Source of the DNA: Geothrix sp. 21YS21S-2
GTDB lineage: Bacteria > Acidobacteriota > Holophagae > Holophagales > Holophagaceae
Direction of reading: 5' to 3'
NCBI RefSeq assembly: GCF_030846775.1
Contig: NZ_CP132910.1
Location: forward strand, 5,149,001 to 5,213,000
DNA length: 64,000 bases
The position numbers were made by a program, and so were the translations under genes. Below are positions 1 to 64,000 of this stretch, one piece after another; positions within the stretch are counted from its first letter, which is position 1; each line of letters begins with the position of its first letter. The notes beneath the pieces are model-generated. The model saw nothing but the letters and a program-made list of their open reading frames with translations. It ran no database searches and was not told where the DNA came from.

Positions 1-1305
1 GGCCTGGGCGAGGACATCACGGACCAGAAGCTGGCGGAGGCGGCCCTCCTGAGGCGGGCCGCCCAGCTTGCGGCCATGAACGAGCTGGGCAACCGCCTCA
101 CGATGACCCTGGACGTTGCCGCCTGCTCCCAGGCCGCCCTGCTGGGAACCCTTTCCGCCACGGGATCGGACCTTGCGGCGCTCTACCTCCAGGAGGGCGC
201 GGAGCTCCGGCTCCTGGACAGCGTCCGGGCACCTGCCGGGGCCGCGCGGGACGAGGAGGGGGACCTGCGCGTCGACGCCCTGGGTCCCATGGACGGCCGG
301 GCCGTCTATGTTGAGGATGCGGCGGCGGACCCGCGCTTCGGGGCCCCCGGCGTGGTGTCCTTCGCGATCCTCCCCCTCAGGAAGGCGGGCCAGGACATCG
401 GACGGCTCGTGCTGGGTTCGGGCCGGCCGCGGGCGTACGGGGCGGAGGCCACGTTCCTGGAGACCCTGGCGGGCCAGGTCTCCACGGGCCTCCAGAACGC
501 CCTCCTCCACGAGCGCCTGAAGGCCCATGCCGCCGGACTGGAACGCAGCGTCGAGGAACGCACGGCCCTCCTGAGGGAGGCGAACGAGGACCTGGCCCTG
601 GCCGTGGAACGGGCCCAGGCCGCCGACCGCGCCAAATCCGCCTTCCTGTCGGCCATGTCCCATGAACTGCGCACGCCGCTCAATTCGGTCATCGGATTCA
701 CGGGCGTCCTGCTGGGCGGCATGGCCGGCCCCCTGCAGGCCCAGCAGGAGGAGCCCCTGCGGATCGTGCAGCGGAACGGCCGCCACCTGCTGGACCTGAT
801 CAACGACGTCCTGGATCTCTCCAAGATCGAGGCCTCGGAAATGCGGCTGGCCGCCCAGCCCTACGACCTGGTGCAGACGCTACGGGAGTCCATGGAGACC
901 CTGGCGCCCGCCGCGGCGTCCAAGGGCCTGGACCTGCTCCGGGACGCCTTCCCGGAGGCGCTCCCCATGACCGGCGACCGCCGGCGGGTGTCCCAGATCT
1001 TCCTGAACCTCCTTTCGAACGCGGTGAAATTCACGGACACCGGGCGCGTCACGGTCCGCATCCGCCTCCGGGAGGCCCGGGTGGATGTGGAGGTGCAGGA
1101 CACCGGGCCCGGCATCGCCGCCCAGGACCTTCACCGGCTGTTCCGGGAATTCGAGCAGCTGGACGAGGGACTCGCCCGCCGCAACGAGGGCACCGGCCTG
1201 GGCCTGGCGCTCAGCAGGCGACTGGCCCGTCTCATGAACGGCGATATCCTGGCCGAAAGCGAGGCGGGCAGGGGCGCCACCTTCACGCTGTCGCTGCCGC
1301 TCTAG
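1..1305 (+). CDS. Sensor histidine kinase, PAS-end/GAF/HisKA/HATPase (5' end outside window)
   Basis: The reading frame is open from base 1, so the gene begins upstream; the first residues (GEDITDQKLAEAAL) are the typical tail of a PAS domain leading into the next helix. A GAF-like domain follows (roughly residues 30-165 of the visible part), then a coiled coil and a HisKA domain with the phospho-acceptor His in MSHELRTPLNSVIGF. The HATPase_c domain shows the N box (LLSNAVKF), DTGPGI and the GTGLGLALS lid. There is no receiver domain at the C terminus. A response regulator starts 9 bases after the stop and a hybrid kinase follows, so the three probably form one operon. The signal sensed cannot be told from the visible part. 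An internal ATG at 76 exists but would cut off the PAS tail, so I prefer a partial gene. Confidence 0.9.
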   Translation, partial: GLGEDITDQKLAEAALLRRAAQLAAMNELGNRLTMTLDVAACSQAALLGTLSATGSDLAALYLQEGAELRLLDSVRAPAGAARDEEGDLRVDALGPMDGRAVYVEDAAADPRFGAPGVVSFAILPLRKAGQDIGRLVLGSGRPRAYGAEATFLETLAGQVSTGLQNALLHERLKAHAAGLERSVEERTALLREANEDLALAVERAQAADRAKSAFLSAMSHELRTPLNSVIGFTGVLLGGMAGPLQAQQEEPLRIVQRNGRHLLDLINDVLDLSKIEASEMRLAAQPYDLVQTLRESMETLAPAAASKGLDLLRDAFPEALPMTGDRRRVSQIFLNLLSNAVKFTDTGRVTVRIRLREARVDVEVQDTGPGIAAQDLHRLFREFEQLDEGLARRNEGTGLGLALSRRLARLMNGDILAESEAGRGATFTLSLPL

Positions 1306-1314
1306 AGGAGAACC

Positions 1315-1674
1315 ATGAAACGCATCCTGGTCATCGAAGACAACCCGGACAACCTCCTTCTCGTGCGGATGCTCCTGAGCCCCCTGAAGGTGCACCTGGT
1401 CGAGGCGACCGACGGGCCTTCGGGCATCGCCATCGCCCAGGCGGAGCCCTTCGATCTCATCCTCCTGGACATCCAGCTCCCGGGCATGGACGGGTACCAG
1501 GTCGTCAAGGCCCTGCGGGCCCTGCCCGGGACGGCCGGGACCCCCATCATGGCCATCACCAGCTACGCCATGGCCGGGGACCGCGAGCGGGCCCTGCTGG
1601 AAGGCTTCACGGAATACATCGAGAAGCCCATCAACCCCGAGACCTTCACGGGCACCGTCGCCTCGTTCATTTGA
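1315..1674 (+). CDS. Single-domain response regulator (CheY/DivK-like)
   Basis: 119 residues forming one receiver domain and nothing else. The acidic pair (IEDN near the start), the phospho-acceptor Asp in LILLDIQLPGMDGY, the conserved Thr/Ser (MAITSYAM) and the Lys of the switch (EKPI) are all present. The helix-1 sequence EDNPDNLLLVRMLL is the type usual in regulators that work with hybrid kinases. An AGAGGAG site at 1304-1310 lies just before the ATG. It lies between two kinases and likely relays phosphate between them or to an outside partner; it has no DNA-binding output domain. Confidence 0.92.
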   Translation: MKRILVIEDNPDNLLLVRMLLSPLKVHLVEATDGPSGIAIAQAEPFDLILLDIQLPGMDGYQVVKALRALPGTAGTPIMAITSYAMAGDRERALLEGFTEYIEKPINPETFTGTVASFI

Positions 1675-1697
1675 CCCGCCATCCGGGGGAGCCGAGC

Positions 1698-3713
1698 ATG
1701 AAGATCCTGCTGGTCGATGACATCCCTACCAACCTCAAGCTCCTGGACCTGCTCCTGGGGAGCCAGGGCCATGCCATCCGGGAGGCCGTGAACGGCCGGG
1801 AGGCGCTGGAGACGGCCCGCCGGGAACCGCCGGACCTCATCATCTCCGACATCCTGATGCCCGTGATGGACGGCTACTCCCTGTGCCGCGCCTGGATGGA
1901 GGACGCGGTCCTGGCCCGGATCCCCTTCATCTTCTACACCGCCACCTACCAGTCCGACGAGGACGAAGCCTTCGCCCTTTCCCTGGGGGCCGCCGCCTTC
2001 CTGCGCAAGCCCATGGAGCCGGACGCCTTCCTGCTCCAGGTGCAGGATGTGGTGGCGCGCACCCAGATCGGGGAAATCCGGCCGCAGGACCCCGCCCCCA
2101 CCGACGAGGGCTCCTTCCTGAAGCTCTACAACGAGCGCCTGGTGCAGAAACTGGACCAGCGCTCCCAGAGCCTGGCCCGGCAGGTGGAGGAACTGCAGCA
2201 GGCCGAGGCCCGGCTCCGGCTCAGGAGCATCGCGCTGGATGCGGCCGCCAACGGCATCCTGATCATGGACCGGCAGGGGGTCATCGAATGGGCCAACCTG
2301 GCCTACCTGGAGATCACGGGCTTCGAAAGCCGCGAGATCCTCGGGTCCAGGCCCCGCTTCCTGGAATCCGGAAGCCAGGGCGCCGGCGGCCAGGAGACGA
2401 TGTGGACCACCCTGTCCTCCGGCCAGGTGTGGCGGGGGGAGATCCAGGACCGGCACAAGCGCGGAATGCCCAGGCTCTTCCAGACGGCCCTCTCGCCGGT
2501 GAGGGGGGACGGCGGCGCCGTCACCCATTTCATCGGCATCCTCCAGGACGTCACCGAGCAGCGGCGCATCGAGTCCGAGCTGCTCCAGTCCCAGAAGATG
2601 GAGGCCCTCGGCAGGCTGGCGGGAGGGGTCGCCCACGATTTCAACAACATGCTCAACGTCATCCTGATCAATTCCGAGATCTCGCTCGAGACCCAGGCCC
2701 TCCCGGAACCCGCCCGCAGGCGCATCCTGGAGATCAAGACCGCCGCGGAACGCTCCGCGGATCTCACCCGGCAGCTCCTGGCCTTCTCCCGCAAGCAGGC
2801 CGCCCAGCCCAGGCGCCTGGACCTCAACGAGGCCGTGGAGGAGAACCGGAAGATGCTGAAACGGATGATCGAGCGGGACATCGAACTGATCCTGCACCCC
2901 GGCCCGGACCTGCGGGCGGTCTTCATCGACCCGTCCCAGGTGAGCCAGATGCTCACGAACCTGGTGGTCAATTCCCGGGACGCGCTGCCGGGCGCCGGGT
3001 CCATCAGCATCGAGACCTGCAACGTCCAGGTGGAGGACTCCTCGGCCCTGATCTTCGGGGGCCTGGCGCCCGGGAACTACGTGCAGCTGACCGTCAGCGA
3101 CACGGGCTGCGGCATGGACCCCTTCACCCTCAGGCACATCTTCGAACCCTTCTTCACCACCAAGGGCGAAGGGAAGGGCACGGGCCTCGGGCTTTCGATG
3201 GTGTACGGCATCATCAAGCAGAACGGCGGGGCGGTTTCGGTCTACAGCAACCCAGGCCTGGGGACCTCCTTCAAGATCTACCTGCCGGCCTACGATCCGG
3301 AGGACGCGTTCACGGATGCGGCCGCCGAGGAATCGGTCCGCGGGGGCGACGAGACCATCCTCATCGCCGAGGACGAGAAGCCGATGCTGGACGTCATGAG
3401 GCTGGTCCTGGAGGAGAAGGGCTACAAGGTGCTCGCCGCCTCGAACCCCCTCGACACCGTCCTGCTCGCTTCCCGCCACGAGGGGCCGATCCATCTCCTG
3501 ATCACGGACGTGGTCATGCCCGGAATGAACGGGAAGGAGCTCCAGCAGCGCATCCTCGAGGCCCGGACCGGTTTCAAGGTCCTCTTCATCTCCGGCTACA
3601 CCGGCGATATCCTCGCCAAGCGGGGCCTGATGCGCGAGGAGACCCACTTCCTGCAGAAGCCCTTCCGGATCAAGGCTCTCCTGGGGAAGGTGCGGGAAGT
3701 GCTTGAGTCCTGA
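1698..3713 (+). CDS. Hybrid sensor kinase: receiver-PAS-HisKA-HATPase-receiver
   Basis: 671 residues. An N-terminal receiver (phospho-Asp in LIISDILMPVMDGY) is followed by a coiled coil, a PAS domain (about 165-290), a HisKA domain (GGVAHDFNNMLNV), an HATPase domain (DTGCGMD and GTGLGLS boxes) and a second receiver (LITDVVMPGMNG). I chose the ATG at 1698, which has a GGGGGAG Shine-Dalgarno; an in-frame TTG at 1671 overlaps the previous stop and has no such site. No membrane segment is visible, so it is probably cytoplasmic. It belongs with the preceding kinase and single-domain regulator in what looks like a phosphorelay operon. The last 44 bases overlap the convergent gene at 3670. Confidence 0.92.
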   Translation: MKILLVDDIPTNLKLLDLLLGSQGHAIREAVNGREALETARREPPDLIISDILMPVMDGYSLCRAWMEDAVLARIPFIFYTATYQSDEDEAFALSLGAAAFLRKPMEPDAFLLQVQDVVARTQIGEIRPQDPAPTDEGSFLKLYNERLVQKLDQRSQSLARQVEELQQAEARLRLRSIALDAAANGILIMDRQGVIEWANLAYLEITGFESREILGSRPRFLESGSQGAGGQETMWTTLSSGQVWRGEIQDRHKRGMPRLFQTALSPVRGDGGAVTHFIGILQDVTEQRRIESELLQSQKMEALGRLAGGVAHDFNNMLNVILINSEISLETQALPEPARRRILEIKTAAERSADLTRQLLAFSRKQAAQPRRLDLNEAVEENRKMLKRMIERDIELILHPGPDLRAVFIDPSQVSQMLTNLVVNSRDALPGAGSISIETCNVQVEDSSALIFGGLAPGNYVQLTVSDTGCGMDPFTLRHIFEPFFTTKGEGKGTGLGLSMVYGIIKQNGGAVSVYSNPGLGTSFKIYLPAYDPEDAFTDAAAEESVRGGDETILIAEDEKPMLDVMRLVLEEKGYKVLAASNPLDTVLLASRHEGPIHLLITDVVMPGMNGKELQQRILEARTGFKVLFISGYTGDILAKRGLMREETHFLQKPFRIKALLGKVREVLES

Positions 3714-4047
3714 GGTCCGATCGGCGGCCGGCAAGGGGCGCCAGGCGCAGGGGCACCGCGTGGGCAGGGGACCGGGCCCCCTGGCAGTGGGCCTGCACCA
3801 CCAGGGTCTGGACCTCCCCGAGAAGCGGGACCGGGATGGCGGCCTCGAAGGCGGAGGCCCCCTCGAGGGTGCGGAAGGTTTCGAACACCTTCTCCCCCTT
3901 GACCCAGCCGCGCACGGACACCGGCTGGCCCGGGGCGGCGCCGCGGACCTCCACCCGCACCACGGCGCTCGTGCCCTGGACGGCGCTGGCCGGCCCCTTG
4001 AGGACAAGGATCGGACGCGCCGCGGGGGCGGTGTCTCGCTGGGTCAT
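3670..4047 (-). CDS. Small hypothetical protein, Ig-like strand pattern
   Basis: 125 residues with alternating short hydrophobic strands (ILVLKGPASAVQGTSAVVRVEV), which suggests a single beta-sandwich domain, but I recognise no family. There is no signal peptide. The start is supported by GAGGAG eight bases before the ATG. Its 3' end overlaps the convergent hybrid-kinase gene by 44 bases, and the last 15 residues are low-complexity (Pro/Ser/Ala), so the C terminus may be less constrained. It could be a real small gene or a chance frame; the good Shine-Dalgarno and strand-like pattern favour a gene. Confidence 0.5.
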   Translation of the reverse strand: MTQRDTAPAARPILVLKGPASAVQGTSAVVRVEVRGAAPGQPVSVRGWVKGEKVFETFRTLEGASAFEAAIPVPLLGEVQTLVVQAHCQGARSPAHAVPLRLAPLAGRRSDLRTQALPAPSPGEP

Positions 4048-4087
4048 GGGCGCTCCTCGGCAGTCCGCCGTAAGATATTAATGGCTT

Positions 4088-4459
4088 CTACGCCCCCCCA
4101 GGTTCCTTGTATTCGTCGTATTTTTTCGCGCTGCCCCGGACCCGGTCCGCGGGGTAGCGCCGGGCGTTGAGCTCGATCTTCCGGTCGGCGGCCTCCAGCA
4201 GGTCGAACTGCAGCTTGTCGGCCAGGCGCACCAGGTACAGCAGCACGTCCGCCGCCTCCTCCTGCACGCGCCGCATGCGCTCGGGGTCCAGGGCGCGGCT
4301 CTCAAGCTCCGTGAGCCACTGGAACTCGGCCGCCAATTCCCCGGCCTCGCCGGTCAGGGCCATGGCCAGGTTCTTGGGGGAATGGAAGGCGTCCCACTCC
4401 CTTTCCGCGGCGAAGGCCCGCAGGCGCTGGGTGAGGAGGGACAGGGAGTCGGCGTCCAT
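4088..4459 (-). CDS. MazG-like / dCTP-pyrophosphatase-family nucleotide pyrophosphohydrolase
   Basis: 123 residues, all-alpha. The family signature for metal binding is visible: an ExxE pair in EAGELAAEF and, after a gap, ExxD in QEEAADVLLY. The stretch HSPKNLAMALTGEAGE closely resembles the RS21-C6/DCTPP1 branch, whose members hydrolyse dCTP or modified dNTPs to the monophosphate and pyrophosphate as house-cleaning enzymes. It is a single-domain form, as is usual for this branch, and would act as a tetramer in the cytoplasm. It lies 25 bases downstream of the M3 peptidase on the same strand, so co-transcription is possible. Substrate is inferred from family only. Confidence 0.88.
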   Translation of the reverse strand: MDADSLSLLTQRLRAFAAEREWDAFHSPKNLAMALTGEAGELAAEFQWLTELESRALDPERMRRVQEEAADVLLYLVRLADKLQFDLLEAADRKIELNARRYPADRVRGSAKKYDEYKEPGGA

Positions 4460-4484
4460 GGGACCAGGATCCCATGGACGGGTC

Positions 4485-6536
4485 CTATTTGAGCCCGCGC
4501 TTTTCCAGCAGGGCGTCCACCCTGGGATCCCGGCCCCGGAAGTCCCGGTAGAGCTGGGCCGGGTCCGCGGTCTGGCCCCTGTCCAGCACCTTGGCGCGGA
4601 AGGCCCTCGCCGTGGCGGGGTCGTAGAGGTTCCCCTTCTCCTTGAACGCGAGGAACGCGTCGCTGTCCAGCACGGCGCTCCAGATGTAGGCGTAGTACCC
4701 GGCGCTGTACCCGTTGCCCCCGCCCCAGATGTGGTTGAAGAAGGCCGTGCGGTACCGCAGCGGGATCTCCGGCGGCAGCCCCCACTTCTCCATGCTGGCC
4801 TTCTCGAACGCGTCGGCGTCCCGGGGCGCGTCGTCGGCGAGCGTGTGCCAGTCCATGTCCAGGAGGGCCGCGGCCATGTACTCCGTGGTGGCGAAGCCTT
4901 CGCCGAAGGTGCGGGACTTCTTGATGCGGTCGCCCAGGGCGGCGGGGATCAGCTCCCCGGTCTTCCAGTGGCGCGCGTAGGTCTTGAGCACCTCGGGCTC
5001 CATGGCCCAGTTCTCCATGATCTGGCTGGGCAGCTCGACGAAGTCCCGCGGCGCCCCGCCCAGGCCCCGGTACCGGCCCGCGTAGAACAGCCCGTGCAGG
5101 GCGTGGCCGAACTCGTGGAAGAGGGTGCGGACCTCGTCGGGCGTGAGCAGGGCGGGGGCGTCCCCGGAGGGCCGGGAGAGGTTGGCCACGTTGGTGGCGA
5201 CGGCGTGGACCCGGTGGTTGTCCCGCCCCGGGCGCAGGCTGCCGCACCAGGCGCCGCCGCGCTTGCCGGGGCGCGGGTGGTAGTCGGTGTAGAGCAGGCC
5301 CAGGTGGCGGCCGTCCTGTTCCTTCACCTCGAAGACCCGCACCTCCGGATGGTAGACGGGGACGTCCTTCGCTTCGGTGAAGGTCACGCCGTAGAGCCGC
5401 GTGGCCAGCCCGAAGGCGCCCCCGCGCACGCTGTCCAGGCTGAAGTAGGGCTTCAGGGCGGACTCGTCCAGGTCGTACTTCGCGCGGCGCACCTTCTCCT
5501 GGTAGTACCGCCAGTCCCAGGCCTCGAGCCTGGCGCCCGGGCGGTCCTTGGCCATGGCGGCCTGCAGCTCGGCGCGCTCCTCCTTGGCCTTGGCCAGGGC
5601 CGCGGTCCACACGGGCTTCATGAGGCCGTAGGCGCCCGCGGGCGTCTTCGCCATGTTCTCCTCGAGGATGTAGTCGGCCCAGGTGGCGTAGCCCAGGAGC
5701 CTGGCCTTCTGCACGCGCAGCGCGGCCACCCGGCTCACCAGCCCGCGGGTGTCGGTCTCCCCGGCGCGGCAGCGCTCCAGGTAGCCTTCGAGGAGCCGGC
5801 GGCGCAGGTCGCGGTTGTCGGCATACTGCAGGAAGGGCCAGATGCTGGGCCCGTCCAGCGTGAATACCCAGGCGCCGTCCCTGGCCGCGGCGTCCCGCAC
5901 GGCCTGGGGCAGCCCCGCCAGGTCCGCGGGCTTGTCCAGGGTCAGCTTGAAGTCCTTGGTGGCCTTCAGCATGCGGTCGCCGAACTGCACGCCCAGGCGG
6001 GAGAGCTCGGCGTTGAGGGCGCGCATGCGGGTCTTGCCCGCCTCGTCCAGGTCCGCGCCGGCGCGCAGGAATCCGCGGCGCCGGTCCTCCAGCAGCCGCA
6101 GCTGCTCGGGATCCAGCCCCTGGCGCTTCGCCCACACCGCCTTCACCCGGAGCCAGAGCTTTCCGTTGAGGTTGATCTCGTCGTAGTGCGCGGCGCGCAG
6201 CGGCGCAAGCTCGCGGTTGACGGCCTGCAGCCTGGGGTTGGTCTCGGCGCCCGAGAGCGCGCCGAACACCAGGGACACCCGCTCCAGGAACTGGCCCGAC
6301 AGCTCCAGGGCCTCCACCGTGTTCGCGAACGTAGGCGCCTCGGCGGAATCCGCGATGGCGGCGACTTCGGCCTTGTGGCGGGCCATGCCCTCCTTGAAGG
6401 CCGGCAGGAAGTGCTCCTCCTTGATCTCGGCGAAGGGCGGGACGCCGAAGGGCGTCTTCCACTCGGCGAAGAAGGGGTTGGCCGTCTGGGCCTGGGCGCA
6501 GAGGGACACGGCGGCGAGGAGCAGGGGGGTGCGCAT
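4485..6536 (-). CDS. M3-family zinc metallopeptidase (oligopeptidase/Dcp type), exported
   Basis: 683 residues, the usual size for thimet-oligopeptidase/peptidyl-dipeptidase Dcp proteins. The zinc motif HEFGHALHG lies near residue 470, and the third ligand region follows. The N terminus MRTPLLLAAVSLCAQA is a short signal peptide, so it should act in the periplasm on oligopeptides; the chain then starts NPFFAEWKTPFGVPPF, which matches secreted Dcp-like members. I chose the ATG at 6536 because it gives the signal peptide and has GAGG seven bases upstream; an ATG pair nine and eight codons further up lacks a site. The product lies directly upstream of the MazG-like gene. Exact cleavage preference (dipeptidyl or endo) cannot be told. 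Confidence 0.93.
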   Translation of the reverse strand: MRTPLLLAAVSLCAQAQTANPFFAEWKTPFGVPPFAEIKEEHFLPAFKEGMARHKAEVAAIADSAEAPTFANTVEALELSGQFLERVSLVFGALSGAETNPRLQAVNRELAPLRAAHYDEINLNGKLWLRVKAVWAKRQGLDPEQLRLLEDRRRGFLRAGADLDEAGKTRMRALNAELSRLGVQFGDRMLKATKDFKLTLDKPADLAGLPQAVRDAAARDGAWVFTLDGPSIWPFLQYADNRDLRRRLLEGYLERCRAGETDTRGLVSRVAALRVQKARLLGYATWADYILEENMAKTPAGAYGLMKPVWTAALAKAKEERAELQAAMAKDRPGARLEAWDWRYYQEKVRRAKYDLDESALKPYFSLDSVRGGAFGLATRLYGVTFTEAKDVPVYHPEVRVFEVKEQDGRHLGLLYTDYHPRPGKRGGAWCGSLRPGRDNHRVHAVATNVANLSRPSGDAPALLTPDEVRTLFHEFGHALHGLFYAGRYRGLGGAPRDFVELPSQIMENWAMEPEVLKTYARHWKTGELIPAALGDRIKKSRTFGEGFATTEYMAAALLDMDWHTLADDAPRDADAFEKASMEKWGLPPEIPLRYRTAFFNHIWGGGNGYSAGYYAYIWSAVLDSDAFLAFKEKGNLYDPATARAFRAKVLDRGQTADPAQLYRDFRGRDPRVDALLEKRGLK

Positions 6537-6597
6537 GGGGGGCCTCGGGAAGTAAGCCATCATATTACGAGGTTATCCCGGGATGGAAGCCGGATCT

Positions 6598-8478
6598 TCA
6601 GCCCCTCAGCCGCTGCAGCTCTCTGCGCAAATCTTCCATGGTGAACGGCTTGGACAGCAGCTTCACCTGCGGGTGGGCCTCCGCCAGGTCCATGGCCGTC
6701 GGGTCGGCGCGTCCGGTGGCCAGGAGCACCGGCAGGTCCGGGCGGAGGGCCCGCAGGCGGGGCAGGGTGCCCGGGCCGCCCAGGCCCGGCATGTTCATGT
6801 CGAGGATCACCACCTGGGGCTGGAAGCCTCCCTCCAGCAGCCGCAGGGCCTCCTCCCCGCTGGAGACGGCGGTGGCGGCGTGGCCCAGCACCTCCAGGAC
6901 GGTGCGGATGGAGTACTGGATCAGTTCGTCGTCGTCCACCAGGAGCACCCGCAACGCCCCGGGCTGGGCGGCCTCCCGGGCCTCCTGCGCCTCCAGGGCC
7001 TGCTGGGCGGCGCTCTCGCTCACGGGGAAGCGCATGCGCACCCGGGTGCCGCGGCCGGGCTCGCTCTGGATCTCCAGCTGCCCCAGGTGGGCCTTCACGG
7101 TGCTGTAGACCAGGGAGAGGCCCAGGCCGGTGCCCCTGCCCACGTCCTTGGTGGTGAAGAAGGGGTCCAGGGCCCGCTCCAGGACCGCCGGCGGCATGCC
7201 TTCCCCGGTGTCCTCCACCGAGAGCTCGATCCAGTCGCCGTCCACGTTCCGGGTGCGCAGGGCCAGCGTCCCGCCCTGGGGCATGGCGTCCACGGCGTTG
7301 ACGCAGAGGTTCATGAGCGCGTGCGACAGGGCGCTGGCGTCGCCTCGGATGGGCCGCAGGTCCGGGGCCAGGTCCAGGGTGAGCGCGACCCTCGCCAGGG
7401 TGGTGTGCTCGAGGAGCCGGGCCTCCTCCTGGAGGATGCCGTTGAGGTCCAGGTCCCGTTCCTCGGCGGGGCTCTGGCGGGCGAAGCTCAGGAGGCCGCG
7501 CACGGTCTTCCCGCCCCGCTCGGCGGCCTTGATGATGGTCTCCAGGGCCCGGCGGGTCGGATCGCCGGGAGCATGGCGGTCCACGGTGGCCGAGGCCAGG
7601 CCCAGGATGGCCCCGAGCACATTGTTCATGTCGTGGGCGACCCCGCCCGCCAGGGCGCCCAGGCTTTCCATCTTCTGGGCCTGGGCAAGCTGCGCCTGGA
7701 GAAGGTCGCGCTCGGTCTCGCTCCGCTGGCGGTCCTGGAGGCGGGCCAGGTTCCACCGGCCCGCCAGGAGGATGACGATCAGGCCCACGCTCCAGACCGC
7801 GCCCATGACGATCAGGGTCGGCAGGTTGCCCAGCCCGCCGACGAGGGCGGAACCCCGGGGCATGGGCACCGTGACGCTGATCCCGCCCCGCACGTCGCCC
7901 ACCTGGTAGCCCTGGGAGGCATGGCACCGCAGGCAGCCCTCCTGGGTGACCAGGGCGCCCATGAACCGCAGGGTGGGCCGCCCGTCGACGGGCGATTCCT
8001 CGTAGAACTCGGCGGCACCGGTCTCCAGGGCCCGGAGGGCCCGGACCTCCCAGGGATCGGCCGCGTTGGCGGCGCGGATGGGCTTGAGGCTGGTGATGTG
8101 CCCCTGCAGGCCATACTTCTCCCGGCCCAGCTCGTGGAGCATCCGGGTCAGGTAGGCGGGGTTCACGAGCGTGAGGACCTTGCCCGAGGTCGTGATGATC
8201 TCCCGGTCCCGCACGTGGGCCAGGTGGGGATTGGGGGCGGTCCGCTCGTCCAGGGGCACGTACACGCCGCCCCGCTGGGTGACCCACTGGCGCGTGGTCA
8301 CGTCCTTCTGGAAGCTGTCCCGGGCCCTGCCGAGGGCGATGGCGCGGGTCTCCCGGTGGGAGAAGACCGCTCCGGTCCCGATGATGACCGCCACCACCAG
8401 GGTCCACAGGACCGCGCGGCGGACGATCTGGCTGCGCAGCCGGCGGTCGGCGAACAGCTGCCTCATGAGAAGGGCCAT
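6598..8478 (-). CDS. Membrane hybrid histidine kinase with heme-binding DUF3365 sensor
   Basis: 626 residues. A first membrane segment (about 21-40) and a second (about 216-240) enclose a periplasmic domain of the DUF3365/Tll0287 type. This domain carries one c-type heme motif, CLRCH (Cys182, Cys185, His186), followed by the conserved GDVRGGISV stretch. After the second membrane segment come HisKA (GGVAHDMNNVLGAI), HATPase (DTGEGMP, GTGLGLSL) and a receiver domain (VVILDMNMPGLGG). Known DUF3365 sensors bind heme and are thought to respond to redox state or small ligands; that this one senses redox is inference. It is divergent from the Sel1 gene across a 117-base AT-rich region. Confidence 0.9.
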   Translation of the reverse strand: MALLMRQLFADRRLRSQIVRRAVLWTLVVAVIIGTGAVFSHRETRAIALGRARDSFQKDVTTRQWVTQRGGVYVPLDERTAPNPHLAHVRDREIITTSGKVLTLVNPAYLTRMLHELGREKYGLQGHITSLKPIRAANAADPWEVRALRALETGAAEFYEESPVDGRPTLRFMGALVTQEGCLRCHASQGYQVGDVRGGISVTVPMPRGSALVGGLGNLPTLIVMGAVWSVGLIVILLAGRWNLARLQDRQRSETERDLLQAQLAQAQKMESLGALAGGVAHDMNNVLGAILGLASATVDRHAPGDPTRRALETIIKAAERGGKTVRGLLSFARQSPAEERDLDLNGILQEEARLLEHTTLARVALTLDLAPDLRPIRGDASALSHALMNLCVNAVDAMPQGGTLALRTRNVDGDWIELSVEDTGEGMPPAVLERALDPFFTTKDVGRGTGLGLSLVYSTVKAHLGQLEIQSEPGRGTRVRMRFPVSESAAQQALEAQEAREAAQPGALRVLLVDDDELIQYSIRTVLEVLGHAATAVSSGEEALRLLEGGFQPQVVILDMNMPGLGGPGTLPRLRALRPDLPVLLATGRADPTAMDLAEAHPQVKLLSKPFTMEDLRRELQRLRG

Positions 8479-8595
8479 GTTGGATCCGTAGAATTTGAAA
8501 ATTTTAACCCAATTTGCATGATTGATTATTGGAAATAAATATTAGAATCGGGGCGGATCAGCCCAATAAACCAATTCCTCCCCAAAGGGACGTCC
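8479..8595. promoter_or_regulatory. AT-rich divergent promoter region
   Basis: This 117-base gap separates the divergent heme-kinase and Sel1 genes. Bases 8488-8555 are strongly AT-rich compared with the rest of the region and include several TATAAT-like steps, such as AAATATTAGAAT, and a TTGAAA. It must hold promoters for one or both genes. I cannot pick a single convincing -35/-10 pair. Confidence 0.45.
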
Positions 8596-9651
8596 ATGAC
8601 CGAACCGACACCGGATCTGCGGGCCGAGGCCGAACGGGGGCTCGCCAGCGCCCAGGTTACCCTCGGCCGGCACTACGCCACGGGCACCGGGGTGCCCCGG
8701 GACGGGGCCGAGGCGTTGCGCTGGTGGCGCAGGGCCGCGGAACTCGGCTCCCAGGAGGCCCAGTACCTCCTCGGACACTGCGCCAGCCTGGGGGAGTTCG
8801 GGCCCCGGGATCCCGTCCAGGCGGTGGCCTGGTTCCGCAAGGCCGCCGAGCATGGGAGCACTGAGGCCCAGCTGCAGCTGGCCCGGATCTTCGAGGACGG
8901 CGACGGCGTGCCCCGGGATTTCGCCCAGGCCCTCCATTGGCTGCGCAAGGCCGGGGAGAACGGGGATGAGCGCACCCAGCTCCGTCTGGCCCGGCTGTAC
9001 GAGGAGGGGGATCTCGTCCCCCGGGACCTGGGGGAGTCCGTGCGCTGGTACCGCATCGCCGCGGACTGGGGCAGCCGGCGGGCCCAGCTCGTGACCGGCT
9101 TCAACTTCAAGAACGGCATCGGCCTGCCGAGGGACGAGAAGGAGGCCGCCCTGCGCTTCCGGGCCGCTTCCGACGCGGGGGATCCCCTGGCCACCTACTA
9201 CCTGGGCGTCTGCTACCTGCGCGGCCTGGGCATGCCCCTGGACGAGGCGGCGGCCCAGGAGCTCTTCCTCCTGTCGGCCCACGGGGGCTGCAGCGCGGCC
9301 CAGGTCATCCTGGACATCCAGAACCCCTGGGGCGACCACTACACGGGGGGGGACGCGCCCGGGTCCGCCACCTGGTACCGCCGGGCGGCCCTGTGGGGGG
9401 ATCCCGAGGCCCAGTTCCATCTGGGCTACAGCCACCACCACGGCCTCTGCTTCGACGAGGACGAGCGCATCCCCCAGGACCAGGCCGAGGCCTATGTGTG
9501 GATATCGCTCGCGGCGGAGAACGGAGCGCGCTTCGCGGCCGAGCACAAGGACCTGGTCGCCAGGCACCTCTCGGTGGAGGAGGTGGAACTGGCCCATGAG
9601 CGGCTGATCCTGGTGAAGGACGAGATCCGGGCCCTCAGGCGCCTGGTCTGA
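8596..9651 (+). CDS. Sel1-repeat (TPR-like) protein
   Basis: 351 residues made of about eight Sel1-like repeats of about 36 residues. Repeats are visible as A..LGRHYATGTGVPRD.AEALRWWRRAAE, LQLARIFEDGDGVPRDFAQALHWLRKA and so on. The Sel1 fold is an alpha solenoid that scaffolds protein-protein contacts, often in signalling or envelope-related assemblies. There is no signal peptide, so this copy is probably cytoplasmic. A GGGACG site precedes the ATG. It ends directly against the stop of the convergent response regulator with no spacer. Partner unknown; the neighbourhood suggests signalling. Confidence 0.9.
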   Translation: MTEPTPDLRAEAERGLASAQVTLGRHYATGTGVPRDGAEALRWWRRAAELGSQEAQYLLGHCASLGEFGPRDPVQAVAWFRKAAEHGSTEAQLQLARIFEDGDGVPRDFAQALHWLRKAGENGDERTQLRLARLYEEGDLVPRDLGESVRWYRIAADWGSRRAQLVTGFNFKNGIGLPRDEKEAALRFRAASDAGDPLATYYLGVCYLRGLGMPLDEAAAQELFLLSAHGGCSAAQVILDIQNPWGDHYTGGDAPGSATWYRRAALWGDPEAQFHLGYSHHHGLCFDEDERIPQDQAEAYVWISLAAENGARFAAEHKDLVARHLSVEEVELAHERLILVKDEIRALRRLV

Positions 9652-10038
9652 TCACTCGGAGTCGCCGGGCGCGGCCAGGGTGCCCGTGACCGCGGCGACC
9701 AGCGCGGTCTCCTCGATGGGCTTGGCGAGGACCCGGGTGACGCCCATCTTGAGGAGCCCGGCCTCCATCTCGTCGTCCCGGAATGCGGTGAGGATCAGGA
9801 TGGGACAGTCCGGGCGGGCCTTGCGGGCCATGCGGGCAAGGGAGGAGCCGTTGCAGCCGGGCATCTGGAAGTCGCTGATGATCAGGTCCGGGGCGCTGGT
9901 GGTGACGTAGTCGGGGACGTCCATGGCCGACAGGGGCACCCACTCCTCCACCCCGTGCCCGGCCCTCTCCAGGCAGCGCCGCAGGTAGAGCCGCATCATC
10001 CGGCTGTCGTCGATCACGAGGATTTTGGCCACGTACAA
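9652..10038 (-). CDS. Single-domain response regulator
   Basis: A lone receiver domain of 128 residues: acidic pair in VIDDSRMMRLYL, phospho-Asp in LIISDFQMPGCNG, Thr in LILTAF and the switch Lys in LAKPIEE. No output domain is present. The start is a choice between TTG at 10038, which has GGGAGG nine bases upstream, and GTG at 10032, which makes a more standard N terminus (VAKILVIDD) but has poor spacing; I take the TTG. It is divergent from the STAS-like gene at 10106 and could be the cognate partner of one of the orphan kinases nearby. Confidence 0.88.
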   Translation of the reverse strand: MYVAKILVIDDSRMMRLYLRRCLERAGHGVEEWVPLSAMDVPDYVTTSAPDLIISDFQMPGCNGSSLARMARKARPDCPILILTAFRDDEMEAGLLKMGVTRVLAKPIEETALVAAVTGTLAAPGDSE

Positions 10039-10105
10039 GGATACACGCCTCCCTGATGGGTGGGCACATCCATGGATAATGGGAGGACCCGCCCGAGGCC
10101 CGCGC

Positions 10106-10489
10106 ATGTTCGAAGTGACTGTCAACGTTGAGAAGAACCGCCTGTACGTGACCCTCGGGGGCCACCTGGAAGCGGCCGAACGAAAAGAGGCGGCCAAGGC
10201 CGTCATCGCCGGGGTGGGGCAGCTCGGGCCCGGGTTCGATATCGTCCATGACCTGGCCGGGCTCCATCCCACGGACGCCGACGGCCTGCGGGACCTGGTG
10301 CGGGTCCAGTCCGCCGCGAAGATCAAGGGCCTTCGGTCGGTCATCCGCATCGCCCGGATTCCCCTGGCCCGGCTCCAGCTGGAGCGGATCGCCAAGGATA
10401 CCGGCTGGGAGTTCGGCACCGCCGGGTCGCGGGAAGAGGCTGACGAGCGACTGGACGCCTTGGGGCCGGCGCCGCCTCCGGAGCCCTGA
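10106..10489 (+). CDS. STAS/SpoIIAA-like small protein
   Basis: 127 residues beginning MFEVTVNVEKNRLYVTLGG, with a strand-helix alternation (a beta strand, HLEAAERKEAAKAV helix, FDIVHDL strand, DADGLRDLVRVQ helix, SVIRIA strand) that fits a STAS or SpoIIAA-like fold. Members act as anti-anti-sigma or regulatory modules; no conserved phosphorylatable Ser is obvious, so function is only suggested. I start at the ATG at 10106 (GAGG upstream) instead of an earlier in-frame start at 10025 that would overlap the divergent regulator. A tight hairpin (10503-10517) lies between its end and the next gene. Confidence 0.65.
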   Translation: MFEVTVNVEKNRLYVTLGGHLEAAERKEAAKAVIAGVGQLGPGFDIVHDLAGLHPTDADGLRDLVRVQSAAKIKGLRSVIRIARIPLARLQLERIAKDTGWEFGTAGSREEADERLDALGPAPPPEP

Positions 10490-10563
10490 AAAAAAGAAAT
10501 CTCCGGGCATGGCCCGGCGGGGGCCGTGGTAGGGTTGCAGCATCCGTGGGAAAGGGATGATTT

Positions 10564-11730
10564 TTGGGCAATCCGGTGCTGTCTGAACTGCGCAAATTCG
10601 TCGCGCCCGAGTTCCTGTTCGGGCTGGACGCCCGCAGGCTCCTGGGGCGCTATGCGCGGAACCTCGGAGCCCGCCGGGTCCTCCTGGTGTCGGACCCCGG
10701 GGTGGACGCGGCGGGGTGGACGAACGAGGCCGCCCTGTTCCTCCAGGAGGAGGGCCTGGAGGTCACGCGCTTCCTGGGCGTCTCCCCCAATCCCCGGTCC
10801 GGGGAAGTGGCCGAAGGCGTCCGGGTGTACCGTTCGAGCGGCAGCGACCTCATCGTGGCCGTGGGCGGCGGCAGCGTCATGGACTGCGCCAAGGGCATCG
10901 GCATCGTGGCCACCAACGGCGGGTCCATCCTCGACTACGAGGGCGTGGACGAGGTGCGAACGCCCATGCCGCCCCTCATCTGCGTGCCCACCACCGCCGG
11001 CTCCTCCGCGGACGTGTCCCAGTTCGCCATCATCAACGACGTGGCCGCCCAGGTGAAGATCGCCATCATCAGCAAGGCCGTGGTGCCCGACGTTGCGCTC
11101 ATCGACCCCGGCACGCTCGTGACCCTGGGGCCCTTCCTCACCGCCTGCACGGGCCTGGACGCGCTGGTCCACGCGGTGGAGGCCTACGTCTCCAACGCCC
11201 ACTCCGCCGTCACGGACGTGCACGCCCTGGAGGCCATCCGCCTCGTGGCCGGCAACCTGCCCGCGTCGGTGCGCGACCCGGGCGACCTGGAGCTGCGCGG
11301 GCGGATCATGCAGGCCAGCCTCCACGCGGGCCTGGCCTTCTCCAACGCGAGCCTGGGGGCCGTGCACGCCATGGCCCACAGCCTGGGCGGCTTCAAGGAC
11401 CTGCCCCACGGGGAGTGCAACGCCCTGCTCCTGCCCCACGTCCTCGACTTCAATTTCCCGGCGGCGCCCGAGCGCTACCGGCGGGTGGCGGAAGCCATGG
11501 GCGGACATCCGGCGGGCTTGACGGACGCGCAGGTACGCAGCGGCCTCGTCGACCAGGCGGTGGCCCTGCGCAGCGCCTGCGGCATCACCGGCGGCCTGGC
11601 CTACCGGGGGATCGCCGCCGCGGACGCGGGCCGCCTGGCGGCCAAGGCCTACGACGACCCCTGCAACGCCACCAACCCCCGGGAGCCTTCCCTGGCCGAC
11701 CTCGAGGTCCTCTACCTGGAAGCCCTCTGA
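10564..11730 (+). CDS. ercA: ErcA-like iron-containing alcohol dehydrogenase family protein
   Basis: 388 residues, Fe-ADH fold. The nucleotide-binding loop GGGSVMDCAKGIGI and the PTTAGSSADVSQ stretch are present. Metal ligands appear kept: the Asp and His of DALVHAVEAY, the His in HAMAHSLGG and the His in LPHGECNA. The N terminus (LRKFVAPEFLFG) and the length match the ErcA branch, known in Pseudomonas as a regulatory ADH-like protein required with sensor kinases for ethanol-oxidation control. The next gene overlaps the stop by one base and is a PAS kinase, the same pairing as ercA with its kinase. Start TTG at 10564 has AAGGGA seven bases upstream. Retained ligands mean it could still be an active dehydrogenase. 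Confidence 0.85.
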   Translation: MGNPVLSELRKFVAPEFLFGLDARRLLGRYARNLGARRVLLVSDPGVDAAGWTNEAALFLQEEGLEVTRFLGVSPNPRSGEVAEGVRVYRSSGSDLIVAVGGGSVMDCAKGIGIVATNGGSILDYEGVDEVRTPMPPLICVPTTAGSSADVSQFAIINDVAAQVKIAIISKAVVPDVALIDPGTLVTLGPFLTACTGLDALVHAVEAYVSNAHSAVTDVHALEAIRLVAGNLPASVRDPGDLELRGRIMQASLHAGLAFSNASLGAVHAMAHSLGGFKDLPHGECNALLLPHVLDFNFPAAPERYRRVAEAMGGHPAGLTDAQVRSGLVDQAVALRSACGITGGLAYRGIAAADAGRLAAKAYDDPCNATNPREPSLADLEVLYLEAL

Positions 11731-13391
11731 TGCCCGCCCGGATCGGCCGCGAGGCGATGCGGGAGCGGATCATCGGCCTGGGCGAGGAGTCCGGCCGCAA
11801 GAGCTTCTACCCCGAGCTGCAGCAGCGCCTCCAGCAGCTCGAGGAGGTGCGGGAACGGCTGCGGGTGTCCCAGGAGAACCTCCTGTCGGTGTTCAACAGC
11901 ATCCACGACGCCATCCTCATCCACGACCGCCAGGGGATCGTGCTGGAGGCCAACCAGTCCGCCACCCTCATGTTCGGCCTCCCCCGGGAGGCGCTGCTGG
12001 GCCAGAGCGTGTACGGCCTGAGCATCCCCGATCCGGAACGTGGCGCGCCCGAGGCCGCCATGCAAGGCCTCCTGGCCCACCTGGACCAGGAGGGGTTCGC
12101 GGTCTTCGAGCTTCGGGCCGTGAAACCGGACGGCAGCCCGCCCTTCGACGTGGAGGTGGCGGTCAAGCCGGCCACCTGGTACGGCCAGGACGTCCTGGCC
12201 GCCGTGGTCCGCGACATCACCGGGCGCAAGCAGGCGGAGGGGATCCTCCGCCAGGCCCAGAAGCTGGACTCCCTGGGCCAGCTGGCGGGGGGCGTGGCCC
12301 ACGACACCAACAACATGCTGAGCGTCATCATCGGCTACTCGGACCTGCTCCTGGAGGACCCGGCCTTCGCGGAGGGCCCGGTCCGCCAGCACCTGAACCA
12401 GATCCGCAAGGCGGCCACCCACTCCAGCGACCTCACGCGCCAGCTGCTGGCCTTCGCGCGCAAGCAGACCATCGAGCCCCGGCCCGTGGACATGAACGCC
12501 CTGGTGGACGAGACCCAGGCCATGCTCCGCCGCCTCATCGGGGAGAACCACGCCCTGGTGTGGAAGCCCGCCACCACCCTGTGGACGGTGTGGATCGACC
12601 CCTCCCAGGTGGGCCAGGTGCTGGTGAACCTCGTCGTGAACGCCCGGGACGCCATCCTCGACGCCGGCACCATCCTCCTGGAGACCGGCAACCAGGTGGT
12701 GGACGAGGCTTTCGCCCAGAGGCACCTGGACGCCCGGCCCGGGGACTACGTGGTGCTCTCGGTCACGGACACCGGGCAGGGCATGGACCCGGAGATCCTC
12801 AGCCACATCTTCGAGCCCTTCTTCACCACCAAGGAGGTGGGAAAGGGCACCGGACTGGGACTGGCCATGGTGTACGGGATCCTCCGCCAGAACGGCGGCT
12901 TCGTCTCGGTGGACTCCACCCCCGGCCAGGGCTCCACCTTCCGCCTGCACCTGCCGCGTTTCCAGTTTCCGGGGGGCGGCCAGCAGCCGGAAGCCTCCGA
13001 AGCGCCCGCCCCCGGCGGCTGGGAGACCATCCTGCTGGTGGAGGACGAGGAGGCCCTCCTGGACCTGGGCCGGACCGTGCTGGAGGACGCGGGCTACCAG
13101 GTGCTCGCCTTCCCCCGGCCCGCCCAGGCCCTTGCCTGTCTGGCCCGGGAGGACCGCGGCATCCACGCCCTGGTCACGGACCTGGTGATGCCCGGCATGG
13201 GTGGCGTGGCCTTGAGCCGGATCGTGCTGCGCCACCGGCCCGGGGTCAAGGTGCTGTTCATGTCCGGCTACCCCCTGGAAACCCATGACGGCCGCGACAC
13301 CCTCCCTCCCTCGGCGAGATTCCTCCAGAAACCGTTCAGCCGGCGCGACCTGCTGGAAAACCTGCGGGCGGCCCTCGACGGGGGAAAATAA
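11730..13391 (+). CDS. Hybrid histidine kinase PAS-HisKA-HATPase-receiver, paired with ErcA
   Basis: 553 residues. The N-terminal helix (RIIGLGEESGRKSFYPELQQRL) is typical of PAS kinases near ercA genes. A PAS domain (about 45-170) precedes HisKA (GGVAHDTNNMLSVI), HATPase (DTGQGMD, GTGLGLAM) and a receiver (ALVTDLVMPGMGG). The start codon overlaps the stop of ercA (TGATG), so the two proteins are translationally coupled and probably work together. There is no membrane segment. In HisKA the usual HDFNN is HDTNN here, a mild change next to the phospho-His. By analogy with Pseudomonas ErcS-type kinases it may respond to an alcohol-oxidation product; that is inference. Confidence 0.9.
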   Translation: MPARIGREAMRERIIGLGEESGRKSFYPELQQRLQQLEEVRERLRVSQENLLSVFNSIHDAILIHDRQGIVLEANQSATLMFGLPREALLGQSVYGLSIPDPERGAPEAAMQGLLAHLDQEGFAVFELRAVKPDGSPPFDVEVAVKPATWYGQDVLAAVVRDITGRKQAEGILRQAQKLDSLGQLAGGVAHDTNNMLSVIIGYSDLLLEDPAFAEGPVRQHLNQIRKAATHSSDLTRQLLAFARKQTIEPRPVDMNALVDETQAMLRRLIGENHALVWKPATTLWTVWIDPSQVGQVLVNLVVNARDAILDAGTILLETGNQVVDEAFAQRHLDARPGDYVVLSVTDTGQGMDPEILSHIFEPFFTTKEVGKGTGLGLAMVYGILRQNGGFVSVDSTPGQGSTFRLHLPRFQFPGGGQQPEASEAPAPGGWETILLVEDEEALLDLGRTVLEDAGYQVLAFPRPAQALACLAREDRGIHALVTDLVMPGMGGVALSRIVLRHRPGVKVLFMSGYPLETHDGRDTLPPSARFLQKPFSRRDLLENLRAALDGGK

Positions 13392-13438
13392 GCTACGCTT
13401 GATTACGCTCCATGTATCATTTCTCAGAGGACTGTTCA

Positions 13439-14230
13439 TTGCACACGGATTTATCCAAGGCCTTCCTGCTCTTCATCGACGACGACCGGCTTCAGCGGAA
13501 ACTCTTCCCTGAGGTCCTACAGCCTCTGGGCGTGGAGATCCTCACCGCCGCCAACGCCGAGAACGCCCTGGACATCATCTCGGACCGCCGCCCCGATCTC
13601 ATCCTCTGCGACGCCGTCATGCCCGTGACCGACGGCTTCCAGTTCTGCAAGCAGATCAAGGACGATCCGGCCACCCGGGACCTGCCGTTCGCCATCATCA
13701 CCTCCCTCTCCCAGAACGTGGGCGAGCGAAGCCTGCAGGTGGGCGCCGACGACTTCTTCCTGAAGCGGGCCAGCGAGGATCTCCTGCGCCTGCGGGTGCG
13801 GATGCTGCTGGACATCGCCACCCGGGGCGTCAGCATCGGCGAGCCCCTGGAGTCCTTCGCCGGCTCGCGCGTCCTTGCCGCTTCCGCCTCGGCGCTCCTG
13901 CTGTCCCAGCTCTCCCTGCAGCTGGCCCCCGCCGGCATCCAGGTGGACACCTGCGCCGGAGCGGGCGAAATTCTCGACCACCTGGACGGCCCTCCACCGG
14001 CCCTGCTGGTGCTGGACGCGTCCATGGCCAACGGCCTCCTCAAGGATGTCGCCGCGAGCGTGCGCAGCCAGCCCACCTGGGCGGCCGTGCCGATCCTGGT
14101 GGTGGCGGGCAAGGGCGAGGAACCCGGGGCGGAAATCCCCGTCAACGACTGGGTCACCAAGCCGCTCGACGGCCGTGAGGCCAGGCGGCGGATCACCATG
14201 TCGCTGCGGTACGGACGGGCGATGCAGTAG
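13439..14230 (+). CDS. Response regulator with two receiver-like domains
   Basis: 263 residues. The first domain is a full receiver: IDDDRLQRKLF, phospho-Asp in LILCDAVMPVTDGF and a switch Lys/Arg region (LKRASED). The second half (about 145-263) keeps the receiver outline (LLVLDASMAN, ending VTKPLDGREA) but the usual acidic pair is missing, so it is probably a degenerate receiver used for binding. I place the start at TTG 13439, which has AGAGGA seven bases upstream; an ATG at 13412 has no such site. It follows the ErcA/kinase pair by 47 bases and is likely part of the same pathway. Confidence 0.82.
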   Translation: MHTDLSKAFLLFIDDDRLQRKLFPEVLQPLGVEILTAANAENALDIISDRRPDLILCDAVMPVTDGFQFCKQIKDDPATRDLPFAIITSLSQNVGERSLQVGADDFFLKRASEDLLRLRVRMLLDIATRGVSIGEPLESFAGSRVLAASASALLLSQLSLQLAPAGIQVDTCAGAGEILDHLDGPPPALLVLDASMANGLLKDVAASVRSQPTWAAVPILVVAGKGEEPGAEIPVNDWVTKPLDGREARRRITMSLRYGRAMQ

Positions 14231-14406
14231 CCGGATCCCGCAAGGACCTTGAGCGAGGATCCCGGGCTGGACCTTCCCTCCTTCGGTTCCTCGCCATTTC
14301 GGGTGGGCAGGGCCCGAGAGGGTGGAACGTCTTTCATCCTTTCTGCAGCCCCGTTCGTCCCCGGCAATGGCAACCGCCGGGAACTGCCGAGGTCCTGGGT
14401 CTCTGG

Positions 14407-16833
14407 CTACCTCTCGCCCGCCGTGGCGATGCGTTCGAAATCCGCGTTGCCCCTGAGGGACCGGAGCTGTTTCTCCTGACGCAGCGTGCCCAGCCAGGAC
14501 GGCTTGCCGTCCACTTGGACGGCCCGCGCCAGGTAGCCCAACGCTTCGCGCGGCTTGCCCAGTTCCGCTTCGATGCAGGCCAGGCCGTACAGGATTCCCG
14601 CGACCCCGGGATGCCTGCCGCCCAGGACCGGTTCCGTGTTGCCCAGGCCCCTCAGGAACAGCGGCTCGGCCGCGGCGAAGTCGCCCCGGTCCATGTACAG
14701 CTCTCCCAGGTGGGTGAGCGGGCCGGCGATGCTGGGGTGGGCCGGGCCCAGGGTCTTCTCCCCCAGGGCGATGCTGCTGCGGTACCGGGCGATGGCCTCG
14801 GAATCCCGGCCCATGGCGTGGTAGAGGGTGCCCAGGCCGCTGAGCGTGCGGGCCACCTCGGGGTGGGCGGGGCCGAGGCTCTTCTCCTCGATGGCCAGGG
14901 CGCGCAGCATGAGCGGTTCGGCCTCGGCGTTCCGGCCCGCCTCCAGCAGGGTGGTCCCGAGGTTGGAGAGGGTGGCTGCGACGCTGGGGTGGCCGGGACC
15001 CTGGACCTTCTCGCCCACCGCGAGGCTCCGGCGGAAGTACGTCTCGGCCTCCTGGTACTTCCGCTGCTTCCGGCAGAGGATGCCCAGGTTCGTGAGGGCC
15101 AGGGCCACGTCCGGGTGGTCGGGGCCCAGCTTGGCCTCCTTGATCGCCAGACTGCGCCGGAAGACCGGCTCGGCCTCCGCATACTTGCCCTGCTGCCAGT
15201 ACAGGCTGGCAAGGTTGTTGAGGCTCACGGCCACGTCCTCATGGTCGGGGCCCAGCAGGCGCTCGCGGGTCTGGAGGCTCTGGCGGAACAGCGGCTCGGC
15301 CAGGGCGTACTTTCCCTGGTTGTAGTAGATGCCGCCGAGGTTGCCCCGGGTGGCGGCCACCTCCGCGGAGCCTTCCCCGTGCAGCCGGATGCGCAGGTCC
15401 AGGCTCCGCTGGAAGCGCGCCCCGCCCTCGTCGTAGCGGCCCTCCTTGAGGTCCAGCATGGCCAGGTCGTTCAGGCTTTCGGCCACCTTCAGGTGGACGG
15501 GGCCCAGGGTGCCCTCCCGGATGGCCAGGGCCTCCTGGAGGAGGGGCCGCGCCTGGGGGTACAGGCCCATCTCGTAGTACACCATGCCCATGGTGTCCAT
15601 GAGCTGGGCGCGGACCTGGGGCTGGTCCCGGAGCTCCCTGCCGATGGTCTGCGCGCCCTTGTCCAGCAGCTCCCGCGCGGTCACGGAGTTCCCCCGGGCC
15701 TCCCCGGGATCCGAGACCTTGAAGAGCCCCGTGAGGAAGGCCGAAACCCGGCGGGCGGCCTCGGCCTCCTCCCGGGTGCTCCGTTCCGCCCGCCGGGCAC
15801 GCACCGTCTGCACGGTCATGCCGGCGCTGAAGAGGGCCATCACCGCCAGCGAAGCGGCCAGGAACGCCTTCTGCCGCCGCCGTCTGGGCTTGGCCAGGAT
15901 CCAGAGGAGCCGCTCCACCGTGTCCGCGGAGGAGGGCCGGGCGGCTGGCGCGAGGGCGGTCAGGCGCCGGATGAGCGCGGCCACGTCCGCGTCGATCCCT
16001 TCCACCGGGCGCGTCTTCCCCTGCCGGGCCAGCTCGAGCAGCTCGGCGGAATCCAGGCCCTTGGGATAGGGCCTCCGGCCGGTGAAGAGCTCCTGCAGCA
16101 GCAGGCCCAGCGAATAGAGGTCGCTGGCGGCCTGGGCCTGCTCGCCCCGGGCCTGCTCGGGACTCATGTAGGCGAGGGTTCCGATGATCGATCCCTGGGA
16201 GGTCAAGCTGGTGGAACGGCTGGGATGGGACCCGGTGGCGGCGGTGATCTCGTCCGCATCCTGGCCGGGCTCCGAGGCCGGCCGGGTGACGCCGTCCTCC
16301 AGTCCGGGCAGGGGCGGCTGGACGCCCGCGGCGGGCCGGGGCAGGTCGGGTTCGTCCGACCGCAGCCGGGAGATGCCGAAGTCCAGGACCTTCACCTGGT
16401 CCCCGGGCGTGATGAGGATGTTGTCGGGCTTGAGGTCGCGGTGGATGATGCCCTTCTCGTGGGCGGCCAGCAGGGCTTCGGCCACCTGCAGGGCGATGGA
16501 GAGCCGCTGCCGGCGGGTCAGGCCCTGCTTCATGGCCCTGCCCAGGCTCTGGCCCTCGATGAACTCCAGCACCAGCACCTCCAGCCCGCCGGAGGAGAGG
16601 TAGTCGAAGATCTGGCAGATGTTGGGGTGGGCCACCTGGGAAAGGACCCTGGCTTCCCGCAGGAAGCGCTGCTGGGTCTCATGCCCGGGATGGAGGTCGG
16701 ACCTCAGGACCTTCAGAGCCACCCGCCGGTCCAGCCGTTCATCCACTCCCACGTACACATCGCCCATCCCGCCCTGGCCCAGCAGTTCGAGAACGCGGAA
16801 GGCGCCGATTTTTTCTCCAGAGAGGCTGGTCAT
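14407..16833 (-). CDS. Membrane Ser/Thr protein kinase with C-terminal TPR array
   Basis: 808 residues. The kinase domain has the P loop [11 protein letters not shown], Lys41 of VALK, the catalytic loop HRDLKPDN (131-138), DFG (151-153) and [14 protein letters not shown], a PknB-like set. An insert rich in Pro, Ser and Thr lies between DFG and the activation-loop end. A membrane segment follows (about 325-345). The outer part is a long array of Kinesin-light-chain-type TPRs of 42 residues (pattern [28 protein letters not shown]). I chose ATG 16833 with GGAG upstream; an ATG at 16887 has no site. Such kinases phosphorylate cytoplasmic targets while TPRs bind partners; targets are unknown. Confidence 0.92.
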
Positions 16834-17172
16834 GGAAGGCAACTCCACTGCTTTGAAGGTTGGGGGGATAGGCCAGGGTAGCAGCACCTTGAGGCTCCAC
16901 GATGGGTTGGTTTGGGCCTATAGTGGGAGCGCCAAGATGAACGTTCAGTACCCGTCGGGAGGCGACCCATGTACCTGGCTCCCCGCGCCCCTTCCCGGCC
17001 GGGGGTTCCGGTTCCTGGTGGAGGTGGAAACGGGCCTGGAGGGGCTGCCGGTCCCGGAACCCGGCTGGCGGCTTTTGGGCACCCGTCCAGCTCCGGTTTG
17101 GGACGAGCTAATTATTTTTCCGCGGGCGCCGGGTACTTCGGACGAACCGGCGAACCGGGGCCATTCCGCGCC
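16834..17172 (+). other. Gap with a possible small gene or gene remnant at 16937
   Basis: No certain gene. An ATG at 16937 has GGGAG seven bases upstream and opens a frame whose first 70 residues look protein-like (GRGFRFLVEVETGLEGLPV, then WRLLGTRPAPVWDELI), but the frame continues to 17374 deep into the 3' end of the convergent qorB, where it becomes a Ser/Pro/Arg-rich shadow. It could be a true small gene, or a remnant that lost its stop. I recognise no family. The TATAGT at 16918-16923 might be part of its promoter. Confidence 0.3.
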
Positions 17173-18018
17173 TCATCCCTTGAGGGCGGCCTCCACCGAC
17201 ACGGCCATGGGAGTGGTCGCCCGGCCGATGAGCCGGCTCAGCTGCCGCCCCTCGTCCTGCAGGGCACCCTTGGCCACCCCCGCGTCGGAGTCCGACAGCA
17301 GGGCGGCCAGGCCCTCGGGAAGGCCCACGCCCACCAGCACGCCCTTGAACTCGGCCTCGGGCAGGTCCTTGTAGACCACCGGTTTGCCGGACTGCCGGGC
17401 GATCTCGGCCGCCAGGTCCGTGAGGGTGTACGAGGTGTCGCCCGCCAGCTCATACGTTTTGCCGGCCTGGCCGTCCAGGAGCAGGACGGCCGCGGCGGCC
17501 GCCGCATAGTCGGCCCGGGCCGCCGAGGCGATGCGCCCACCGCCCGCGCTGCCCAGGAAGGCGCCGTGGGCCAGGGCCGAGGGGATGCTCGCCGTGTAGT
17601 TCTCGGTGTACCAGCCGTTGCGCAGGATCACGAAGGGGATGCCCGAGGCCTTCAGGTAGGCCTCGGTCTCGGCGTGCTCGGGGGCCAGGCCCAGGGGCGA
17701 CGTGTCGGCGCGCAGCACGCTGGTGTAGACCAGCAGCTTCACGCCGGCCTCGCGGGCCGCGTCGATGACGGCCTTGTGCTGGGCCGCCCTGCGGCCCATC
17801 TCGTTGGAGGAGATGAGGAGGAGCTTGTCGACCCCCGCCAGGGCGGCGGCCAGGGTCTCCGGCCGCTCGTAGTCGGCCGGGCGGGACTGGACGCCCAGGT
17901 CCTGGACGGACGCGGGCTTGCGGGCAAGGGCGAGGATCCGGGAGGCGGGGGCCCTCCGGAGGAGGTCCTGGATGACGAGGCGGCCGAGTTGGCCGGAGGC
18001 ACCGGTGATGGCGATCAT
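17173..18018 (-). CDS. qorB: QorB-type NAD(P)H:quinone oxidoreductase (SDR/NmrA-like)
   Basis: 281 residues that align along the whole length with E. coli QorB: GASGQLG dinucleotide loop at the N terminus, LLLISSNEMGRRAAQH, KLLVYTSVLRADTSPLGLA, FVILRNGWYTENY and YELAGD. QorB reduces quinones with NADPH in the cytoplasm. The ATG has AAGGAG six bases upstream. Directly next to that site lies a perfect inverted repeat (18031-18047) shared with the Rrf2-family gene just upstream, so qorB is probably repressed by that regulator. The paired layout is like E. coli qorB/qorR, although there the regulator is of a different family. Confidence 0.94.
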   Translation of the reverse strand: MIAITGASGQLGRLVIQDLLRRAPASRILALARKPASVQDLGVQSRPADYERPETLAAALAGVDKLLLISSNEMGRRAAQHKAVIDAAREAGVKLLVYTSVLRADTSPLGLAPEHAETEAYLKASGIPFVILRNGWYTENYTASIPSALAHGAFLGSAGGGRIASAARADYAAAAAAVLLLDGQAGKTYELAGDTSYTLTDLAAEIARQSGKPVVYKDLPEAEFKGVLVGVGLPEGLAALLSDSDAGVAKGALQDEGRQLSRLIGRATTPMAVSVEAALKG

Positions 18019-18030
18019 GGAATTCTCCTT

Positions 18031-18047
18031 GTAACCAAAAAGGTTAC
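18031..18047. promoter_or_regulatory. Inverted-repeat operator upstream of qorB
   Basis: A perfect palindrome GTAACC-N5-GGTTAC directly upstream of the qorB Shine-Dalgarno. The same element, with one base change, sits upstream of the Rrf2-type gene (18509-18525). Both copies share an extended core TGTAACC-N5-GGTTRCGAAT. It is likely the binding site of the adjacent Rrf2 regulator. Confidence 0.75.
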
Positions 18048-18068
18048 GAATTTGGGTAAAAAAAAGGG

Positions 18069-18494
18069 TCAGGACGCCCGGCCTTTGACGTCCTTCACCA
18101 GGTGGGAGAGGGTGGTGCGGGCCAGATCGGCCTCCAGGGCCGCCTGGGCGGAGGCGTAGACGCCCTCCAGGGCGGCCTGGATGTTCCTGCCGACGGGGCA
18201 GCGCGGGTTGGGGTCCGCGCTGTGCAGGGCGAAGGGCGGGGTGCCTTCGACGGCGAGGTGGATGTCCCGGAGGGTCACCTTCCCGGGTGCCCGCAGCAGC
18301 TGCCATCCGCCCCCGGGCCCGCCCTGGGAGCCCACCAGCCCGGCCTCCCGCAGCCGGGCCAGGAGGCGCCGGATGACCACGGGGTTGGTGTTGACGCTGC
18401 CGGCGATGAACCCGGACGTCAGGGGCTCCGGGCCGCAGAAGGCCAGGAGGGTGAGGATGTGGATGGCGATGGTGGTGCGGGAACTGGCGGTCAT
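18069..18494 (-). CDS. Rrf2-family transcriptional regulator
   Basis: 141 residues with an N-terminal winged helix (AIHILTLLAFC, TSGFIAGSVNTNPVVIRRLLARL, recognition-wing GGPGGGWQLLR), the pattern of Rrf2/YwnA regulators. Two Cys (in FCGPEP near residue 20 and RCPVGRN near residue 99) could sense thiol or quinone stress; the three-Cys iron-sulphur cluster set of IscR/NsrR is not present. It is encoded 50 bases upstream of qorB. Its own promoter overlaps an operator (18509-18525), so it should repress itself and qorB. The inducer (quinone or electrophile) is an inference from the qorB pairing. Confidence 0.9.
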   Translation of the reverse strand: MTASSRTTIAIHILTLLAFCGPEPLTSGFIAGSVNTNPVVIRRLLARLREAGLVGSQGGPGGGWQLLRAPGKVTLRDIHLAVEGTPPFALHSADPNPRCPVGRNIQAALEGVYASAQAALEADLARTTLSHLVKDVKGRAS

Positions 18495-18508
18495 CGGGGG
18501 TCCGTTCT

Positions 18509-18525
18509 GTAACCATCATGGTTGC
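18509..18525. promoter_or_regulatory. Inverted-repeat operator upstream of the Rrf2 gene
   Basis: GTAACC-N5-GGTTGC, the second copy of the element before qorB. It covers the predicted -10 box of the Rrf2 gene promoter, so protein bound here would block RNA polymerase. Confidence 0.75.
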
Positions 18526-18543
18526 GAATGCCGAAGCTGTCAA
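18515..18543 (-). promoter_or_regulatory. Sigma70-type promoter of the Rrf2 gene
   Basis: On the minus strand a perfect TTGACA (18543-18538), a 17-base spacer and CATGAT (18520-18515). The -10 lies in the centre of the operator palindrome. The predicted RNA starts near 18508 and gives a leader of about 14 bases before the ATG at 18494. Confidence 0.7.
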
Positions 18544-18609
18544 GGGACTTCCGGCCGGGATTCCCCATATACTGGAAGTTCCCTCCTTTGAGGGGATAAC
18601 GGATCCGGA

Positions 18610-19842
18610 TTGACCGCACACGACCACCGCCCAGAGCTGCGCGACGAAGGGACCATCCGGGCCTACCTGGAGGAGCTGGCGCGCCTGAAGGCGCCGGTGC
18701 AGCTGTGGCTCCCCGTGGCCGGCGCGCTGCCCTTCGAAACGTCGCTCGAGCAGGTGGGGCGGGACACCTTCTCCACCACCACCACGCCCGCGCTGGAGCC
18801 CGGCCGGACCCTGCGCATGGCCTTCATGCTGGACGCCCGGCGCTTCACCGCGCTGACCCGGGCCGAGGGCACGGGGGTCTTCCGCCTTCCGTCCAGCATC
18901 GCGCACGGCGAGCGCAGGGCCGCACCCCGCGCGGCCTTCGGGCGCGGCGACGCGGCGGAGGTCTTCGCGGTCGAGCAGCTCGACGGGACCTTCCCGGGCG
19001 GGAGGACCCTCCAGGGCCGGCTCCAGGATCTCAGCGAAAGGGGCCTGCGGCTTACCCTGGACGAGTTCGACGCCCTCAGCGGCCCCGTGGTGGAACTCCG
19101 GCCGGGGGACCGCTTCCAGGGCGTGCGGGTCGCGGGCCTGCCCCACATGCCGGCCATCCAGTGCCGCGGCACCCTGGCGCACCTCACAGGCCGCGCGGGC
19201 GGCATGGTCCTGGAAGGGCTGGCCGAGACCGACCGGAAGAACCTCGAGCGGATCCTCGCGCCGCGCCTTCCGCCCAGCTTCGGCCCGGGCTTCCCCGACC
19301 GCAAGCCCAGGACGGATCCCGCCGACCGCCCCGGCGTCCCCACCCCCACCCGCGTCAAGCCCAGGCCCGCCGAGGTCGTGGAGCGCCCCCTGGAGCGGCC
19401 CGCTCCCGAACCGCCGCCCCCGCCCCCCACCAGCGCCGCGGCCCGGTTGCGAAAGGCCTCGAAGCGGATCCTGTTCCTTTCCGCCGGCGGCTCCACCCAG
19501 GCCCTGGCCGGGGCCTTCCGGCAGGACGGCTTCCGCCAGGTCTCCGAAGCGCGGTCCTTCGCGGAGGTCCGCAACCTGGCCGCCACCCTGCACGTCGACC
19601 TGGTGCTCCTGGACAACACCATGGGCGGGCACTGGGCCAAGGACATGATGCGGCTGCTGCACGGCCAGGGCCTGCTGCTGGACGCGCCGGTCATCCTGGT
19701 GGCGGAGTACCGCAACACCTACGCCTGGGACGTGGCGGAGGCCCTGGGGGCCTGCCACATCCACGAGCGGCGGGAGTCCTACGAGGACCTGCGGCCCGTG
19801 GTGGAGCAGCGGCTGGGCCTGGGCGGGGACCGGCCGGGGTAG
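18610..19842 (+). CDS. PilZ-domain protein with C-terminal receiver-like domain
   Basis: 410 residues. The first 90 residues resemble the N-terminal (YcgR-N-like) flanking domain. A PilZ domain follows: the RxxxR loop in ERRAAPRA (near residue 98) and the DLSERGL turn near residue 142, which together bind cyclic di-GMP. A Pro-rich linker (about 235-278) leads to a receiver-like fold (KRILFLSAGG, VDLVLLDNTMGGHW) that lacks the usual acidic pair, so phosphorylation is doubtful although an Asp is in the right place. The TTG start is weakly supported; no ATG lies near. It likely links c-di-GMP to another protein, possibly the flagellar motor encoded later in the window. Confidence 0.82.
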   Translation: MTAHDHRPELRDEGTIRAYLEELARLKAPVQLWLPVAGALPFETSLEQVGRDTFSTTTTPALEPGRTLRMAFMLDARRFTALTRAEGTGVFRLPSSIAHGERRAAPRAAFGRGDAAEVFAVEQLDGTFPGGRTLQGRLQDLSERGLRLTLDEFDALSGPVVELRPGDRFQGVRVAGLPHMPAIQCRGTLAHLTGRAGGMVLEGLAETDRKNLERILAPRLPPSFGPGFPDRKPRTDPADRPGVPTPTRVKPRPAEVVERPLERPAPEPPPPPPTSAAARLRKASKRILFLSAGGSTQALAGAFRQDGFRQVSEARSFAEVRNLAATLHVDLVLLDNTMGGHWAKDMMRLLHGQGLLLDAPVILVAEYRNTYAWDVAEALGACHIHERRESYEDLRPVVEQRLGLGGDRPG

Positions 19843-19845
19843 GCC

Positions 19846-20661
19846 TCAGAGGAACGGCTCCAGCCCTTCCAGAAGCGAAGGCCATCGCAGGTTGAACCCC
19901 AGCTCCTCCCGGGTGCGTGCCCCCAGGACGCGGCGGTCCGGGCCGGGGGCGGCGGCGACGGCCGCGGGTTCCAGGCCCCGGCGCGCGGCCACGAAGGCGA
20001 CGACCTCGCGGCGGCGCAGGGGCCAGGCGTCCGTGCCGTGGTAGACCGCGCCGTCCCGTCCCCGGTCCAGCACCGCCAGGAGCGCGGTCACCGCGTCGTC
20101 CTGGTGGCAGGAGTTCATCCATGCGCCGTCCCCGGGCCCCAGGCCCATGCGCCCGGAGGCCACGCCATCCAGCACCCACAGCCGGCCCGGGCCGTAGAGC
20201 CCGGAGAGGCGCAGCACGCGCGCGTCCGCGGCCAGGAGCCTGCGTTCGGCCTCGGCGAGCACGAGGCCTTCGGGGGTCGTGGGCGCGGGCGGCGTGGCCT
20301 CGTCCACGTCGGACCCGTCCCGCTGGCCGAAGAGCCCCGTGGATCCGGTGTACACGAAGGCCCGGACCCGGGGGCGCGCCGCCAGCAGGGTGGCGTTGGC
20401 GTCCAGGTAGGCCCGGTGGTAGGCGGGCTCGCCTCCGCCGCGGGCGGCCTGCAGGGCCAGGATGGCGTCGAGGTCCGCGGGGAGGCGCTCCGCGGAGGCC
20501 GGGTCGGCCAGGTCGAGCACCAGGGGCTCCACGCCGGCGGCGCGCAGCTGCTCGGCGCCCGCGGGCGAGGACCGCACCCCCGTGACCCGGTCCCCCCTGG
20601 CCGCCAGCGCCCGCGCCGCCGCGAGGCCCAGCCAACCGCATCCGGCGATGAGGACGTGCAT
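19846..20661 (-). CDS. SDR/NAD-dependent epimerase-like protein (YeeZ type)
   Basis: 271 residues with an N-terminal Rossmann fold whose loop is GCGWLG, the signature of the YeeZ group instead of the usual GxxGxxG. YTGSTGLFG and LRLSGLYGPGR are the two typical downstream motifs. The Tyr-x3-Lys catalytic pair of classic SDRs is not present, as is normal in this branch. GGGAGG precedes the ATG. It ends three bases after the convergent PilZ gene. Substrate unknown; the branch includes nucleotide-sugar epimerase-like proteins. Cytoplasmic. Confidence 0.85.
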   Translation of the reverse strand: MHVLIAGCGWLGLAAARALAARGDRVTGVRSSPAGAEQLRAAGVEPLVLDLADPASAERLPADLDAILALQAARGGGEPAYHRAYLDANATLLAARPRVRAFVYTGSTGLFGQRDGSDVDEATPPAPTTPEGLVLAEAERRLLAADARVLRLSGLYGPGRLWVLDGVASGRMGLGPGDGAWMNSCHQDDAVTALLAVLDRGRDGAVYHGTDAWPLRRREVVAFVAARRGLEPAAVAAAPGPDRRVLGARTREELGFNLRWPSLLEGLEPFL

Positions 20662-20735
20662 GGCTCCCTCCCAGGGGACCATCCTACAGCCCCGGTGCGC
20701 CGGGGAAACCCGCGATCGTCGGGATGCCCCCCGAC

Positions 20736-21785
20736 TCACACCGCCTCCGGCCTCGGGAACATCACCCGCACGGGATGCGCGAACCCCACCCCCTGCGCCC
20801 GCAGCGCCTTCAGCAGCGCGAGGTTGATGGCCTGCTGCGTGTCCATGTAGACGTTGTAGTCCACGTCCAGCACGTAGTACACCACTTCGAAGATGAGCCC
20901 CGAGTCCCCGAATTCCCGGAGGTGCGCCCGGTCGAAGCGGGTGCCGGGCTGGGCCTGGATGATGTCGCGCAGGTGGCCGGGCAGGGCGGAGAGGGCATCG
21001 GCGGCGGTCTGGTAGGTCACGGCGAAGGTGAAGAGCACGCGGCGTTCGCGCATGCGCTTGAAATTGCGGATGCGGCTCTTGAGCAGGTCGGCGTTGGCGA
21101 GGATGATCTGCTCGCCCGACAGGCTCTGAATGCGCGTGGACTTCAGGCCGATGCGGTCCACGGTGCCGAGGACCTCGTCCACGATGATGAAGTCGCCCAG
21201 CGCGAAGGGCTTGTCCAGGGCGATGGAGAGCGACGCGAAGATGTCCCCCAGGATGTTCTGCACCGCCAAGGCCACCGCCACGCCCCCCACGCCCACACCG
21301 GCCACGAGGGTGGAGAGGTTGACGTCGAAGCTGTCCAGCACGAGGAGCAGGACCAGGGACCAGAGCGCGGTGCGCGCCATGAGGCCCAGCACGGGGGCGG
21401 CCATGGCCGTGACTTCCCCGTGGGCTTCCCGGCGCTCCAGGAAGTCCCGCAGGAAGCAGCCCACCACGCGGTTGGCCCAGAGCCCGGCCTGGAGCAGCAT
21501 CGCCAGCAGGGTCACATGAAGGAGGGCCTCCTCCAGGGCACGGGGCAGCTCCAGGAAGCGGGAGCCCGCCCAGAGGGCCAGGGCGAGCAGCAGCGGGAAC
21601 CGGGTGGCGTCCATGGCTTCGGCCAGACATACGCGAGGGCTGCCGGGCGGTTCTTCGCTCCGGCGTCTGCGGGTGGCCAGGGCCTTGAGGCCGTAGAGGA
21701 GCCCCAGGGACGCCGTCGCCGCCAGCAGGGCCTTCACCCAGTGGACGGCCGTGTTTCCGGGCCAGAAGGGCATGGGTGCATCCAT
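20736..21785 (-). CDS. MscS-family mechanosensitive ion channel
   Basis: 349 residues. Several hydrophobic helices at the N terminus are followed by the pore helix region VAGVGVGGVAVALAVQN and the Gln-Asn-x-x-Gly-Asp turn, then DKPFALGDFIIVDEVLGTVDRI, the start of the beta domain, which is diagnostic for MscS. The cytoplasmic part ends with VGFAHPVRVMFPRP. It should open under membrane tension to release osmolytes after osmotic down-shock. Start ATG 21785 has GGAGG upstream; a longer in-frame extension up to 21917 has no site. Confidence 0.92.
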   Translation of the reverse strand: MDAPMPFWPGNTAVHWVKALLAATASLGLLYGLKALATRRRRSEEPPGSPRVCLAEAMDATRFPLLLALALWAGSRFLELPRALEEALLHVTLLAMLLQAGLWANRVVGCFLRDFLERREAHGEVTAMAAPVLGLMARTALWSLVLLLVLDSFDVNLSTLVAGVGVGGVAVALAVQNILGDIFASLSIALDKPFALGDFIIVDEVLGTVDRIGLKSTRIQSLSGEQIILANADLLKSRIRNFKRMRERRVLFTFAVTYQTAADALSALPGHLRDIIQAQPGTRFDRAHLREFGDSGLIFEVVYYVLDVDYNVYMDTQQAINLALLKALRAQGVGFAHPVRVMFPRPEAV

Positions 21786-21948
21786 GGGGGGCCTCCGGAG
21801 GGAGGGTGCCCCGGCGGGGGCGGGAATTCCCGGGGACCAGCCCCGTTCCAGCGCCTCTCCCGGCTTTTCCCGGGGGCCCGGCAGGGTGTCCGGCTGGCGG
21901 CTGCTCAAGGACGGCACGCCGTTCTGGTGGGGCAGGTGCCGGAGGCGC

Positions 21949-23952
21949 TCAGGCCGCGAGGAGGCTCCTCACCAGCTCGGCGAAGGTCCCCAGGCTGAAC
22001 GGCTTCTTCATGAACCCCGCCAGGCCCAGGCCCTCGAAGCGGGCCATGGCCTCGGCCTCGTTGAAGCCGCTGGTGAGGATGACGGGCACGTCGGCCCCCA
22101 GGCGGCGCAGCTCGCGGCAGCTCTCCTCCCCGTCCATGCGGGGCATGGTGAGGTCCATGACCACCAGGCGGATGCGCTCCCGGTGGCCCTTGTAGAGGTC
22201 CAGGGCCTCCCGCCCGTCCCGGGCCTGGAGCACGGCGAGGCCCAGGCGGCCCAGGGCCTTGGCCGCCACGTCGCGCATGGCGTCCTCGTCGTCCACCACC
22301 AGGACGGTGCCCTGGAGCGCGGGGCCCCCGGTGCCGGCCGGCACCAGCCTGGGGCTGGGCTGGATGGGGGCCGGCGGGCCGGGCGCGGCCGGAAAGAGGA
22401 GCTTGAAGCACGTGCCCCTGCCGGGCTCGCTGGTGACCCGGATCCCGCCCCGGTGCCCCCGGACGATGCCGTGGATGGCGGCCAGCCCCAGGCCTCGCCC
22501 GGTGAACTTGGTGGTGAAGAAGGGATCGAAGATCCGCTTGAGGACCTCGGGGGTCATGCCCGAACCCTCGTCCAGCACCTGCAGCGTCACGAAGGGCCCG
22601 GGCCGCAGGGGCTGGCCGTCGTCCCCGGCGGCGGGCACGTCCGGACCCACCTCCTCCACGCGGGTGCGCAGGGTGATGGCGCCGGTGCGTTCGCCCAGGG
22701 CCTCCGAGGCGTTGATCACCAGGTTCATGACCACCTGCTGGATCTGGGAAGGGTCGGCCAGCAGGGACAGCGGCCCGGGATGGAGGTCCTCGCGGATCTG
22801 GGCCTTCTTGGAAATGGAGGCCCGCAGCAGCTGGAGCATCTCCTTCACCAGGGCGTTCAGGTCCACGGTCTCCAGCACCGCCTTGCCGCGCCCGGCATAG
22901 GTCAGCATCTGCCTGAGCAGGTCGGAGCCCTTGGCCATGAGGCCCCTGAGGGTTTCCAGGTGCGTCCGGACGGCGCCCAGGGTCGCCTCGGTGAGGGCCA
23001 GTTCCACGTTGCCCTGCATGGCGCCCAGGAGGTTGTTGAAGTCGTGGGCGATGCCTCCGGCCAGGACGCCCATGGACTCCAGCTTCTGGCTCTGGAGGAG
23101 GGCCCGGTCCGCCTCCTTGCGCTCGGTGATGTCGGTGGCCATGACGCCCACGCCCCAGCACCGCCCCGTGGTGTCCACCAGGGGGAACACGTGGGTGAGG
23201 GCCTGGCGGGCCACGCCGTGGCGGTCGGTCCACGCCTGCTCCGTCTGGAGGTCCCGTCCCTGGAGCAGCACCCTCTGCTCCAGTTCCAGCAGGGGGATGC
23301 AGTCGGGCGATGCGAAGAGCTCCGCGGTGGTGTGCCCGAGGATCTCCCCGGAGGGGCGCCCGACCAGCGCCTCCATGCTCGGATTGATGAGCAGGTACCG
23401 CCCATCCAGGCCCTTGAAGGCGATCCCCGCCGGGGAGTGGCGGATGAAGCCCTGGAGCCGGGCCTCGCTCTCCCGCAGCTCCTGGGTCCGGGCCCTCACC
23501 TTGTCCTCGAGGTTGGCGGCCAGGTCGCGGAGCGCGGCCTGGGATGCCTTCTGTCCGGCGATCATGGCCAGGGCCTGGTCGAGGGTGGGGGCCACCAGGA
23601 GCTTGGGGGTGATCCGCAGCAGGAAGGCCATGGTCATCACGCTGGCGGCGGCCGTGATGAGCTTGATGACGCCCGCCAGGCGGAAGAAGCCGTGCCAGGT
23701 GTTGTACACCTCCATGGCGTGGGTGCAGCCGCAGGCGAAGGTGAACGCGCCGAACATCGCCACCACCCAGTCGAAGGTCACGTCCTTTCGCCGCGCGACC
23801 AGGAGGATGAGGTTGCAGGCGATGACCGCGTAGGTGACGGCGATGACGGCGTCGGCACCGACGTTGGTCCACACCACCCACGGCTCCCAGGACCAGCACT
23901 GGCCGTGGGGCATCAGGTCGGAGGACAACAGGTTCTCCAGGAAATCCCTCAT
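21949..23952 (-). CDS. Hybrid kinase with ethylene-receptor-like copper-site membrane domain
   Basis: 667 residues. The N terminus has three membrane helices in which, gap-free, five of seven residues important for copper/ethylene binding in plant ETR1 recur: Asp34, Tyr41, Ile44, Cys74 and His78 (CGCTH for ETR1 CGATH). ETR1 Pro36 and Ile62 are replaced. A PAS domain (about 165-285), HisKA (GGIAHDFNNLLGAM), HATPase (DEGSGMT, GRGLGLAA) and a receiver (LVVMDLTMPRMDGEE) follow. It lies head-to-head with the hemerythrin kinase at 24061, whose catalytic core is clearly related, so the two probably arose by duplication. Copper or ethylene binding is inference. Confidence 0.88.
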   Translation of the reverse strand: MRDFLENLLSSDLMPHGQCWSWEPWVVWTNVGADAVIAVTYAVIACNLILLVARRKDVTFDWVVAMFGAFTFACGCTHAMEVYNTWHGFFRLAGVIKLITAAASVMTMAFLLRITPKLLVAPTLDQALAMIAGQKASQAALRDLAANLEDKVRARTQELRESEARLQGFIRHSPAGIAFKGLDGRYLLINPSMEALVGRPSGEILGHTTAELFASPDCIPLLELEQRVLLQGRDLQTEQAWTDRHGVARQALTHVFPLVDTTGRCWGVGVMATDITERKEADRALLQSQKLESMGVLAGGIAHDFNNLLGAMQGNVELALTEATLGAVRTHLETLRGLMAKGSDLLRQMLTYAGRGKAVLETVDLNALVKEMLQLLRASISKKAQIREDLHPGPLSLLADPSQIQQVVMNLVINASEALGERTGAITLRTRVEEVGPDVPAAGDDGQPLRPGPFVTLQVLDEGSGMTPEVLKRIFDPFFTTKFTGRGLGLAAIHGIVRGHRGGIRVTSEPGRGTCFKLLFPAAPGPPAPIQPSPRLVPAGTGGPALQGTVLVVDDEDAMRDVAAKALGRLGLAVLQARDGREALDLYKGHRERIRLVVMDLTMPRMDGEESCRELRRLGADVPVILTSGFNEAEAMARFEGLGLAGFMKKPFSLGTFAELVRSLLAA

Positions 23953-24060
23953 GGCGCTTCCCCCTGTCGGGACAAAGATGCCTCGGACCCGGGGGGCGTT
24001 TCCCGTGAACCGGGAGGCCCCTGGCGACACCCAGGGTTGGAGGTCCGGGAGCCCTTCACC

Positions 24061-26124
24061 ATGCCCATCCTCGCTCGTCTCCAGGTCGGCGCTCTGGCCC
24101 TCGGCACCTTGGCCGCCTTGGGCGTTCTCGTTCTGGCCTGGGCCTTCCTCCGCCGCAGGAGCGGGGCCCGGGAACGGGAGCGGGAGGCGCGGGTGGCCGC
24201 GCTCACCGCGGAGTTGCGGGAGAGCCGGGCCCGGCTGGAGGCGGTCTTCCGGCACGCCCCGGCCGCCATGGCGGTCAAGGACGCCGAGGGGCGCATGGTG
24301 GCGATCAACAAGCGGGCTGAGGCCCTCATCGGCGTCTGCCTTGCCGTCACCCCGGCCGAAGCCGCCGGGCAGCTCTTCCCGGCCGGGGAGGTGGCCCAGG
24401 GCGCCGCCCAGGACGAGCGGGTGCTGCGCCTCCAGGAGGTGGTGCAGGCGGAGGAGACCGTCACCCTCCCGGGCGGCCAGCCCGGGGCCTTCCTCATCGA
24501 GAAGTTCCCCATCGTGGACGCGCAGGACCACGGCTGGGGCCTGGGGATCATCGCCACGGACATCACCGGGCGCAGGAACGGCGAGCAGGCCCATTTCCAG
24601 AACCGGAAACAGGAGTCCCTCAACCTCCTGGCCGGAGGCATCGCCCACGACTTCAACAACCTCCTGGGCGCCATGCTGGGCATCGTGGAACTGGCGGCCA
24701 TGGAGCAGGGCCCCCTGGACCATCTCCGGGCCCTGGAGGACCTCATCGCGCGGGCCTCCGGCCTGGTTTCCCAGATCCTGGCCTACGCGGGCAAGGGGAA
24801 GTTCCACCCCCAGGCGCTCGATCTCAACCACCGCGTGGAGGAGGTCCTGGGCATCCTGCGCACGCCGCTCCAGGCCCGGGCCCACCTGCGCTGGATCCCG
24901 CAGCCCGGCCTGCCGCCCTTGCACGGCGACGTGGGCCAGGTGCAGCAGGTGATCATCAACCTCGTCATGAACGCCGCCGAGGCCATGGAACCGCACGGGG
25001 GCGTCATCACCATCCGCACCGCCCAGGAGGAGCTCACCCGCGCCGCCCTCGACCGCCACTTCCCGGGCGAGGCCCTCGACCCGGGCCCCTACGTGGTCCT
25101 GGAGGTGGCCGACAACGGCCAGGGCATGGCGCCCGAACTCAAGGAGCGGATTTTCGAGCCCTTCTTCACCACCAAGTTCGCCGGCCGGGGTCTCGGCCTG
25201 TCGGCGGTCCAGGGGATCCTCCGGAGCCACCAGGGGGGAATCCAGGTGCTTACGGAGACGGGCAGCGGCTCCACGTTCCGGCTGGTGTTCCCGGCCCTGC
25301 CCGGGCGGGCGCCGGAAGTGGCCCGGCCTGTCGCCCGTACGGATGCCTACCGGGGCTCAGGGCTCATCCTGGTGGTGGACGACGAGGACGCCATCCGCAC
25401 GGTCGCCGCGCGCGCCCTCCAGCGCCTGGGCTTCGCGACCCTCGAGGCCCGGGACGGCCTGGAGGCCCTCCTGCTCGCCGAGGCCGACGGGCCGCGGATC
25501 CGCCTCGTCCTCATGGACCTCACCATGCCCCACATGGGGGGCGAGGAGGCCTGCCGGGGCCTGCGGCGGGCCGGGTCCATCACCCCCATCATCCTCACCA
25601 GCGGCTTCAGTCCCGAGGAGGCGCGCCATCGCCTGACCGGCACGGCCCTGGCCGGGTTCCTGCAGAAGCCCTACCGCCTGGAGGCCCTGGTGGCGTCCGT
25701 GCGGGACGCCCTGGAGGGGGACCCCGGCCAGGCCCGGCGCCCGCCCTCCAGGGAACTCGCCAGCTGGGTCGGGACCCTCAAGACCGGGCTGGATTCCCTG
25801 GACGCCCATCACCGGGACCTGGCGCTGGCCTTCGACCAGCTGTCCCCCGGCATGGGCGGCGAGGGCCTGGCCCGGTTCGTGGAGGCCATGGAACGCCACT
25901 ACCGCAGCGAGGAGGAGATCATGACCGCCTCGGACTTCCCGTTCCGCCGGCCCCACGCCGCCGCGCACGCCCGCCTGATGAAGGCCTTCCGGGCCCTGGA
26001 GTCCCGCCTCCACGCGGGGGAGGCGGACCTCACGCCGGCCCTCCTGGACGCCATGGAGGACGCGATCCTCAACCACCTCCAGGCCGAGGATATGGAACTG
26101 GCGATGTTCCTCAGGAGGGATTGA
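24061..26124 (+). CDS. Hybrid kinase PAS-HisKA-HATPase-receiver with C-terminal hemerythrin
   Basis: 687 residues. One membrane helix (about 9-30), PAS (about 55-170), HisKA with His196 in GGIAHDFNN, HATPase (DNGQGMA, GRGLGLSA), receiver (LVLMDLTMPHMGGEE) and then a hemerythrin domain (about 565-687). All seven iron-ligand positions of bacterial hemerythrin appear kept: His in DAHHRDL, His and Glu in RHYRSEEE, two His in PHAAAH, and His and Asp in NHLQAED. Hemerythrins bind O2 at a di-iron centre, so this kinase may sense oxygen. Placing the sensor after the receiver is unusual. The ATG at 24061 has GGGAG upstream. Confidence 0.9.
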   Translation: MPILARLQVGALALGTLAALGVLVLAWAFLRRRSGAREREREARVAALTAELRESRARLEAVFRHAPAAMAVKDAEGRMVAINKRAEALIGVCLAVTPAEAAGQLFPAGEVAQGAAQDERVLRLQEVVQAEETVTLPGGQPGAFLIEKFPIVDAQDHGWGLGIIATDITGRRNGEQAHFQNRKQESLNLLAGGIAHDFNNLLGAMLGIVELAAMEQGPLDHLRALEDLIARASGLVSQILAYAGKGKFHPQALDLNHRVEEVLGILRTPLQARAHLRWIPQPGLPPLHGDVGQVQQVIINLVMNAAEAMEPHGGVITIRTAQEELTRAALDRHFPGEALDPGPYVVLEVADNGQGMAPELKERIFEPFFTTKFAGRGLGLSAVQGILRSHQGGIQVLTETGSGSTFRLVFPALPGRAPEVARPVARTDAYRGSGLILVVDDEDAIRTVAARALQRLGFATLEARDGLEALLLAEADGPRIRLVLMDLTMPHMGGEEACRGLRRAGSITPIILTSGFSPEEARHRLTGTALAGFLQKPYRLEALVASVRDALEGDPGQARRPPSRELASWVGTLKTGLDSLDAHHRDLALAFDQLSPGMGGEGLARFVEAMERHYRSEEEIMTASDFPFRRPHAAAHARLMKAFRALESRLHAGEADLTPALLDAMEDAILNHLQAEDMELAMFLRRD

Positions 26125-27571
26125 TTGAGATCCGGCTCCGCCCGGGAGCCTCCTGCGGCAGGATCTCCGGCTGGACCATGATCACCAGTTCCTTGGTGCC
26201 GTTGTATTTGCTGCGCGATCCGAACAGGGATCCGACCAGCGGGATGCGGGACAGCACCGGGACGCCCTGGGAGGTGCGCAGGTTCTGGTCCACCTTGAGA
26301 CCGCCGACCACCAGCAGCGTCCCGCTCTTCAGGTGCACCGTCGTCTGGATCTCCCGGGTGGAGATGACCGGGTAGGTGGAGCCCAGGATGGTGTCCACGC
26401 CGGCCTGGATGGAATCCTGGGGGTAGATGAAGAAGGTCACCTCGTTGTTCTGGCCGATCTGCACCGCCAATTGGAGCATCACGCCGGTCTTGAGCTCGGC
26501 CACGTCGAAGGTGGCACTGCCCTGGGCGTTGGTTCCGGTCTGTTTGGGGTACAGCCGGCGTTCGCCGATGAGGATGGAGCACTTCTCGCCATCCATCACC
26601 AGCAGGCTGGGGTTGGCCAGGGTCTTCACGAGGCCGCGGGTCTCCAGGGCCTGGAGGCTGAGGTTGACCTGGGCCGGGGTGTGGGTGAAGCTGCCCAGCT
26701 TCAGGCGGCTGTTGCCGGCCCCTTCGGTGAACTGGACGGCGGGAGGCCCGCCAGATTCCCCGGAAAACGTCCAATCGATGCCCAGGTCCCTGCTGGCGGA
26801 AGAGGTGAGCTCGGTGATGCTGACATTGACCCGGACCTGTTGGCGGGGCCGGTCCAGGGTCCGGGCGAAGGCCAGGGCCTGGCGGACGACGGCGGCCGGC
26901 CCGGTGAGGATCAGGTCCAGCCGAAGGGATTCCGCGCCGGCGCGGTAGCTGCCCGGCGCCCCTCCCATGACGGGTCCGCCTCCCCCGTAGCTCGTGCCCA
27001 CGGGCATGCCGGAAGGGATCATTCCGCCCCCGTAGCCCGTGCCGCCGGTGCCGCCCTGGACCGGGCCGAAGCCGCCCGCCGCCGGGTCCGCCCCCGGGGT
27101 CCGCACCTTCGGTCCCGGAATGCATTTCAGGTCCGGAAACGCCTGATTGAGGCTTTCCGCCAAGGTCTCGGGGCCGAGATTCCGGCAGGGGTAGGCGACC
27201 TGGGTCCGTTCCGCCGTCTCTTCGCCGGGAAACCCGGCCTGGAAGTCTTCGATCAGTCCCACCAGGAGGCTGCCGTCCCGGGCCGTTCGCTGCCGCAGGC
27301 CCTGTGCCTCGCAGACCCGGTCCAGCACCTCCTGGAAGCTCGCTCCGGACACGTCCAGGCTGAAGCGCAGGTCCAGCTCGGGCGGGTAGCGCAGCGACAC
27401 CCCCTCCTTGGCGGCCAGTTCGGCCAGGAAGGGCCCGACCGGGGCATTGCCTGCCGAAACATCGTAATGGTTGCCGAGCGGGGCCGACACCGGGGGAGCC
27501 TGGGGGGTCCCGGCCGGGCCCTGGACCAGAAGCAGGAAAAGCAGGGCACTCGGTGGCCAGGGCCTGAACAT
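26111..27571 (-). CDS. Secretin (GspD/PilQ-like outer-membrane channel protein)
   Basis: 486 residues with a signal peptide (first about 22). Residues 30-130 form an N0/STN-like domain (YPPELDLRFSLDVSGASF), then an N1-like domain, a Gly-rich linker (about 165-205) and the secretin channel domain (about 290-475) with LETRGLVKTLANPSLL and the closing VPVLSRIPLVGSLFG motif. It would form the outer-membrane gate of a secretion or pilus machine. No other secretion gene is near, so it is an orphan copy or serves a system elsewhere. The ATG has GGAG upstream. It overlaps the convergent hemerythrin kinase by 14 bases. Two small exported proteins are encoded upstream on the same strand. Confidence 0.88.
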   Translation of the reverse strand: MFRPWPPSALLFLLLVQGPAGTPQAPPVSAPLGNHYDVSAGNAPVGPFLAELAAKEGVSLRYPPELDLRFSLDVSGASFQEVLDRVCEAQGLRQRTARDGSLLVGLIEDFQAGFPGEETAERTQVAYPCRNLGPETLAESLNQAFPDLKCIPGPKVRTPGADPAAGGFGPVQGGTGGTGYGGGMIPSGMPVGTSYGGGGPVMGGAPGSYRAGAESLRLDLILTGPAAVVRQALAFARTLDRPRQQVRVNVSITELTSSASRDLGIDWTFSGESGGPPAVQFTEGAGNSRLKLGSFTHTPAQVNLSLQALETRGLVKTLANPSLLVMDGEKCSILIGERRLYPKQTGTNAQGSATFDVAELKTGVMLQLAVQIGQNNEVTFFIYPQDSIQAGVDTILGSTYPVISTREIQTTVHLKSGTLLVVGGLKVDQNLRTSQGVPVLSRIPLVGSLFGSRSKYNGTKELVIMVQPEILPQEAPGRSRISINPS

Positions 27572-27589
27572 GGGATCGCTCCAAGGGGT

Positions 27590-27603
27590 GTTTATTAATA
27601 AAC
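27590..27603. repeat. 14-bp AT-rich palindrome upstream of the secretin gene
   Basis: A perfect palindrome GTTTATTAATAAAC, 19 bases before the secretin ATG and set in an AT-rich stretch (27590-27614) that stands out from the GC-rich background. It could be part of a promoter or an operator for the secretin gene. Confidence 0.5.
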
Positions 27604-27812
27604 AATAAATAGTAAGCCCCCTGCGGACCCTTCGCAAGGCCCCTCCGCAAGGCTTCTGCCGAGGAGAGCCCGGTGCCCCGAACCAGGCCGGATCTGCCCG
27701 AACGCTTCCATCTCCGGATGTAGGTCGAGGTGCGGGAGGCGCATCGCCACCGGGGGATCCACCCCGGGACCGCCGCCGAGGCCCGGGGCAGGACCGCCAA
27801 GGAGTCCCTGGA

Positions 27813-28157
27813 CTACGGCGCCCGCAGGATCCGCCTGGTTCCGGCGGGGCTCAGGCGCCGCGCCGAAATCAGCTCCCAGGTGCCGTCCAGCCGTCTCCAG
27901 GCCACGAATTCCCAGCGGGCCGGCGCGCCTTCGCCGGTGACCCGGCAGACCAGCTTGACGTTGGTGCCTGCCACCACCTGGGTTCCGGCCTTCCGCACCT
28001 CCCCCAGGCGCAGCCGGGCGAAATGCGTCTGGACGAAGGTCCGGGCCTCCAGGACCGGGGGGGCGTCCAAAGGGGCGGGTCGGTAGCCGCCCATCAACCC
28101 GCCGCCGGTTCCGGCCAGGAGGGGCCAGGTGAGCATGTAGATTCCCAACCCCTTCAT
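27813..28157 (-). CDS. Small exported cystatin-like protein
   Basis: 114 residues. A short hydrophobic N terminus (IYMLTWPLLAGTG) suggests a signal peptide. The rest has the order of parts seen in cystatins/stefins: an N-terminal Gly-Gly (MGGYRPAP), a helix (EARTFVQTHFARL), then QVVAG, the central cysteine-protease-binding loop, inside TQVVAGTNVKLVCRV, and a later Trp (GTW) where the second binding loop would be. Cystatins inhibit papain-like proteases. It may act in the periplasm or outside. It lies between another secreted protein and a secretin. Start supported by GGGAG upstream. Fold call is from motif only. Confidence 0.75.
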   Translation of the reverse strand: MKGLGIYMLTWPLLAGTGGGLMGGYRPAPLDAPPVLEARTFVQTHFARLRLGEVRKAGTQVVAGTNVKLVCRVTGEGAPARWEFVAWRRLDGTWELISARRLSPAGTRRILRAP

Positions 28158-28220
28158 CGAAATGCTCCCGTCCGGTGGCCAATGTAATAAAGATTTAATA
28201 GCCTGGCAAGATTCCCGGGT

Positions 28221-28799
28221 CTACAGGATCACGCAGGAGCTTCCGGGGAGCTCCTTGAGATCATGGTCGCCGCTCCCGGCCGGCCGGGGCGAAATGCTCA
28301 GCGGCCCAGAGGACGAGGCGAGGGGGGCCTTGAGATCGGGCGGGAGGATCAGCTGCTCCCGGTTCTCCGGATCCTCGGAGGGGAGCCTGAGGTAGTGCAC
28401 CTCCTTGGGCGTGCCCGCGCCTTTGCGGCCGAGCCTGGACACCTTGAAGGAGAGGAGCTGGAACGGCCCGGCGCCCGCCGCCACGGGCCGGGACCGGATC
28501 ACGAGGGTGGCGCCGGGGACGAGGGCCAGCCGGTTCGCGGAGAAGGTCGCGTCGTGGCCGTAGATGCCGTGGAGAATCGAGCCGGATTCCGGGGCCGGAT
28601 CCTCCGACCAGGCAGCCCTGGGGGCGCCGGAAACGAAGGGAGGGTCCACGAGCACGGAGAGTTCGCCATCGCCGGTGCTGACTTCCGTCAGCTCCACCCG
28701 CACGGTGGCCCGGGTCCGGTTGGTCAGCGTGATGTCGGCCGCACCGGGAGGGCCGCCCAGGAGGAGCAGGGCGGCAAGGGCGGGACGGAAGGGGAACAT
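28221..28799 (-). CDS. Exported protein of unknown function
   Basis: 192 residues with a signal peptide (PALAALLLLGGPPGAA). The mature part starts ADITLTNRTRATVRVELTEV, a beta-rich pattern with Thr/Val alternation, and contains SRPVAAGAGPFQLLSFKVSRL. It resembles small beta-sandwich envelope proteins, but I recognise no family. GAGG precedes the ATG. It is 63 bases upstream of the cystatin-like gene on the same strand, so the pair may be co-transcribed, perhaps together with the secretin further on. The protein ends CVIL, which only by chance looks like a eukaryotic prenylation box. Confidence 0.65.
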   Translation of the reverse strand: MFPFRPALAALLLLGGPPGAADITLTNRTRATVRVELTEVSTGDGELSVLVDPPFVSGAPRAAWSEDPAPESGSILHGIYGHDATFSANRLALVPGATLVIRSRPVAAGAGPFQLLSFKVSRLGRKGAGTPKEVHYLRLPSEDPENREQLILPPDLKAPLASSSGPLSISPRPAGSGDHDLKELPGSSCVIL

Positions 28800-29129
28800 G
28801 GCAACCTCAAGAAAGACGGGCGATGGCCGCCACGCCAGTCAACGTGGCGCGAGCCCCGGAAGGGTTCCCGGGTCGGCGCCGCCTGGACCGTCCCCTTGCC
28901 GGAGGGTGCGTGCGGACAGCCGGGCACCGTCGCAGCCAGCCTTGTCTCGCCGTTGGGGGTCGGACTGATTTAAAAGGAGCAGAATCATGAGATCCTGATT
29001 GTTTTTTTCCGTCGGCCATCCTTGCAGGTCAAGGCTATCCGGTTCGCCGGCGTAGGGCTACAATGGGCCTACCAGACCAGCTGCATCCCGGAATACGCAC
29101 CCAAGCGTCAGGCACCTGAGGAGGATCCC
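28800..29129. other. Divergent intergenic region, no gene seen
   Basis: A 330-base gap between two divergent secreted-protein genes. It holds a 7-bp hairpin stem (CGCCACG with CGTGGCG, about 28829-28850) and an AT-rich patch at 28966-29008 containing AAAAGGAGC and a run of T. A three-codon mini-frame follows that AAAGGAGC. I tested it by eye against c-di-GMP (GEMM) riboswitch consensus and did not see the conserved core. Promoters for both neighbours must lie here. Confidence 0.4.
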
Positions 29130-31502
29130 ATGGCTATCAGGACCGCCTTGTCGAGCAGCCTTGCATGGGCGGGGCTCCTTGTCGCCGGTTCGCTCCTTTC
29201 CTGCGGCGGCAAGGCCGCCCTGGTTCAAACGTCGGTGGTCCAGCCCGTCACCCTTCAGATCACGCCCGCCGACGCCTCCCTTCAGGCAGGCGGGCGCCTG
29301 ACCCTCACAGCCCAGGTGACGGGCAGCCCCATGCCGGCCCTGGTCTGGGCGGTGGACGGGACTCCCGGCGGCAGTTCCACTTCCGGTACGGTCAGCGGCA
29401 CCGGAGCGACCGCAACCTACACGGCCCCCATGGCCGCGGGCAGCCATGCCGTGACGGCCACCAGCGTGGCCGACCCGTCCAGGAGCGCCTCGGCCACGGT
29501 CGTCGTGGCCGCGCCGACCGCGGTGGTCCTGACCCTCAGCCCCTCGGGCACGGTCAACCTCGGTCCGGGGGGCACCCAGGTGTTCACCGCCACCGTGACC
29601 GGATCCAGCAACACGTCGGTGGGCTGGCTCGTGGACGGCGTCAGCAACGGCAGCGCCGCCGTGGGCACCCTGGTCGGCACCGGGGCCAGCGCGACCTACT
29701 CGGCGCCCGCCACCGCCGGTTCGCACACCGTGACCGCCTTCGCGGCCGCGGATACCGTGAAGAGCGCCTCGGCGACCGTGACGGTCACGGTCCCCGCAGT
29801 CGAAATCGCCCTGACCCCATCAGGATCCGCGCAGGTCAACACCTCGGGCACCCTCTCCTTCACGGCGTCGGTGGCGGGCACCTCCAACACGGCGGTGATC
29901 TGGTCGGTGGACGGAATCCAGGGCGGTTCCGCCTCGGCGGGGACCATCGCCGGCAGCGGCCTCAGCGTGGCCTACAACGCCCCGGCCAGCGCCGGGACCC
30001 ACACGGTCACCGCCACCAGCTCGGCGGACACCTCCAGGACCGCCTCCGTTTCCGTGTCGGTCCTGGCCCCCTCCGGCGTGGTGGTGACCCTCGCCGTGGC
30101 CGGCCCGGCCAACGTCGTGCCGTCCGGTTCCATGCTCATCACGGCAGGCGTTTCAGGCGCCTCGGACGCCTCGGTCACCTGGGCCGTGGATGGCGTGCCC
30201 GACGGGAACGCCTCCGTCGGCACCCTGTTCGTGCCGGCAACGGGCGGAACCGTCGTCTACACGGCTCCGGCCACCACCGGTTCCCACCGGGTGACGGCCA
30301 CCAGCGCCGCCGCGCCCACCCAGAGCGCGTCCATCACGATCCCGGTCACCGCGACCCTCGTCCAGGCAGGCAGCATTCCCATCGGAGCCAATGTCCGGAG
30401 CTCCCCGTACAACGCCGCGGGCGACGGTGTCACGGACGACACCGCGGCCATCTCGGCCGCGGTCAAGGCGGTCGCCGGCACCGGCAAGGCGGTCTACCTG
30501 CCGGCAGGCACCTACCTCATGGACCCCACCTCCAACCAGAACGGAGGAATCCGGCTGGGCAGCAACATGACCCTGCTCCTGGACCCGCAGGCCATCCTCC
30601 AGGCCAGGCCCACTTCCACGCAGAACTACGCGATGGTCACGGTCTCGGGCTGTTCCAATGTCAATATCAGCGGAGGCACGTTCAAAGGCAACAACCTCAA
30701 TAATTCCATCCCCACCCCCACCAAGGTGGAAGCCGGCGACTGCATCCACATCGTCCAGTCCCGCAACGTGGTCGTGGAAGGGAGCGTGGTCCAGGACGCC
30801 TTCAACGACGGCATCTACGTGGGCGGAAACTCCACCAACGTCACGGTCTGCGGCATCACGAGCCAGTTCAACCGGCGCCACGGCATGGCGATCACCTACG
30901 GCCAGGGGTTCTACCTCATCAACAGCACGTTCCACGGGGCCATCGGTTCGGTGGAAACCGCCGGGGGGCCCATGGTCAACGGAATCGGCGTGGACGTGGA
31001 GGCCAACGCCAACGAGTCCGTCCGGACCGTGCTGGCCGCCAACAACCGGTTCACCGGCAACCGGGCCGCGGGCTTCGCCTGGGGCATCCTCGGGGTGGCG
31101 AATTCCAGCACGAGCGATGTGTTCGTCATCGGCAACACGGTTTCGGGCAATCAGTCGGGCCTGAACGGCGAGAACACCACCCGTTCCTGGGTGCTGAACA
31201 ACACCGTCTCCACGGAATCCGCGTTCGGGATCTACATCCACGACGGCATGAACGGGACGCTGGTGCAGGGCAACACCGTATCCGGGACGGGCACCGGCGG
31301 CGACGGCGCCGGCATCGAGATCTACAACGACACCGCCACCACGGTGAATGCCAACACCTCCACCGGCAACTCCAAGTACGGCCTGTTCGTCTACCAGAGC
31401 ACCAACCCCATCCTCACCAACAATGTCCTGACCGGCAACGGAACGGCTGGCCTCGCCATCGTGAGGTCGACGGGGGTGACCCAGTCCGGCAATACCCCTT
31501 GA
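29130..31502 (+). CDS. Lipoprotein with four Ig-like repeats and a right-handed beta-helix
   Basis: 790 residues. A lipobox (LLSC, Cys near residue 25) ends the signal peptide, so it should be lipid-anchored. Four repeats of about 90 residues follow (pattern ...TVTGTSNT.V.W.VDG..GGSA..GT..GTG....Y.AP...G.HTVTA.S.AD...SASA.V.V). From about residue 410 comes a Pectate-lyase-3-like start (VRSSPYNAAGDGVTDDTAAI), then many short Asn-rich turns typical of parallel beta-helix coils. GAGGAGGAT precedes the ATG. Beta-helix proteins of this type are often polysaccharide-acting or adhesins; the actual ligand is unknown. Confidence 0.9.
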   Translation: MAIRTALSSSLAWAGLLVAGSLLSCGGKAALVQTSVVQPVTLQITPADASLQAGGRLTLTAQVTGSPMPALVWAVDGTPGGSSTSGTVSGTGATATYTAPMAAGSHAVTATSVADPSRSASATVVVAAPTAVVLTLSPSGTVNLGPGGTQVFTATVTGSSNTSVGWLVDGVSNGSAAVGTLVGTGASATYSAPATAGSHTVTAFAAADTVKSASATVTVTVPAVEIALTPSGSAQVNTSGTLSFTASVAGTSNTAVIWSVDGIQGGSASAGTIAGSGLSVAYNAPASAGTHTVTATSSADTSRTASVSVSVLAPSGVVVTLAVAGPANVVPSGSMLITAGVSGASDASVTWAVDGVPDGNASVGTLFVPATGGTVVYTAPATTGSHRVTATSAAAPTQSASITIPVTATLVQAGSIPIGANVRSSPYNAAGDGVTDDTAAISAAVKAVAGTGKAVYLPAGTYLMDPTSNQNGGIRLGSNMTLLLDPQAILQARPTSTQNYAMVTVSGCSNVNISGGTFKGNNLNNSIPTPTKVEAGDCIHIVQSRNVVVEGSVVQDAFNDGIYVGGNSTNVTVCGITSQFNRRHGMAITYGQGFYLINSTFHGAIGSVETAGGPMVNGIGVDVEANANESVRTVLAANNRFTGNRAAGFAWGILGVANSSTSDVFVIGNTVSGNQSGLNGENTTRSWVLNNTVSTESAFGIYIHDGMNGTLVQGNTVSGTGTGGDGAGIEIYNDTATTVNANTSTGNSKYGLFVYQSTNPILTNNVLTGNGTAGLAIVRSTGVTQSGNTP

Positions 31503-31545
31503 CCGGAAGTCCTGGGGTCGCGCGCGGAGGACCTTCGCCTTCCGC

Positions 31546-32499
31546 CTACGCGGGGCTCTGGGCCTTGAAGTCCAGGCGGAACAGGGCGCCCTCCCCGGGC
31601 CAGCCCTGGGCCGTGACCGTGCCCCCGTGCTTGCTCATCACCCGCTTGACGATGGACAGGCCGATGCCGTGGCCCGGAATCCGCGGATCCGAATGGAGCC
31701 GCTGGAAGGGCCGGAACATGGCTTCGGCCTGGGCCATGGGGAAGCCGATGCCGTTGTCCCGGATCTCGATGGCGGCGGCGGGGCCCGCGCCGCCGCGCAC
31801 CGTGATCTCCGCGGGCGAGCGGCCCAGGGTGTACTTCCAGGCGTTGCCCAGGAGGTTCTCCAGGGCGATGCGCACGAGATTGGGGTCGCCCAGCACGGTG
31901 AGCCCCGGCTCGATTTCCCAGCGCACGCTGCGCTCCGGTTCCTTCTCCTGGAGGTTCAGCAACACCAGGCGCGCGTGGTGGGAAACGTCCACCCGCTGCA
32001 CCGTGGGCAGGCGCCCGGAGATCAGCGCCAGCTCCTGGAGCCCCTCCAACAGCTGCTGCATGCGGTCCGCCCCCGCGCGCAGGAGATCCAGGTGGCGCAG
32101 GAGGTCGGGCCGGTCTTCGCCGAGGCGTTCCTGCAGGTTGTCCATGCCCAGCAGCAGTCCCGTGAGAGGGGACTTGAGGTCGTGGGTGACCATGCGGTTG
32201 AAGGACTCCAGGTCCTCGATGGTCTGCATGAGGCGCGCGGTGCGGCCCTGCACCTGCTCGTCCAGGCTCCGGTTCAGTTCCTGCAGCCGGTCCTGGCGGG
32301 CCACCAGATCCCTGCGGCTTCCGGCCAGGCGGGTCGCAAGTCCCAGGCCGGCCGCCAAGGCCAGGCCCAGCCCCAGGTACCCGGGCGCGGGTCGGCATGC
32401 GGCGAGGGCCCAGCCGGCGGTCCCCAGACCCGCGGCGGCCAGCAGGGCCAGGGCGAGGAGCCGCAGGTTCGGGCCGGGCATGGCTGACGGATCGGACAT
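31546..32499 (-). CDS. Membrane sensor histidine kinase
   Basis: 317 residues with two closely spaced membrane helices at the N terminus (about 13-33 and 42-62) and almost no periplasmic loop, a coiled coil, HisKA (NRMVTHDLKSPLTGLLLGMD) and HATPase (LLGNAWKYT, DNGIGFP, GHGIGLSI). No receiver and no separate sensor domain are seen. The HDLKSPLT form is typical of bacteriophytochrome/KinB-like kinases. No response regulator is adjacent, so it is an orphan kinase. Two start choices exist; I use the ATG at 32499 because the longer one at 32523 has no clear site. Confidence 0.88.
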   Translation of the reverse strand: MSDPSAMPGPNLRLLALALLAAAGLGTAGWALAACRPAPGYLGLGLALAAGLGLATRLAGSRRDLVARQDRLQELNRSLDEQVQGRTARLMQTIEDLESFNRMVTHDLKSPLTGLLLGMDNLQERLGEDRPDLLRHLDLLRAGADRMQQLLEGLQELALISGRLPTVQRVDVSHHARLVLLNLQEKEPERSVRWEIEPGLTVLGDPNLVRIALENLLGNAWKYTLGRSPAEITVRGGAGPAAAIEIRDNGIGFPMAQAEAMFRPFQRLHSDPRIPGHGIGLSIVKRVMSKHGGTVTAQGWPGEGALFRLDFKAQSPA

Positions 32500-32628
32500 G
32501 GCGCTCACGCTTGATTGTGTGAACATGAGAGCAGGAAGGTCCCGGCGGCGCAACGGAAAGTCCAGCCGTGGGAACGAAGGAATTGGCAAAAAACGGGCTT
32601 TCGCGTAGCGTTGCGGTGAGGAGATCCC

Positions 32629-35220
32629 ATGAACCCGCTGCGCCTGGCCGTGCCCTTCCTTTCCCTGGTCCTGGCGGCCCAGGCCCCGCTGCGCACGGTG
32701 GCCCGCTATCGCGATGCGGCCCTGGGTCTGGAGGTGGTGAAGGCAGAGCTCGTTCTTCCGCCCGGCCAGCCCTGGCCCCAACTGGTGGCGGCCGCGGGGG
32801 TGCGGCAAGTCTTCCTGGTGCCCGCGGCCCCAGCGGCACCCGGTCCGCTGTCCGTCACCGTCCTGGCCCTGCGCGTGGCCGGCGCCAAGGTCGCCCGCCT
32901 TGAGGGGGCCCCCGGCGCCCTGAGCTGGAACCTGGAGGGTGGGACGCCCGGCGACCGGTCCCTGCTGGAGCAGTGGGCCCGCGCCCGTGCCCGGGCCTGG
33001 GAGCAGGGGGCCGGGGACCCTTCGCCCCTGGTGGCGGGTTTCCGGGCCATCCAGAACCGGCTCTTCTTCGGAGGGCGGGAGCCCGAGCCCGCGGCGCCCC
33101 GCCGCCGGGACGAGGGCCCCAGCCTCCTCAGCCTCCTGGGGGGCCGCGCCGCCGTGGAGGAGACCCTGCAACTGGACCGCGGCCTGGAGGGCGGCCCCGG
33201 GGCCGCCGCGCCCCGGGTCGCCCTGGCCTCCCTTCCGAGTGTCACCGTGGCCGCGCACCCCTGGGCCGAGATGCTGGGCGGACGCCAGCCCGCCGTCCCG
33301 CCCCTGGCCCTGTGCGTGCCCCCGGACCGCGCCTTCCTCTACCTGCCCGATCCCGCGGCCGCCCTGGATGGGCTGGCGGGGGGCGGCGCGGCCTTCCTGG
33401 CCCGGGTGAGCGCCTTCGGCCGCCAGGGAACCCTGGACCGGGACCTCATCGCCCGCGCCCTGGAGGACCTGGGCGTGGACAGGAGCCTGCTGGGCGCGGT
33501 CACCGCGGCCGCGGTCTTCCTGCCGGACCTGAACCTCCTGGGCGGCACCGACCTCACCGTCGTGGCCGAGCTCACCCCCGCGGCCGCCGCCCGGTTCGGC
33601 AGCGGCGCGCCCCGGGCCGTCGCCACCCCCCGGGGCGAGGCCTGGCGGGCCCGGGAGGGCGGCCGGGTGTTCCTGTCCACCTCCCGTCCCGAGTTGGAAC
33701 GGGCCCTGGCCCTCCACCGGGCCGGAGGGCAGGGGTCCCTGGGCGCCTCGGACGAGTTCAAGGTGATGCTCACGAAACTGGCTCCCACCGGCGCCACCCG
33801 GGCCTACGCCTACCTTTCCGACCCCTTCATCCGCCGCCTGGTGGGCCCGGCCCAGCGCATCGGCCAGCTGCGCCAGGCCGCCGCCCGCCGCGACCTGGAG
33901 GCCGTGGCGGCCGCCGTGGAGCTGCGCCGCCTGGACGCTCCCGGCAGTCCCCTGGACCTCGCCACGCTGCGCAAGCTGGGCTACCTCGCGCCCGGCCTGG
34001 ACCTGTCCGGGCTCACCGTGAAGGACGGCGTGGTGGCCAGCCGTGCGTGGGGCCGGCTGGACCGCATGCGCCCCCAGGCTCCCCCAGCCGAGGTGGAGGC
34101 GTGGGAGGCCCGGGCCTACGAGGCCTTCCGGGCGAACTACAGCCAGTACTGGAGCCGCTACTTCGACCCCGTCGCCCTGCGCCTGGAGGCCCGGGACGGG
34201 GCCTACGGCCTGGACACCTTCATCCTCCCCCTGCTGGACCAGAGCGCCTACCGCCAGCTCCGCCGGTTCCTGAAGCCGGGGCCCGTGCCGGCCCTGGCCT
34301 CCGCCCCTCGCTGGGCCCGGCCCCAGGTGGCCACCCTGAGCCTGCCCGTGGACTGGGCGGGCCTTCTGGGCAGGTCCCCGGTGCCCGTGCCCGGGGAGCT
34401 GCTGGGGGCCCTGGGCGGGGAGGCGCACCTCGCCTTCCTGGACGCGGCCCCCGTGCTCCAGGTGGGAGGCGGCTCCCCCGCGGGCCTCATGGCCTCCCAG
34501 GACCGCCTCGCCCAGGGCGGCCTCCTGTTCCTGGCCCCGCTCCTCCTGGGCCCCCTCACCCGTCCCGTGGCGCTGGCCATCCCCGTGCGGGACCCGGCCG
34601 CGGCCCGGGAGGGCTTCCGGCGTCTGGCCCAGAGCGCCGCGCTGCGCCAGGGCCTGCCGCGGGAACTGGAATGGCGCGTCCATCAGGAGACGGACCGGCG
34701 CCTGATCCTCAGCGCCTCCCTCCTGGGCCTGGTGACGATGCGCTTCTCCCTGGACCTGGAGGACGGCTGGCTGGTGGTGTGCAACGACACCTCCCAGCCC
34801 GCCCCCCTGGTTTCCGGCTCCGCCCCCCGCCCGGCCTCCCACGCAGCCCTGTCCTTGCGCCCCTTCGACCTGAACCTGGGCCTTCCCGCCGCCTGGCAGG
34901 CGGCGGTGGAGGGCCAGGCGGACCGGGCCTGGGCCGAGCAACGCTGGCTTTCCCCCTGGCTCGCCTCCGGCCTGGACGTGGACGCCGCCAAGGCCCGCAG
35001 CCTCCTGGTATTCGGCGGCGCACCCCTCCTGTCCCCCACCGACCTGGGCCCCGGCTCCACCCCCCGGAACCTGCGCTACGGCACGCCGTGGCGCCCCCTC
35101 CTCCCGGTCCGCAAGCCCGGGGAGGACTTCGGCCTGTTCGAAGGCGTCCGGGAGGTGCGGGTGGACATGACCTTCGAGGAGGACGGCCTGCGCACCCGGG
35201 TGGCCTGGACCGCGCCCTAG
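32629..35220 (+). CDS. Large exported protein of unknown function
   Basis: 863 residues with a signal peptide ([16 protein letters not shown]). It is rich in Ala, Leu, Arg and Gly and has no repeats or catalytic motifs that I recognise. Features include RNRLFFGG near residue 145, a repeated ...[17 protein letters not shown]... stretch and [19 protein letters not shown] at the end. AGGAG precedes the ATG. The protein likely lies in the periplasm or outer membrane. Its stop codon shares four bases (CTAG) with the convergent gabD stop. Function unknown. Confidence 0.75.
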
Positions 35221-36668
35221 AGTCCGATGCAGAGGTACTTCACTTCCAGGTAGTCCTCGATGCCGTACTTCGAGCCTTCCCGGCCCAGCCCCGACTCCTT
35301 CACGCCCCCGAAGGGCGCCACGGCGGTCGAGATCAGGCCCGTGTTGATCCCCACCATGCCGTACTCCAGCGCCTCCGCCACGCGCCAGGAGCGCGCCAGG
35401 TCGCGGGTGTAGAGGTAGGAGGCCAGGCCCGACGGCGTGTCGTTGGCCAGGGCCACGGCCTCCGCCTCCGTGCGGAAGGGGAAGACGGGCGCCACGGGGC
35501 CGAAGGTCTCCTCCCGGGCCAGGGCCATCTCCGGGGTCGCGCCGCAGAGCACCGTGGGCTGGAAGAAGGTGCCGCCCAGCGCGTGGCGGGCCCCTCCCTG
35601 GACCACGCGGGCCCCCTTGGCCAGGGCGTCGGCCACGTGGGCCTCCACCTTCGCAAGGGCATCGGCGTCGATGAGCGGGCCCTGCTCGACCCCGGGCTCC
35701 ATTCCGTTCCCCACCTTGAGCCGGGCCACGGCCGCGGCGAGCTTCGCGGCGAAGGCGTCATGGACGCCCTCCTGCACCAGGAAGCGGTTGGTGCACACGC
35801 AGGTCTGGCCCGAGTTCCGGAACTTGGAGGCCACGGCCCCCGCCACCGCGGCGTCCAGGTCCGCATCGCCGAAGACGAGGAAGGGCGCGTTGCCCCCCAG
35901 CTCCATGGACACCTTCTTCACCGTGCCCGCGCACTGCGCCAGGAGCTGCTTGCCCACCTCGGTGGAGCCCGTGAAGCTCAGCTTGCGCACGGCGGGGTCG
36001 GACGTGAGCACCCCGCCGAGGACGGCGGCCGGTCCGGTGACGACGTTGAGCACGCCGGCGGGAATGCCGGCGCGCTCGGCCAGGACCGCCAGGGCCAGGG
36101 CCGAATAGGGGGTGGCGCCGGCGGGCTTGGCGACCATCGTGCAGCCCGCGGCCAGGGCCGCCCCGGCCTTGCGGGCGAGCATGGCCGAGGGGAAGTTCCA
36201 GGGGGTGATGGCCGCGACCACGCCCACCGGCTCCTTGAGCACCACGATGCGCCGGTCGCAGGCGTGGCCGGGGATCACGTCCCCGTAGACGCGCCGGGCC
36301 TCCTCCGCGAACCACTCGATGAAGGAGGCCGCGTAGGCGATCTCCCCGCGGGCCTCGGCCAGGGGCTTGCCCTGCTCCAGGGTCATGATCGCCGCCAGGT
36401 CCTCCCGGTGCTCCAGGATGAGGTCGAACCACCGCCGCAGCAGCGCGGCGCGCTCCCCCGCGGCCCGGGCCCTCCAGCCCGGCAGCGCCTCCTGCGCGGC
36501 CCGGACCGCGCGCCGCGTCTCGGCGGCGCCCAGGCGCGGCACCGTCCCCAGGACCTCGCCCGTGGCGGGGTTCTCCACCGGAAAGGAGGCGAGGTCGTCG
36601 GCTCCGGTCCAGGCGCCGCCGATGAGGCAGGTCTCGCGGAACAGGGAGGGGTCCTGGATGGGGATCAT
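35217..36668 (-). CDS. gabD: Succinate-semialdehyde dehydrogenase
   Basis: 483 residues, closely matching E. coli GabD in length and sequence, including the C-terminal end ([22 protein letters not shown] in two parts: [10 protein letters not shown] and KYLCIGL). Catalytic Cys290 (SGQTCVC) and Glu256 (MELGGN) are present. The KPA-x loop has Gly where NAD-dependent members have Glu, as in NADP-preferring forms, so NADP is the likelier cofactor. It oxidises succinate semialdehyde to succinate, the last step of the GABA shunt, in the cytoplasm. No GABA transaminase is nearby. An NAD(P)-enzyme of the ketopantoate-reductase family is encoded just upstream. Confidence 0.93.
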
Positions 36669-36702
36669 GGGGCGCTCCTGGCCTCCAGTCTAGGAGGTTC
36701 CT

Positions 36703-37731
36703 TCACGGAAACGTCCCGATGGGCCGGACCCGGATCCCGGCCAGCAGCCCGGGACCCGGGACGGCCTCCCCGCGCGTGATGGCGCGGACCGTTTCCGTGA
36801 TCGCCGCGTTGACCGGCGTCGCCAGCCCCAGCCGGCGGCCCGCGGCCACGACGTGGCCGTTGATGAAATCGATCTCGGTGGGCCTGCCCTGCTCGAAGTC
36901 CTGGAGCATGGAAGCCTTGATATCCCCGTAGAAGCCCAGGATCCCTTCCAGCCAGGCCTCGAACTCCGGGCCGGGCCGGCTGCGTCCGTCCCATCCGGGG
37001 GGCACGGGCTCGACCACCATCGGTTCCGGCCGGTCCCCGCTGGCCAGGGCCACCGAAAGGGCCTCGTCGTAGGTCCGGATGAACAGGTCCCGGCCTCCGG
37101 GAAGGGCGAGGTACCGGCGCATCGTGAGCCCGGCGACGGCGCCGAGGGTCGTCACGGAACAGTTCAGGAGCAGCTTGGACCAGACGGCGCCCCGGAGGTT
37201 CCGGGTCACGCGGACCTCGATCCCGGGGCCCAGCGTCCTGGCGATCCTCGCGGTGCGGTCACCCTCCCCTCCGGCCCGTTCGCCGATGAGCAGATGCCCG
37301 GCATTGCGCTGCTCGTAGACGCCCGGCGACCTCATGGTGGCGCCGAGGTTCGAGAGGCCGCCGACCACCCGGGAATCCCCGAGGCGGTCCGCGACCATCT
37401 GGGGCACGAAGCCGTTCTGGATGGGCAGGATCGCGCCGTCCGCGGCGAGCAGCCCGGGCAGGGCCGGCGCCGCGGCCAGCGCGTCCTGGGCCTTGGTGGC
37501 CAGGAGGATCAGGTCGAAGGGCGCGGCGCCGGCATAGGCGTCCAGGGGCGCCACGTCCGCCGCGGCGGCCGAGGCCTCCCCGCCCGCGCCCGTCACCCTG
37601 AGCCCGGCGGCCTTCACGCGGGCCGCCGACTCGGCACTGCGCACCGCCAGATGGACGGGAATTCCGGCGGCCTGCAGGCGCGTGGCGATGACCCCGCCCA
37701 GCGCGCCGAGGCCTACGATCAGGATCCGCAT
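36703..37731 (-). CDS. Ketopantoate reductase family (ApbA/PanE-like) oxidoreductase
   Basis: 342 residues. The N-terminal GLGALGG loop binds NADPH, and the C-terminal domain has the catalytic Lys in VWSKLLLNC plus SMLQDFEQGRPTEIDFINGHV and LATPVNAAI. The family reduces 2-dehydropantoate to pantoate in coenzyme A synthesis, but many members act on other 2-keto acids, and at 342 residues this one is longer than E. coli PanE (303). GGAGG precedes the ATG. It runs 34 bases upstream of gabD on the same strand and may share its transcript. Which substrate is used cannot be told. Confidence 0.85.
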   Translation of the reverse strand: MRILIVGLGALGGVIATRLQAAGIPVHLAVRSAESAARVKAAGLRVTGAGGEASAAAADVAPLDAYAGAAPFDLILLATKAQDALAAAPALPGLLAADGAILPIQNGFVPQMVADRLGDSRVVGGLSNLGATMRSPGVYEQRNAGHLLIGERAGGEGDRTARIARTLGPGIEVRVTRNLRGAVWSKLLLNCSVTTLGAVAGLTMRRYLALPGGRDLFIRTYDEALSVALASGDRPEPMVVEPVPPGWDGRSRPGPEFEAWLEGILGFYGDIKASMLQDFEQGRPTEIDFINGHVVAAGRRLGLATPVNAAITETVRAITRGEAVPGPGLLAGIRVRPIGTFP

Positions 37732-37888
37732 GGAAGCCTCCGGTGCCCGGGACGGGCTTGGCAGGCCAGCATGGGGTGGCCGGCCGGACCGGGCAACCCG
37801 GTTCGAGGCGTTTCGCAGACCCCTGGCCTGCCGGAAGGGAGAAATCGGCCCTCCGGCGGAACCCCCGCGGTTGCCGGGATCCTCGCGA

Positions 37889-40800
37889 TCACCAGCCCGT
37901 ATGTCCCTCGATGCGCGCAGGCGTGGCCCTCAGGACGATGCGGCCCAGGCCCAGGTTGCCCCAGCTGTCCTCGCCCCAGCCCTTGGCGAAGGTGGCGCCC
38001 CAGGCGAAGGAGGAGAACTCCCCGGCCGCGATGCCCTGAACCCCGGTGAGGCCCGGGATCGCGGTCAGGACGGCCAGGTCGTCGCGGTTGCCCTGGCCGG
38101 TCTGTCCGTACGTGGCGTACCCGATGGAACGCACGCTCCCGTCGCTTTGCAGGGTCAGCAGGTGCTGGTGACCGGCGGCGAGGCCCGTCGTGTTGGCCGA
38201 GCCCGGGAGCACGCCGGGCGGGGCCCGGTAGGCCTGGGTGGGCAGCCAGCCCCAGGTGGAAACGGTGCCGTCGGCCAGCAGGGCCGCGGAAAAGGTCGCC
38301 CCGGCGCCGAGGGCGGTCACCCCGGCGAGGCCGGGGACGAGGACCGGGGAGGTCCGGCCGGTGAGGGTGCCGTCCCCCAGCTGGGCGTAGCTGTTGTCGC
38401 CCCAGGACCAGACCCGGCCGGCTCCGTCGAGGGCGAGGGTATGCCAGGGGCTCGCGGCGACCTTGCGCACATCGGTCACCCCCGTCACCTGGACGGGCGT
38501 GGCCCGGGTGGTGGTGGAACCGTCGCCCAGGTTTCCGGAGCCGTTGTAGCCCTGGGCCCAGAGGGTGCCGTCCTGGAGCACGAAGAACGCCGACGAGCCG
38601 GCGGCCGTGATCCCGGCCACGGGCCCCAGGCCGGTCACCTGCGCCTGCGCGGAGGCGCCGTCCCTCGAGGAGGCCGGATTGGTCCAGCCCCAGCGCCAGA
38701 GGCTGCCGTCCACGCGCTGGGCCAGACCCTGGAAATCGCCCAGGGCCAGCCTGGCCAGGGGCGCGAAACCCGGAGCGGCGGTGGGCGTGGCCAGGTAGGG
38801 ATAGGCCGTGGTCCGGGAATCCTGGCCCCAGAGCCAGAGCCCCCCATCGGCCGTCACGGCGGCGGTGGCGTAGGTGGAGGCAGCCAGGGCGACCAGGGGG
38901 CTGGATACGGCCAGGGCGGCCGGGCTGGTGCGGTCCAGGGGGAAGGCGTCGCCCAGCTGGCCGGAGGTGTTGGAGCCCCAGGTCCAGAAGGTGCCGTCCT
39001 GGAGGAGCGCGAGGGTGGATCCGCCGTCGGTGGCCAGATCCAGTGCCGGACCCAGAGGGACCTTGAACGCGGACGTCCGCTCCAGGAGGTCCCCGGTGCC
39101 GAGGCAGCCCGAGCCGTTCCGGCCCCAGGTCCAGAGGGTGCCGTCCAGCGCCAGGGCGGCGACGGAGCCGGGCGCGGAGATCAGGCGCACCGCGCCGGGA
39201 AGGTCCGGCTGCCGGGTGACGGTCGCATAGCTGGAGTTGCCGTGGAAGTTGCCCCAGGCCCAAAGGCGCCCCTCGAAGTCCAGGGCGAAGGTGCCCTGGC
39301 TGGTGGAGGCCAGGGAGGCCGGAAAGGGCAGGCCCGGGAGCTGCACCGGGGCGAGCACGTCGGCCGCCGAACTCCGGGCCAGTTGCCCGTTGTAGTTGCT
39401 GCCCCAGCCCCAGACCGACCCGTCCGCCCCGAAGGCGAAGCTGCAGTTGTCCCCGGCGTGGAAGCCCACGATGGCGGGGAGGCCGGCCACCTGGGCCGGC
39501 GTGGTGCGGTCCGTGGTGGTGCCATCCCCCAGCTGCCCGGTGAAGTTGTAGCCCCATGCCCAGAGCGTGCCGTTGGCGGCCAGGGCGAGGCTGTGCGTGT
39601 TGCAGCCGGCGATGGAGGTGATGAAGGGCAGGCCCGTGATCTGGGCCGCCGGGAAGGTGGCGTTGGCCGCAAGATGCCAGACGGTGCCGTCGGCCTTCAG
39701 GGCCAGGGCCTCGGTGCTGCTGCCGGCGAGGCTCACCACGCCGCTGAGGGCGGCGTTCCGGGTGGGTACCGAGGAGTCCGGCGTCCAGTCCGGATAGCCC
39801 ATGGGGATCTGGGCTGCGTTCTGGCCGCAGACCCACAGGGTCCCGTCGTCCTTGAGCATCCAGGAGCTGTTCCGGGCCAGGGCCACCGCCCGGCGCGGCC
39901 GGGCCTGCACCCGGTTGGTTGCGGTCCGGCCGGCGGCGTTGGTGACGGCCAGTTCGAAGCGATCGGGCATCGGGCCCGTCCAGGCAAGGGGCGTGCCGCT
40001 CAGGATCGGCCGGTTCCCGGGCCGGACCACCCCCGCGCCGCCGCTGAAGGTGGCGGTGAGCGTGAGGCCCTGGGCCATGGGGCGCCAGTCCCCCTCCGCC
40101 GAGAAGGCGGCGATCGCGGGCGGCGCCACCACCTGGACGTCCAGTCCCAGGGCGGTGCTGATGCCGAGCGGGTTGGTGACGGTGACCACGAAGTGGGTCG
40201 CCTCGGCGGGCGCCACCTGGACGGCCTGGCCGCTGACCAGGGCGACGGCCCCGGGTTGCAGCACGGCCGTGCCGCCACTGAACCGGGCGGTGAGGCTGCA
40301 GGTGTCGCCCAGGGTCAGGATGGCCGGCGTCGCCTCGAAGGAGGCCACGCGGGGCGCGGCGACCACGGTGCAGGTGGCGGTCCCCGCCTCCGAGGCGGTG
40401 CCGGCGGCGTTGGTGGCCACGCAGGAGATCCCCAGACTGCCGGCGGCCCCGGCGGTGAAGGTGATCTGCGCGGTGCCCTGGCCGGCCGTGAGGGTCCCCG
40501 AAGTCAGGGTCCAGGCGAACGTGCACCCGCTCTGGGCCGGCACGGAGGCGGCCAGGGCCGTCTGGCCCTCGGTGGCCTGGGCCGTGGCCTGCACCACCGG
40601 CAGGACCGGGGGCGCGACCACGTCCACCTGCGCGGTCCGGGTCACGGATTTGCCGTTGCCCGTGACCGTCAGCGTGTAGGTCGTGGCCTCCAGGGGGGTC
40701 GCGTGGGCCACTGCGGCGCTGGCCAGGGCGCCCACGCCGTGGTCCACGGTGCCGGTGCCGTCGCGGTAGGCGGCGGTCAGGTCCACCGTGCCGCCCCGGG

Positions 40801-40954
40801 TCAGGATGGCCGGGGTGGCGGAGAAGGCCGTGATCGTCGGGTCCGCAGGGGCCGCCGGGGCGCCCCCCGAGCCGCCTCCGCAGCCGGCGGCCAGGGCCGT
40901 CAGGAGGGCGAGAAGGGCGAACCGCGTCCGGAGTCCAAGCCTTTGAAGGGCCAT
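37889..40954 (-). CDS. Very large lipoprotein with Ig-like domains and RCC1 repeats
   Basis: 1021 residues. A lipobox LAAGC (Cys near residue 24) shows a lipid-anchored secreted protein. Three or four Ig-like domains of about 85 residues (PTITAFSATPAILTRGGTVDL, a second beginning VASFEATPAILTLGDTC) come first. From about residue 375 an RCC1-type beta-propeller array follows, with units such as GTLWAWGYNFTGQLGDGTTTDRTTPAQVAGLP and WGDNSYAQLGDGTLTGRTSPV. RCC1 propellers are known as protein-binding modules; bacterial secreted versions may be adhesins. AGGAG-like GGGAGG precedes the ATG, and a good promoter lies at 41008-41036. Confidence 0.9.
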   Translation of the reverse strand: MALQRLGLRTRFALLALLTALAAGCGGGSGGAPAAPADPTITAFSATPAILTRGGTVDLTAAYRDGTGTVDHGVGALASAAVAHATPLEATTYTLTVTGNGKSVTRTAQVDVVAPPVLPVVQATAQATEGQTALAASVPAQSGCTFAWTLTSGTLTAGQGTAQITFTAGAAGSLGISCVATNAAGTASEAGTATCTVVAAPRVASFEATPAILTLGDTCSLTARFSGGTAVLQPGAVALVSGQAVQVAPAEATHFVVTVTNPLGISTALGLDVQVVAPPAIAAFSAEGDWRPMAQGLTLTATFSGGAGVVRPGNRPILSGTPLAWTGPMPDRFELAVTNAAGRTATNRVQARPRRAVALARNSSWMLKDDGTLWVCGQNAAQIPMGYPDWTPDSSVPTRNAALSGVVSLAGSSTEALALKADGTVWHLAANATFPAAQITGLPFITSIAGCNTHSLALAANGTLWAWGYNFTGQLGDGTTTDRTTPAQVAGLPAIVGFHAGDNCSFAFGADGSVWGWGSNYNGQLARSSAADVLAPVQLPGLPFPASLASTSQGTFALDFEGRLWAWGNFHGNSSYATVTRQPDLPGAVRLISAPGSVAALALDGTLWTWGRNGSGCLGTGDLLERTSAFKVPLGPALDLATDGGSTLALLQDGTFWTWGSNTSGQLGDAFPLDRTSPAALAVSSPLVALAASTYATAAVTADGGLWLWGQDSRTTAYPYLATPTAAPGFAPLARLALGDFQGLAQRVDGSLWRWGWTNPASSRDGASAQAQVTGLGPVAGITAAGSSAFFVLQDGTLWAQGYNGSGNLGDGSTTTRATPVQVTGVTDVRKVAASPWHTLALDGAGRVWSWGDNSYAQLGDGTLTGRTSPVLVPGLAGVTALGAGATFSAALLADGTVSTWGWLPTQAYRAPPGVLPGSANTTGLAAGHQHLLTLQSDGSVRSIGYATYGQTGQGNRDDLAVLTAIPGLTGVQGIAAGEFSSFAWGATFAKGWGEDSWGNLGLGRIVLRATPARIEGHTGW

Positions 40955-41007
40955 GGGCACCTCCCAGAAAGCAAGCAAGCCAACGAACTGTAGGTTGGGG
41001 CGGGGGT

Positions 41008-41036
41008 ACTGTAGGACCGCTTTTGGGATGTTTCAA
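41008..41036 (-). promoter_or_regulatory. Sigma70-type promoter of the RCC1 lipoprotein gene
   Basis: On the minus strand TTGAAA (41036-41031), 17-base spacer and TACAGT (41013-41008). It lies about 55 bases upstream of the ATG at 40954. A second TACAGT copy lies at 40987-40992. Confidence 0.6.
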
Positions 41037-41193
41037 GGAATATAGGTCCGTCCTCCACCGGGATGGGGATGGGGGCGCCGACACCGCCGTCAGGCTGGAG
41101 CCGGTTTGTATTCAAGGTCCTCCCGCCCGGGGCCAGGTGGTCTCCAGGCGGGCCGTTCGACCGGGATCATGCCCGTCGGCGGGTGACGGCCGG

Positions 41194-41682
41194 TCAGGAG
41201 CTTCGCACGCCCAGGATCTCCAGGCGGGTCCTCCCCGCAGGCCGCTGCCAGGTCACCTCGTCGCCAGGCCCGGCATCCAGGAGCGCCGCCGCCAGCGGCG
41301 ACAACCAGCTGATGCGGCCGGTGCCCGGCTCGGCCTCGTCCTCCCCCACGATGGTGAGCGCTTCGGTGCTGCCATCCTCGTGGCGGACCTCCACGGTCAT
41401 CCCGAAGCGGACCCGGTCCGGCGCCTGGACGGCGGGATCCACCAGGATGGCCCGCTGCAGCCGCCCCTCCACCCAGCGCAGGTCCCGCTGCAGGAGCGCC
41501 CGTTCGTGCGGATCCGCGGAAGGGCCGATCTCCTGCAGACGGGCCGCCAAGTCCGCCGCCTGGACGCGCAGCCGCTGGAGTCCCGAGGGCGTGACGTAGT
41601 TGGGGTGGGGGCTCTGGGGCCGCTCGGGCAGCACCTCCGGGCGGGCCGCGTCGTCGGGATCCTTCATGAAGGCTCGGTTCAC
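41194..41682 (-). CDS. GreA/GreB-family protein
   Basis: 162 residues. The N terminus VNRAFMKDPDD and PHPNYVTPSGLQRLR are typical of GreB-like proteins. A coiled coil follows and then a C-terminal FKBP-like half (TVEVRHEDGSTEALTIVGEDEAEPGTGRISWLSPLAAALL). Gre factors enter the RNA polymerase secondary channel and stimulate cleavage of backtracked RNA, but the acidic tip (RENAEY/SENADY) is not visible here, so this member may lack that activity. The GTG start at 41682 has GGAGG six bases upstream; a longer frame to 41724 has weaker support. Confidence 0.82.
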   Translation of the reverse strand: MNRAFMKDPDDAARPEVLPERPQSPHPNYVTPSGLQRLRVQAADLAARLQEIGPSADPHERALLQRDLRWVEGRLQRAILVDPAVQAPDRVRFGMTVEVRHEDGSTEALTIVGEDEAEPGTGRISWLSPLAAALLDAGPGDEVTWQRPAGRTRLEILGVRSS

Positions 41683-41751
41683 AACCACCCTCCGGGACCG
41701 GGGACGCCAGCCCTGCGGATTCATTTAAGCAGGTCCCCCTGATGGGCGCTG

Positions 41752-42948
41752 TCAGCGGGCTACGGTAAGGATCGTGCCCACTTCCTCGGGGGCCTTGCCG
41801 ACGATGGACTGGTAGTTGCCGCGGTCCGTGGCGCCTTCGGTGACGAGCAGCAGGACCGTGGCGTCCGGGCCGAGCAGGCCCGCGGCGCGGAAGGCCTGGG
41901 TGGAGGCGTCCTCGCTGAGGGCCGCCAGGGCGCCCAGGGAGGCCGAGCCCGTCTCGCCGGCCACCACGCCGCTTTCGGCCAGTTCCCGCATGCCCTGGCG
42001 GGCGCGTTCGTCGTCGATGGAGACCATCCAGTCCACCCCCGTGGACACCCGGGGCCAGGCCACCTGGGACGGCAGGCCGCAGTTGAGGCCCACCATGATG
42101 GAGCGGTGCGGTCCGGGGACGGGCGTCATCTTCCCGGCCCTGGCGGAAACCTGCACGCAGTTGGCGTCCGCGGGCTCCACCCCCACGATGGCGCCCTTCC
42201 AGTCGCGGCTCCGGAACCAGCTCACCGTGGCGGACATGAACGCGCCCACGCCCACGGGGACGATGACCACGTCGGGCTGCCTGGCGCCGGCGGCCAGGAG
42301 GGTCCGGTCGATCTCCGAGAAGATCGTCGTGTAGCCGTCCACCACCCGGCGGGGCGTGGTGTCGTACCCGGGCCAGGAGGTGTCCGAAATGACCAGGCAG
42401 TTGGCGGAGGCCTCCTTCGCCGAACGGGCCACCGCCGCGTCGTAGTCGCCCTGGACCACGATCACCTCGGCGCCTTCGTTCTGGATGGCGTGGATGCGCG
42501 CCGGGACCGTGCCCTCCGGCACGAAGATCCTGCAGGAGAACCCCAGCAGGCGCGCCATGAAGGCCACGGCCCGGCCGTGGTTGCCGTCGGTGGCCGCCGC
42601 CAGGCTGAAGGGCTTGAGGTAGCCCAGCCGCCTGGCCAGATCGTTGATGTTCGGCCAGGGTTCCGGTTCGAAGCCGAGATGATCGCAGATGGCGCGGTAC
42701 GTCGCCCAGGAGGCGCCCAGGATCTTGAAGCTGGGGAGGCCGAGGCGGTGGGATTCCGCCTTCACCAGCACCCGGCCGACCCCGTACTTGGCCGCCAGCA
42801 GCGGACAGTCGTAGAGGGTCGTGGCCATGTAGGCCGGCATCCTGCGGTGGAAGGCCCAGACGGACGGATCCGGCGCCGGCCAGCGCTTGTCGGGATCGAA
42901 CATCGGGTTCTGGAGGAGGGTGGCTTCGAGTGCGGTGTCGATCGTCAT
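41752..42948 (-). CDS. PLP enzyme of the diaminopropionate ammonia-lyase family
   Basis: 398 residues, fold-type II PLP enzyme. Lys75 in GLPSFKILGASWATYRA is the Schiff-base lysine, and AATDGNHGRAVA is the phosphate/substrate region. The 65-80 stretch and the N-terminal HRRMPAYMATTLYDCP match the YgeX/DAPAL branch, which turns 2,3-diaminopropionate into pyruvate and ammonia. Some relatives act on threonine or serine. GGGGAG precedes the ATG. A long AT-rich region lies upstream, and the gene is 69 bases upstream of the Gre-like gene on the same strand. Substrate is inferred. Confidence 0.85.
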   Translation of the reverse strand: MTIDTALEATLLQNPMFDPDKRWPAPDPSVWAFHRRMPAYMATTLYDCPLLAAKYGVGRVLVKAESHRLGLPSFKILGASWATYRAICDHLGFEPEPWPNINDLARRLGYLKPFSLAAATDGNHGRAVAFMARLLGFSCRIFVPEGTVPARIHAIQNEGAEVIVVQGDYDAAVARSAKEASANCLVISDTSWPGYDTTPRRVVDGYTTIFSEIDRTLLAAGARQPDVVIVPVGVGAFMSATVSWFRSRDWKGAIVGVEPADANCVQVSARAGKMTPVPGPHRSIMVGLNCGLPSQVAWPRVSTGVDWMVSIDDERARQGMRELAESGVVAGETGSASLGALAALSEDASTQAFRAAGLLGPDATVLLLVTEGATDRGNYQSIVGKAPEEVGTILTVAR

Positions 42949-43331
42949 GGGAACTCCCCTGGAAGGTGAAAGGCCGTTTGCACAATAGAGGATAGCAGGA
43001 TCATCAAAAAATTTCACAGGTGTAAAAATTTTTAATCATTAATTTTAACTCAAATTATTTCTAGATATAGAACTAGCATGACCCGGAGGGGGCAGGGGAT
43101 CCCAGCGTTTGATCAGGTCTTACCTTTTCAAACGTCCTCGACCCAAGGTCCGTTTGCTCGCAGGAGGACAAGGCACGCGAGGTGCCGCTCCTCCGGTTGG
43201 GAACTTCGATCCCGGTCAGGAGTCTGCCGATGCCAGGTTCCCGTTGAGGCACGCCACGGCTGGATCCGGCGCGGAGTATCGATCGGTTTCAGGGCCGGAC
43301 TATCAGGCAGACATTCCCTTTCCGAGGGGCG
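42949..43331. promoter_or_regulatory. Intergenic region with AT-rich promoter patch
   Basis: 383 bases with no gene. The strongly AT-rich section 43004-43075 stands out and likely drives the PLP-enzyme gene on the minus strand, but I cannot choose a firm -10. Bases 43078-43330 carry no feature I can name; a plus-strand frame through them continues across the tRNA and is an artefact. Confidence 0.4.
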
Positions 43332-43333
43332 GA

Positions 43334-43366
43334 CAAAAACACAGGCCACCCGAAAGTGGCCTGTGT
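43334..43366 (-). terminator. Intrinsic terminator after tRNA-Val
   Basis: A perfect 11-bp stem (ACACAGGCCAC paired with GTGGCCTGTGT) with a 6-base loop, followed on the minus strand by five T bases. It lies 12 bases past the tRNA 3' end and would end transcripts that include the tRNA. Confidence 0.85.
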
Positions 43367-43378
43367 CGTTCTGTTAGC

Positions 43379-43454
43379 TGGTTGGCGCGAGTGGAATCGA
43401 ACCACCGACCCCTACCGTGTCAAGGTAGTGCTCTAACCCCTGAGCTACGCGCCA
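43379..43454 (-). tRNA. tRNA-Val (GAC anticodon)
   Basis: 76 bases with a full cloverleaf on the minus strand: 7-bp acceptor (TGGCGCG with CGCGCCA), anticodon stem CTACC/GGTAG around the loop TTGACAC, so anticodon GAC, and a T loop TTCGATT. The 3' CCA is encoded. It reads valine codons GTC/GTT. It lies 13 bases after the stop of the membrane-protein gene and just before a terminator, so it may be processed from a glmS transcript. Confidence 0.95.
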
Positions 43455-43467
43455 AAATGACGAAGCT

Positions 43468-44016
43468 TCATTCTAGCGCATCCGGGCCCTTTGTCGAGGG
43501 GTTCTCGCCGTGGCGCTGGGCGCGCTGGTGGAAGGTGTCGCGGAAGACTTTCTTGTCGGCTTCGGGGACGGGGGGCGGGTCGGGGATGAGGCCCCATTTG
43601 GAGCGGCGGAGGAGCTGGATGGCCAGGAGGGCCAGGAGGAGCAGGATCTCGGGGTATTCGCCCAGGACGCGGCCGGGGGTGAGGATGAACTGGGCGGGGC
43701 GCAGGGGGGTGGCGTAGAAGTTGTCCAGGACCCGGATGGTGTCGTGGGGCTGGAGGCGGGCGGCGTCGGGCTTGGGGAGGGTGATGGTCTCCAGCTCGCC
43801 GTCGATGGTGACGTAGACGTCCCGGGTGAAGGCGTTGGACGTGTCCTTGAACACTTCCACCACCTCGGCCTGGTAGACGTCGGGCCACTGCCACTCGCCC
43901 TGGTGGGCGAAGGCGATGAGGGCCAGTTGCACGGCCATGAGCCAGCCCATGAGGAGCACCACGGTCCAGAGGAGGACCAGGGCCACGTTGCGCTTGGGGG
44001 CGGATCCTGCGGGCAT
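43468..44016 (-). CDS. Membrane protein of unknown function (DUF3592-like)
   Basis: 182 residues. Two hydrophobic helices (about 12-34 and 122-138) enclose a middle domain (VYQAEVVEVFKDTSNAFTRDVYVTIDGEL) that looks like the beta domain of DUF3592-type proteins. The C terminus is charged and cytoplasmic. It sits 19 bases after glmS on the same strand and 13 bases before tRNA-Val, so it is probably co-transcribed with both. No function can be given. Confidence 0.75.
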   Translation of the reverse strand: MPAGSAPKRNVALVLLWTVVLLMGWLMAVQLALIAFAHQGEWQWPDVYQAEVVEVFKDTSNAFTRDVYVTIDGELETITLPKPDAARLQPHDTIRVLDNFYATPLRPAQFILTPGRVLGEYPEILLLLALLAIQLLRRSKWGLIPDPPPVPEADKKVFRDTFHQRAQRHGENPSTKGPDALE

Positions 44017-44035
44017 GATCCAGGATACCCGGTGA

Positions 44036-45868
<1,833 letters not shown>

Positions 45869-45890
45869 GGGAGCTCCTGGGTCAGACCCA

Positions 45891-45919
45891 AGTAAAGACC
45901 ATTTGCGGGAATTTGCCAA
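45891..45919 (-). promoter_or_regulatory. Sigma70-type promoter of glmS
   Basis: On the minus strand TTGGCA (45919-45914), 17-base spacer and TTTACT (45896-45891). The predicted start near 45884 gives a leader of about 16 bases before the ATG at 45868, too short for a ribozyme. Confidence 0.6.
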
Positions 45920-46330
45920 TGTGGTTCGTTTGCCCACAGGGCGTGGCGGGGGGTGTGGCGGGAGGTGTGGCGGAATCGCCTCACTTTCCGGAAAGGCTCA
46001 GGGCGCACCGGCGGGACCGGTCCCCGACCAGGGCCGCCCATCGCTTTCGGGCGTCCGGGCCATGGCTCCACCCGAGGTGGCGTGATTGCCATGCTGCAGC
46101 CGAGCATTTCCAGAACCTTGAAGGGCTTGCCTGCCTCCAGGTCCACGATGAAACGAAGTCCCCCGTATGCGAACCCAGCCCGCGGGTCCTGGCGCCGCCC
46201 CTGCGCCTTCCCGGTCCGGCGGACCCGGGCTCCGGGTTCGTTGGGGGTGAGGGTGGGGCGTTCCACCGCTATGCCGGGCGGTAATGTTTAATGGCTTTGA
46301 GTGGATTTCAATCCCAATTTCACGGATGGG
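45920..46330. other. Intergenic region with a possible gene remnant
   Basis: 411 bases between glmS and the insertion sequence with no certain gene. A minus-strand frame near 46120-46190 has a protein-like run (YGGLRFIVDLEAGKPFKVLE), but it starts without a site and runs on into glmS, so it may be a degraded gene. The section 46285-46330 is AT-rich and may be the former promoter region of the gene at 47973, now split off by the insertion. Confidence 0.3.
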
Positions 46331-46344
46331 GAAAATATGGTTCT

Positions 46345-47616
46345 TCACGGATTTCCGGGGAAGGCCGCACGGATCTTGAGGAAGAAGTAGGCCTCATCCC
46401 GGTACCCATAGGCGATCCGCTTCAGGACCTTGATCTTGTTGTTGATCCCCTCCAGGATGCTGGTGTTCAGGTGCCACCGGCAGTGCGAGAGGATGTCCTC
46501 GATCCGCTTGGCCAGGTTTTTCGCAAAACGTACCAAAGGCGGCAGGCCGCTTGAGGTGGCCATGGCCAGCCAGTTCTCCCAGGCCTTCCGGGCCCAGCCC
46601 TCTCGCTTAAAGCCCCACAGGGCCTTAAGGGCGTCCTTCATGACGTAGGCCGTCATGAGGGCTTGGTTCGCCTCCAGGAGCGCGTTGAGCCTGGTCTTGC
46701 TCTCCCGGTTGGGCAGGTTCTCCCAGTTGCCCAGCAGGAGCCACTTGGCCCCCTTGATGAGTTCCCGGGCGGCCTTGTCGTCCCGGCACCGATTGGCCTC
46801 GTTGACCCGGATTCGGTCGAGCACCTGCTTTCCGAAATTGGCCAGGACATGGAACTGGTCCAGGACGATCTCGGCATTGGGGCAGTGTTGGCGGACTTCC
46901 GCTTCGAAAGTGGGGGACATGTCCATGGCCACCGCCGCGATCTTGCGGCACCGCCGCTTGCCGAGCCATTCGAAGAAGGGCCTGATATCCGCCTTGCCCC
47001 GGCCTTTGCCCACCCAAAGCACTTGGCGGGTTTCGGTATCGGCGAACACCGTGGCGTAGCTCTGCCCCTTATGGAGGGCGAACTCGTCCATCATGAGCAG
47101 CCGGACCTTGCCTGGTCTGGCTGGCTCCAGCGTGCGCTCCAGATAGGCCTTGTCGATGTCCTTCACTGTGCCCCAGTGGAGGCCATAATGCTCGGCAGCC
47201 CGCTTGATGGGCATGACCTTGCACATGCGGGCCACACTCTCGGCCATGCGGTTGGTGACCCGTGCATAGGGTTCCAGCCAGTCCAGGGCCTCCAGCTTGG
47301 GTCCGCAGGCAGGGCAGGCCACCCGGGCACGCCAGACCACCAACACGGTATCCGCGTCGAACACGGGCAGGTCCCGGATCTCTCGCTGGGACCAGTCGTG
47401 CACCGCTGAAACCTTGCGCTGGCAGCCGCTGCAGGTCCGAGGGTGGACACCGAAGCCGAGCAACTCGATCCGGACCTGGGCGCGGGTACCCTTCTCCCCC
47501 AGTTCGAACCTTTCCACGGTTCCGACGCGATGCCCTTTCCATCCGCCCAAACGGGCAATAAGCTCCTTGGTAGGCAGCAGCGGCCTCCTCTCATCCTGGT
47601 TTCTCGACAACTCCAA
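46345..47616 (-). CDS. ISL3-family transposase
   Basis: 423 residues, full length. An N-terminal Zn-ribbon-like part (CSGCQRKV, ACPACG) is followed by a helix-turn-helix (WGTVKDIDKAYLERTL) and the DDE domain: Asp in LLMMDEFALHKG, Asp in AVAMDMSPTFEAEV and Glu in NTSILEGINNKIKVLKRIAYGY, the last a typical ISL3 motif. The stop codon lies inside the left terminal repeat. The TTG start at 47616 has only weak AGG support and the true start may differ by a few codons. It cuts and joins the ends of its own element. Confidence 0.93.
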   Translation of the reverse strand: MELSRNQDERRPLLPTKELIARLGGWKGHRVGTVERFELGEKGTRAQVRIELLGFGVHPRTCSGCQRKVSAVHDWSQREIRDLPVFDADTVLVVWRARVACPACGPKLEALDWLEPYARVTNRMAESVARMCKVMPIKRAAEHYGLHWGTVKDIDKAYLERTLEPARPGKVRLLMMDEFALHKGQSYATVFADTETRQVLWVGKGRGKADIRPFFEWLGKRRCRKIAAVAMDMSPTFEAEVRQHCPNAEIVLDQFHVLANFGKQVLDRIRVNEANRCRDDKAARELIKGAKWLLLGNWENLPNRESKTRLNALLEANQALMTAYVMKDALKALWGFKREGWARKAWENWLAMATSSGLPPLVRFAKNLAKRIEDILSHCRWHLNTSILEGINNKIKVLKRIAYGYRDEAYFFLKIRAAFPGNP

Positions 47617-47681
47617 GATGCCTGAAGTCCACTGCTGCCGACCTGTTACCCGATGAATCCGGCAATCTCGATCGAAGGGCC

Positions 47682-47773
47682 TATCGCCGAGGCGCCGAGG
47701 AGCCGAGGATCGCCGAGGAATAAAAAGAAGATCTTTTCTCGGCGAACCTCGGCCCCTCGGCGCCTCGGCGATA
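47682..47773. repeat. Long imperfect palindrome built from GCCGAGG units
   Basis: Two 36-base arms (47682-47717 and 47738-47773) pair at 33 of 36 positions around a 20-base A-rich loop. The outer 19 bp pair perfectly. Each arm repeats GCCGAGG or CGCCGAGG several times. It is inside the insertion sequence, upstream of the transposase gene. The loop also contains AAGATCTT. It may act as a terminator against read-through, or be a separate small palindromic element carried by the IS. Confidence 0.8.
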
Positions 47774-47972
47774 AGCTTTTCGTTTCAACTTACCTGGATG
47801 ACGGGCTCAGAGCGGCCCCTATCGACCGGACCCGGCCTCCTCGTCAGCACCAAGCTAAAGTGAGTGTGGGTCGGCGCCACCCCTCAAATCCGTGAAGAAC
47901 CGAAAATATGTGTAATGGGCACCTCGTTTCGCTAGGATGACTCCCATCAACCTTCGAACCTGGGAGAAACGC

Positions 47973-50270
47973 ATGCCCTCGATGCAGGCAGTTCTTTGTG
48001 CATTTTTGCTCTGCGCCGGGGCCCTGGGCCAGAGGCCATCCAATGCACGGCCGCTCACGGGCAGAGTCGTGGACGGGGACGGCAGGCCGGTGTCCAAGGC
48101 GAAAGTGGATTGGGCGGAAGTCGGAACCTTCCGGTGTCTGGGGGAGGTCGAGACGGACCCGGATGGGCGTTTTTCACTGAAGGCGCCGGAGGGCCAGGTC
48201 TGGGTCTCCGCCCGCGCACCGGGGTTCGCCCCGTCGGCGAAATGGGTCGACGTCCTGGAGGGGCGGGCGACGGCGCCACTCTCGGTTTGCCTGGGCAAGG
48301 GGGATGCGAAGCTCAAGGTGAAGGTCACGCGCCCGGATGGGGGGGCCATCCCCAGGGGTGAGGCCTGGATCCAGGAAATATCGGACATCCTGGCGGAGAA
48401 GCTGTTCCGGAGCGACGTGACCGGAGGCGCGTTCGAACTCGTCCTGCCCTCCGGAACCTATCGCCTGCGCCTGAAATTCCCAGGATTTCCCGATGCCGAA
48501 GGTTTCGCGCGCCTCGGTGGAGACCAGACCCTCACCGTCCCCCTGCGGTCCCCTTCTTTGCCCCCGGGGCCCGCGGTCAAGGCCTGGGTCCGCCAACAAG
48601 CCCTGCCTCTTGCGGACCTCCGGGCACTGGATCCGGTCATCGGGGACTCCAGACTCGTCGGGTTGGGGGAGGCCACCCACGGGACCCACGATTTCCAGGC
48701 CTTCAAGACCCGGATGATCCAGCATCTGGTCGCGGACAAGGGGTTCTCGTTCGTGGTCTTCGAAGAGGACTTCACGAAGGCGGAGGTGGTGAACGCCTAC
48801 GTGCTCAGGGGGGAGGGCGACCCGGAGTCGGCCCTGGCCCAGCTGGATGTGAACTGGTGGGATACCCGCGAGGTGCTGGAACTGGTCCGCTGGATGCGGT
48901 CCTGGAACGCAACCCACGAGCGGAAGGTCTCCTTCCGGGGCAACGATACGCACACGGTTTCGCCCCACTACGCCGGTCTCATGGCGGGCCTCGCCCGGGT
49001 GGACCCGGTCTTCGCCGCCGAGACCGCCGCCCGGGGACTGGATGCAGCCTTCATCCAGGCTGCCGAGATGAGGACTCACCCCACCAAGGAGACGCTCCGG
49101 AAAGGGCTTCTGCTGGCCGATGGGGTCGTGGCCGGGCTGAAGGAGCGGATGGGGGCCTGGGAGGCCGGCACCGCCGAGAAGGTGATGCTGGACGCGCGGA
49201 TGACGCGGCAGTATTTCTGGAGGTATTCGGGGGTGGATCCCTACATGGCCCGGGACAAGGTCATGGCCGACACGGTTTTGGCATTGCTGGAACAGGCCGG
49301 CGAGGGTGCCCGCGGAATCCTGTGGGCCCACAACGGGCACGTGGGGATGGAGGACATTTTCGGATTCAGGAGCCAGGGCGGCTACCTTCGGGAGGCACTG
49401 GGGCAGGGGTACCGCCCCATTGGGTTCTCGTTCAACCGCGGCAGATTCCGGGCCTGGACCCATCCCCTTGAAAGCGGCCTTGGCGAGCTGAACTTCGAGC
49501 TGGGGAGGGCTCCCGCCGACTCCGTCGAAGGGATCCTGGCCTCGGCGAGGCTTCCGCAGATGGCCATCGATCTGAGGCGACTTCCGAAGGGCGGGGCCGT
49601 GGGGGACTGGTTCCAAGCTTCGCACCCCATGGTGGGGATCGGAGGCGGCTTCTGTCCCGGCGAGCCCGACTACATGCTCTTCCGCTCCCCGACCCGGGTC
49701 GCCGCCGCCTTCGACGCCGTGGTGTTCTTCGATCGCACCTCACCCATCCAGCCCAATCCGAGCAAGTGGAGCATCATTGATCTTCCTGTGGGGCCCGTGA
49801 ATCCCGCACCGTGCAATCTGCATTTCCAGGCCGAGCGCCCGGGATCCGGCTGGGCGCTGACCTCCTTTGAATCCGAGGATGCCCCTCCGGGGCGGAACGA
49901 AGCGATACCGGCTCCGGTTTCCGTCACGGCGGAAGGCGGCACCTGGATCCTGTCCCTTGGCTGCTTCCCGGGCAACCCCCTGAAGGTTCCGGTGATGGGG
50001 CAGGCCGTGGAGGCGGCCCCCTACCGGGGCAGGGAGGTGCGCTTCTCGGCCCGCGTGAAGTGCGGGCACGAAGTGCGGCTCTGGCTCCGCACAGGCCGGT
50101 CCGGCCATCCCTCGGGCCTTGCGGTGCGGAGCCGGAAGATCGAGGGCGGATGGACCCACATGGAGGTGAAGGCCCGGATACCGCGGGATGCCACGACGAT
50201 CGCCTTCGGTTTCGCGAGCCTTGGACAGGCTCCGCTGCTCATCCAGGGGGTGGCCCTGACGAAGCGGTGA
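47973..50270 (+). CDS. Exported erythromycin-esterase-like protein
   Basis: 765 residues. A signal peptide (MPSMQAVLCAFLLCAGALG) is followed by a carboxypeptidase-regulatory-like beta domain (about 30-190, LTGRVVDGDGRPVSKAKV) and an erythromycin-esterase-like domain (about 205-600) with GLGEATHGTHDF, FVVFEEDF and LWAHNGHV, the conserved Glu/His positions. A C-terminal beta domain (about 630-765) ends the chain. Proteins of this family are enzymes of mostly unknown substrate; drug resistance should not be assumed. Start ATG 47973 has GGGAG upstream. The insertion sequence ends 71 bases before the start and may influence expression. Confidence 0.88.
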   Translation: MPSMQAVLCAFLLCAGALGQRPSNARPLTGRVVDGDGRPVSKAKVDWAEVGTFRCLGEVETDPDGRFSLKAPEGQVWVSARAPGFAPSAKWVDVLEGRATAPLSVCLGKGDAKLKVKVTRPDGGAIPRGEAWIQEISDILAEKLFRSDVTGGAFELVLPSGTYRLRLKFPGFPDAEGFARLGGDQTLTVPLRSPSLPPGPAVKAWVRQQALPLADLRALDPVIGDSRLVGLGEATHGTHDFQAFKTRMIQHLVADKGFSFVVFEEDFTKAEVVNAYVLRGEGDPESALAQLDVNWWDTREVLELVRWMRSWNATHERKVSFRGNDTHTVSPHYAGLMAGLARVDPVFAAETAARGLDAAFIQAAEMRTHPTKETLRKGLLLADGVVAGLKERMGAWEAGTAEKVMLDARMTRQYFWRYSGVDPYMARDKVMADTVLALLEQAGEGARGILWAHNGHVGMEDIFGFRSQGGYLREALGQGYRPIGFSFNRGRFRAWTHPLESGLGELNFELGRAPADSVEGILASARLPQMAIDLRRLPKGGAVGDWFQASHPMVGIGGGFCPGEPDYMLFRSPTRVAAAFDAVVFFDRTSPIQPNPSKWSIIDLPVGPVNPAPCNLHFQAERPGSGWALTSFESEDAPPGRNEAIPAPVSVTAEGGTWILSLGCFPGNPLKVPVMGQAVEAAPYRGREVRFSARVKCGHEVRLWLRTGRSGHPSGLAVRSRKIEGGWTHMEVKARIPRDATTIAFGFASLGQAPLLIQGVALTKR

Positions 50271-50271
50271 C

Positions 50272-51246
50272 CTACACCAGGCTCCGGATCCGCGCGTCCG
50301 TGCTCTCGATCTCGGTGATCCGGAACGCGAAGTTGCCGTCCACCACCACCACCTCGCCCCGGGCGATGAGCTTGCTGTTCACCAGCAACTCCACGGGGGC
50401 GTCGGCGGCGCGGTTCAGCTCGAGGATGGAGCCGGGGGTGAGCTTGAGGAGCTCTCCCAGCTGCATCTCGGTCTGGCCCATGCGGACCATGAGGGGCAGT
50501 TCGATGTCCAGGAGCAGGTCCAGGTTGCCGGTGTCGACGGTGGAGGCCTGGCGCTGGGGGGGGCCGGCGGCGGGGGCGGCGACGGGGACGGTGCCGCCGG
50601 TGGCCCGGGGGGCGGGGGCGGCCGCGGCGGGCGCGGGGGCTTCGGGGGCGGCCGGGGCCGGGGCCGCCGGGGCCTCGCCGATGCCCAGCTTGCGCTTGAT
50701 CTGCTGGATGAGCAGGTCGGGGATCAGGAGGTGGATGACGGTGCCCAGGCTCTCCTGGCTCGTCTCCAGGGGCAGGTCGTAGAAGGGGCCGGGGCCCATG
50801 ATCTCCTCCAGGCCGGAGGAATCGCCGCCCTCGGCGGAGAAGATCTCGACGTTGGAGATGGAGAGCGTCTCCCCGGCCAGGTCGGAGAGGGCCTGGTTGG
50901 CCGAGCCCATGATCTGGTTGAAGGTCTCGGCCAGGGCGTCGCGGCTGTCGCCGGCGAGCTCGGTGGAAGGGGTGCCGTCGCCGCCCAGCATGAGGTCCAC
51001 CAGCATGGTGCCCTCCTTGAGGGGGAGGGCGAAGAGCAGGGTGCCGGTCATGCCCTTGGTGTAGTGGGCCTTCACGTACACCACGGTGGCCGAGTGGAGC
51101 ACCGAGACGCCCACGTGGTCCAGGGTGTTGCCGTCCTGCGGCTTGATGGCGAACTCCCGGCCCGTGAGCATGGAGAACACGCTCGACATGCTTTCGGAGA
51201 AGCACCCGCCGATCTTCTGGTCGAGGTCGGACATCACGGGATCCAT
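50272..51246 (-). CDS. fliN: Flagellar motor switch protein FliN (FliY-like, with CheC-type domain)
   Basis: 324 residues, about three times E. coli FliN. The first 190 residues form a CheC/CheX-like domain (GREFAIKPQDG, LPLKEGTMLVDLMLGG, DALAETFNQIMGSANQAL), an Ala/Pro linker follows (about 195-235), and the end is a FliN/SpoA domain (LDIELPLMVRMGQTEMQLGELLKL, SILELNRAADAPVELLVNSKLIARGEVVVVDGNFAFRI). This is the FliY layout. The C ring sets rotor direction, and CheC-like domains can dephosphorylate CheY-P; the conserved Asp/Asn residues for this are partly seen. Last gene of the flagellar operon, one base after fliM. Confidence 0.93.
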   Translation of the reverse strand: MDPVMSDLDQKIGGCFSESMSSVFSMLTGREFAIKPQDGNTLDHVGVSVLHSATVVYVKAHYTKGMTGTLLFALPLKEGTMLVDLMLGGDGTPSTELAGDSRDALAETFNQIMGSANQALSDLAGETLSISNVEIFSAEGGDSSGLEEIMGPGPFYDLPLETSQESLGTVIHLLIPDLLIQQIKRKLGIGEAPAAPAPAAPEAPAPAAAAPAPRATGGTVPVAAPAAGPPQRQASTVDTGNLDLLLDIELPLMVRMGQTEMQLGELLKLTPGSILELNRAADAPVELLVNSKLIARGEVVVVDGNFAFRITEIESTDARIRSLV

Positions 51247-51247
51247 G

Positions 51248-52273
51248 TCATCCCTCCTTGCTTGCGGTCACTTGGAACACCCGCTTCTGGTTTGAGTTCA
51301 GGGCCACGTAGCCGTGGAAGCGGGGAATGCCGTCCACGGTGAGGTCGAGCATGGCGTCGAAGCGCTTGGTCAGGGGGATGAGGTCGCCCTCCTGCAGGGC
51401 GAGGATCTCCGAGAGGCGCAGGTTGGTGCCGCGGATCTCGGCGGCCACGGCCATGTCGCACTTCTTCATGCTCTCCATGAGGAGGCGGGCCTCCTCGAAG
51501 GTGCCGGACTTCTTGTAGCCCGTGTACATCTCCTGGTCGAACTTGTTGGCCACGGGCTCCAGGATGATGGAGGGGATGGCCAGGTTGATCATGCCCACCA
51601 CCGTACCCATCTTCACCTCGAAGACCACCAGCAGCACGACCTCGTTGGGGGCCACGATCTGGATGAGCTGGGGGCTGGTCTCCCGGGCCTGGATCTTGAA
51701 GTCCAGGTCGATGATGCCCCGCCAGGCCTCGCGCAGGTCGTCCAGGGCCAGCTTGAGCACGCCGTCGAAGATGGACTGCTCGATGTCGGTCATGGTGCGC
51801 AGGTTCTTCAGGGGGTCGCCGGGGCCGCCCAGCATCTTGTCGATGATGGGGAAGACCAGCTGGGGGTTTACCTCCAGCGCGAAGGCGCCCTCCAGGGGGC
51901 GGATGGAGATGGCGTTGAAGCAGGTGGGGTCGGGCACCGAGAGGAGGAACTCCTGGTAGCTCAGCTGCTCCACGGAGACCAGGTTCACTTCGGTGATGGT
52001 GCGCAGGTAGGCGGAAAGGGAGCTGGAGAAGTTCCGGGCGAACCGGTCGTGCATGAAGTGCAGGCTGCGCATCTGCTCCCGGCTCACCCGGTCGGGGCGG
52101 CGGAAGTTGTAGAGGCTGACCTTCTTCTGGGGCTGGGCTTTTTTTGCCTTCTGGGGGGCGGGTCCGGCCGAGGGACGCTCCGCGGACGCGGCAGCGGGTG
52201 CAGGCGCCTTGGCCCCCTTGGCGTGGGACTTCAGGAGGGCATCTACCTCTTCCTGGCTTAGAATCTTGGCCAT
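51248..52273 (-). CDS. fliM: Flagellar motor switch protein FliM
   Basis: 341 residues. An N-terminal CheY-binding motif (LSQEEVDALLK, usual LSQxEIDALL) is followed by an Ala/Pro/Lys linker, the middle domain (YNFRRPDRVSREQMRSLHFMHDRFARNFSSSLSAYLR) and the C-terminal SpoA domain (LRLSEILALQEGDLIPL). It bridges FliG and FliN in the C ring and receives CheY-P. It is 12 bases after fliA and nearly touches fliN, so it is part of the same operon. Confidence 0.96.
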   Translation of the reverse strand: MAKILSQEEVDALLKSHAKGAKAPAPAAASAERPSAGPAPQKAKKAQPQKKVSLYNFRRPDRVSREQMRSLHFMHDRFARNFSSSLSAYLRTITEVNLVSVEQLSYQEFLLSVPDPTCFNAISIRPLEGAFALEVNPQLVFPIIDKMLGGPGDPLKNLRTMTDIEQSIFDGVLKLALDDLREAWRGIIDLDFKIQARETSPQLIQIVAPNEVVLLVVFEVKMGTVVGMINLAIPSIILEPVANKFDQEMYTGYKKSGTFEEARLLMESMKKCDMAVAAEIRGTNLRLSEILALQEGDLIPLTKRFDAMLDLTVDGIPRFHGYVALNSNQKRVFQVTASKEG

Positions 52274-52285
52274 TTGTCAGTCCAT

Positions 52286-53134
52286 TCAACCATCGATGCG
52301 CCGTTCTTTCAGCTTGCCCCGCAGCCGGAGCATGGACTTGGTATGCAATTGCGATACCCGACTCTCGGTGATGTTGAGGAGCGTGCCGATTTCCTTCATC
52401 GTCAGTTCCTCGAAGTAGTACAGCTGCACCACGAACCGCTCCTTGGTGGGAAGGCGGTCCACGGCGGACTTGAGAAGCAGTCTCACCTCCCGGGCCTGCA
52501 GGAGGATGTGGGGGTTCTCCCCGTCCGGGTCGGGCACGAAGCTGATGAGGTTCTCGCCCTCGCCGTTCTCGCCGGCGTCCACGAAGGCGCCCAGGGTCAC
52601 GCCCTTGAGCTCGTCCAGGCTGTGGTGGAGATCCTCCAGGGCCAGGCCCAGGTGCGCGGCCACCTCCTCGTCGGTGGCGGCCCTGCCGTGCTGCTGCTCC
52701 AGGAGGTGGTAGGCGGTCTCGATGTCCTTCTTCTTCCGGCGCAGGCTGCGCGGAACCCAGTCCAGGTCTCGCAGGCCGTCCAGGATGGCGCCGCGGATGC
52801 GCTGCTCGGCGTAGGTCTTGAACTTGACGTTGCGGTCGGGCTCGAACTTGCGCACGGCGTCCATGAGCCCCAGGATGCCGGAGTGGATGAGGTCGTCCAT
52901 CTCCACGTGGGAGGGCAGGCGGCTGGAGATGCGGTGGGCCACGAACTTCACCAGGGGCAGGCATTCCGTGATGAGGAACTCGCGGTCCTGGAAGTCCGGC
53001 TCGGCGTCGGGGAGCTCGGGCTTGGGCGGCGGCGGGGGGGTGTTGCGGCCATAGGCGTTCATGGCCGCCCGGGCTACGGGCGATGGGGGCTTTCTGGCCT
53101 CGGGGCCCTTTCCTCCCTGGCTTCCCTCCGTCAT
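52286..53134 (-). CDS. fliA: Sigma28 factor FliA (flagellar)
   Basis: 282 residues with all sigma28 regions: region 2 (LVKFVAHRISSRLPSHVEMDDLIHSGILGLMDAVRKFEPDRNVKFKTYAEQRIRGAILDGLR in parts: VEMDDLIHSG, FKTYAEQRIRGA), region 3 and region 4 (LPTKERFVVQLYYFEELTMKEIG in parts: KERFVVQLYYFEE, MKEIGTLLNITESRVSQLH). It directs polymerase to late flagellar and chemotaxis promoters. The start overlaps the flhG stop by 4 bases (ATGA). A long Pro-rich N-terminal tail of about 40 residues is unusual; a later Met near residue 25 is an alternative start. Confidence 0.95.
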   Translation of the reverse strand: MTEGSQGGKGPEARKPPSPVARAAMNAYGRNTPPPPPKPELPDAEPDFQDREFLITECLPLVKFVAHRISSRLPSHVEMDDLIHSGILGLMDAVRKFEPDRNVKFKTYAEQRIRGAILDGLRDLDWVPRSLRRKKKDIETAYHLLEQQHGRAATDEEVAAHLGLALEDLHHSLDELKGVTLGAFVDAGENGEGENLISFVPDPDGENPHILLQAREVRLLLKSAVDRLPTKERFVVQLYYFEELTMKEIGTLLNITESRVSQLHTKSMLRLRGKLKERRIDG

Positions 53135-53994
53135 GGCTCCTCTGCGCTAAGGCCTTTCCAGAATGCAGCAAATCCCTCTTTTTGTAAGGGGATCTTCTGT
53201 TGCAACTGCTGTGCCGCGCCGAGGAAGGCCTGGGAAGAGGGGGCCTGGGGGTAGAGGTCGGCCACGCAGCGCTGCTGGCGCACGGACTGGAGCATGAAGG
53301 GATCGGTGGGCACCATGCCCAGGACCTGCAGGTCCCGGCTCAGGAAACGGCGGGTGGCGGCCTGGAGCTGCTCGATCGTTTCCTCGGCCTCCTCGGCGTT
53401 CTGGGCGTTGTTCACCAGGAGCCAGAGGGGCTTGTGGGGGTCGCGCAGGTGGACGGTCTTGACCATGGCGTAGGCGTCCACCAGGGCGGTGGGTTCGGGG
53501 GTGGTCACCAGGAGCACCTCCTGGGCGGCCATGAGGAGCTTTATCACTGAATCATGAATGCCGGCGGCGGTGTCGATGAGCAGCCAGTCGATGCCCTGGG
53601 ACACCCGCTGGAGGCCCTGCACCAGGCGCAGCTCAGCCGCCGCGTCCAGGCGGGTGAGTTCCTGGATGCCGCTGGAGGCCGGGATGATGCGGATGCCGAA
53701 GGGGCCGTCCAGGAGGATCTCCTCCAGGATCTTTTCGCCGCGGAGCACGTGCTCCAGGGTCCACTGGGGGCTGAGCCCCAGCAGGATGTCCAGGTTGGCC
53801 AGGCCGAAGTCGGCGTCCAGCACCACCACGCGCTGGCCCATCTGGGCCAGGGACATGGCGAGGCCGGCGACCACGTTGGTCTTGCCCACGCCGCCCTTGC
53901 CGGAGGCGATGGCCATCACCCTTGAGCCGAAGAGGGTGCCGGCTGCGGGCTGGTTGCGGGAGAGGGCGCGAAGTCGGTTGGCTTGATCGTTCAT
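53131..53994 (-). CDS. flhG: FlhG/FleN MinD-like ATPase (flagellar number regulator)
   Basis: 287 residues. The deviant Walker A motif SGKGGVGKTN (31-40) and DADFGLANLDILLG (about 57-70) mark the MinD/FlhG family. FlhG controls the number and placement of flagella by acting on FlhF and, in some species, on FleQ or FliM. It is encoded between flhF and fliA, the standard order. There is an amphipathic C-terminal part for membrane contact. The start at 53994 follows flhF by 26 bases. Confidence 0.95.
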   Translation of the reverse strand: MNDQANRLRALSRNQPAAGTLFGSRVMAIASGKGGVGKTNVVAGLAMSLAQMGQRVVVLDADFGLANLDILLGLSPQWTLEHVLRGEKILEEILLDGPFGIRIIPASSGIQELTRLDAAAELRLVQGLQRVSQGIDWLLIDTAAGIHDSVIKLLMAAQEVLLVTTPEPTALVDAYAMVKTVHLRDPHKPLWLLVNNAQNAEEAEETIEQLQAATRRFLSRDLQVLGMVPTDPFMLQSVRQQRCVADLYPQAPSSQAFLGAAQQLQQKIPLQKEGFAAFWKGLSAEEP

Positions 53995-54019
53995 TTTACC
54001 GCCAGGATTTCGAACATGA

Positions 54020-55291
54020 TTAGCAGGCCGGCTGGGGCAGGGGGAGGATCAGGTCCGCCAGGCGGCGGCTGGTGGCCATCTCGAGGTCCTGGGGGACCTC
54101 CTGGCCCGTGCCCAGGTAGCTCAGGGGGCGCTTGACCCGCACCAGGGTGCTGAGCAGCGGCCCCAGGGTGCTCGTCTCGTCCAGCTTGGTGAACACGAGG
54201 CGCGTGGGCTTGAGGGATTCGAAGCGCTGGGCGATGTCGGCCAGGTCCCGGGGCTTGGTGGTGGCCGACAGGACCAGGTGCACCTCCACGTCGGGGAGCT
54301 CGTCCAGGAAGCGGCGCAGCTGGGCCATCATCTCGGCGTCCTTGGGGCTGTGGCCGGGGGTGTCGATGAGCACCAGGGTGCGGTCCTGGTAGAAGCGCAG
54401 GGCGCTCTTGAGGTCCTCCACCGTGAGCGCCACGTGGAGCGGCACCTGGAGGATCTCGGCGTACTGGTGGAGCTGGTCGACGGCGGCGATGCGGAAGGTG
54501 TCCAGGGTGAGCAGGGCCACCTTCTGCTTGAGCTCGAGCTTGGCGTAGGCGGCGAGCTTGGCGATGGTGGTGGTCTTGCCCACGCCGGTGGGCCCCACCA
54601 GGGCCACCACGCGGGTCTTGCCGGATTCCAGCTGGATGGGCGGGGCCACCGGGATGAAGTCGGAGATGATCCGCCGCATGAAGATCCGCGCCTTCTCGGG
54701 GTCCAGGGGGTTCTCCCCGTCCTGGTCCAGGAGCGTGCGCTGGGTGTATTCGCAAAGGCGCAGGGCGATGAAGGGGTCCACGTCGTTGGCCACCAGGTCC
54801 CCGTACAGTTCCAGCAGGGTCTGGGGAAGCTGCAGCTGGGACTGGGGCATGCCCTGCTTCTGGATGCGGGTGAGCTGGGCCTTCATGAGGTCCAGTTCGC
54901 GCAGGATGGAGGTGTTCCGGTTCTCCACGTCCTTGAGGGCCTCCACGGCGCCCTTGATCTCCAGGAGCTCCCGGCGCAGGGGCTGGAGGTCCATGGGGGG
55001 CGGGGGGGCCGGGGCGGGCGCGGGGGCCGGGGGGGGCGGGGCCTTCACCTGGAGGGGTTTCGGAGCCTCCGCGGGACGGCTGGCCAGGGGATCCCGGAGG
55101 CCGTAGGTGCCGTTGGCGGCCGCGGGCTGCTCGTCCACGGCGGCGGTGACCTCGATGTAGGTCTCCTCGCCCATGAGCGACTTCCGCCGCTTGGTGCGGG
55201 TGGAGAGGATGAAGGCCTCCTCGCCCATGTCGCGCTTGACGACGGCGAGAGCCTCCTGCATGGAAGCGGCTTCGAAAGTCTTCACACGCAT
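54020..55291 (-). CDS. flhF: FlhF SRP-type GTPase
   Basis: 423 residues. The N-terminal B domain (1-80) is followed by a Pro-rich linker (about 81-100), a helical N domain, and the SRP-type G domain with P loop GPTGVGKT (233-240), DTFRIAAVDQLHQYAEIL, and the switch IDTPGHSPKD. FlhF sets polar placement of flagella and, with FlhG, the start of assembly at the membrane. ATG at 55291 lies 32 bases after the flhA stop. Function fits the preceding flhA. Confidence 0.96.
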   Translation of the reverse strand: MRVKTFEAASMQEALAVVKRDMGEEAFILSTRTKRRKSLMGEETYIEVTAAVDEQPAAANGTYGLRDPLASRPAEAPKPLQVKAPPPPAPAPAPAPPPPMDLQPLRRELLEIKGAVEALKDVENRNTSILRELDLMKAQLTRIQKQGMPQSQLQLPQTLLELYGDLVANDVDPFIALRLCEYTQRTLLDQDGENPLDPEKARIFMRRIISDFIPVAPPIQLESGKTRVVALVGPTGVGKTTTIAKLAAYAKLELKQKVALLTLDTFRIAAVDQLHQYAEILQVPLHVALTVEDLKSALRFYQDRTLVLIDTPGHSPKDAEMMAQLRRFLDELPDVEVHLVLSATTKPRDLADIAQRFESLKPTRLVFTKLDETSTLGPLLSTLVRVKRPLSYLGTGQEVPQDLEMATSRRLADLILPLPQPAC

Positions 55292-55322
55292 GGGTCCGTC
55301 CGATGAGGGGGGGTGGGTGGCG

Positions 55323-57407
55323 TCATGAGACCGTCCCGAGGTTGACCACGCGCACGTCCATGGGGATCTCGCTGTGGCTCAGGACGACCAGGTGGGGCAG
55401 GGCCCGCTCCAGCAGGCGGCGCAGGTGGGGCCGCACGACGGGATTGGTGAGGAGCACGGGCTGGGCTCCGGGCAGGAGGTTGGTGATGCCCGTGGAGATG
55501 CGGCCGAGGATCTCCTGGAGCCGCCCGGGGTCCAGGGCGAGGAAGCTGCCCCGGTCCGTGGTCTCGATGCCGGACTGGATGGTCTGCTCCAGCTGGGGGT
55601 CCAGCATCAGCACGCCCAGCTCGTTGTTCTCGGAGATGTGGGGCGTGGTGAGCGAGCGCCCCAGGTGCTGGCGCACGTACTCGGTGAGCGTCAGGGGGTC
55701 GCGGGTGATGGGGATGGCGTCGGCGCAGGCCTCGAGGATCCGGCCCAGGTCCCGCACGGGGACCCGCTCCCGCAGGAGGTTCTGGACGACCTTCAGGAGC
55801 ACGCCCACGGGCACCACGTTGGGCACCAGCTCCTCCACGAGCTTGGGGGTGGTCTCCTTGAGGTTGTCCAGGAGCTGCTGCAGCTCGGGGCGTCCCACCA
55901 GTTCCGGGGCCTGCTGCTTGATGAGCTCGGAGAGGTGGGTGGTGATGACGGTGGCCGGGTCCACCACGGTGTAGCCCATGAGCTGGGCGTGGTCGCGCTG
56001 GGCCTCCTGGATCCAGAAGGCGGGGAGCCCGAAGGCGGGCTCGGTGGTGGCCGTGCCCTGGACGTCGCCGGTGGCGGTGCCCGGGTTCATGGCCAGGAAG
56101 GCCCCGGGGGTGACCTCGCTGCGGGCGATCTCCTCGCCCCGCAGCTGGACCCGGTAGGTGTTGGCGGGGAGCTGGAGGTTGTCCCGGATGCGGATGGGGG
56201 GCACGACGATGCCCAGCTCCTGGGCCATCTGGCGGCGCAGGGCCTTGATGCGCTCGAGCACCGTGCCGCCCTGGTTCACGTCCAGGAGGCTGATGAGGCC
56301 GTAGCCCACCTCCAGGCCCAGGGGGTCCACCTTGAGGAGGGACTCCACGCGCTCGGGGGCCTCGGCCTTGGCCTTCTCCTTGGGTTCGGCCTTGGCCTCC
56401 AGGCGCTGGGCGGCGAACTTCCGGGTGGCGTAGGCCATGATGCCGAAGATGATCCCCATGATCCAGAAGGGGACCAGGGGCAGGCCCGGCACCGCCCCGA
56501 ACAGGAACAGCACCGACGCCGCGATGGCCAGGGGCCGGTAGTCCATGCCCAGCTGGCCCATGACCTCGGTGCCGAGGTTGGGGGACTGGGAGCCGCTGCG
56601 GGTGGTGAGGATGGCGCCGCCCACGGAGATGAGGAGGCTGGGCACCGCCGTCACCAGGCCGTCGCCCACGGTCAGGAGGGTGAAGGTCTCCATGGACTGC
56701 AGGACGGGCAGGTTGTACTTGAGGATGCCGATGAGGATGCCGGCGATGATGTTCACCGCCAGGATGAGCAGGGCCGCCACGGCGTCCCGCTGGGTGAACT
56801 TCACGGCGCCGTCCATGGCCCCGTAGAAGTTGGCCTCCTCGCCCAGTTCCCTGCGGCGCTTGCGGGCCTCCACCTCGTCGATGTAGCCGGCGTTCAGGTC
56901 GGCGTCGATGGCCATCTGCTTGCCGGGCATGGCGTCCAGGGTGAACCGGGCGGTGACTTCGGCGATGCGGCCGGAGCCGTGGTTGATGACCAGGAACTGG
57001 ATGGCCAGGAGGATGAGGAACACCACCAGGCCGATGATGTAGCTGCCGCCCACCACGAACTGGCCGAAGGCCTGCACCATGTGCCCGGCCGCTTCGGGCC
57101 CCTGCTCGCCACCGTAGAGGAGGATCCGCCGCGTGGTGGCCACGTTCAGGGCCAGCCGGAACAGGGTGATGATCAGCAGGATGGAGGGGTAGGCGTTGAA
57201 TTCCTGGGGCTTGGCCACATACATGCCCACCATGAGGATCAGGAGGGACATGGTGATGTTGAAGACGATCAGGATGTCGATCACGAACGCCGGCAGGGGC
57301 AGGATCATGACGACCATGACGATGAGGACGAAAACGGGCGTGGCCAGGTCCGCCCGCTTCGAGAGGCGGGTGATATACGGAAGGAGCCTGTCCAGGAAGG
57401 TCAGCAT
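55323..57407 (-). CDS. flhA: Flagellar export apparatus protein FlhA
   Basis: 694 residues. Eight N-terminal membrane helices (first about 20-45) include the FHIPEP-type signature region (YIDEVEARKRRRELGEEANFYGAMDGAVKF in part: EEANFYGAMDGAVKFTQRD) with conserved charged residues. A large cytoplasmic domain (about 330-694) ends LVVLSHSEIPMDVRVVNLGTVS-like. FlhA forms the ring through which type III flagellar substrates pass and binds export chaperones. First gene of the flagellar operon in this window; no flhB is visible. The weak Shine-Dalgarno (CCGGTG) suggests modest translation. A sigma54-like promoter lies 22-38 bases upstream. Confidence 0.97.
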   Translation of the reverse strand: MLTFLDRLLPYITRLSKRADLATPVFVLIVMVVMILPLPAFVIDILIVFNITMSLLILMVGMYVAKPQEFNAYPSILLIITLFRLALNVATTRRILLYGGEQGPEAAGHMVQAFGQFVVGGSYIIGLVVFLILLAIQFLVINHGSGRIAEVTARFTLDAMPGKQMAIDADLNAGYIDEVEARKRRRELGEEANFYGAMDGAVKFTQRDAVAALLILAVNIIAGILIGILKYNLPVLQSMETFTLLTVGDGLVTAVPSLLISVGGAILTTRSGSQSPNLGTEVMGQLGMDYRPLAIAASVLFLFGAVPGLPLVPFWIMGIIFGIMAYATRKFAAQRLEAKAEPKEKAKAEAPERVESLLKVDPLGLEVGYGLISLLDVNQGGTVLERIKALRRQMAQELGIVVPPIRIRDNLQLPANTYRVQLRGEEIARSEVTPGAFLAMNPGTATGDVQGTATTEPAFGLPAFWIQEAQRDHAQLMGYTVVDPATVITTHLSELIKQQAPELVGRPELQQLLDNLKETTPKLVEELVPNVVPVGVLLKVVQNLLRERVPVRDLGRILEACADAIPITRDPLTLTEYVRQHLGRSLTTPHISENNELGVLMLDPQLEQTIQSGIETTDRGSFLALDPGRLQEILGRISTGITNLLPGAQPVLLTNPVVRPHLRRLLERALPHLVVLSHSEIPMDVRVVNLGTVS

Positions 57408-57428
57408 GTTGACACCGGGATACCGGGG

Positions 57429-57445
57429 AGCGAAAGGGATGCCAA
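57429..57445 (-). promoter_or_regulatory. Sigma54-like promoter candidate of the flhA operon
   Basis: On the minus strand TTGGCATCCCTTTCGCT has the GG and GC pair at exactly 10 bases spacing, the sigma54 form (TGGCAC-N5-TTGC). The start would be near 57418, giving an 11-base leader before the ATG, which is short. Sigma54 control of flagellar operons is common in related bacteria. Confidence 0.45.
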
Positions 57446-57560
57446 CCGTTCAAGTGTTGGAAAATGAAGGTGTTGACCTTCAGGGGCGGCCCGGGGCCCC
57501 CCGGGGGCCGGTGCGGAACCTTGGCTTTGGTAGACTGGAGGCATTCCTGGGGAGACGCAC

Positions 57561-58628
57561 ATGGCTCATTCCACCCTTCTGATCCCGGCCTGCCTCCTCC
57601 TGGTCCTGGGCTGCGTCGAGCCCAAGGCCATCGCGCCCGTGTCCCCCATGGCCCCCTCGCCCCTGGTGGTGGAACCGGCCTCCGTGGCGGTGACCGCGGG
57701 TCAGGGGACGGACTTCAAGGCCCGGGCCCAGGACGGTTCCAGGCCCGCGGTGGCCTGGGAGGCCCAGGGCGGCTCCGTGGACGCCTCCGGGCACTTCACG
57801 GCGCCTGCCGAGCCGGGCACGGCCACGGTGGTGGCCAGGGCCTACGGGGGCCGCACGGCCTCGGCCACGGTCAAGGTGGTGCCTCCCCCCCGGGGCCCCG
57901 TGACGGCCCCCGCGAGGGTGATGGCCGGCGCCCGCGACGTGCGCGCCTCGGTGCCGGCGCAGGAGGGGGCCACCTACGAATGGAAGGTGGAGGGCGGGGT
58001 CCTCAAGGGCGGCGCCCGCGGCGCCACGGTGGCCTTCGACGCCGGCTCCGGGCCCAGGGCCGTCCTTTCCTGCCGGGTGGTCAACGCCGCCGGCCAGGGG
58101 CTCACGGCCTCCCTGGAACTGCCCCTGTCGCCCGGGGTGGACCTGTCGGTCACGCCCGCCTCCGTCACCGTGACCGCCGGGGCCAGCACGAAGCTCGGGT
58201 TCACCCTGGAGGGCGGCGCCACCGGGGAGGTGCAGTGGTCGGTGCTGGAAGCCGGCGGCGGCACGGTGGACGCCTCGGGCAGGTACCGCGCCCCCGGCAA
58301 GCCCGGCGCCTACACGGTCCAGGTGCGCTCCAAGGACGATCCCGCCATCAAGGCCACCGTGCCCGTGAAGGTCGTGGCCGCCCCCGCAGGCGCCGTGAAG
58401 GGCCCCGGCAAGGTCGCTCCGGGCGCCAAGGCCCTTCGGGCCAGCGTCGTGGAGCAGGCCGGGTGCCGCTATGCGTGGAAGGTCACGGGCGGAACCATCA
58501 CCTCGGGAGCCGACGCGCCCCTGGTGGTCTTCGAGGCCGGGGACGGGCCGAAGCTGGAGCTGGTGTGCGAGATCACCAACGAGGCGGGGGATTCCTTCCA
58601 GGCCAGGCTCACGGTGCCGGTCAGCTAG
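57561..58628 (+). CDS. Ig-like repeat lipoprotein
   Basis: 355 residues. A lipobox LVLGC (Cys near residue 18) shows a lipid-anchored export product. Then two units of about 165 residues repeat an Ig-like/BIG2-type part (VVEPASVAVTAGQGTDFKA with later LSVTPASVTVTAGASTKL) and a second part (ARVMAGARDVRASVPAQEGATYEWKVEGG with later PGKVAPGAKALRASVVEQAGCRYAWKV). It may stick to surface partners; function unknown. The stop shares four bases (CTAG) with the convergent CDF gene. Confidence 0.82.
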   Translation: MAHSTLLIPACLLLVLGCVEPKAIAPVSPMAPSPLVVEPASVAVTAGQGTDFKARAQDGSRPAVAWEAQGGSVDASGHFTAPAEPGTATVVARAYGGRTASATVKVVPPPRGPVTAPARVMAGARDVRASVPAQEGATYEWKVEGGVLKGGARGATVAFDAGSGPRAVLSCRVVNAAGQGLTASLELPLSPGVDLSVTPASVTVTAGASTKLGFTLEGGATGEVQWSVLEAGGGTVDASGRYRAPGKPGAYTVQVRSKDDPAIKATVPVKVVAAPAGAVKGPGKVAPGAKALRASVVEQAGCRYAWKVTGGTITSGADAPLVVFEAGDGPKLELVCEITNEAGDSFQARLTVPVS

Positions 58629-59614
58629 ACGGGGCCCGCCGCGACCGCCTCCTCCGTCGTGATGGGCAGGGTCCGCTCCTGGCTGTGCTGCCGGATGGGG
58701 CAGGGCTCCACGGAGCAGTGGTCGCACAGGGCCCGCTGGCAAGGGTCCACGTGGGTGTGGAGCTCGCCCTCGATGCCCGCCTCGCGCACCACGGACTTCG
58801 CGAAGGCGTCGGCCAGGTCGTGGCTCTGGGCGATGCCGTAGAACTCGGGCACCACCATGTGGATGTCCACGTGGATGTAGCGGCCCGAGCGCATGGTGCG
58901 CAGCTCGTGGATGGCCAGGATGTCGTCGGGGCGGATCCGGTTGATGGCGGCCACCAGCTTGTCCAGGAGGTCGGGGTCCTCGGTGTCCAGGAGGGCGGCG
59001 CTGGAGGAACGCACCAGCTTGAAGCCGGTCCAGGCCAGGAGCCCGCCCACGCCCAGGGCGATGATCGCGTCCAGCCACTGCCAGCCCGTGAGGGCCACCA
59101 GGAACAGGCCGATGCCCAGGCCCACGGTGGTGTAGAAGTCGGACAGGACATGGTGGCCGTCGGCCTCCAGGGCGAGGGAGCGCTGCTTCCTGCCGCAGTG
59201 GATGAGGTACAGCCCCAGCGCGCCGTTGAGCACGCCGGCGGCGAAGTTGATGGCCATGCCCTTGCCCAGGTGCTCCAGGGGGGGGCGGTCCACCAGGGAG
59301 TGCACGGCCTCGTACCCGATGAGCACCGCCGCGAGGCTGATCATGCCGCCTTCGAAGGCCGCGGAGAAGTGCTCGATCTTGCCGTGGCCGTAGGGGTGCT
59401 CCCTGTCCGCCGGCTTGCCCGCGAAGATGATGGCGCCCAGGGCGAACACGGCGGCCACCACGTTGACCACGTTCTCGATGGCATCGGACTTCAGGGCGGC
59501 GGAATGGGAGATGTGGAAGGCGTAGTATTTCAGGCCGAGGATGAAGAGACCCGCGGTGATGGACAGCGTCGAGACGCGGATCCGGGCTCTCTGGGAATGG
59601 GCTTCTTCGTTCAT
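58625..59614 (-). CDS. Cation diffusion facilitator (CDF) metal efflux protein
   Basis: 329 residues. Six membrane helices with Asp of helix II (KSDAIENVVN) and the HxxxD of helix V (DGHHVLSD) form the metal site; HPYGHGKIEHFSA is the typical loop between helices II and III. The C-terminal cytoplasmic domain (HVDIHMVV, ELHTHVDPCQRALCDHC) has an extra Cys-rich tail (four Cys within about 15 residues: Cys at DPC, LC, HC, PC), which may bind metal. CDF proteins export Zn, Mn, Fe or Co in exchange for protons. Metal specificity cannot be told. Confidence 0.92.
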   Translation of the reverse strand: MNEEAHSQRARIRVSTLSITAGLFILGLKYYAFHISHSAALKSDAIENVVNVVAAVFALGAIIFAGKPADREHPYGHGKIEHFSAAFEGGMISLAAVLIGYEAVHSLVDRPPLEHLGKGMAINFAAGVLNGALGLYLIHCGRKQRSLALEADGHHVLSDFYTTVGLGIGLFLVALTGWQWLDAIIALGVGGLLAWTGFKLVRSSSAALLDTEDPDLLDKLVAAINRIRPDDILAIHELRTMRSGRYIHVDIHMVVPEFYGIAQSHDLADAFAKSVVREAGIEGELHTHVDPCQRALCDHCSVEPCPIRQHSQERTLPITTEEAVAAGPV

Positions 59615-59961
59615 GCGGGCCTCTCGGCCCTGGAACGGGCCTTGGTTCCCATGATGGAGCCAGGGGGAAGGGGGGGCAACTGTCTCCTCCGCAGGCCGGG
59701 GCTCCGGCTTCGTTTCCAGGCGATTGAACCTTGTTGAGACTCATTCCTCGCGACGGGTTTTCCCGTCCTTTCTCAAGGGGCCGATCCGCCTTCCGGCGCC
59801 TCTTTGGAATTTTGAAAATACATTACGTAATGAGTCTCAATTGCCGATACGCTTTTCAAGGTTCGGTCTAGGGCAGCCTTCGTGGGCCCGAATGACGGAT
59901 CCCCATCCCCGCCGGAGTCCCGGCGTGGTCAGCCGAGTGATCAGCCACAGGGAGCCCCCTC
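59615..59961. other. Divergent intergenic region with an inverted-repeat structure
   Basis: 347 bases without a gene. Its main content is the inverted repeat at 59726-59864. It also has the AT-rich section 59806-59845 and the perfect palindrome ATTACGTAAT at 59822-59831. Promoters for the divergent CDF gene and the lipoprotein gene must be here. Confidence 0.5.
59726..59864. repeat. Inverted-repeat pair spanning 139 bp
   Basis: TTGAGACTCATT (59734-59745) is mirrored perfectly by AATGAGTCTCAA (59829-59840). Outside it, GAACCTTG (59726-59733) is mirrored by CAAGGTTC (59857-59864), but the right side has a 16-base insert. Together this gives a 20-bp paired stem with a bulge. No coding frame is inside. 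Confidence 0.7.
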
Positions 59962-60477
59962 GTGTCCACCTGCCGTCCCCGTTCCCTTTCCTGGCTGGCC
60001 CTGGCCCTCCTTCTCGCAGCGGGGTGCGGAGGCTCCCGGAGGAGCTCCCCGCAGGCGCCGGCGGCCCTGGTCCTGGCGCCGTCTTCCCCCATCCTGGCCG
60101 TGGGCCAGTCGGTGCAGTTCTCCGCCGCCCTGCCGCCGGGAGCCGTGGCCACCTGGTCCGTGGAGCCTCCGTCCGCCGGCCTCATCTCGCCCACCGGCGC
60201 CTTCACCGCCGCCGGCGCCCCCGGGGCGTGCACCGTCCGTGTCAGCTACGGCCTGGAGGCCCCCTACCGCGCCACGGCCAACGTGACGATCCTCCCGCCC
60301 CCGGCTCCGGCCACCTCCACCCCGGGCCAGGAGCAGGCCTCGGGCCAGGGGCAGACCCAGCCCGGCACCGGCGCCGCCAACGCCGCGCTGGTGGGTGAAG
60401 TCGTTCCGGTCACCAACGCCGTCAGCGCCGACCCGGCCGTGCAGGTGCGCCACGGTTTCCTGCCTCCCGGCCTTTGA
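59962..60477 (+). CDS. Small Ig-like lipoprotein
   Basis: 171 residues. The lipobox LAAGC (Cys near residue 22) makes it an exported lipoprotein. A single Ig-like/BIG2 domain follows (about 35-112, [32 protein letters not shown]), then a Gln/Gly/Thr-rich low-complexity tail. The start is GTG with GGGAG upstream. The gene ends 35 bases before the collagen-like gene and shares its direction, so both may be made together; they look like partner surface proteins. Confidence 0.8.
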
Positions 60478-60512
60478 ACGTCGTCCCGACCTCCCCCTTG
60501 AAGGTGCCCCCC

Positions 60513-62579
60513 TTGCGACACGCCCTCCGAACCCCCCTCCTCGCCATCCTCCTCGCCGCTCCCGCACTCGCCGCCGATCCGGCCCCGCCGCCCACCCTGG
60601 CCTACCAGGGCCGGCTCCTGGAAGGCGCGGCGCCCGTGACCGGGGACCGGAGCTTCACCTTCACCATCCTGGATGCGGCGGGAAGCCCGGTGTGGCATTC
60701 GGGCCCCCAGACCCTCGCCGTGAACGTCGGCCTCTATTCCGCGGTGCTGGGTTCCGCGGGCATGCCCCCCATGCCCGCCGAGATCCTGGGCCGGGCCGGC
60801 CTGAAGCTCCATGTCACCCTCTCCGGCCTGGCCCTCACCCCCGACGTGGACATCATCCCCGGCTTCCAGGCGCGCAGCGCCTGGGAAGTCACCGGCGCCT
60901 TTGCCGGGGACCTCACGGGAACCCAGGGGCAGACGCAGGTGACGGGCCTCCAGGGCTACCCCCTGGACCTGACCACGGCGGCCCCCGTCCCCGGCCAGTC
61001 GCTTGTGTTCGACGGCACCCGTTGGGCTCCGTCGAGCCTTGCGGGCATCGCCGGCCCCTCCGGAGCCCAGGGGCCCGAGGGCCCCGCGGGCACGGCGGGT
61101 CCCACCGGCCTCCAGGGGCCCATCGGCCTGACGGGCGTCGCCGGTCCCACCGGCGCGCAGGGGCCCATCGGTCCGACGGGCGCCACCGGCCCCGCCGGCA
61201 CGCAGGGGCCCATCGGTCTGACGGGCGCCACCGGTCCCGTCGGCCCACAGGGTTCCATTGGCCTGCCGGGCGCCACCGGTTCCGTCGGCCCACAGGGACC
61301 CATCGGTCTGACGGGCGCCACCGGTTCCGTCGGCGCACAGGGGCCCGTCGGTCTGACGGGTCCGGCCGGGCCCGCGGGCGCAACCGGTGCCGCCGGTCCT
61401 CAGGGCGCAGCGGGTCTGACGGGGGCGATGGGACCCCAGGGACCCATCGGCCTGACAGGCTCGGCCGGACCCGCGGGCCCAGCCGGCGCGACCGGACTCC
61501 AGGGACCTGCCGGACCTGCCGGTGCGACCGGAGCGCCTGGCAGCATCGGACCCCAGGGGCTTACCGGGCCGGCCGGCGCAACGGGCGCGACCGGGCCCCA
61601 GGGCATTCAGGGGCCTGCGGGGCCGGCGGGCAGTTCCGGTGGCGGTAGCTCGGCCACGCGGTCGCCGCTGCAGATCGCCACGCTCGCCTGGTACGGCGCC
61701 AACACCACCTTTCCCGCGATCGCGGTGGGCTCCCATCCCGTGGCGCTGGCGTTCGATGGCCGGAGCATGTGGGTCGGGAACTACTCCAGCAACAACGTGA
61801 CCCGGATCCTGACGGCCACCGGGGCGGTGCTCGGCACCTATGCGATTCCGGGCAACTGCCCCACCGGCGTGGCCTTCGACGGCGTCAACGTCTGGGTCTG
61901 CAGCCTGCTGGGGAGCGCCACCACCAACCTGACGAAATTCAGCGGCGTCGACGGCACCGTGCTCGGCTCCTACAAGATCGGGACCGACAACGCCTTCGCG
62001 GTGGCCTTCGACGGGACGGTCCTTTGGGTCGCCAGCATCGACGGGTACGTCTACCGGGTCGATGTGTCCAACGGCAGCCAGCTTGGAGCCTACCTGGTGG
62101 GGCAGGGGCCCATCTCCATGGCCTTCGACGGCACCAGCATCTGGACCGCCAACTCGAACGACATAACCGTCACGCGGATCAACGTGGCCAATCCGGCCAT
62201 CGTGGCGACCTACACGGTGGGCTCCATGGACCAGGACTGGGAGAACGGCGCCTTCCCGGTCGCTGTGGCCTTCGACGGCTCCAACATCTGGGTTTCGCTC
62301 CTGGGCTCGGGCTCCGTGCCGAGTTCGGTGAAGAAGCTCAACGTCGCCGACGGCACCGTCGCCGCCACCTGCACCGGGATCAACACTCCCACCTCGATGG
62401 CCTTCGACGGCGTCCACCTCTGGGTGGCAAGCGGCAACACCATGGGCAAGATCAAGGTCGCCGACGCCAGTCTGGCGGCCACCGTCCCGGCGGGCCTGGG
62501 CGTGTCGGGCATCGCGTTCGATGGCGTCAACATCTGGTGCGCCAACAACACCGCGTCGGGAACCGTCTCCAGGCGCTAA
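60513..62579 (+). CDS. Exported collagen-like protein with C-terminal beta-propeller
   Basis: 688 residues. A signal peptide ([20 protein letters not shown]) is followed by a beta-rich domain (about 20-140), a collagen-like Gly-X-Y stretch of about 65 triplets (about 175-375) and an NHL/YVTN-like beta-propeller (about 390-688) with about seven units of the form [23 protein letters not shown]. The collagen part should form a triple helix, the propeller bind a ligand. The start is uncertain: I use TTG 60513 with AAGGTG upstream; an earlier TTG at 60474 would overlap the preceding gene by 4 bases. Its DNA contains perfect-period 45-bp repeats. Confidence 0.85.
61116..61385 (+). repeat. Six tandem 45-bp units inside the collagen-like gene
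   Basis: Units start at 61116, 61161, 61206, 61251, 61296 and 61341, with exact 45-base period. Each encodes a 15-residue unit close to [15 protein letters not shown]. The exact period and sequence likeness suggest repeat-number variation by slippage or recombination. Confidence 0.85.
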
Positions 62580-62629
62580 ACGGCCCTGCGGCCTCCGGGG
62601 CCCTTGCCCATGACCCCCTCAATCTGTCA

Positions 62630-62965
62630 TCACGGGGCGATGGGCGGAACGAAGACAAACTGTGAACAAAGGGCATAGGCGAGGGTGCCCACGGAAATAC
62701 TCAGGAGACTGTTCCTACCCAGGCCATGGACGGCCAGCACGACTCCCGACGCCAGGATTTCGGGCAGCCCATGGGGATACCTCAAATAGTCCACTTCGCT
62801 GAGGCTTTGCAGGCTCAACAGCACCATGATGGCCGCCGGGAGTTTTCGGCCCAGGTTTCTGAGCCGAGGCCTCGCTCCCAGGCGCGCAGCGAGGAGGAAA
62901 GGCAGGGTCCGGGTCAGCGCCGTTGTGAGGAACATGACACCTAGGCCGCCGATCAGGTAGCGCAT
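62630..62965 (-). CDS. azlD: AzlD-family branched-chain amino acid exporter subunit
   Basis: 111 residues with about four hydrophobic helices (YLIGGLGVMFLTTALTR, AAIMVLLSLQSL, ILASGVVLAVHGL, LLSISVGTLAYAL). The family joins AzlC to form a two-part exporter of branched-chain amino acids. It overlaps azlC by 13 bases, so translation is coupled. A GGAAGGGAA-like site lies inside azlC. It ends 50 bases from the convergent collagen-like gene. Confidence 0.88.
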   Translation of the reverse strand: MRYLIGGLGVMFLTTALTRTLPFLLAARLGARPRLRNLGRKLPAAIMVLLSLQSLSEVDYLRYPHGLPEILASGVVLAVHGLGRNSLLSISVGTLAYALCSQFVFVPPIAP

Positions 62966-63636
62966 GGTTCTTCCCTTTCCATAAGCAGGAGGATTGTCGC
63001 GATGAGCAGGGAAAGAAGAAGCAGCTGCTTTCTGCACATGGCCAAGGCGAGGCCCCCCGCCAGGAGGGCGGCCAGGAAGGGATACCGGGATCTGCTTGCC
63101 TGCCACTGCTCCAGGGTAAGAACCAGGAAGAGGGCGGTCAGCACAAACCGGAGGGCAGGGATCTCCACCTTCACCAGCGTCCCGAACAGCGCGCCCAGGG
63201 TCGTGCCGCCGATCCAGTAGAGGTGGTTGAGGAGGGTAAGGAACAGGCAATACTCCGCATCGTTTTCGGGCAGAGGCGGACGGGAGGTAAGAATGGAATA
63301 GGTCTCGTCGGTGAGGCCATGGGTGAGATACCACTTTCTGCGCCACCGGACAGGAAAGCGTTCCGCCACTGAGAGGGAATAGAAGATATGGCGGAGGTCG
63401 ATGATGGCGATGGCCGAGAAAAGGGCCAATAGTGAGGCATTCCGGTCGATCATCCCGATGGCCACGAGTTGGGTGGTGCCAGCGTAGGCGAACGTGCTCA
63501 TCAAGGGGGCCAGCACCCAGGGATGACCGTGGCCCACCAGGAGGAGGCCGAAGACGATGCCAAGTGGAACGTAACCGAAAAAGACAGGAACAGAATCCTG
63601 GAAAGCAGTCTTGAGGACAGGACGAAGGCCGCACAT
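62953..63636 (-). CDS. azlC: AzlC-family branched-chain amino acid exporter subunit
   Basis: 227 residues. Begins MCGLRPVLKTAFQDSVPVFFGYVPLGIVFGLLL, given here only as MCGLRPVLKTAFQD and FFGYVPLGIVFG, and contains STFAYAGTTQLVAIG, IDLRHIFYSL and LTDETYSI, the family hallmarks. About five or six membrane helices. It pumps out excess Leu, Ile, Val with AzlD. I use the ATG at 63636, four bases after the aminotransferase stop; an in-frame start at 63738 would overlap that gene more. The Shine-Dalgarno is weak. Confidence 0.88.
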   Translation of the reverse strand: MCGLRPVLKTAFQDSVPVFFGYVPLGIVFGLLLVGHGHPWVLAPLMSTFAYAGTTQLVAIGMIDRNASLLALFSAIAIIDLRHIFYSLSVAERFPVRWRRKWYLTHGLTDETYSILTSRPPLPENDAEYCLFLTLLNHLYWIGGTTLGALFGTLVKVEIPALRFVLTALFLVLTLEQWQASRSRYPFLAALLAGGLALAMCRKQLLLLSLLIATILLLMEREEPCAT

Positions 63637-63640
63637 GGCG

Positions 63641-64000
63641 TCAAAGTACCCTTGCCAGGGCCTGAAGCCCCCGCCTGAGAATGGCCGCCGATCTTCCGAA
63701 CGTAAGGCGAAGGGCATGCTCATCCATGAACACTTCACCTGGCATCACCAACGTCCGTTGTTCGTATAGGAGTCTGCGTGCCAGACAGGCACTGTCCACA
63801 GACGGGGGGACCGTCAGGTAAGCGAAGGGCGTGCCTCGAGGAACGGAAAGCCTGAGGTTGGGGTGGTCCACAAGCCAATCCTTCAGGATTGCCAGACCCT
63901 CCCGGTTCAAGGTCTGGTAGGTCTCCAGAAACATAGCCCTCTTCTTAAGCACCTGAAGTCCCAGCTGCTCGCACAGGGAGGCATTGCACACCGTGGTGTA
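63641..64000 (-). CDS. PLP-dependent aminotransferase, C-terminal part (runs off right edge)
   Basis: The frame is open to base 64000, so only about the last 120 residues are seen, starting YTTVCNASLCEQLG. That motif and RGTPFAYLTVP, with RLTFGRSAAILRRGLQALARV at the end, are typical of the last third of class I/II aminotransferases. The Schiff-base Lys and the N-terminal part are outside the window. It is encoded four bases before azlC, so it should share an operon with the amino acid exporter; a role in amino acid metabolism is likely, but the substrate cannot be told. Confidence 0.75.
   Translation of the reverse strand, partial: YTTVCNASLCEQLGLQVLKKRAMFLETYQTLNREGLAILKDWLVDHPNLRLSVPRGTPFAYLTVPPSVDSACLARRLLYEQRTLVMPGEVFMDEHALRLTFGRSAAILRRGLQALARVL

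Follow-up and report, generated by a model that had tools for sequence, protein, structure and literature searches.

The analysed window, a 64,000-nucleotide stretch of the genome of Geothrix sp. 21YS21S-2, carries a hybrid histidine kinase gene whose start codon (ATG 23950-23952) is preceded by the purine-rich motif AGGGGGA. This gene, its domains and its neighbours are as follows:

20736..21917, minus strand: MscS-type channel gene, 31 bases downstream of the kinase gene if GTG 21917 is its start
21949..23952, minus strand: hybrid histidine kinase gene, 667 aa, with ETR1_N, PAS, HisKA, HATPase_c and receiver domains (open frame and Pfam)
21973..22305, minus strand: receiver domain, residues 550-660, phospho-acceptor Asp600 (Pfam)
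22384..22755, minus strand: HATPase_c domain, residues 400-523, with N, G1 and G2 boxes (Pfam)
22894..23064, minus strand: HisKA dimerisation domain, residues 297-353, with His303 in GIAHDFNN (Pfam)
23113..23442, minus strand: PAS_4 domain, residues 171-280 (Pfam)
23596..23877, minus strand: ETR1_N domain, residues 26-119 (Pfam PF25487 and hydropathy)
24061..26124, plus strand: divergent paralogous kinase gene with PAS, HisKA, HATPase_c, receiver and C-terminal hemerythrin domains (Pfam)
26111-27637, minus strand: secretin-family gene adjoining the hemerythrin kinase gene (PF00263, 126.8 bits)

The N-terminal domain of the window kinase belongs to the PF25487 ETR1_N family (92.8 bits, E=1.7e-26, for a curated cut-off of 27 bits) and is the only copy found by a whole-genome profile scan of this strain. 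Hydropathy indicates three hydrophobic helices ahead of the signalling module, at about residues 35-53, 58-76 and 94-112; a single-sequence fold places them at 32-53, 60-87 and 92-118, although its mean pLDDT of 53 makes it unreliable. All kinase motifs are intact (His303, N410, D461 of the G1 box, the GRGLGL box and Asp600). HATPase_c and Response_reg both exceed their Pfam cut-offs; the HisKA score lies under its curated cut-off, yet the H-box is intact. The single open frame and the full motif set rule out an interrupted or truncated gene. The earlier note on this DNA had described an ethylene-receptor-like domain on a bacterial hybrid kinase: the homology and the completeness of the kinase stood, whereas ethylene sensing found no support in the form proposed, two of the seven required sites being changed. 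The profile comparison that it had proposed, with which the domain tree agrees, excludes an unrelated family. The window protein has no sequence relative among solved structures (best E=1.1) and no match among viral contigs; in a contig search with the full-length protein, the best matches span chiefly the kinase half. Judged on its sequence, the protein is a membrane-bound hybrid kinase whose sensor genuinely belongs to the ETR1-type family of ethylene-binding domains.

Alignment of the domain with Arabidopsis ETR1 gives the following sites, all on the minus strand:

23851..23853: Asp34, equivalent to ETR1 Asp25
23830..23832: Tyr41, equivalent to ETR1 Tyr32
23821..23823: Ile44, equivalent to ETR1 Ile35
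23818..23820: Ala45 at the ETR1 Pro36 site (changed; Ala in 12/121 relatives)
23740..23742: Thr71 at the ETR1 Ile62 site (changed; Thr in 0/121 relatives)
23731..23733: Cys74, equivalent to ETR1 Cys65, predicted Cu(I) ligand
23725..23727: Cys76, extra cysteine at the ETR1 Ala67 site (CGCTH)
23719..23721: His78, equivalent to ETR1 His69, predicted Cu(I) ligand
23662..23664: Lys97, equivalent to ETR1 Lys91, the proposed partner of Asp25

Furthermore, Ser104 aligns with ETR1 Ser98. The site numbering rests on the letters that we take to be those of the ETR1 reference. AzoEtr1 gives the same site map, since the residues D35, C75, H79 and K98, named for its site in PMC11819568, are present at our locus L116 of Azospirillum brasilense Sp7, whose length (525 aa) also agrees with that source. 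The residue numbers and the spacing that the earlier note had given by eye for Asp34, Tyr41, Ile44, Cys74 and His78 were thus recovered, as were its two differing sites. The window domain has the Asp25, Tyr32 and Ile35 of an ethylene receptor and, as Cys74/His78, the Cys65/His69 pair of the ETR1_N family; it has lost Pro36 (Ala45) and Ile62 (Thr71). According to PMC11819568, seven ETR1 sites were found by alanine scanning to be needed for ethylene, and the change from Pro36 to Ala is exactly the substitution used in such scanning. PMC6586836 describes I35, P36 and I62 as immediate neighbours of the modelled ethylene sites and locates C65 and H69 on the copper.

The frequency of these changes was established on a first set of 121 aligned ETR1_N domains besides those of the window and ETR1. 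They come from PF25487 searches that matched 18 of 396 sampled genomes of the window's phylum, 6 of 77 of its family (the sample's order and family of the window being the same 77 genomes), 45 of 146 cyanobacteria, 28 of 398 genomes of Microvirga's phylum, 20 of 199 of Gemmata's phylum and two of 11 further genomes; among 72,556 plasmid records, 18 matched and nine of these were used. This set holds at most 30 loci per search; the copy in the window itself, matches of <86 residues and duplicates with an identical core are left out. Matches reach nine per genome in cyanobacteria (for example G573 and G543), several of them weak or partial. On plasmid pMB03 of Acaryochloris sp. 'Moss Beach', an IS1-family transposase gene lies between the ETR1_N frame and an ATP-binding-protein gene (L179:3983-7422), which suggests that the receptor gene was interrupted by it. 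A second set of 134 domains with flanks, overlapping the first, adds a class of the window's phylum (72 of 399 genomes matching).

In the first set, the ETR1 residue is kept at D25 in 101 domains, at Y32 in 109, at I35 in 107, at P36 in 88, at I62 in 107, at C65 in 115 and at H69 in 111. These last two counts, taken singly, and the presence of both residues in the closest relative bear out the conservation of Cys and His that had been proposed as a check. Neither Thr at site 62 nor Cys at site 67 occurs in any of the 121 domains. In the second set, Thr62 occurs only in two domains (L360 and L361), both devoid of C65 and H69; the 110 domains that keep both ligands have Ile (n = 106) or Val (n = 4) at this site, and none of the 134 has Cys at site 67.

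These distributions bear on the possibility that the protein is a working ethylene receptor, which would tolerate the changes at Pro36 and Ile62 and sense environmental ethylene as in Azospirillum and Synechocystis. The equivalents of Cys, His, Asp, Tyr, Ile, Lys and Ser are all kept, and proven bacterial examples exist in A. brasilense and Synechocystis (PMC11819568). Since Ala recurs at site 36, it may be compatible with ethylene binding in bacterial domains. However, both changed sites are among the seven required in ETR1. Moreover, all seven are kept in 73 of the 121 domains (31/36 in cyanobacteria, 21/35 in Microvirga's phylum and related plasmids, 17/23 in Gemmata's phylum, 4/21 in the window's phylum outside its family and 0/1 in Deinococcus) but in none of the five other domains of the window's family. 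Ethylene reception appears possible but doubtful.

A close relative was found in only one other of the 77 family genomes (G054). The tree, built on 123 rows and few columns with many unresolved forks, places its domain as sister to the window domain with support 100/98. The G054 kinase (L082/L184) shares the domain, PAS, histidine kinase and receiver arrangement of the window kinase, with 55% identity in the domain and common CWSWEPWVVW and THAME stretches. Both domains keep the Cys, His, Asp and Lys equivalents; they differ by Gly at site 36, Ile at site 62 and Leu at site 67 in G054, whose kinase also has two PAS_4 stretches and other neighbouring genes. As a single close relative was found, the altered pocket might reflect drift, the sensor part decaying or being only structural and the kinase being driven by its PAS domain. 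The changes at sites 62 and 67, which in the first set are unique to the window domain, would fit such a decay. However, the core residues, the helices and every kinase motif are intact, and the stretches shared with G054 persist at 55% identity, so that we regard this explanation as improbable.

The MscS-type channel gene may be co-transcribed with the window kinase gene. On the other side, the hemerythrin kinase shares 47% identity over 518 aa with the ETR1_N kinase; its hemerythrin domain passes TIGR02481 (56.3 bits for a cut-off of 51.75), and this protein is likely an oxygen or iron sensor. Its relatives at E<=1e-150 are found in three of the 77 family genomes (the window's, G068 and G070). 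A conserved pairing of the two kinases was considered and rejected, as G068 has no ETR1_N match and G070 carries the two genes on different contigs. Upstream of the G054 kinase lies a TolC/RND adaptor/RND permease set (L184:1810-7367, plus strand), whose RND genes match generic RND subfamilies compatible with metals or drugs. Since the gene neighbours differ between the window and G054, they do not name the ligand. No P1B ATPase gene is present within the 64-kb window, and all TIGR01511 matches of this genome lie elsewhere.

The comparison of the domains also revealed a linked change at sites 25 and 91. Across the 110 domains in which both Cys and His are kept, Lys91 accompanies Asp25 in 85 of 92 cases and Asn25 in none of 15; site 91 of these 15 domains is Asn (n = 11) or Asp (n = 4). 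As these rows are related by descent, a p-value would be misleading. In the tree, the N25/N91 rows branch separately from the N25/D91 rows of the fusions described below. Two cyanobacterial domains (L130 and L148, first set only) depart from a strict pairing, with Asn25 and Lys91. The window domain retains the Asp and Lys pair. A site pattern N-Y-I-C-I-C-(S/T)-H-N recurs in the window's phylum. The co-change agrees with the D25-K91 bond modelled for ETR1 (PMC11819568 and PMC13012798); the latter source reports that ETR1 D25N keeps function with an affinity about 100-fold lower.

Our analysis further revealed that four of the 77 family genomes encode an ETR1_N domain as part of an in-frame fusion, with a copper-type P1B ATPase before it and a histidine kinase after it. 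They are four of the five matching family genomes besides that of the window: G031, G045 and G037, which share one genus, and G070, which falls in the window's genus in the taxonomic grouping used. The fusions are located as follows:

L185:6886-11520, minus strand: ATPase/ETR1_N/kinase fusion
L186:6403-12243, plus strand: ATPase/ETR1_N/kinase fusion
L187:5024-9409, plus strand: ATPase/ETR1_N/kinase fusion
L188:4107-9776, plus strand: ATPase/ETR1_N/kinase fusion

Each is a single open frame of 1462-1947 residues encoding, in order, HMA, E1-E2 ATPase, hydrolase, ETR1_N, PAS (3/4), kinase and receiver (3/4, two with Hpt). The three that were scanned with the copper P1B model TIGR01511 (L185, L187 and L188) reach 559, 559 and 577 bits for a cut-off of 397, and the CxxC, CPC, DKTGT and GDGxND motifs are present in all four. 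In all four, one added hydrophobic helix follows those that end the ATPase part and precedes the ETR1_N domain; this helix would give the fused domain its usual orientation. Their linker is alignable across the four fusions; of the codon positions, the second is the least changed in six of six pairs and the third the most changed in five of six, which matches the expectation for a translated sequence. The four genomes are drafts listed at 4-8% contamination. For one fusion, that of G045, contamination was rejected as its source: the adjacent helicase gene is single-copy in this genome and, where matched whole-length, shares 79-90% identity with the corresponding genes of the other genomes in the genus. 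In addition, G401, from another family of the same phylum, carries a copper-type ATPase gene (603 bits) directly upstream of an ETR1_N kinase gene (L198:3645-7544, plus strand) whose domain has Asn25, Cys36 and Asn91. The fused domains keep Cys and His, with Asn25/Asp91 replacing Asp25/Lys91, and form a separate branch nested among proteobacterial domains, which is not the sister group of the window domain. Among the openly licensed papers searched, none was found on a fusion of an ATPase with an ethylene receptor.

Taken as a whole, these data lead us to prefer, with a probability of about 0.5, a hybrid kinase with a predicted Cu(I)-site sensor of reduced or altered ligand preference, for which copper status or another copper-binding molecule would be the signal. 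The assignment as a copper-site sensor is well supported by homology: besides the family match, five of the seven essential residues and the K91 and S98 equivalents are kept, and the three-helix hydropathy profile is accompanied by intact H, N, G1 and G2 boxes and receiver Asp. The residues at sites 62 and 67, found in none of the 121 domains, also speak for this reading, as do G054, where a kinase of identical layout has both Cys and His together with Gly at site 36, and the related domains fused to a copper-type P1B ATPase in four genomes of the family. On the other hand, Thr in place of Ile is a modest change. By homology, the protein would form a dimer in which Cys74 and His78 of each chain hold one Cu(I), positioned by Asp34 and Lys97. 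A small ligand at the copper, or copper loading itself, would move the third helix, and the signal would travel via the PAS domain first to His303, next to Asp600 of the attached receiver and finally to a partner. Because of the changes Pro36 to Ala and Ile62 to Thr and of the cysteine between the copper ligands, the affinity for ethylene is expected to be far below that of AzoEtr1 and SynEtr1. Another small ligand, or copper itself, would be at least as likely as ethylene to be the signal.

A narrower form of this preferred reading, whose probability overlaps with it, is that of a copper (or silver) sensor in which Cu(I) at Cys74/His78, possibly with Cys76, would itself be the signal. The retention of the ligands while ethylene-pocket sites change and the extra cysteine point to it, as does the distribution of the ATPases: fused to four domains of the family and near one from another family among the 134, within flanks of at most about 6.5 kb per side, many ended by contig ends, they accompany five of 19 Asn25 domains, none of 110 Asp25 domains and none of the five others. 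However, the window domain has the Asp25/Lys91 equivalents and no adjoining ATPase, and belongs to another branch of the tree, so that we propose this form only tentatively. Since the window domain has a closer relative than the fused group and the window is devoid of any P1B ATPase, the link with copper is one of family and not of neighbourhood. A broader view, which we consider unlikely, holds that the ETR1-type domains found here include a branch that reads copper instead of receiving ethylene, some of its members being one-chain pump-sensors. The fused ATPase would load or report Cu(I) to the ETR1-type site, as a one-chain counterpart of plant RAN1/ETR1. The window kinase would apply the same copper chemistry as a separate sensor, which Pro36Ala, Ile62Thr and the added cysteine would have shifted away from ethylene.

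Ethylene-binding domains occur well beyond plants and cyanobacteria. Bacterial kinases carrying them have already been published (PMC11819568, PMC6682694 and PMC7700396), to which the window protein adds a pocket variant. Going by listings and opening lines, we found no report of ETR1-type receptors in the window's phylum. AzoEtr1 resembles the window kinase by its N-terminal three-helix ETR1-type domain, PAS domain and histidine kinase (PMC11819568) and has the D, Y, I, C, H, K and S equivalents in common with it; it differs in keeping all seven sites and in having a separate response regulator, whereas A45, T71, C76 and a fused receiver characterise the window protein. Arabidopsis ETR1 belongs to the same family, with the same spacing of D25, Y32, I35, C65, H69, K91 and S98, but the P36 and I62 sites are changed in the window domain, which is followed by a PAS domain instead of the GAF domain of ETR1 (PMC6586836). 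SynEtr1 (Synechocystis slr1212), compared by its literature description alone, is likewise a bacterial ethylene-binding-domain kinase (PMC11819568). The four ATPase fusions share with the window protein an ETR1_N domain with Cys and His and a kinase output; they differ by the position of this domain behind HMA and a copper-type ATPase, by Asn25/Asp91 and by their separate branch.

With its copper ligands in place and two residues of the ethylene pocket gone, this naturally occurring receptor-like protein offers a ready test of the sites that hold copper versus those that hold ethylene. A direct hand-over of copper from RAN1 to ETR1 has been argued (PMC12586476); the in-frame copper ATPase fusions bear on how ETR1 obtains its copper and offer a one-chain version that is testable in a bacterium. 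Overall, sensors of this kind are joined to a copper pump in some close relatives, a hint that they may read copper or another copper-bound molecule.
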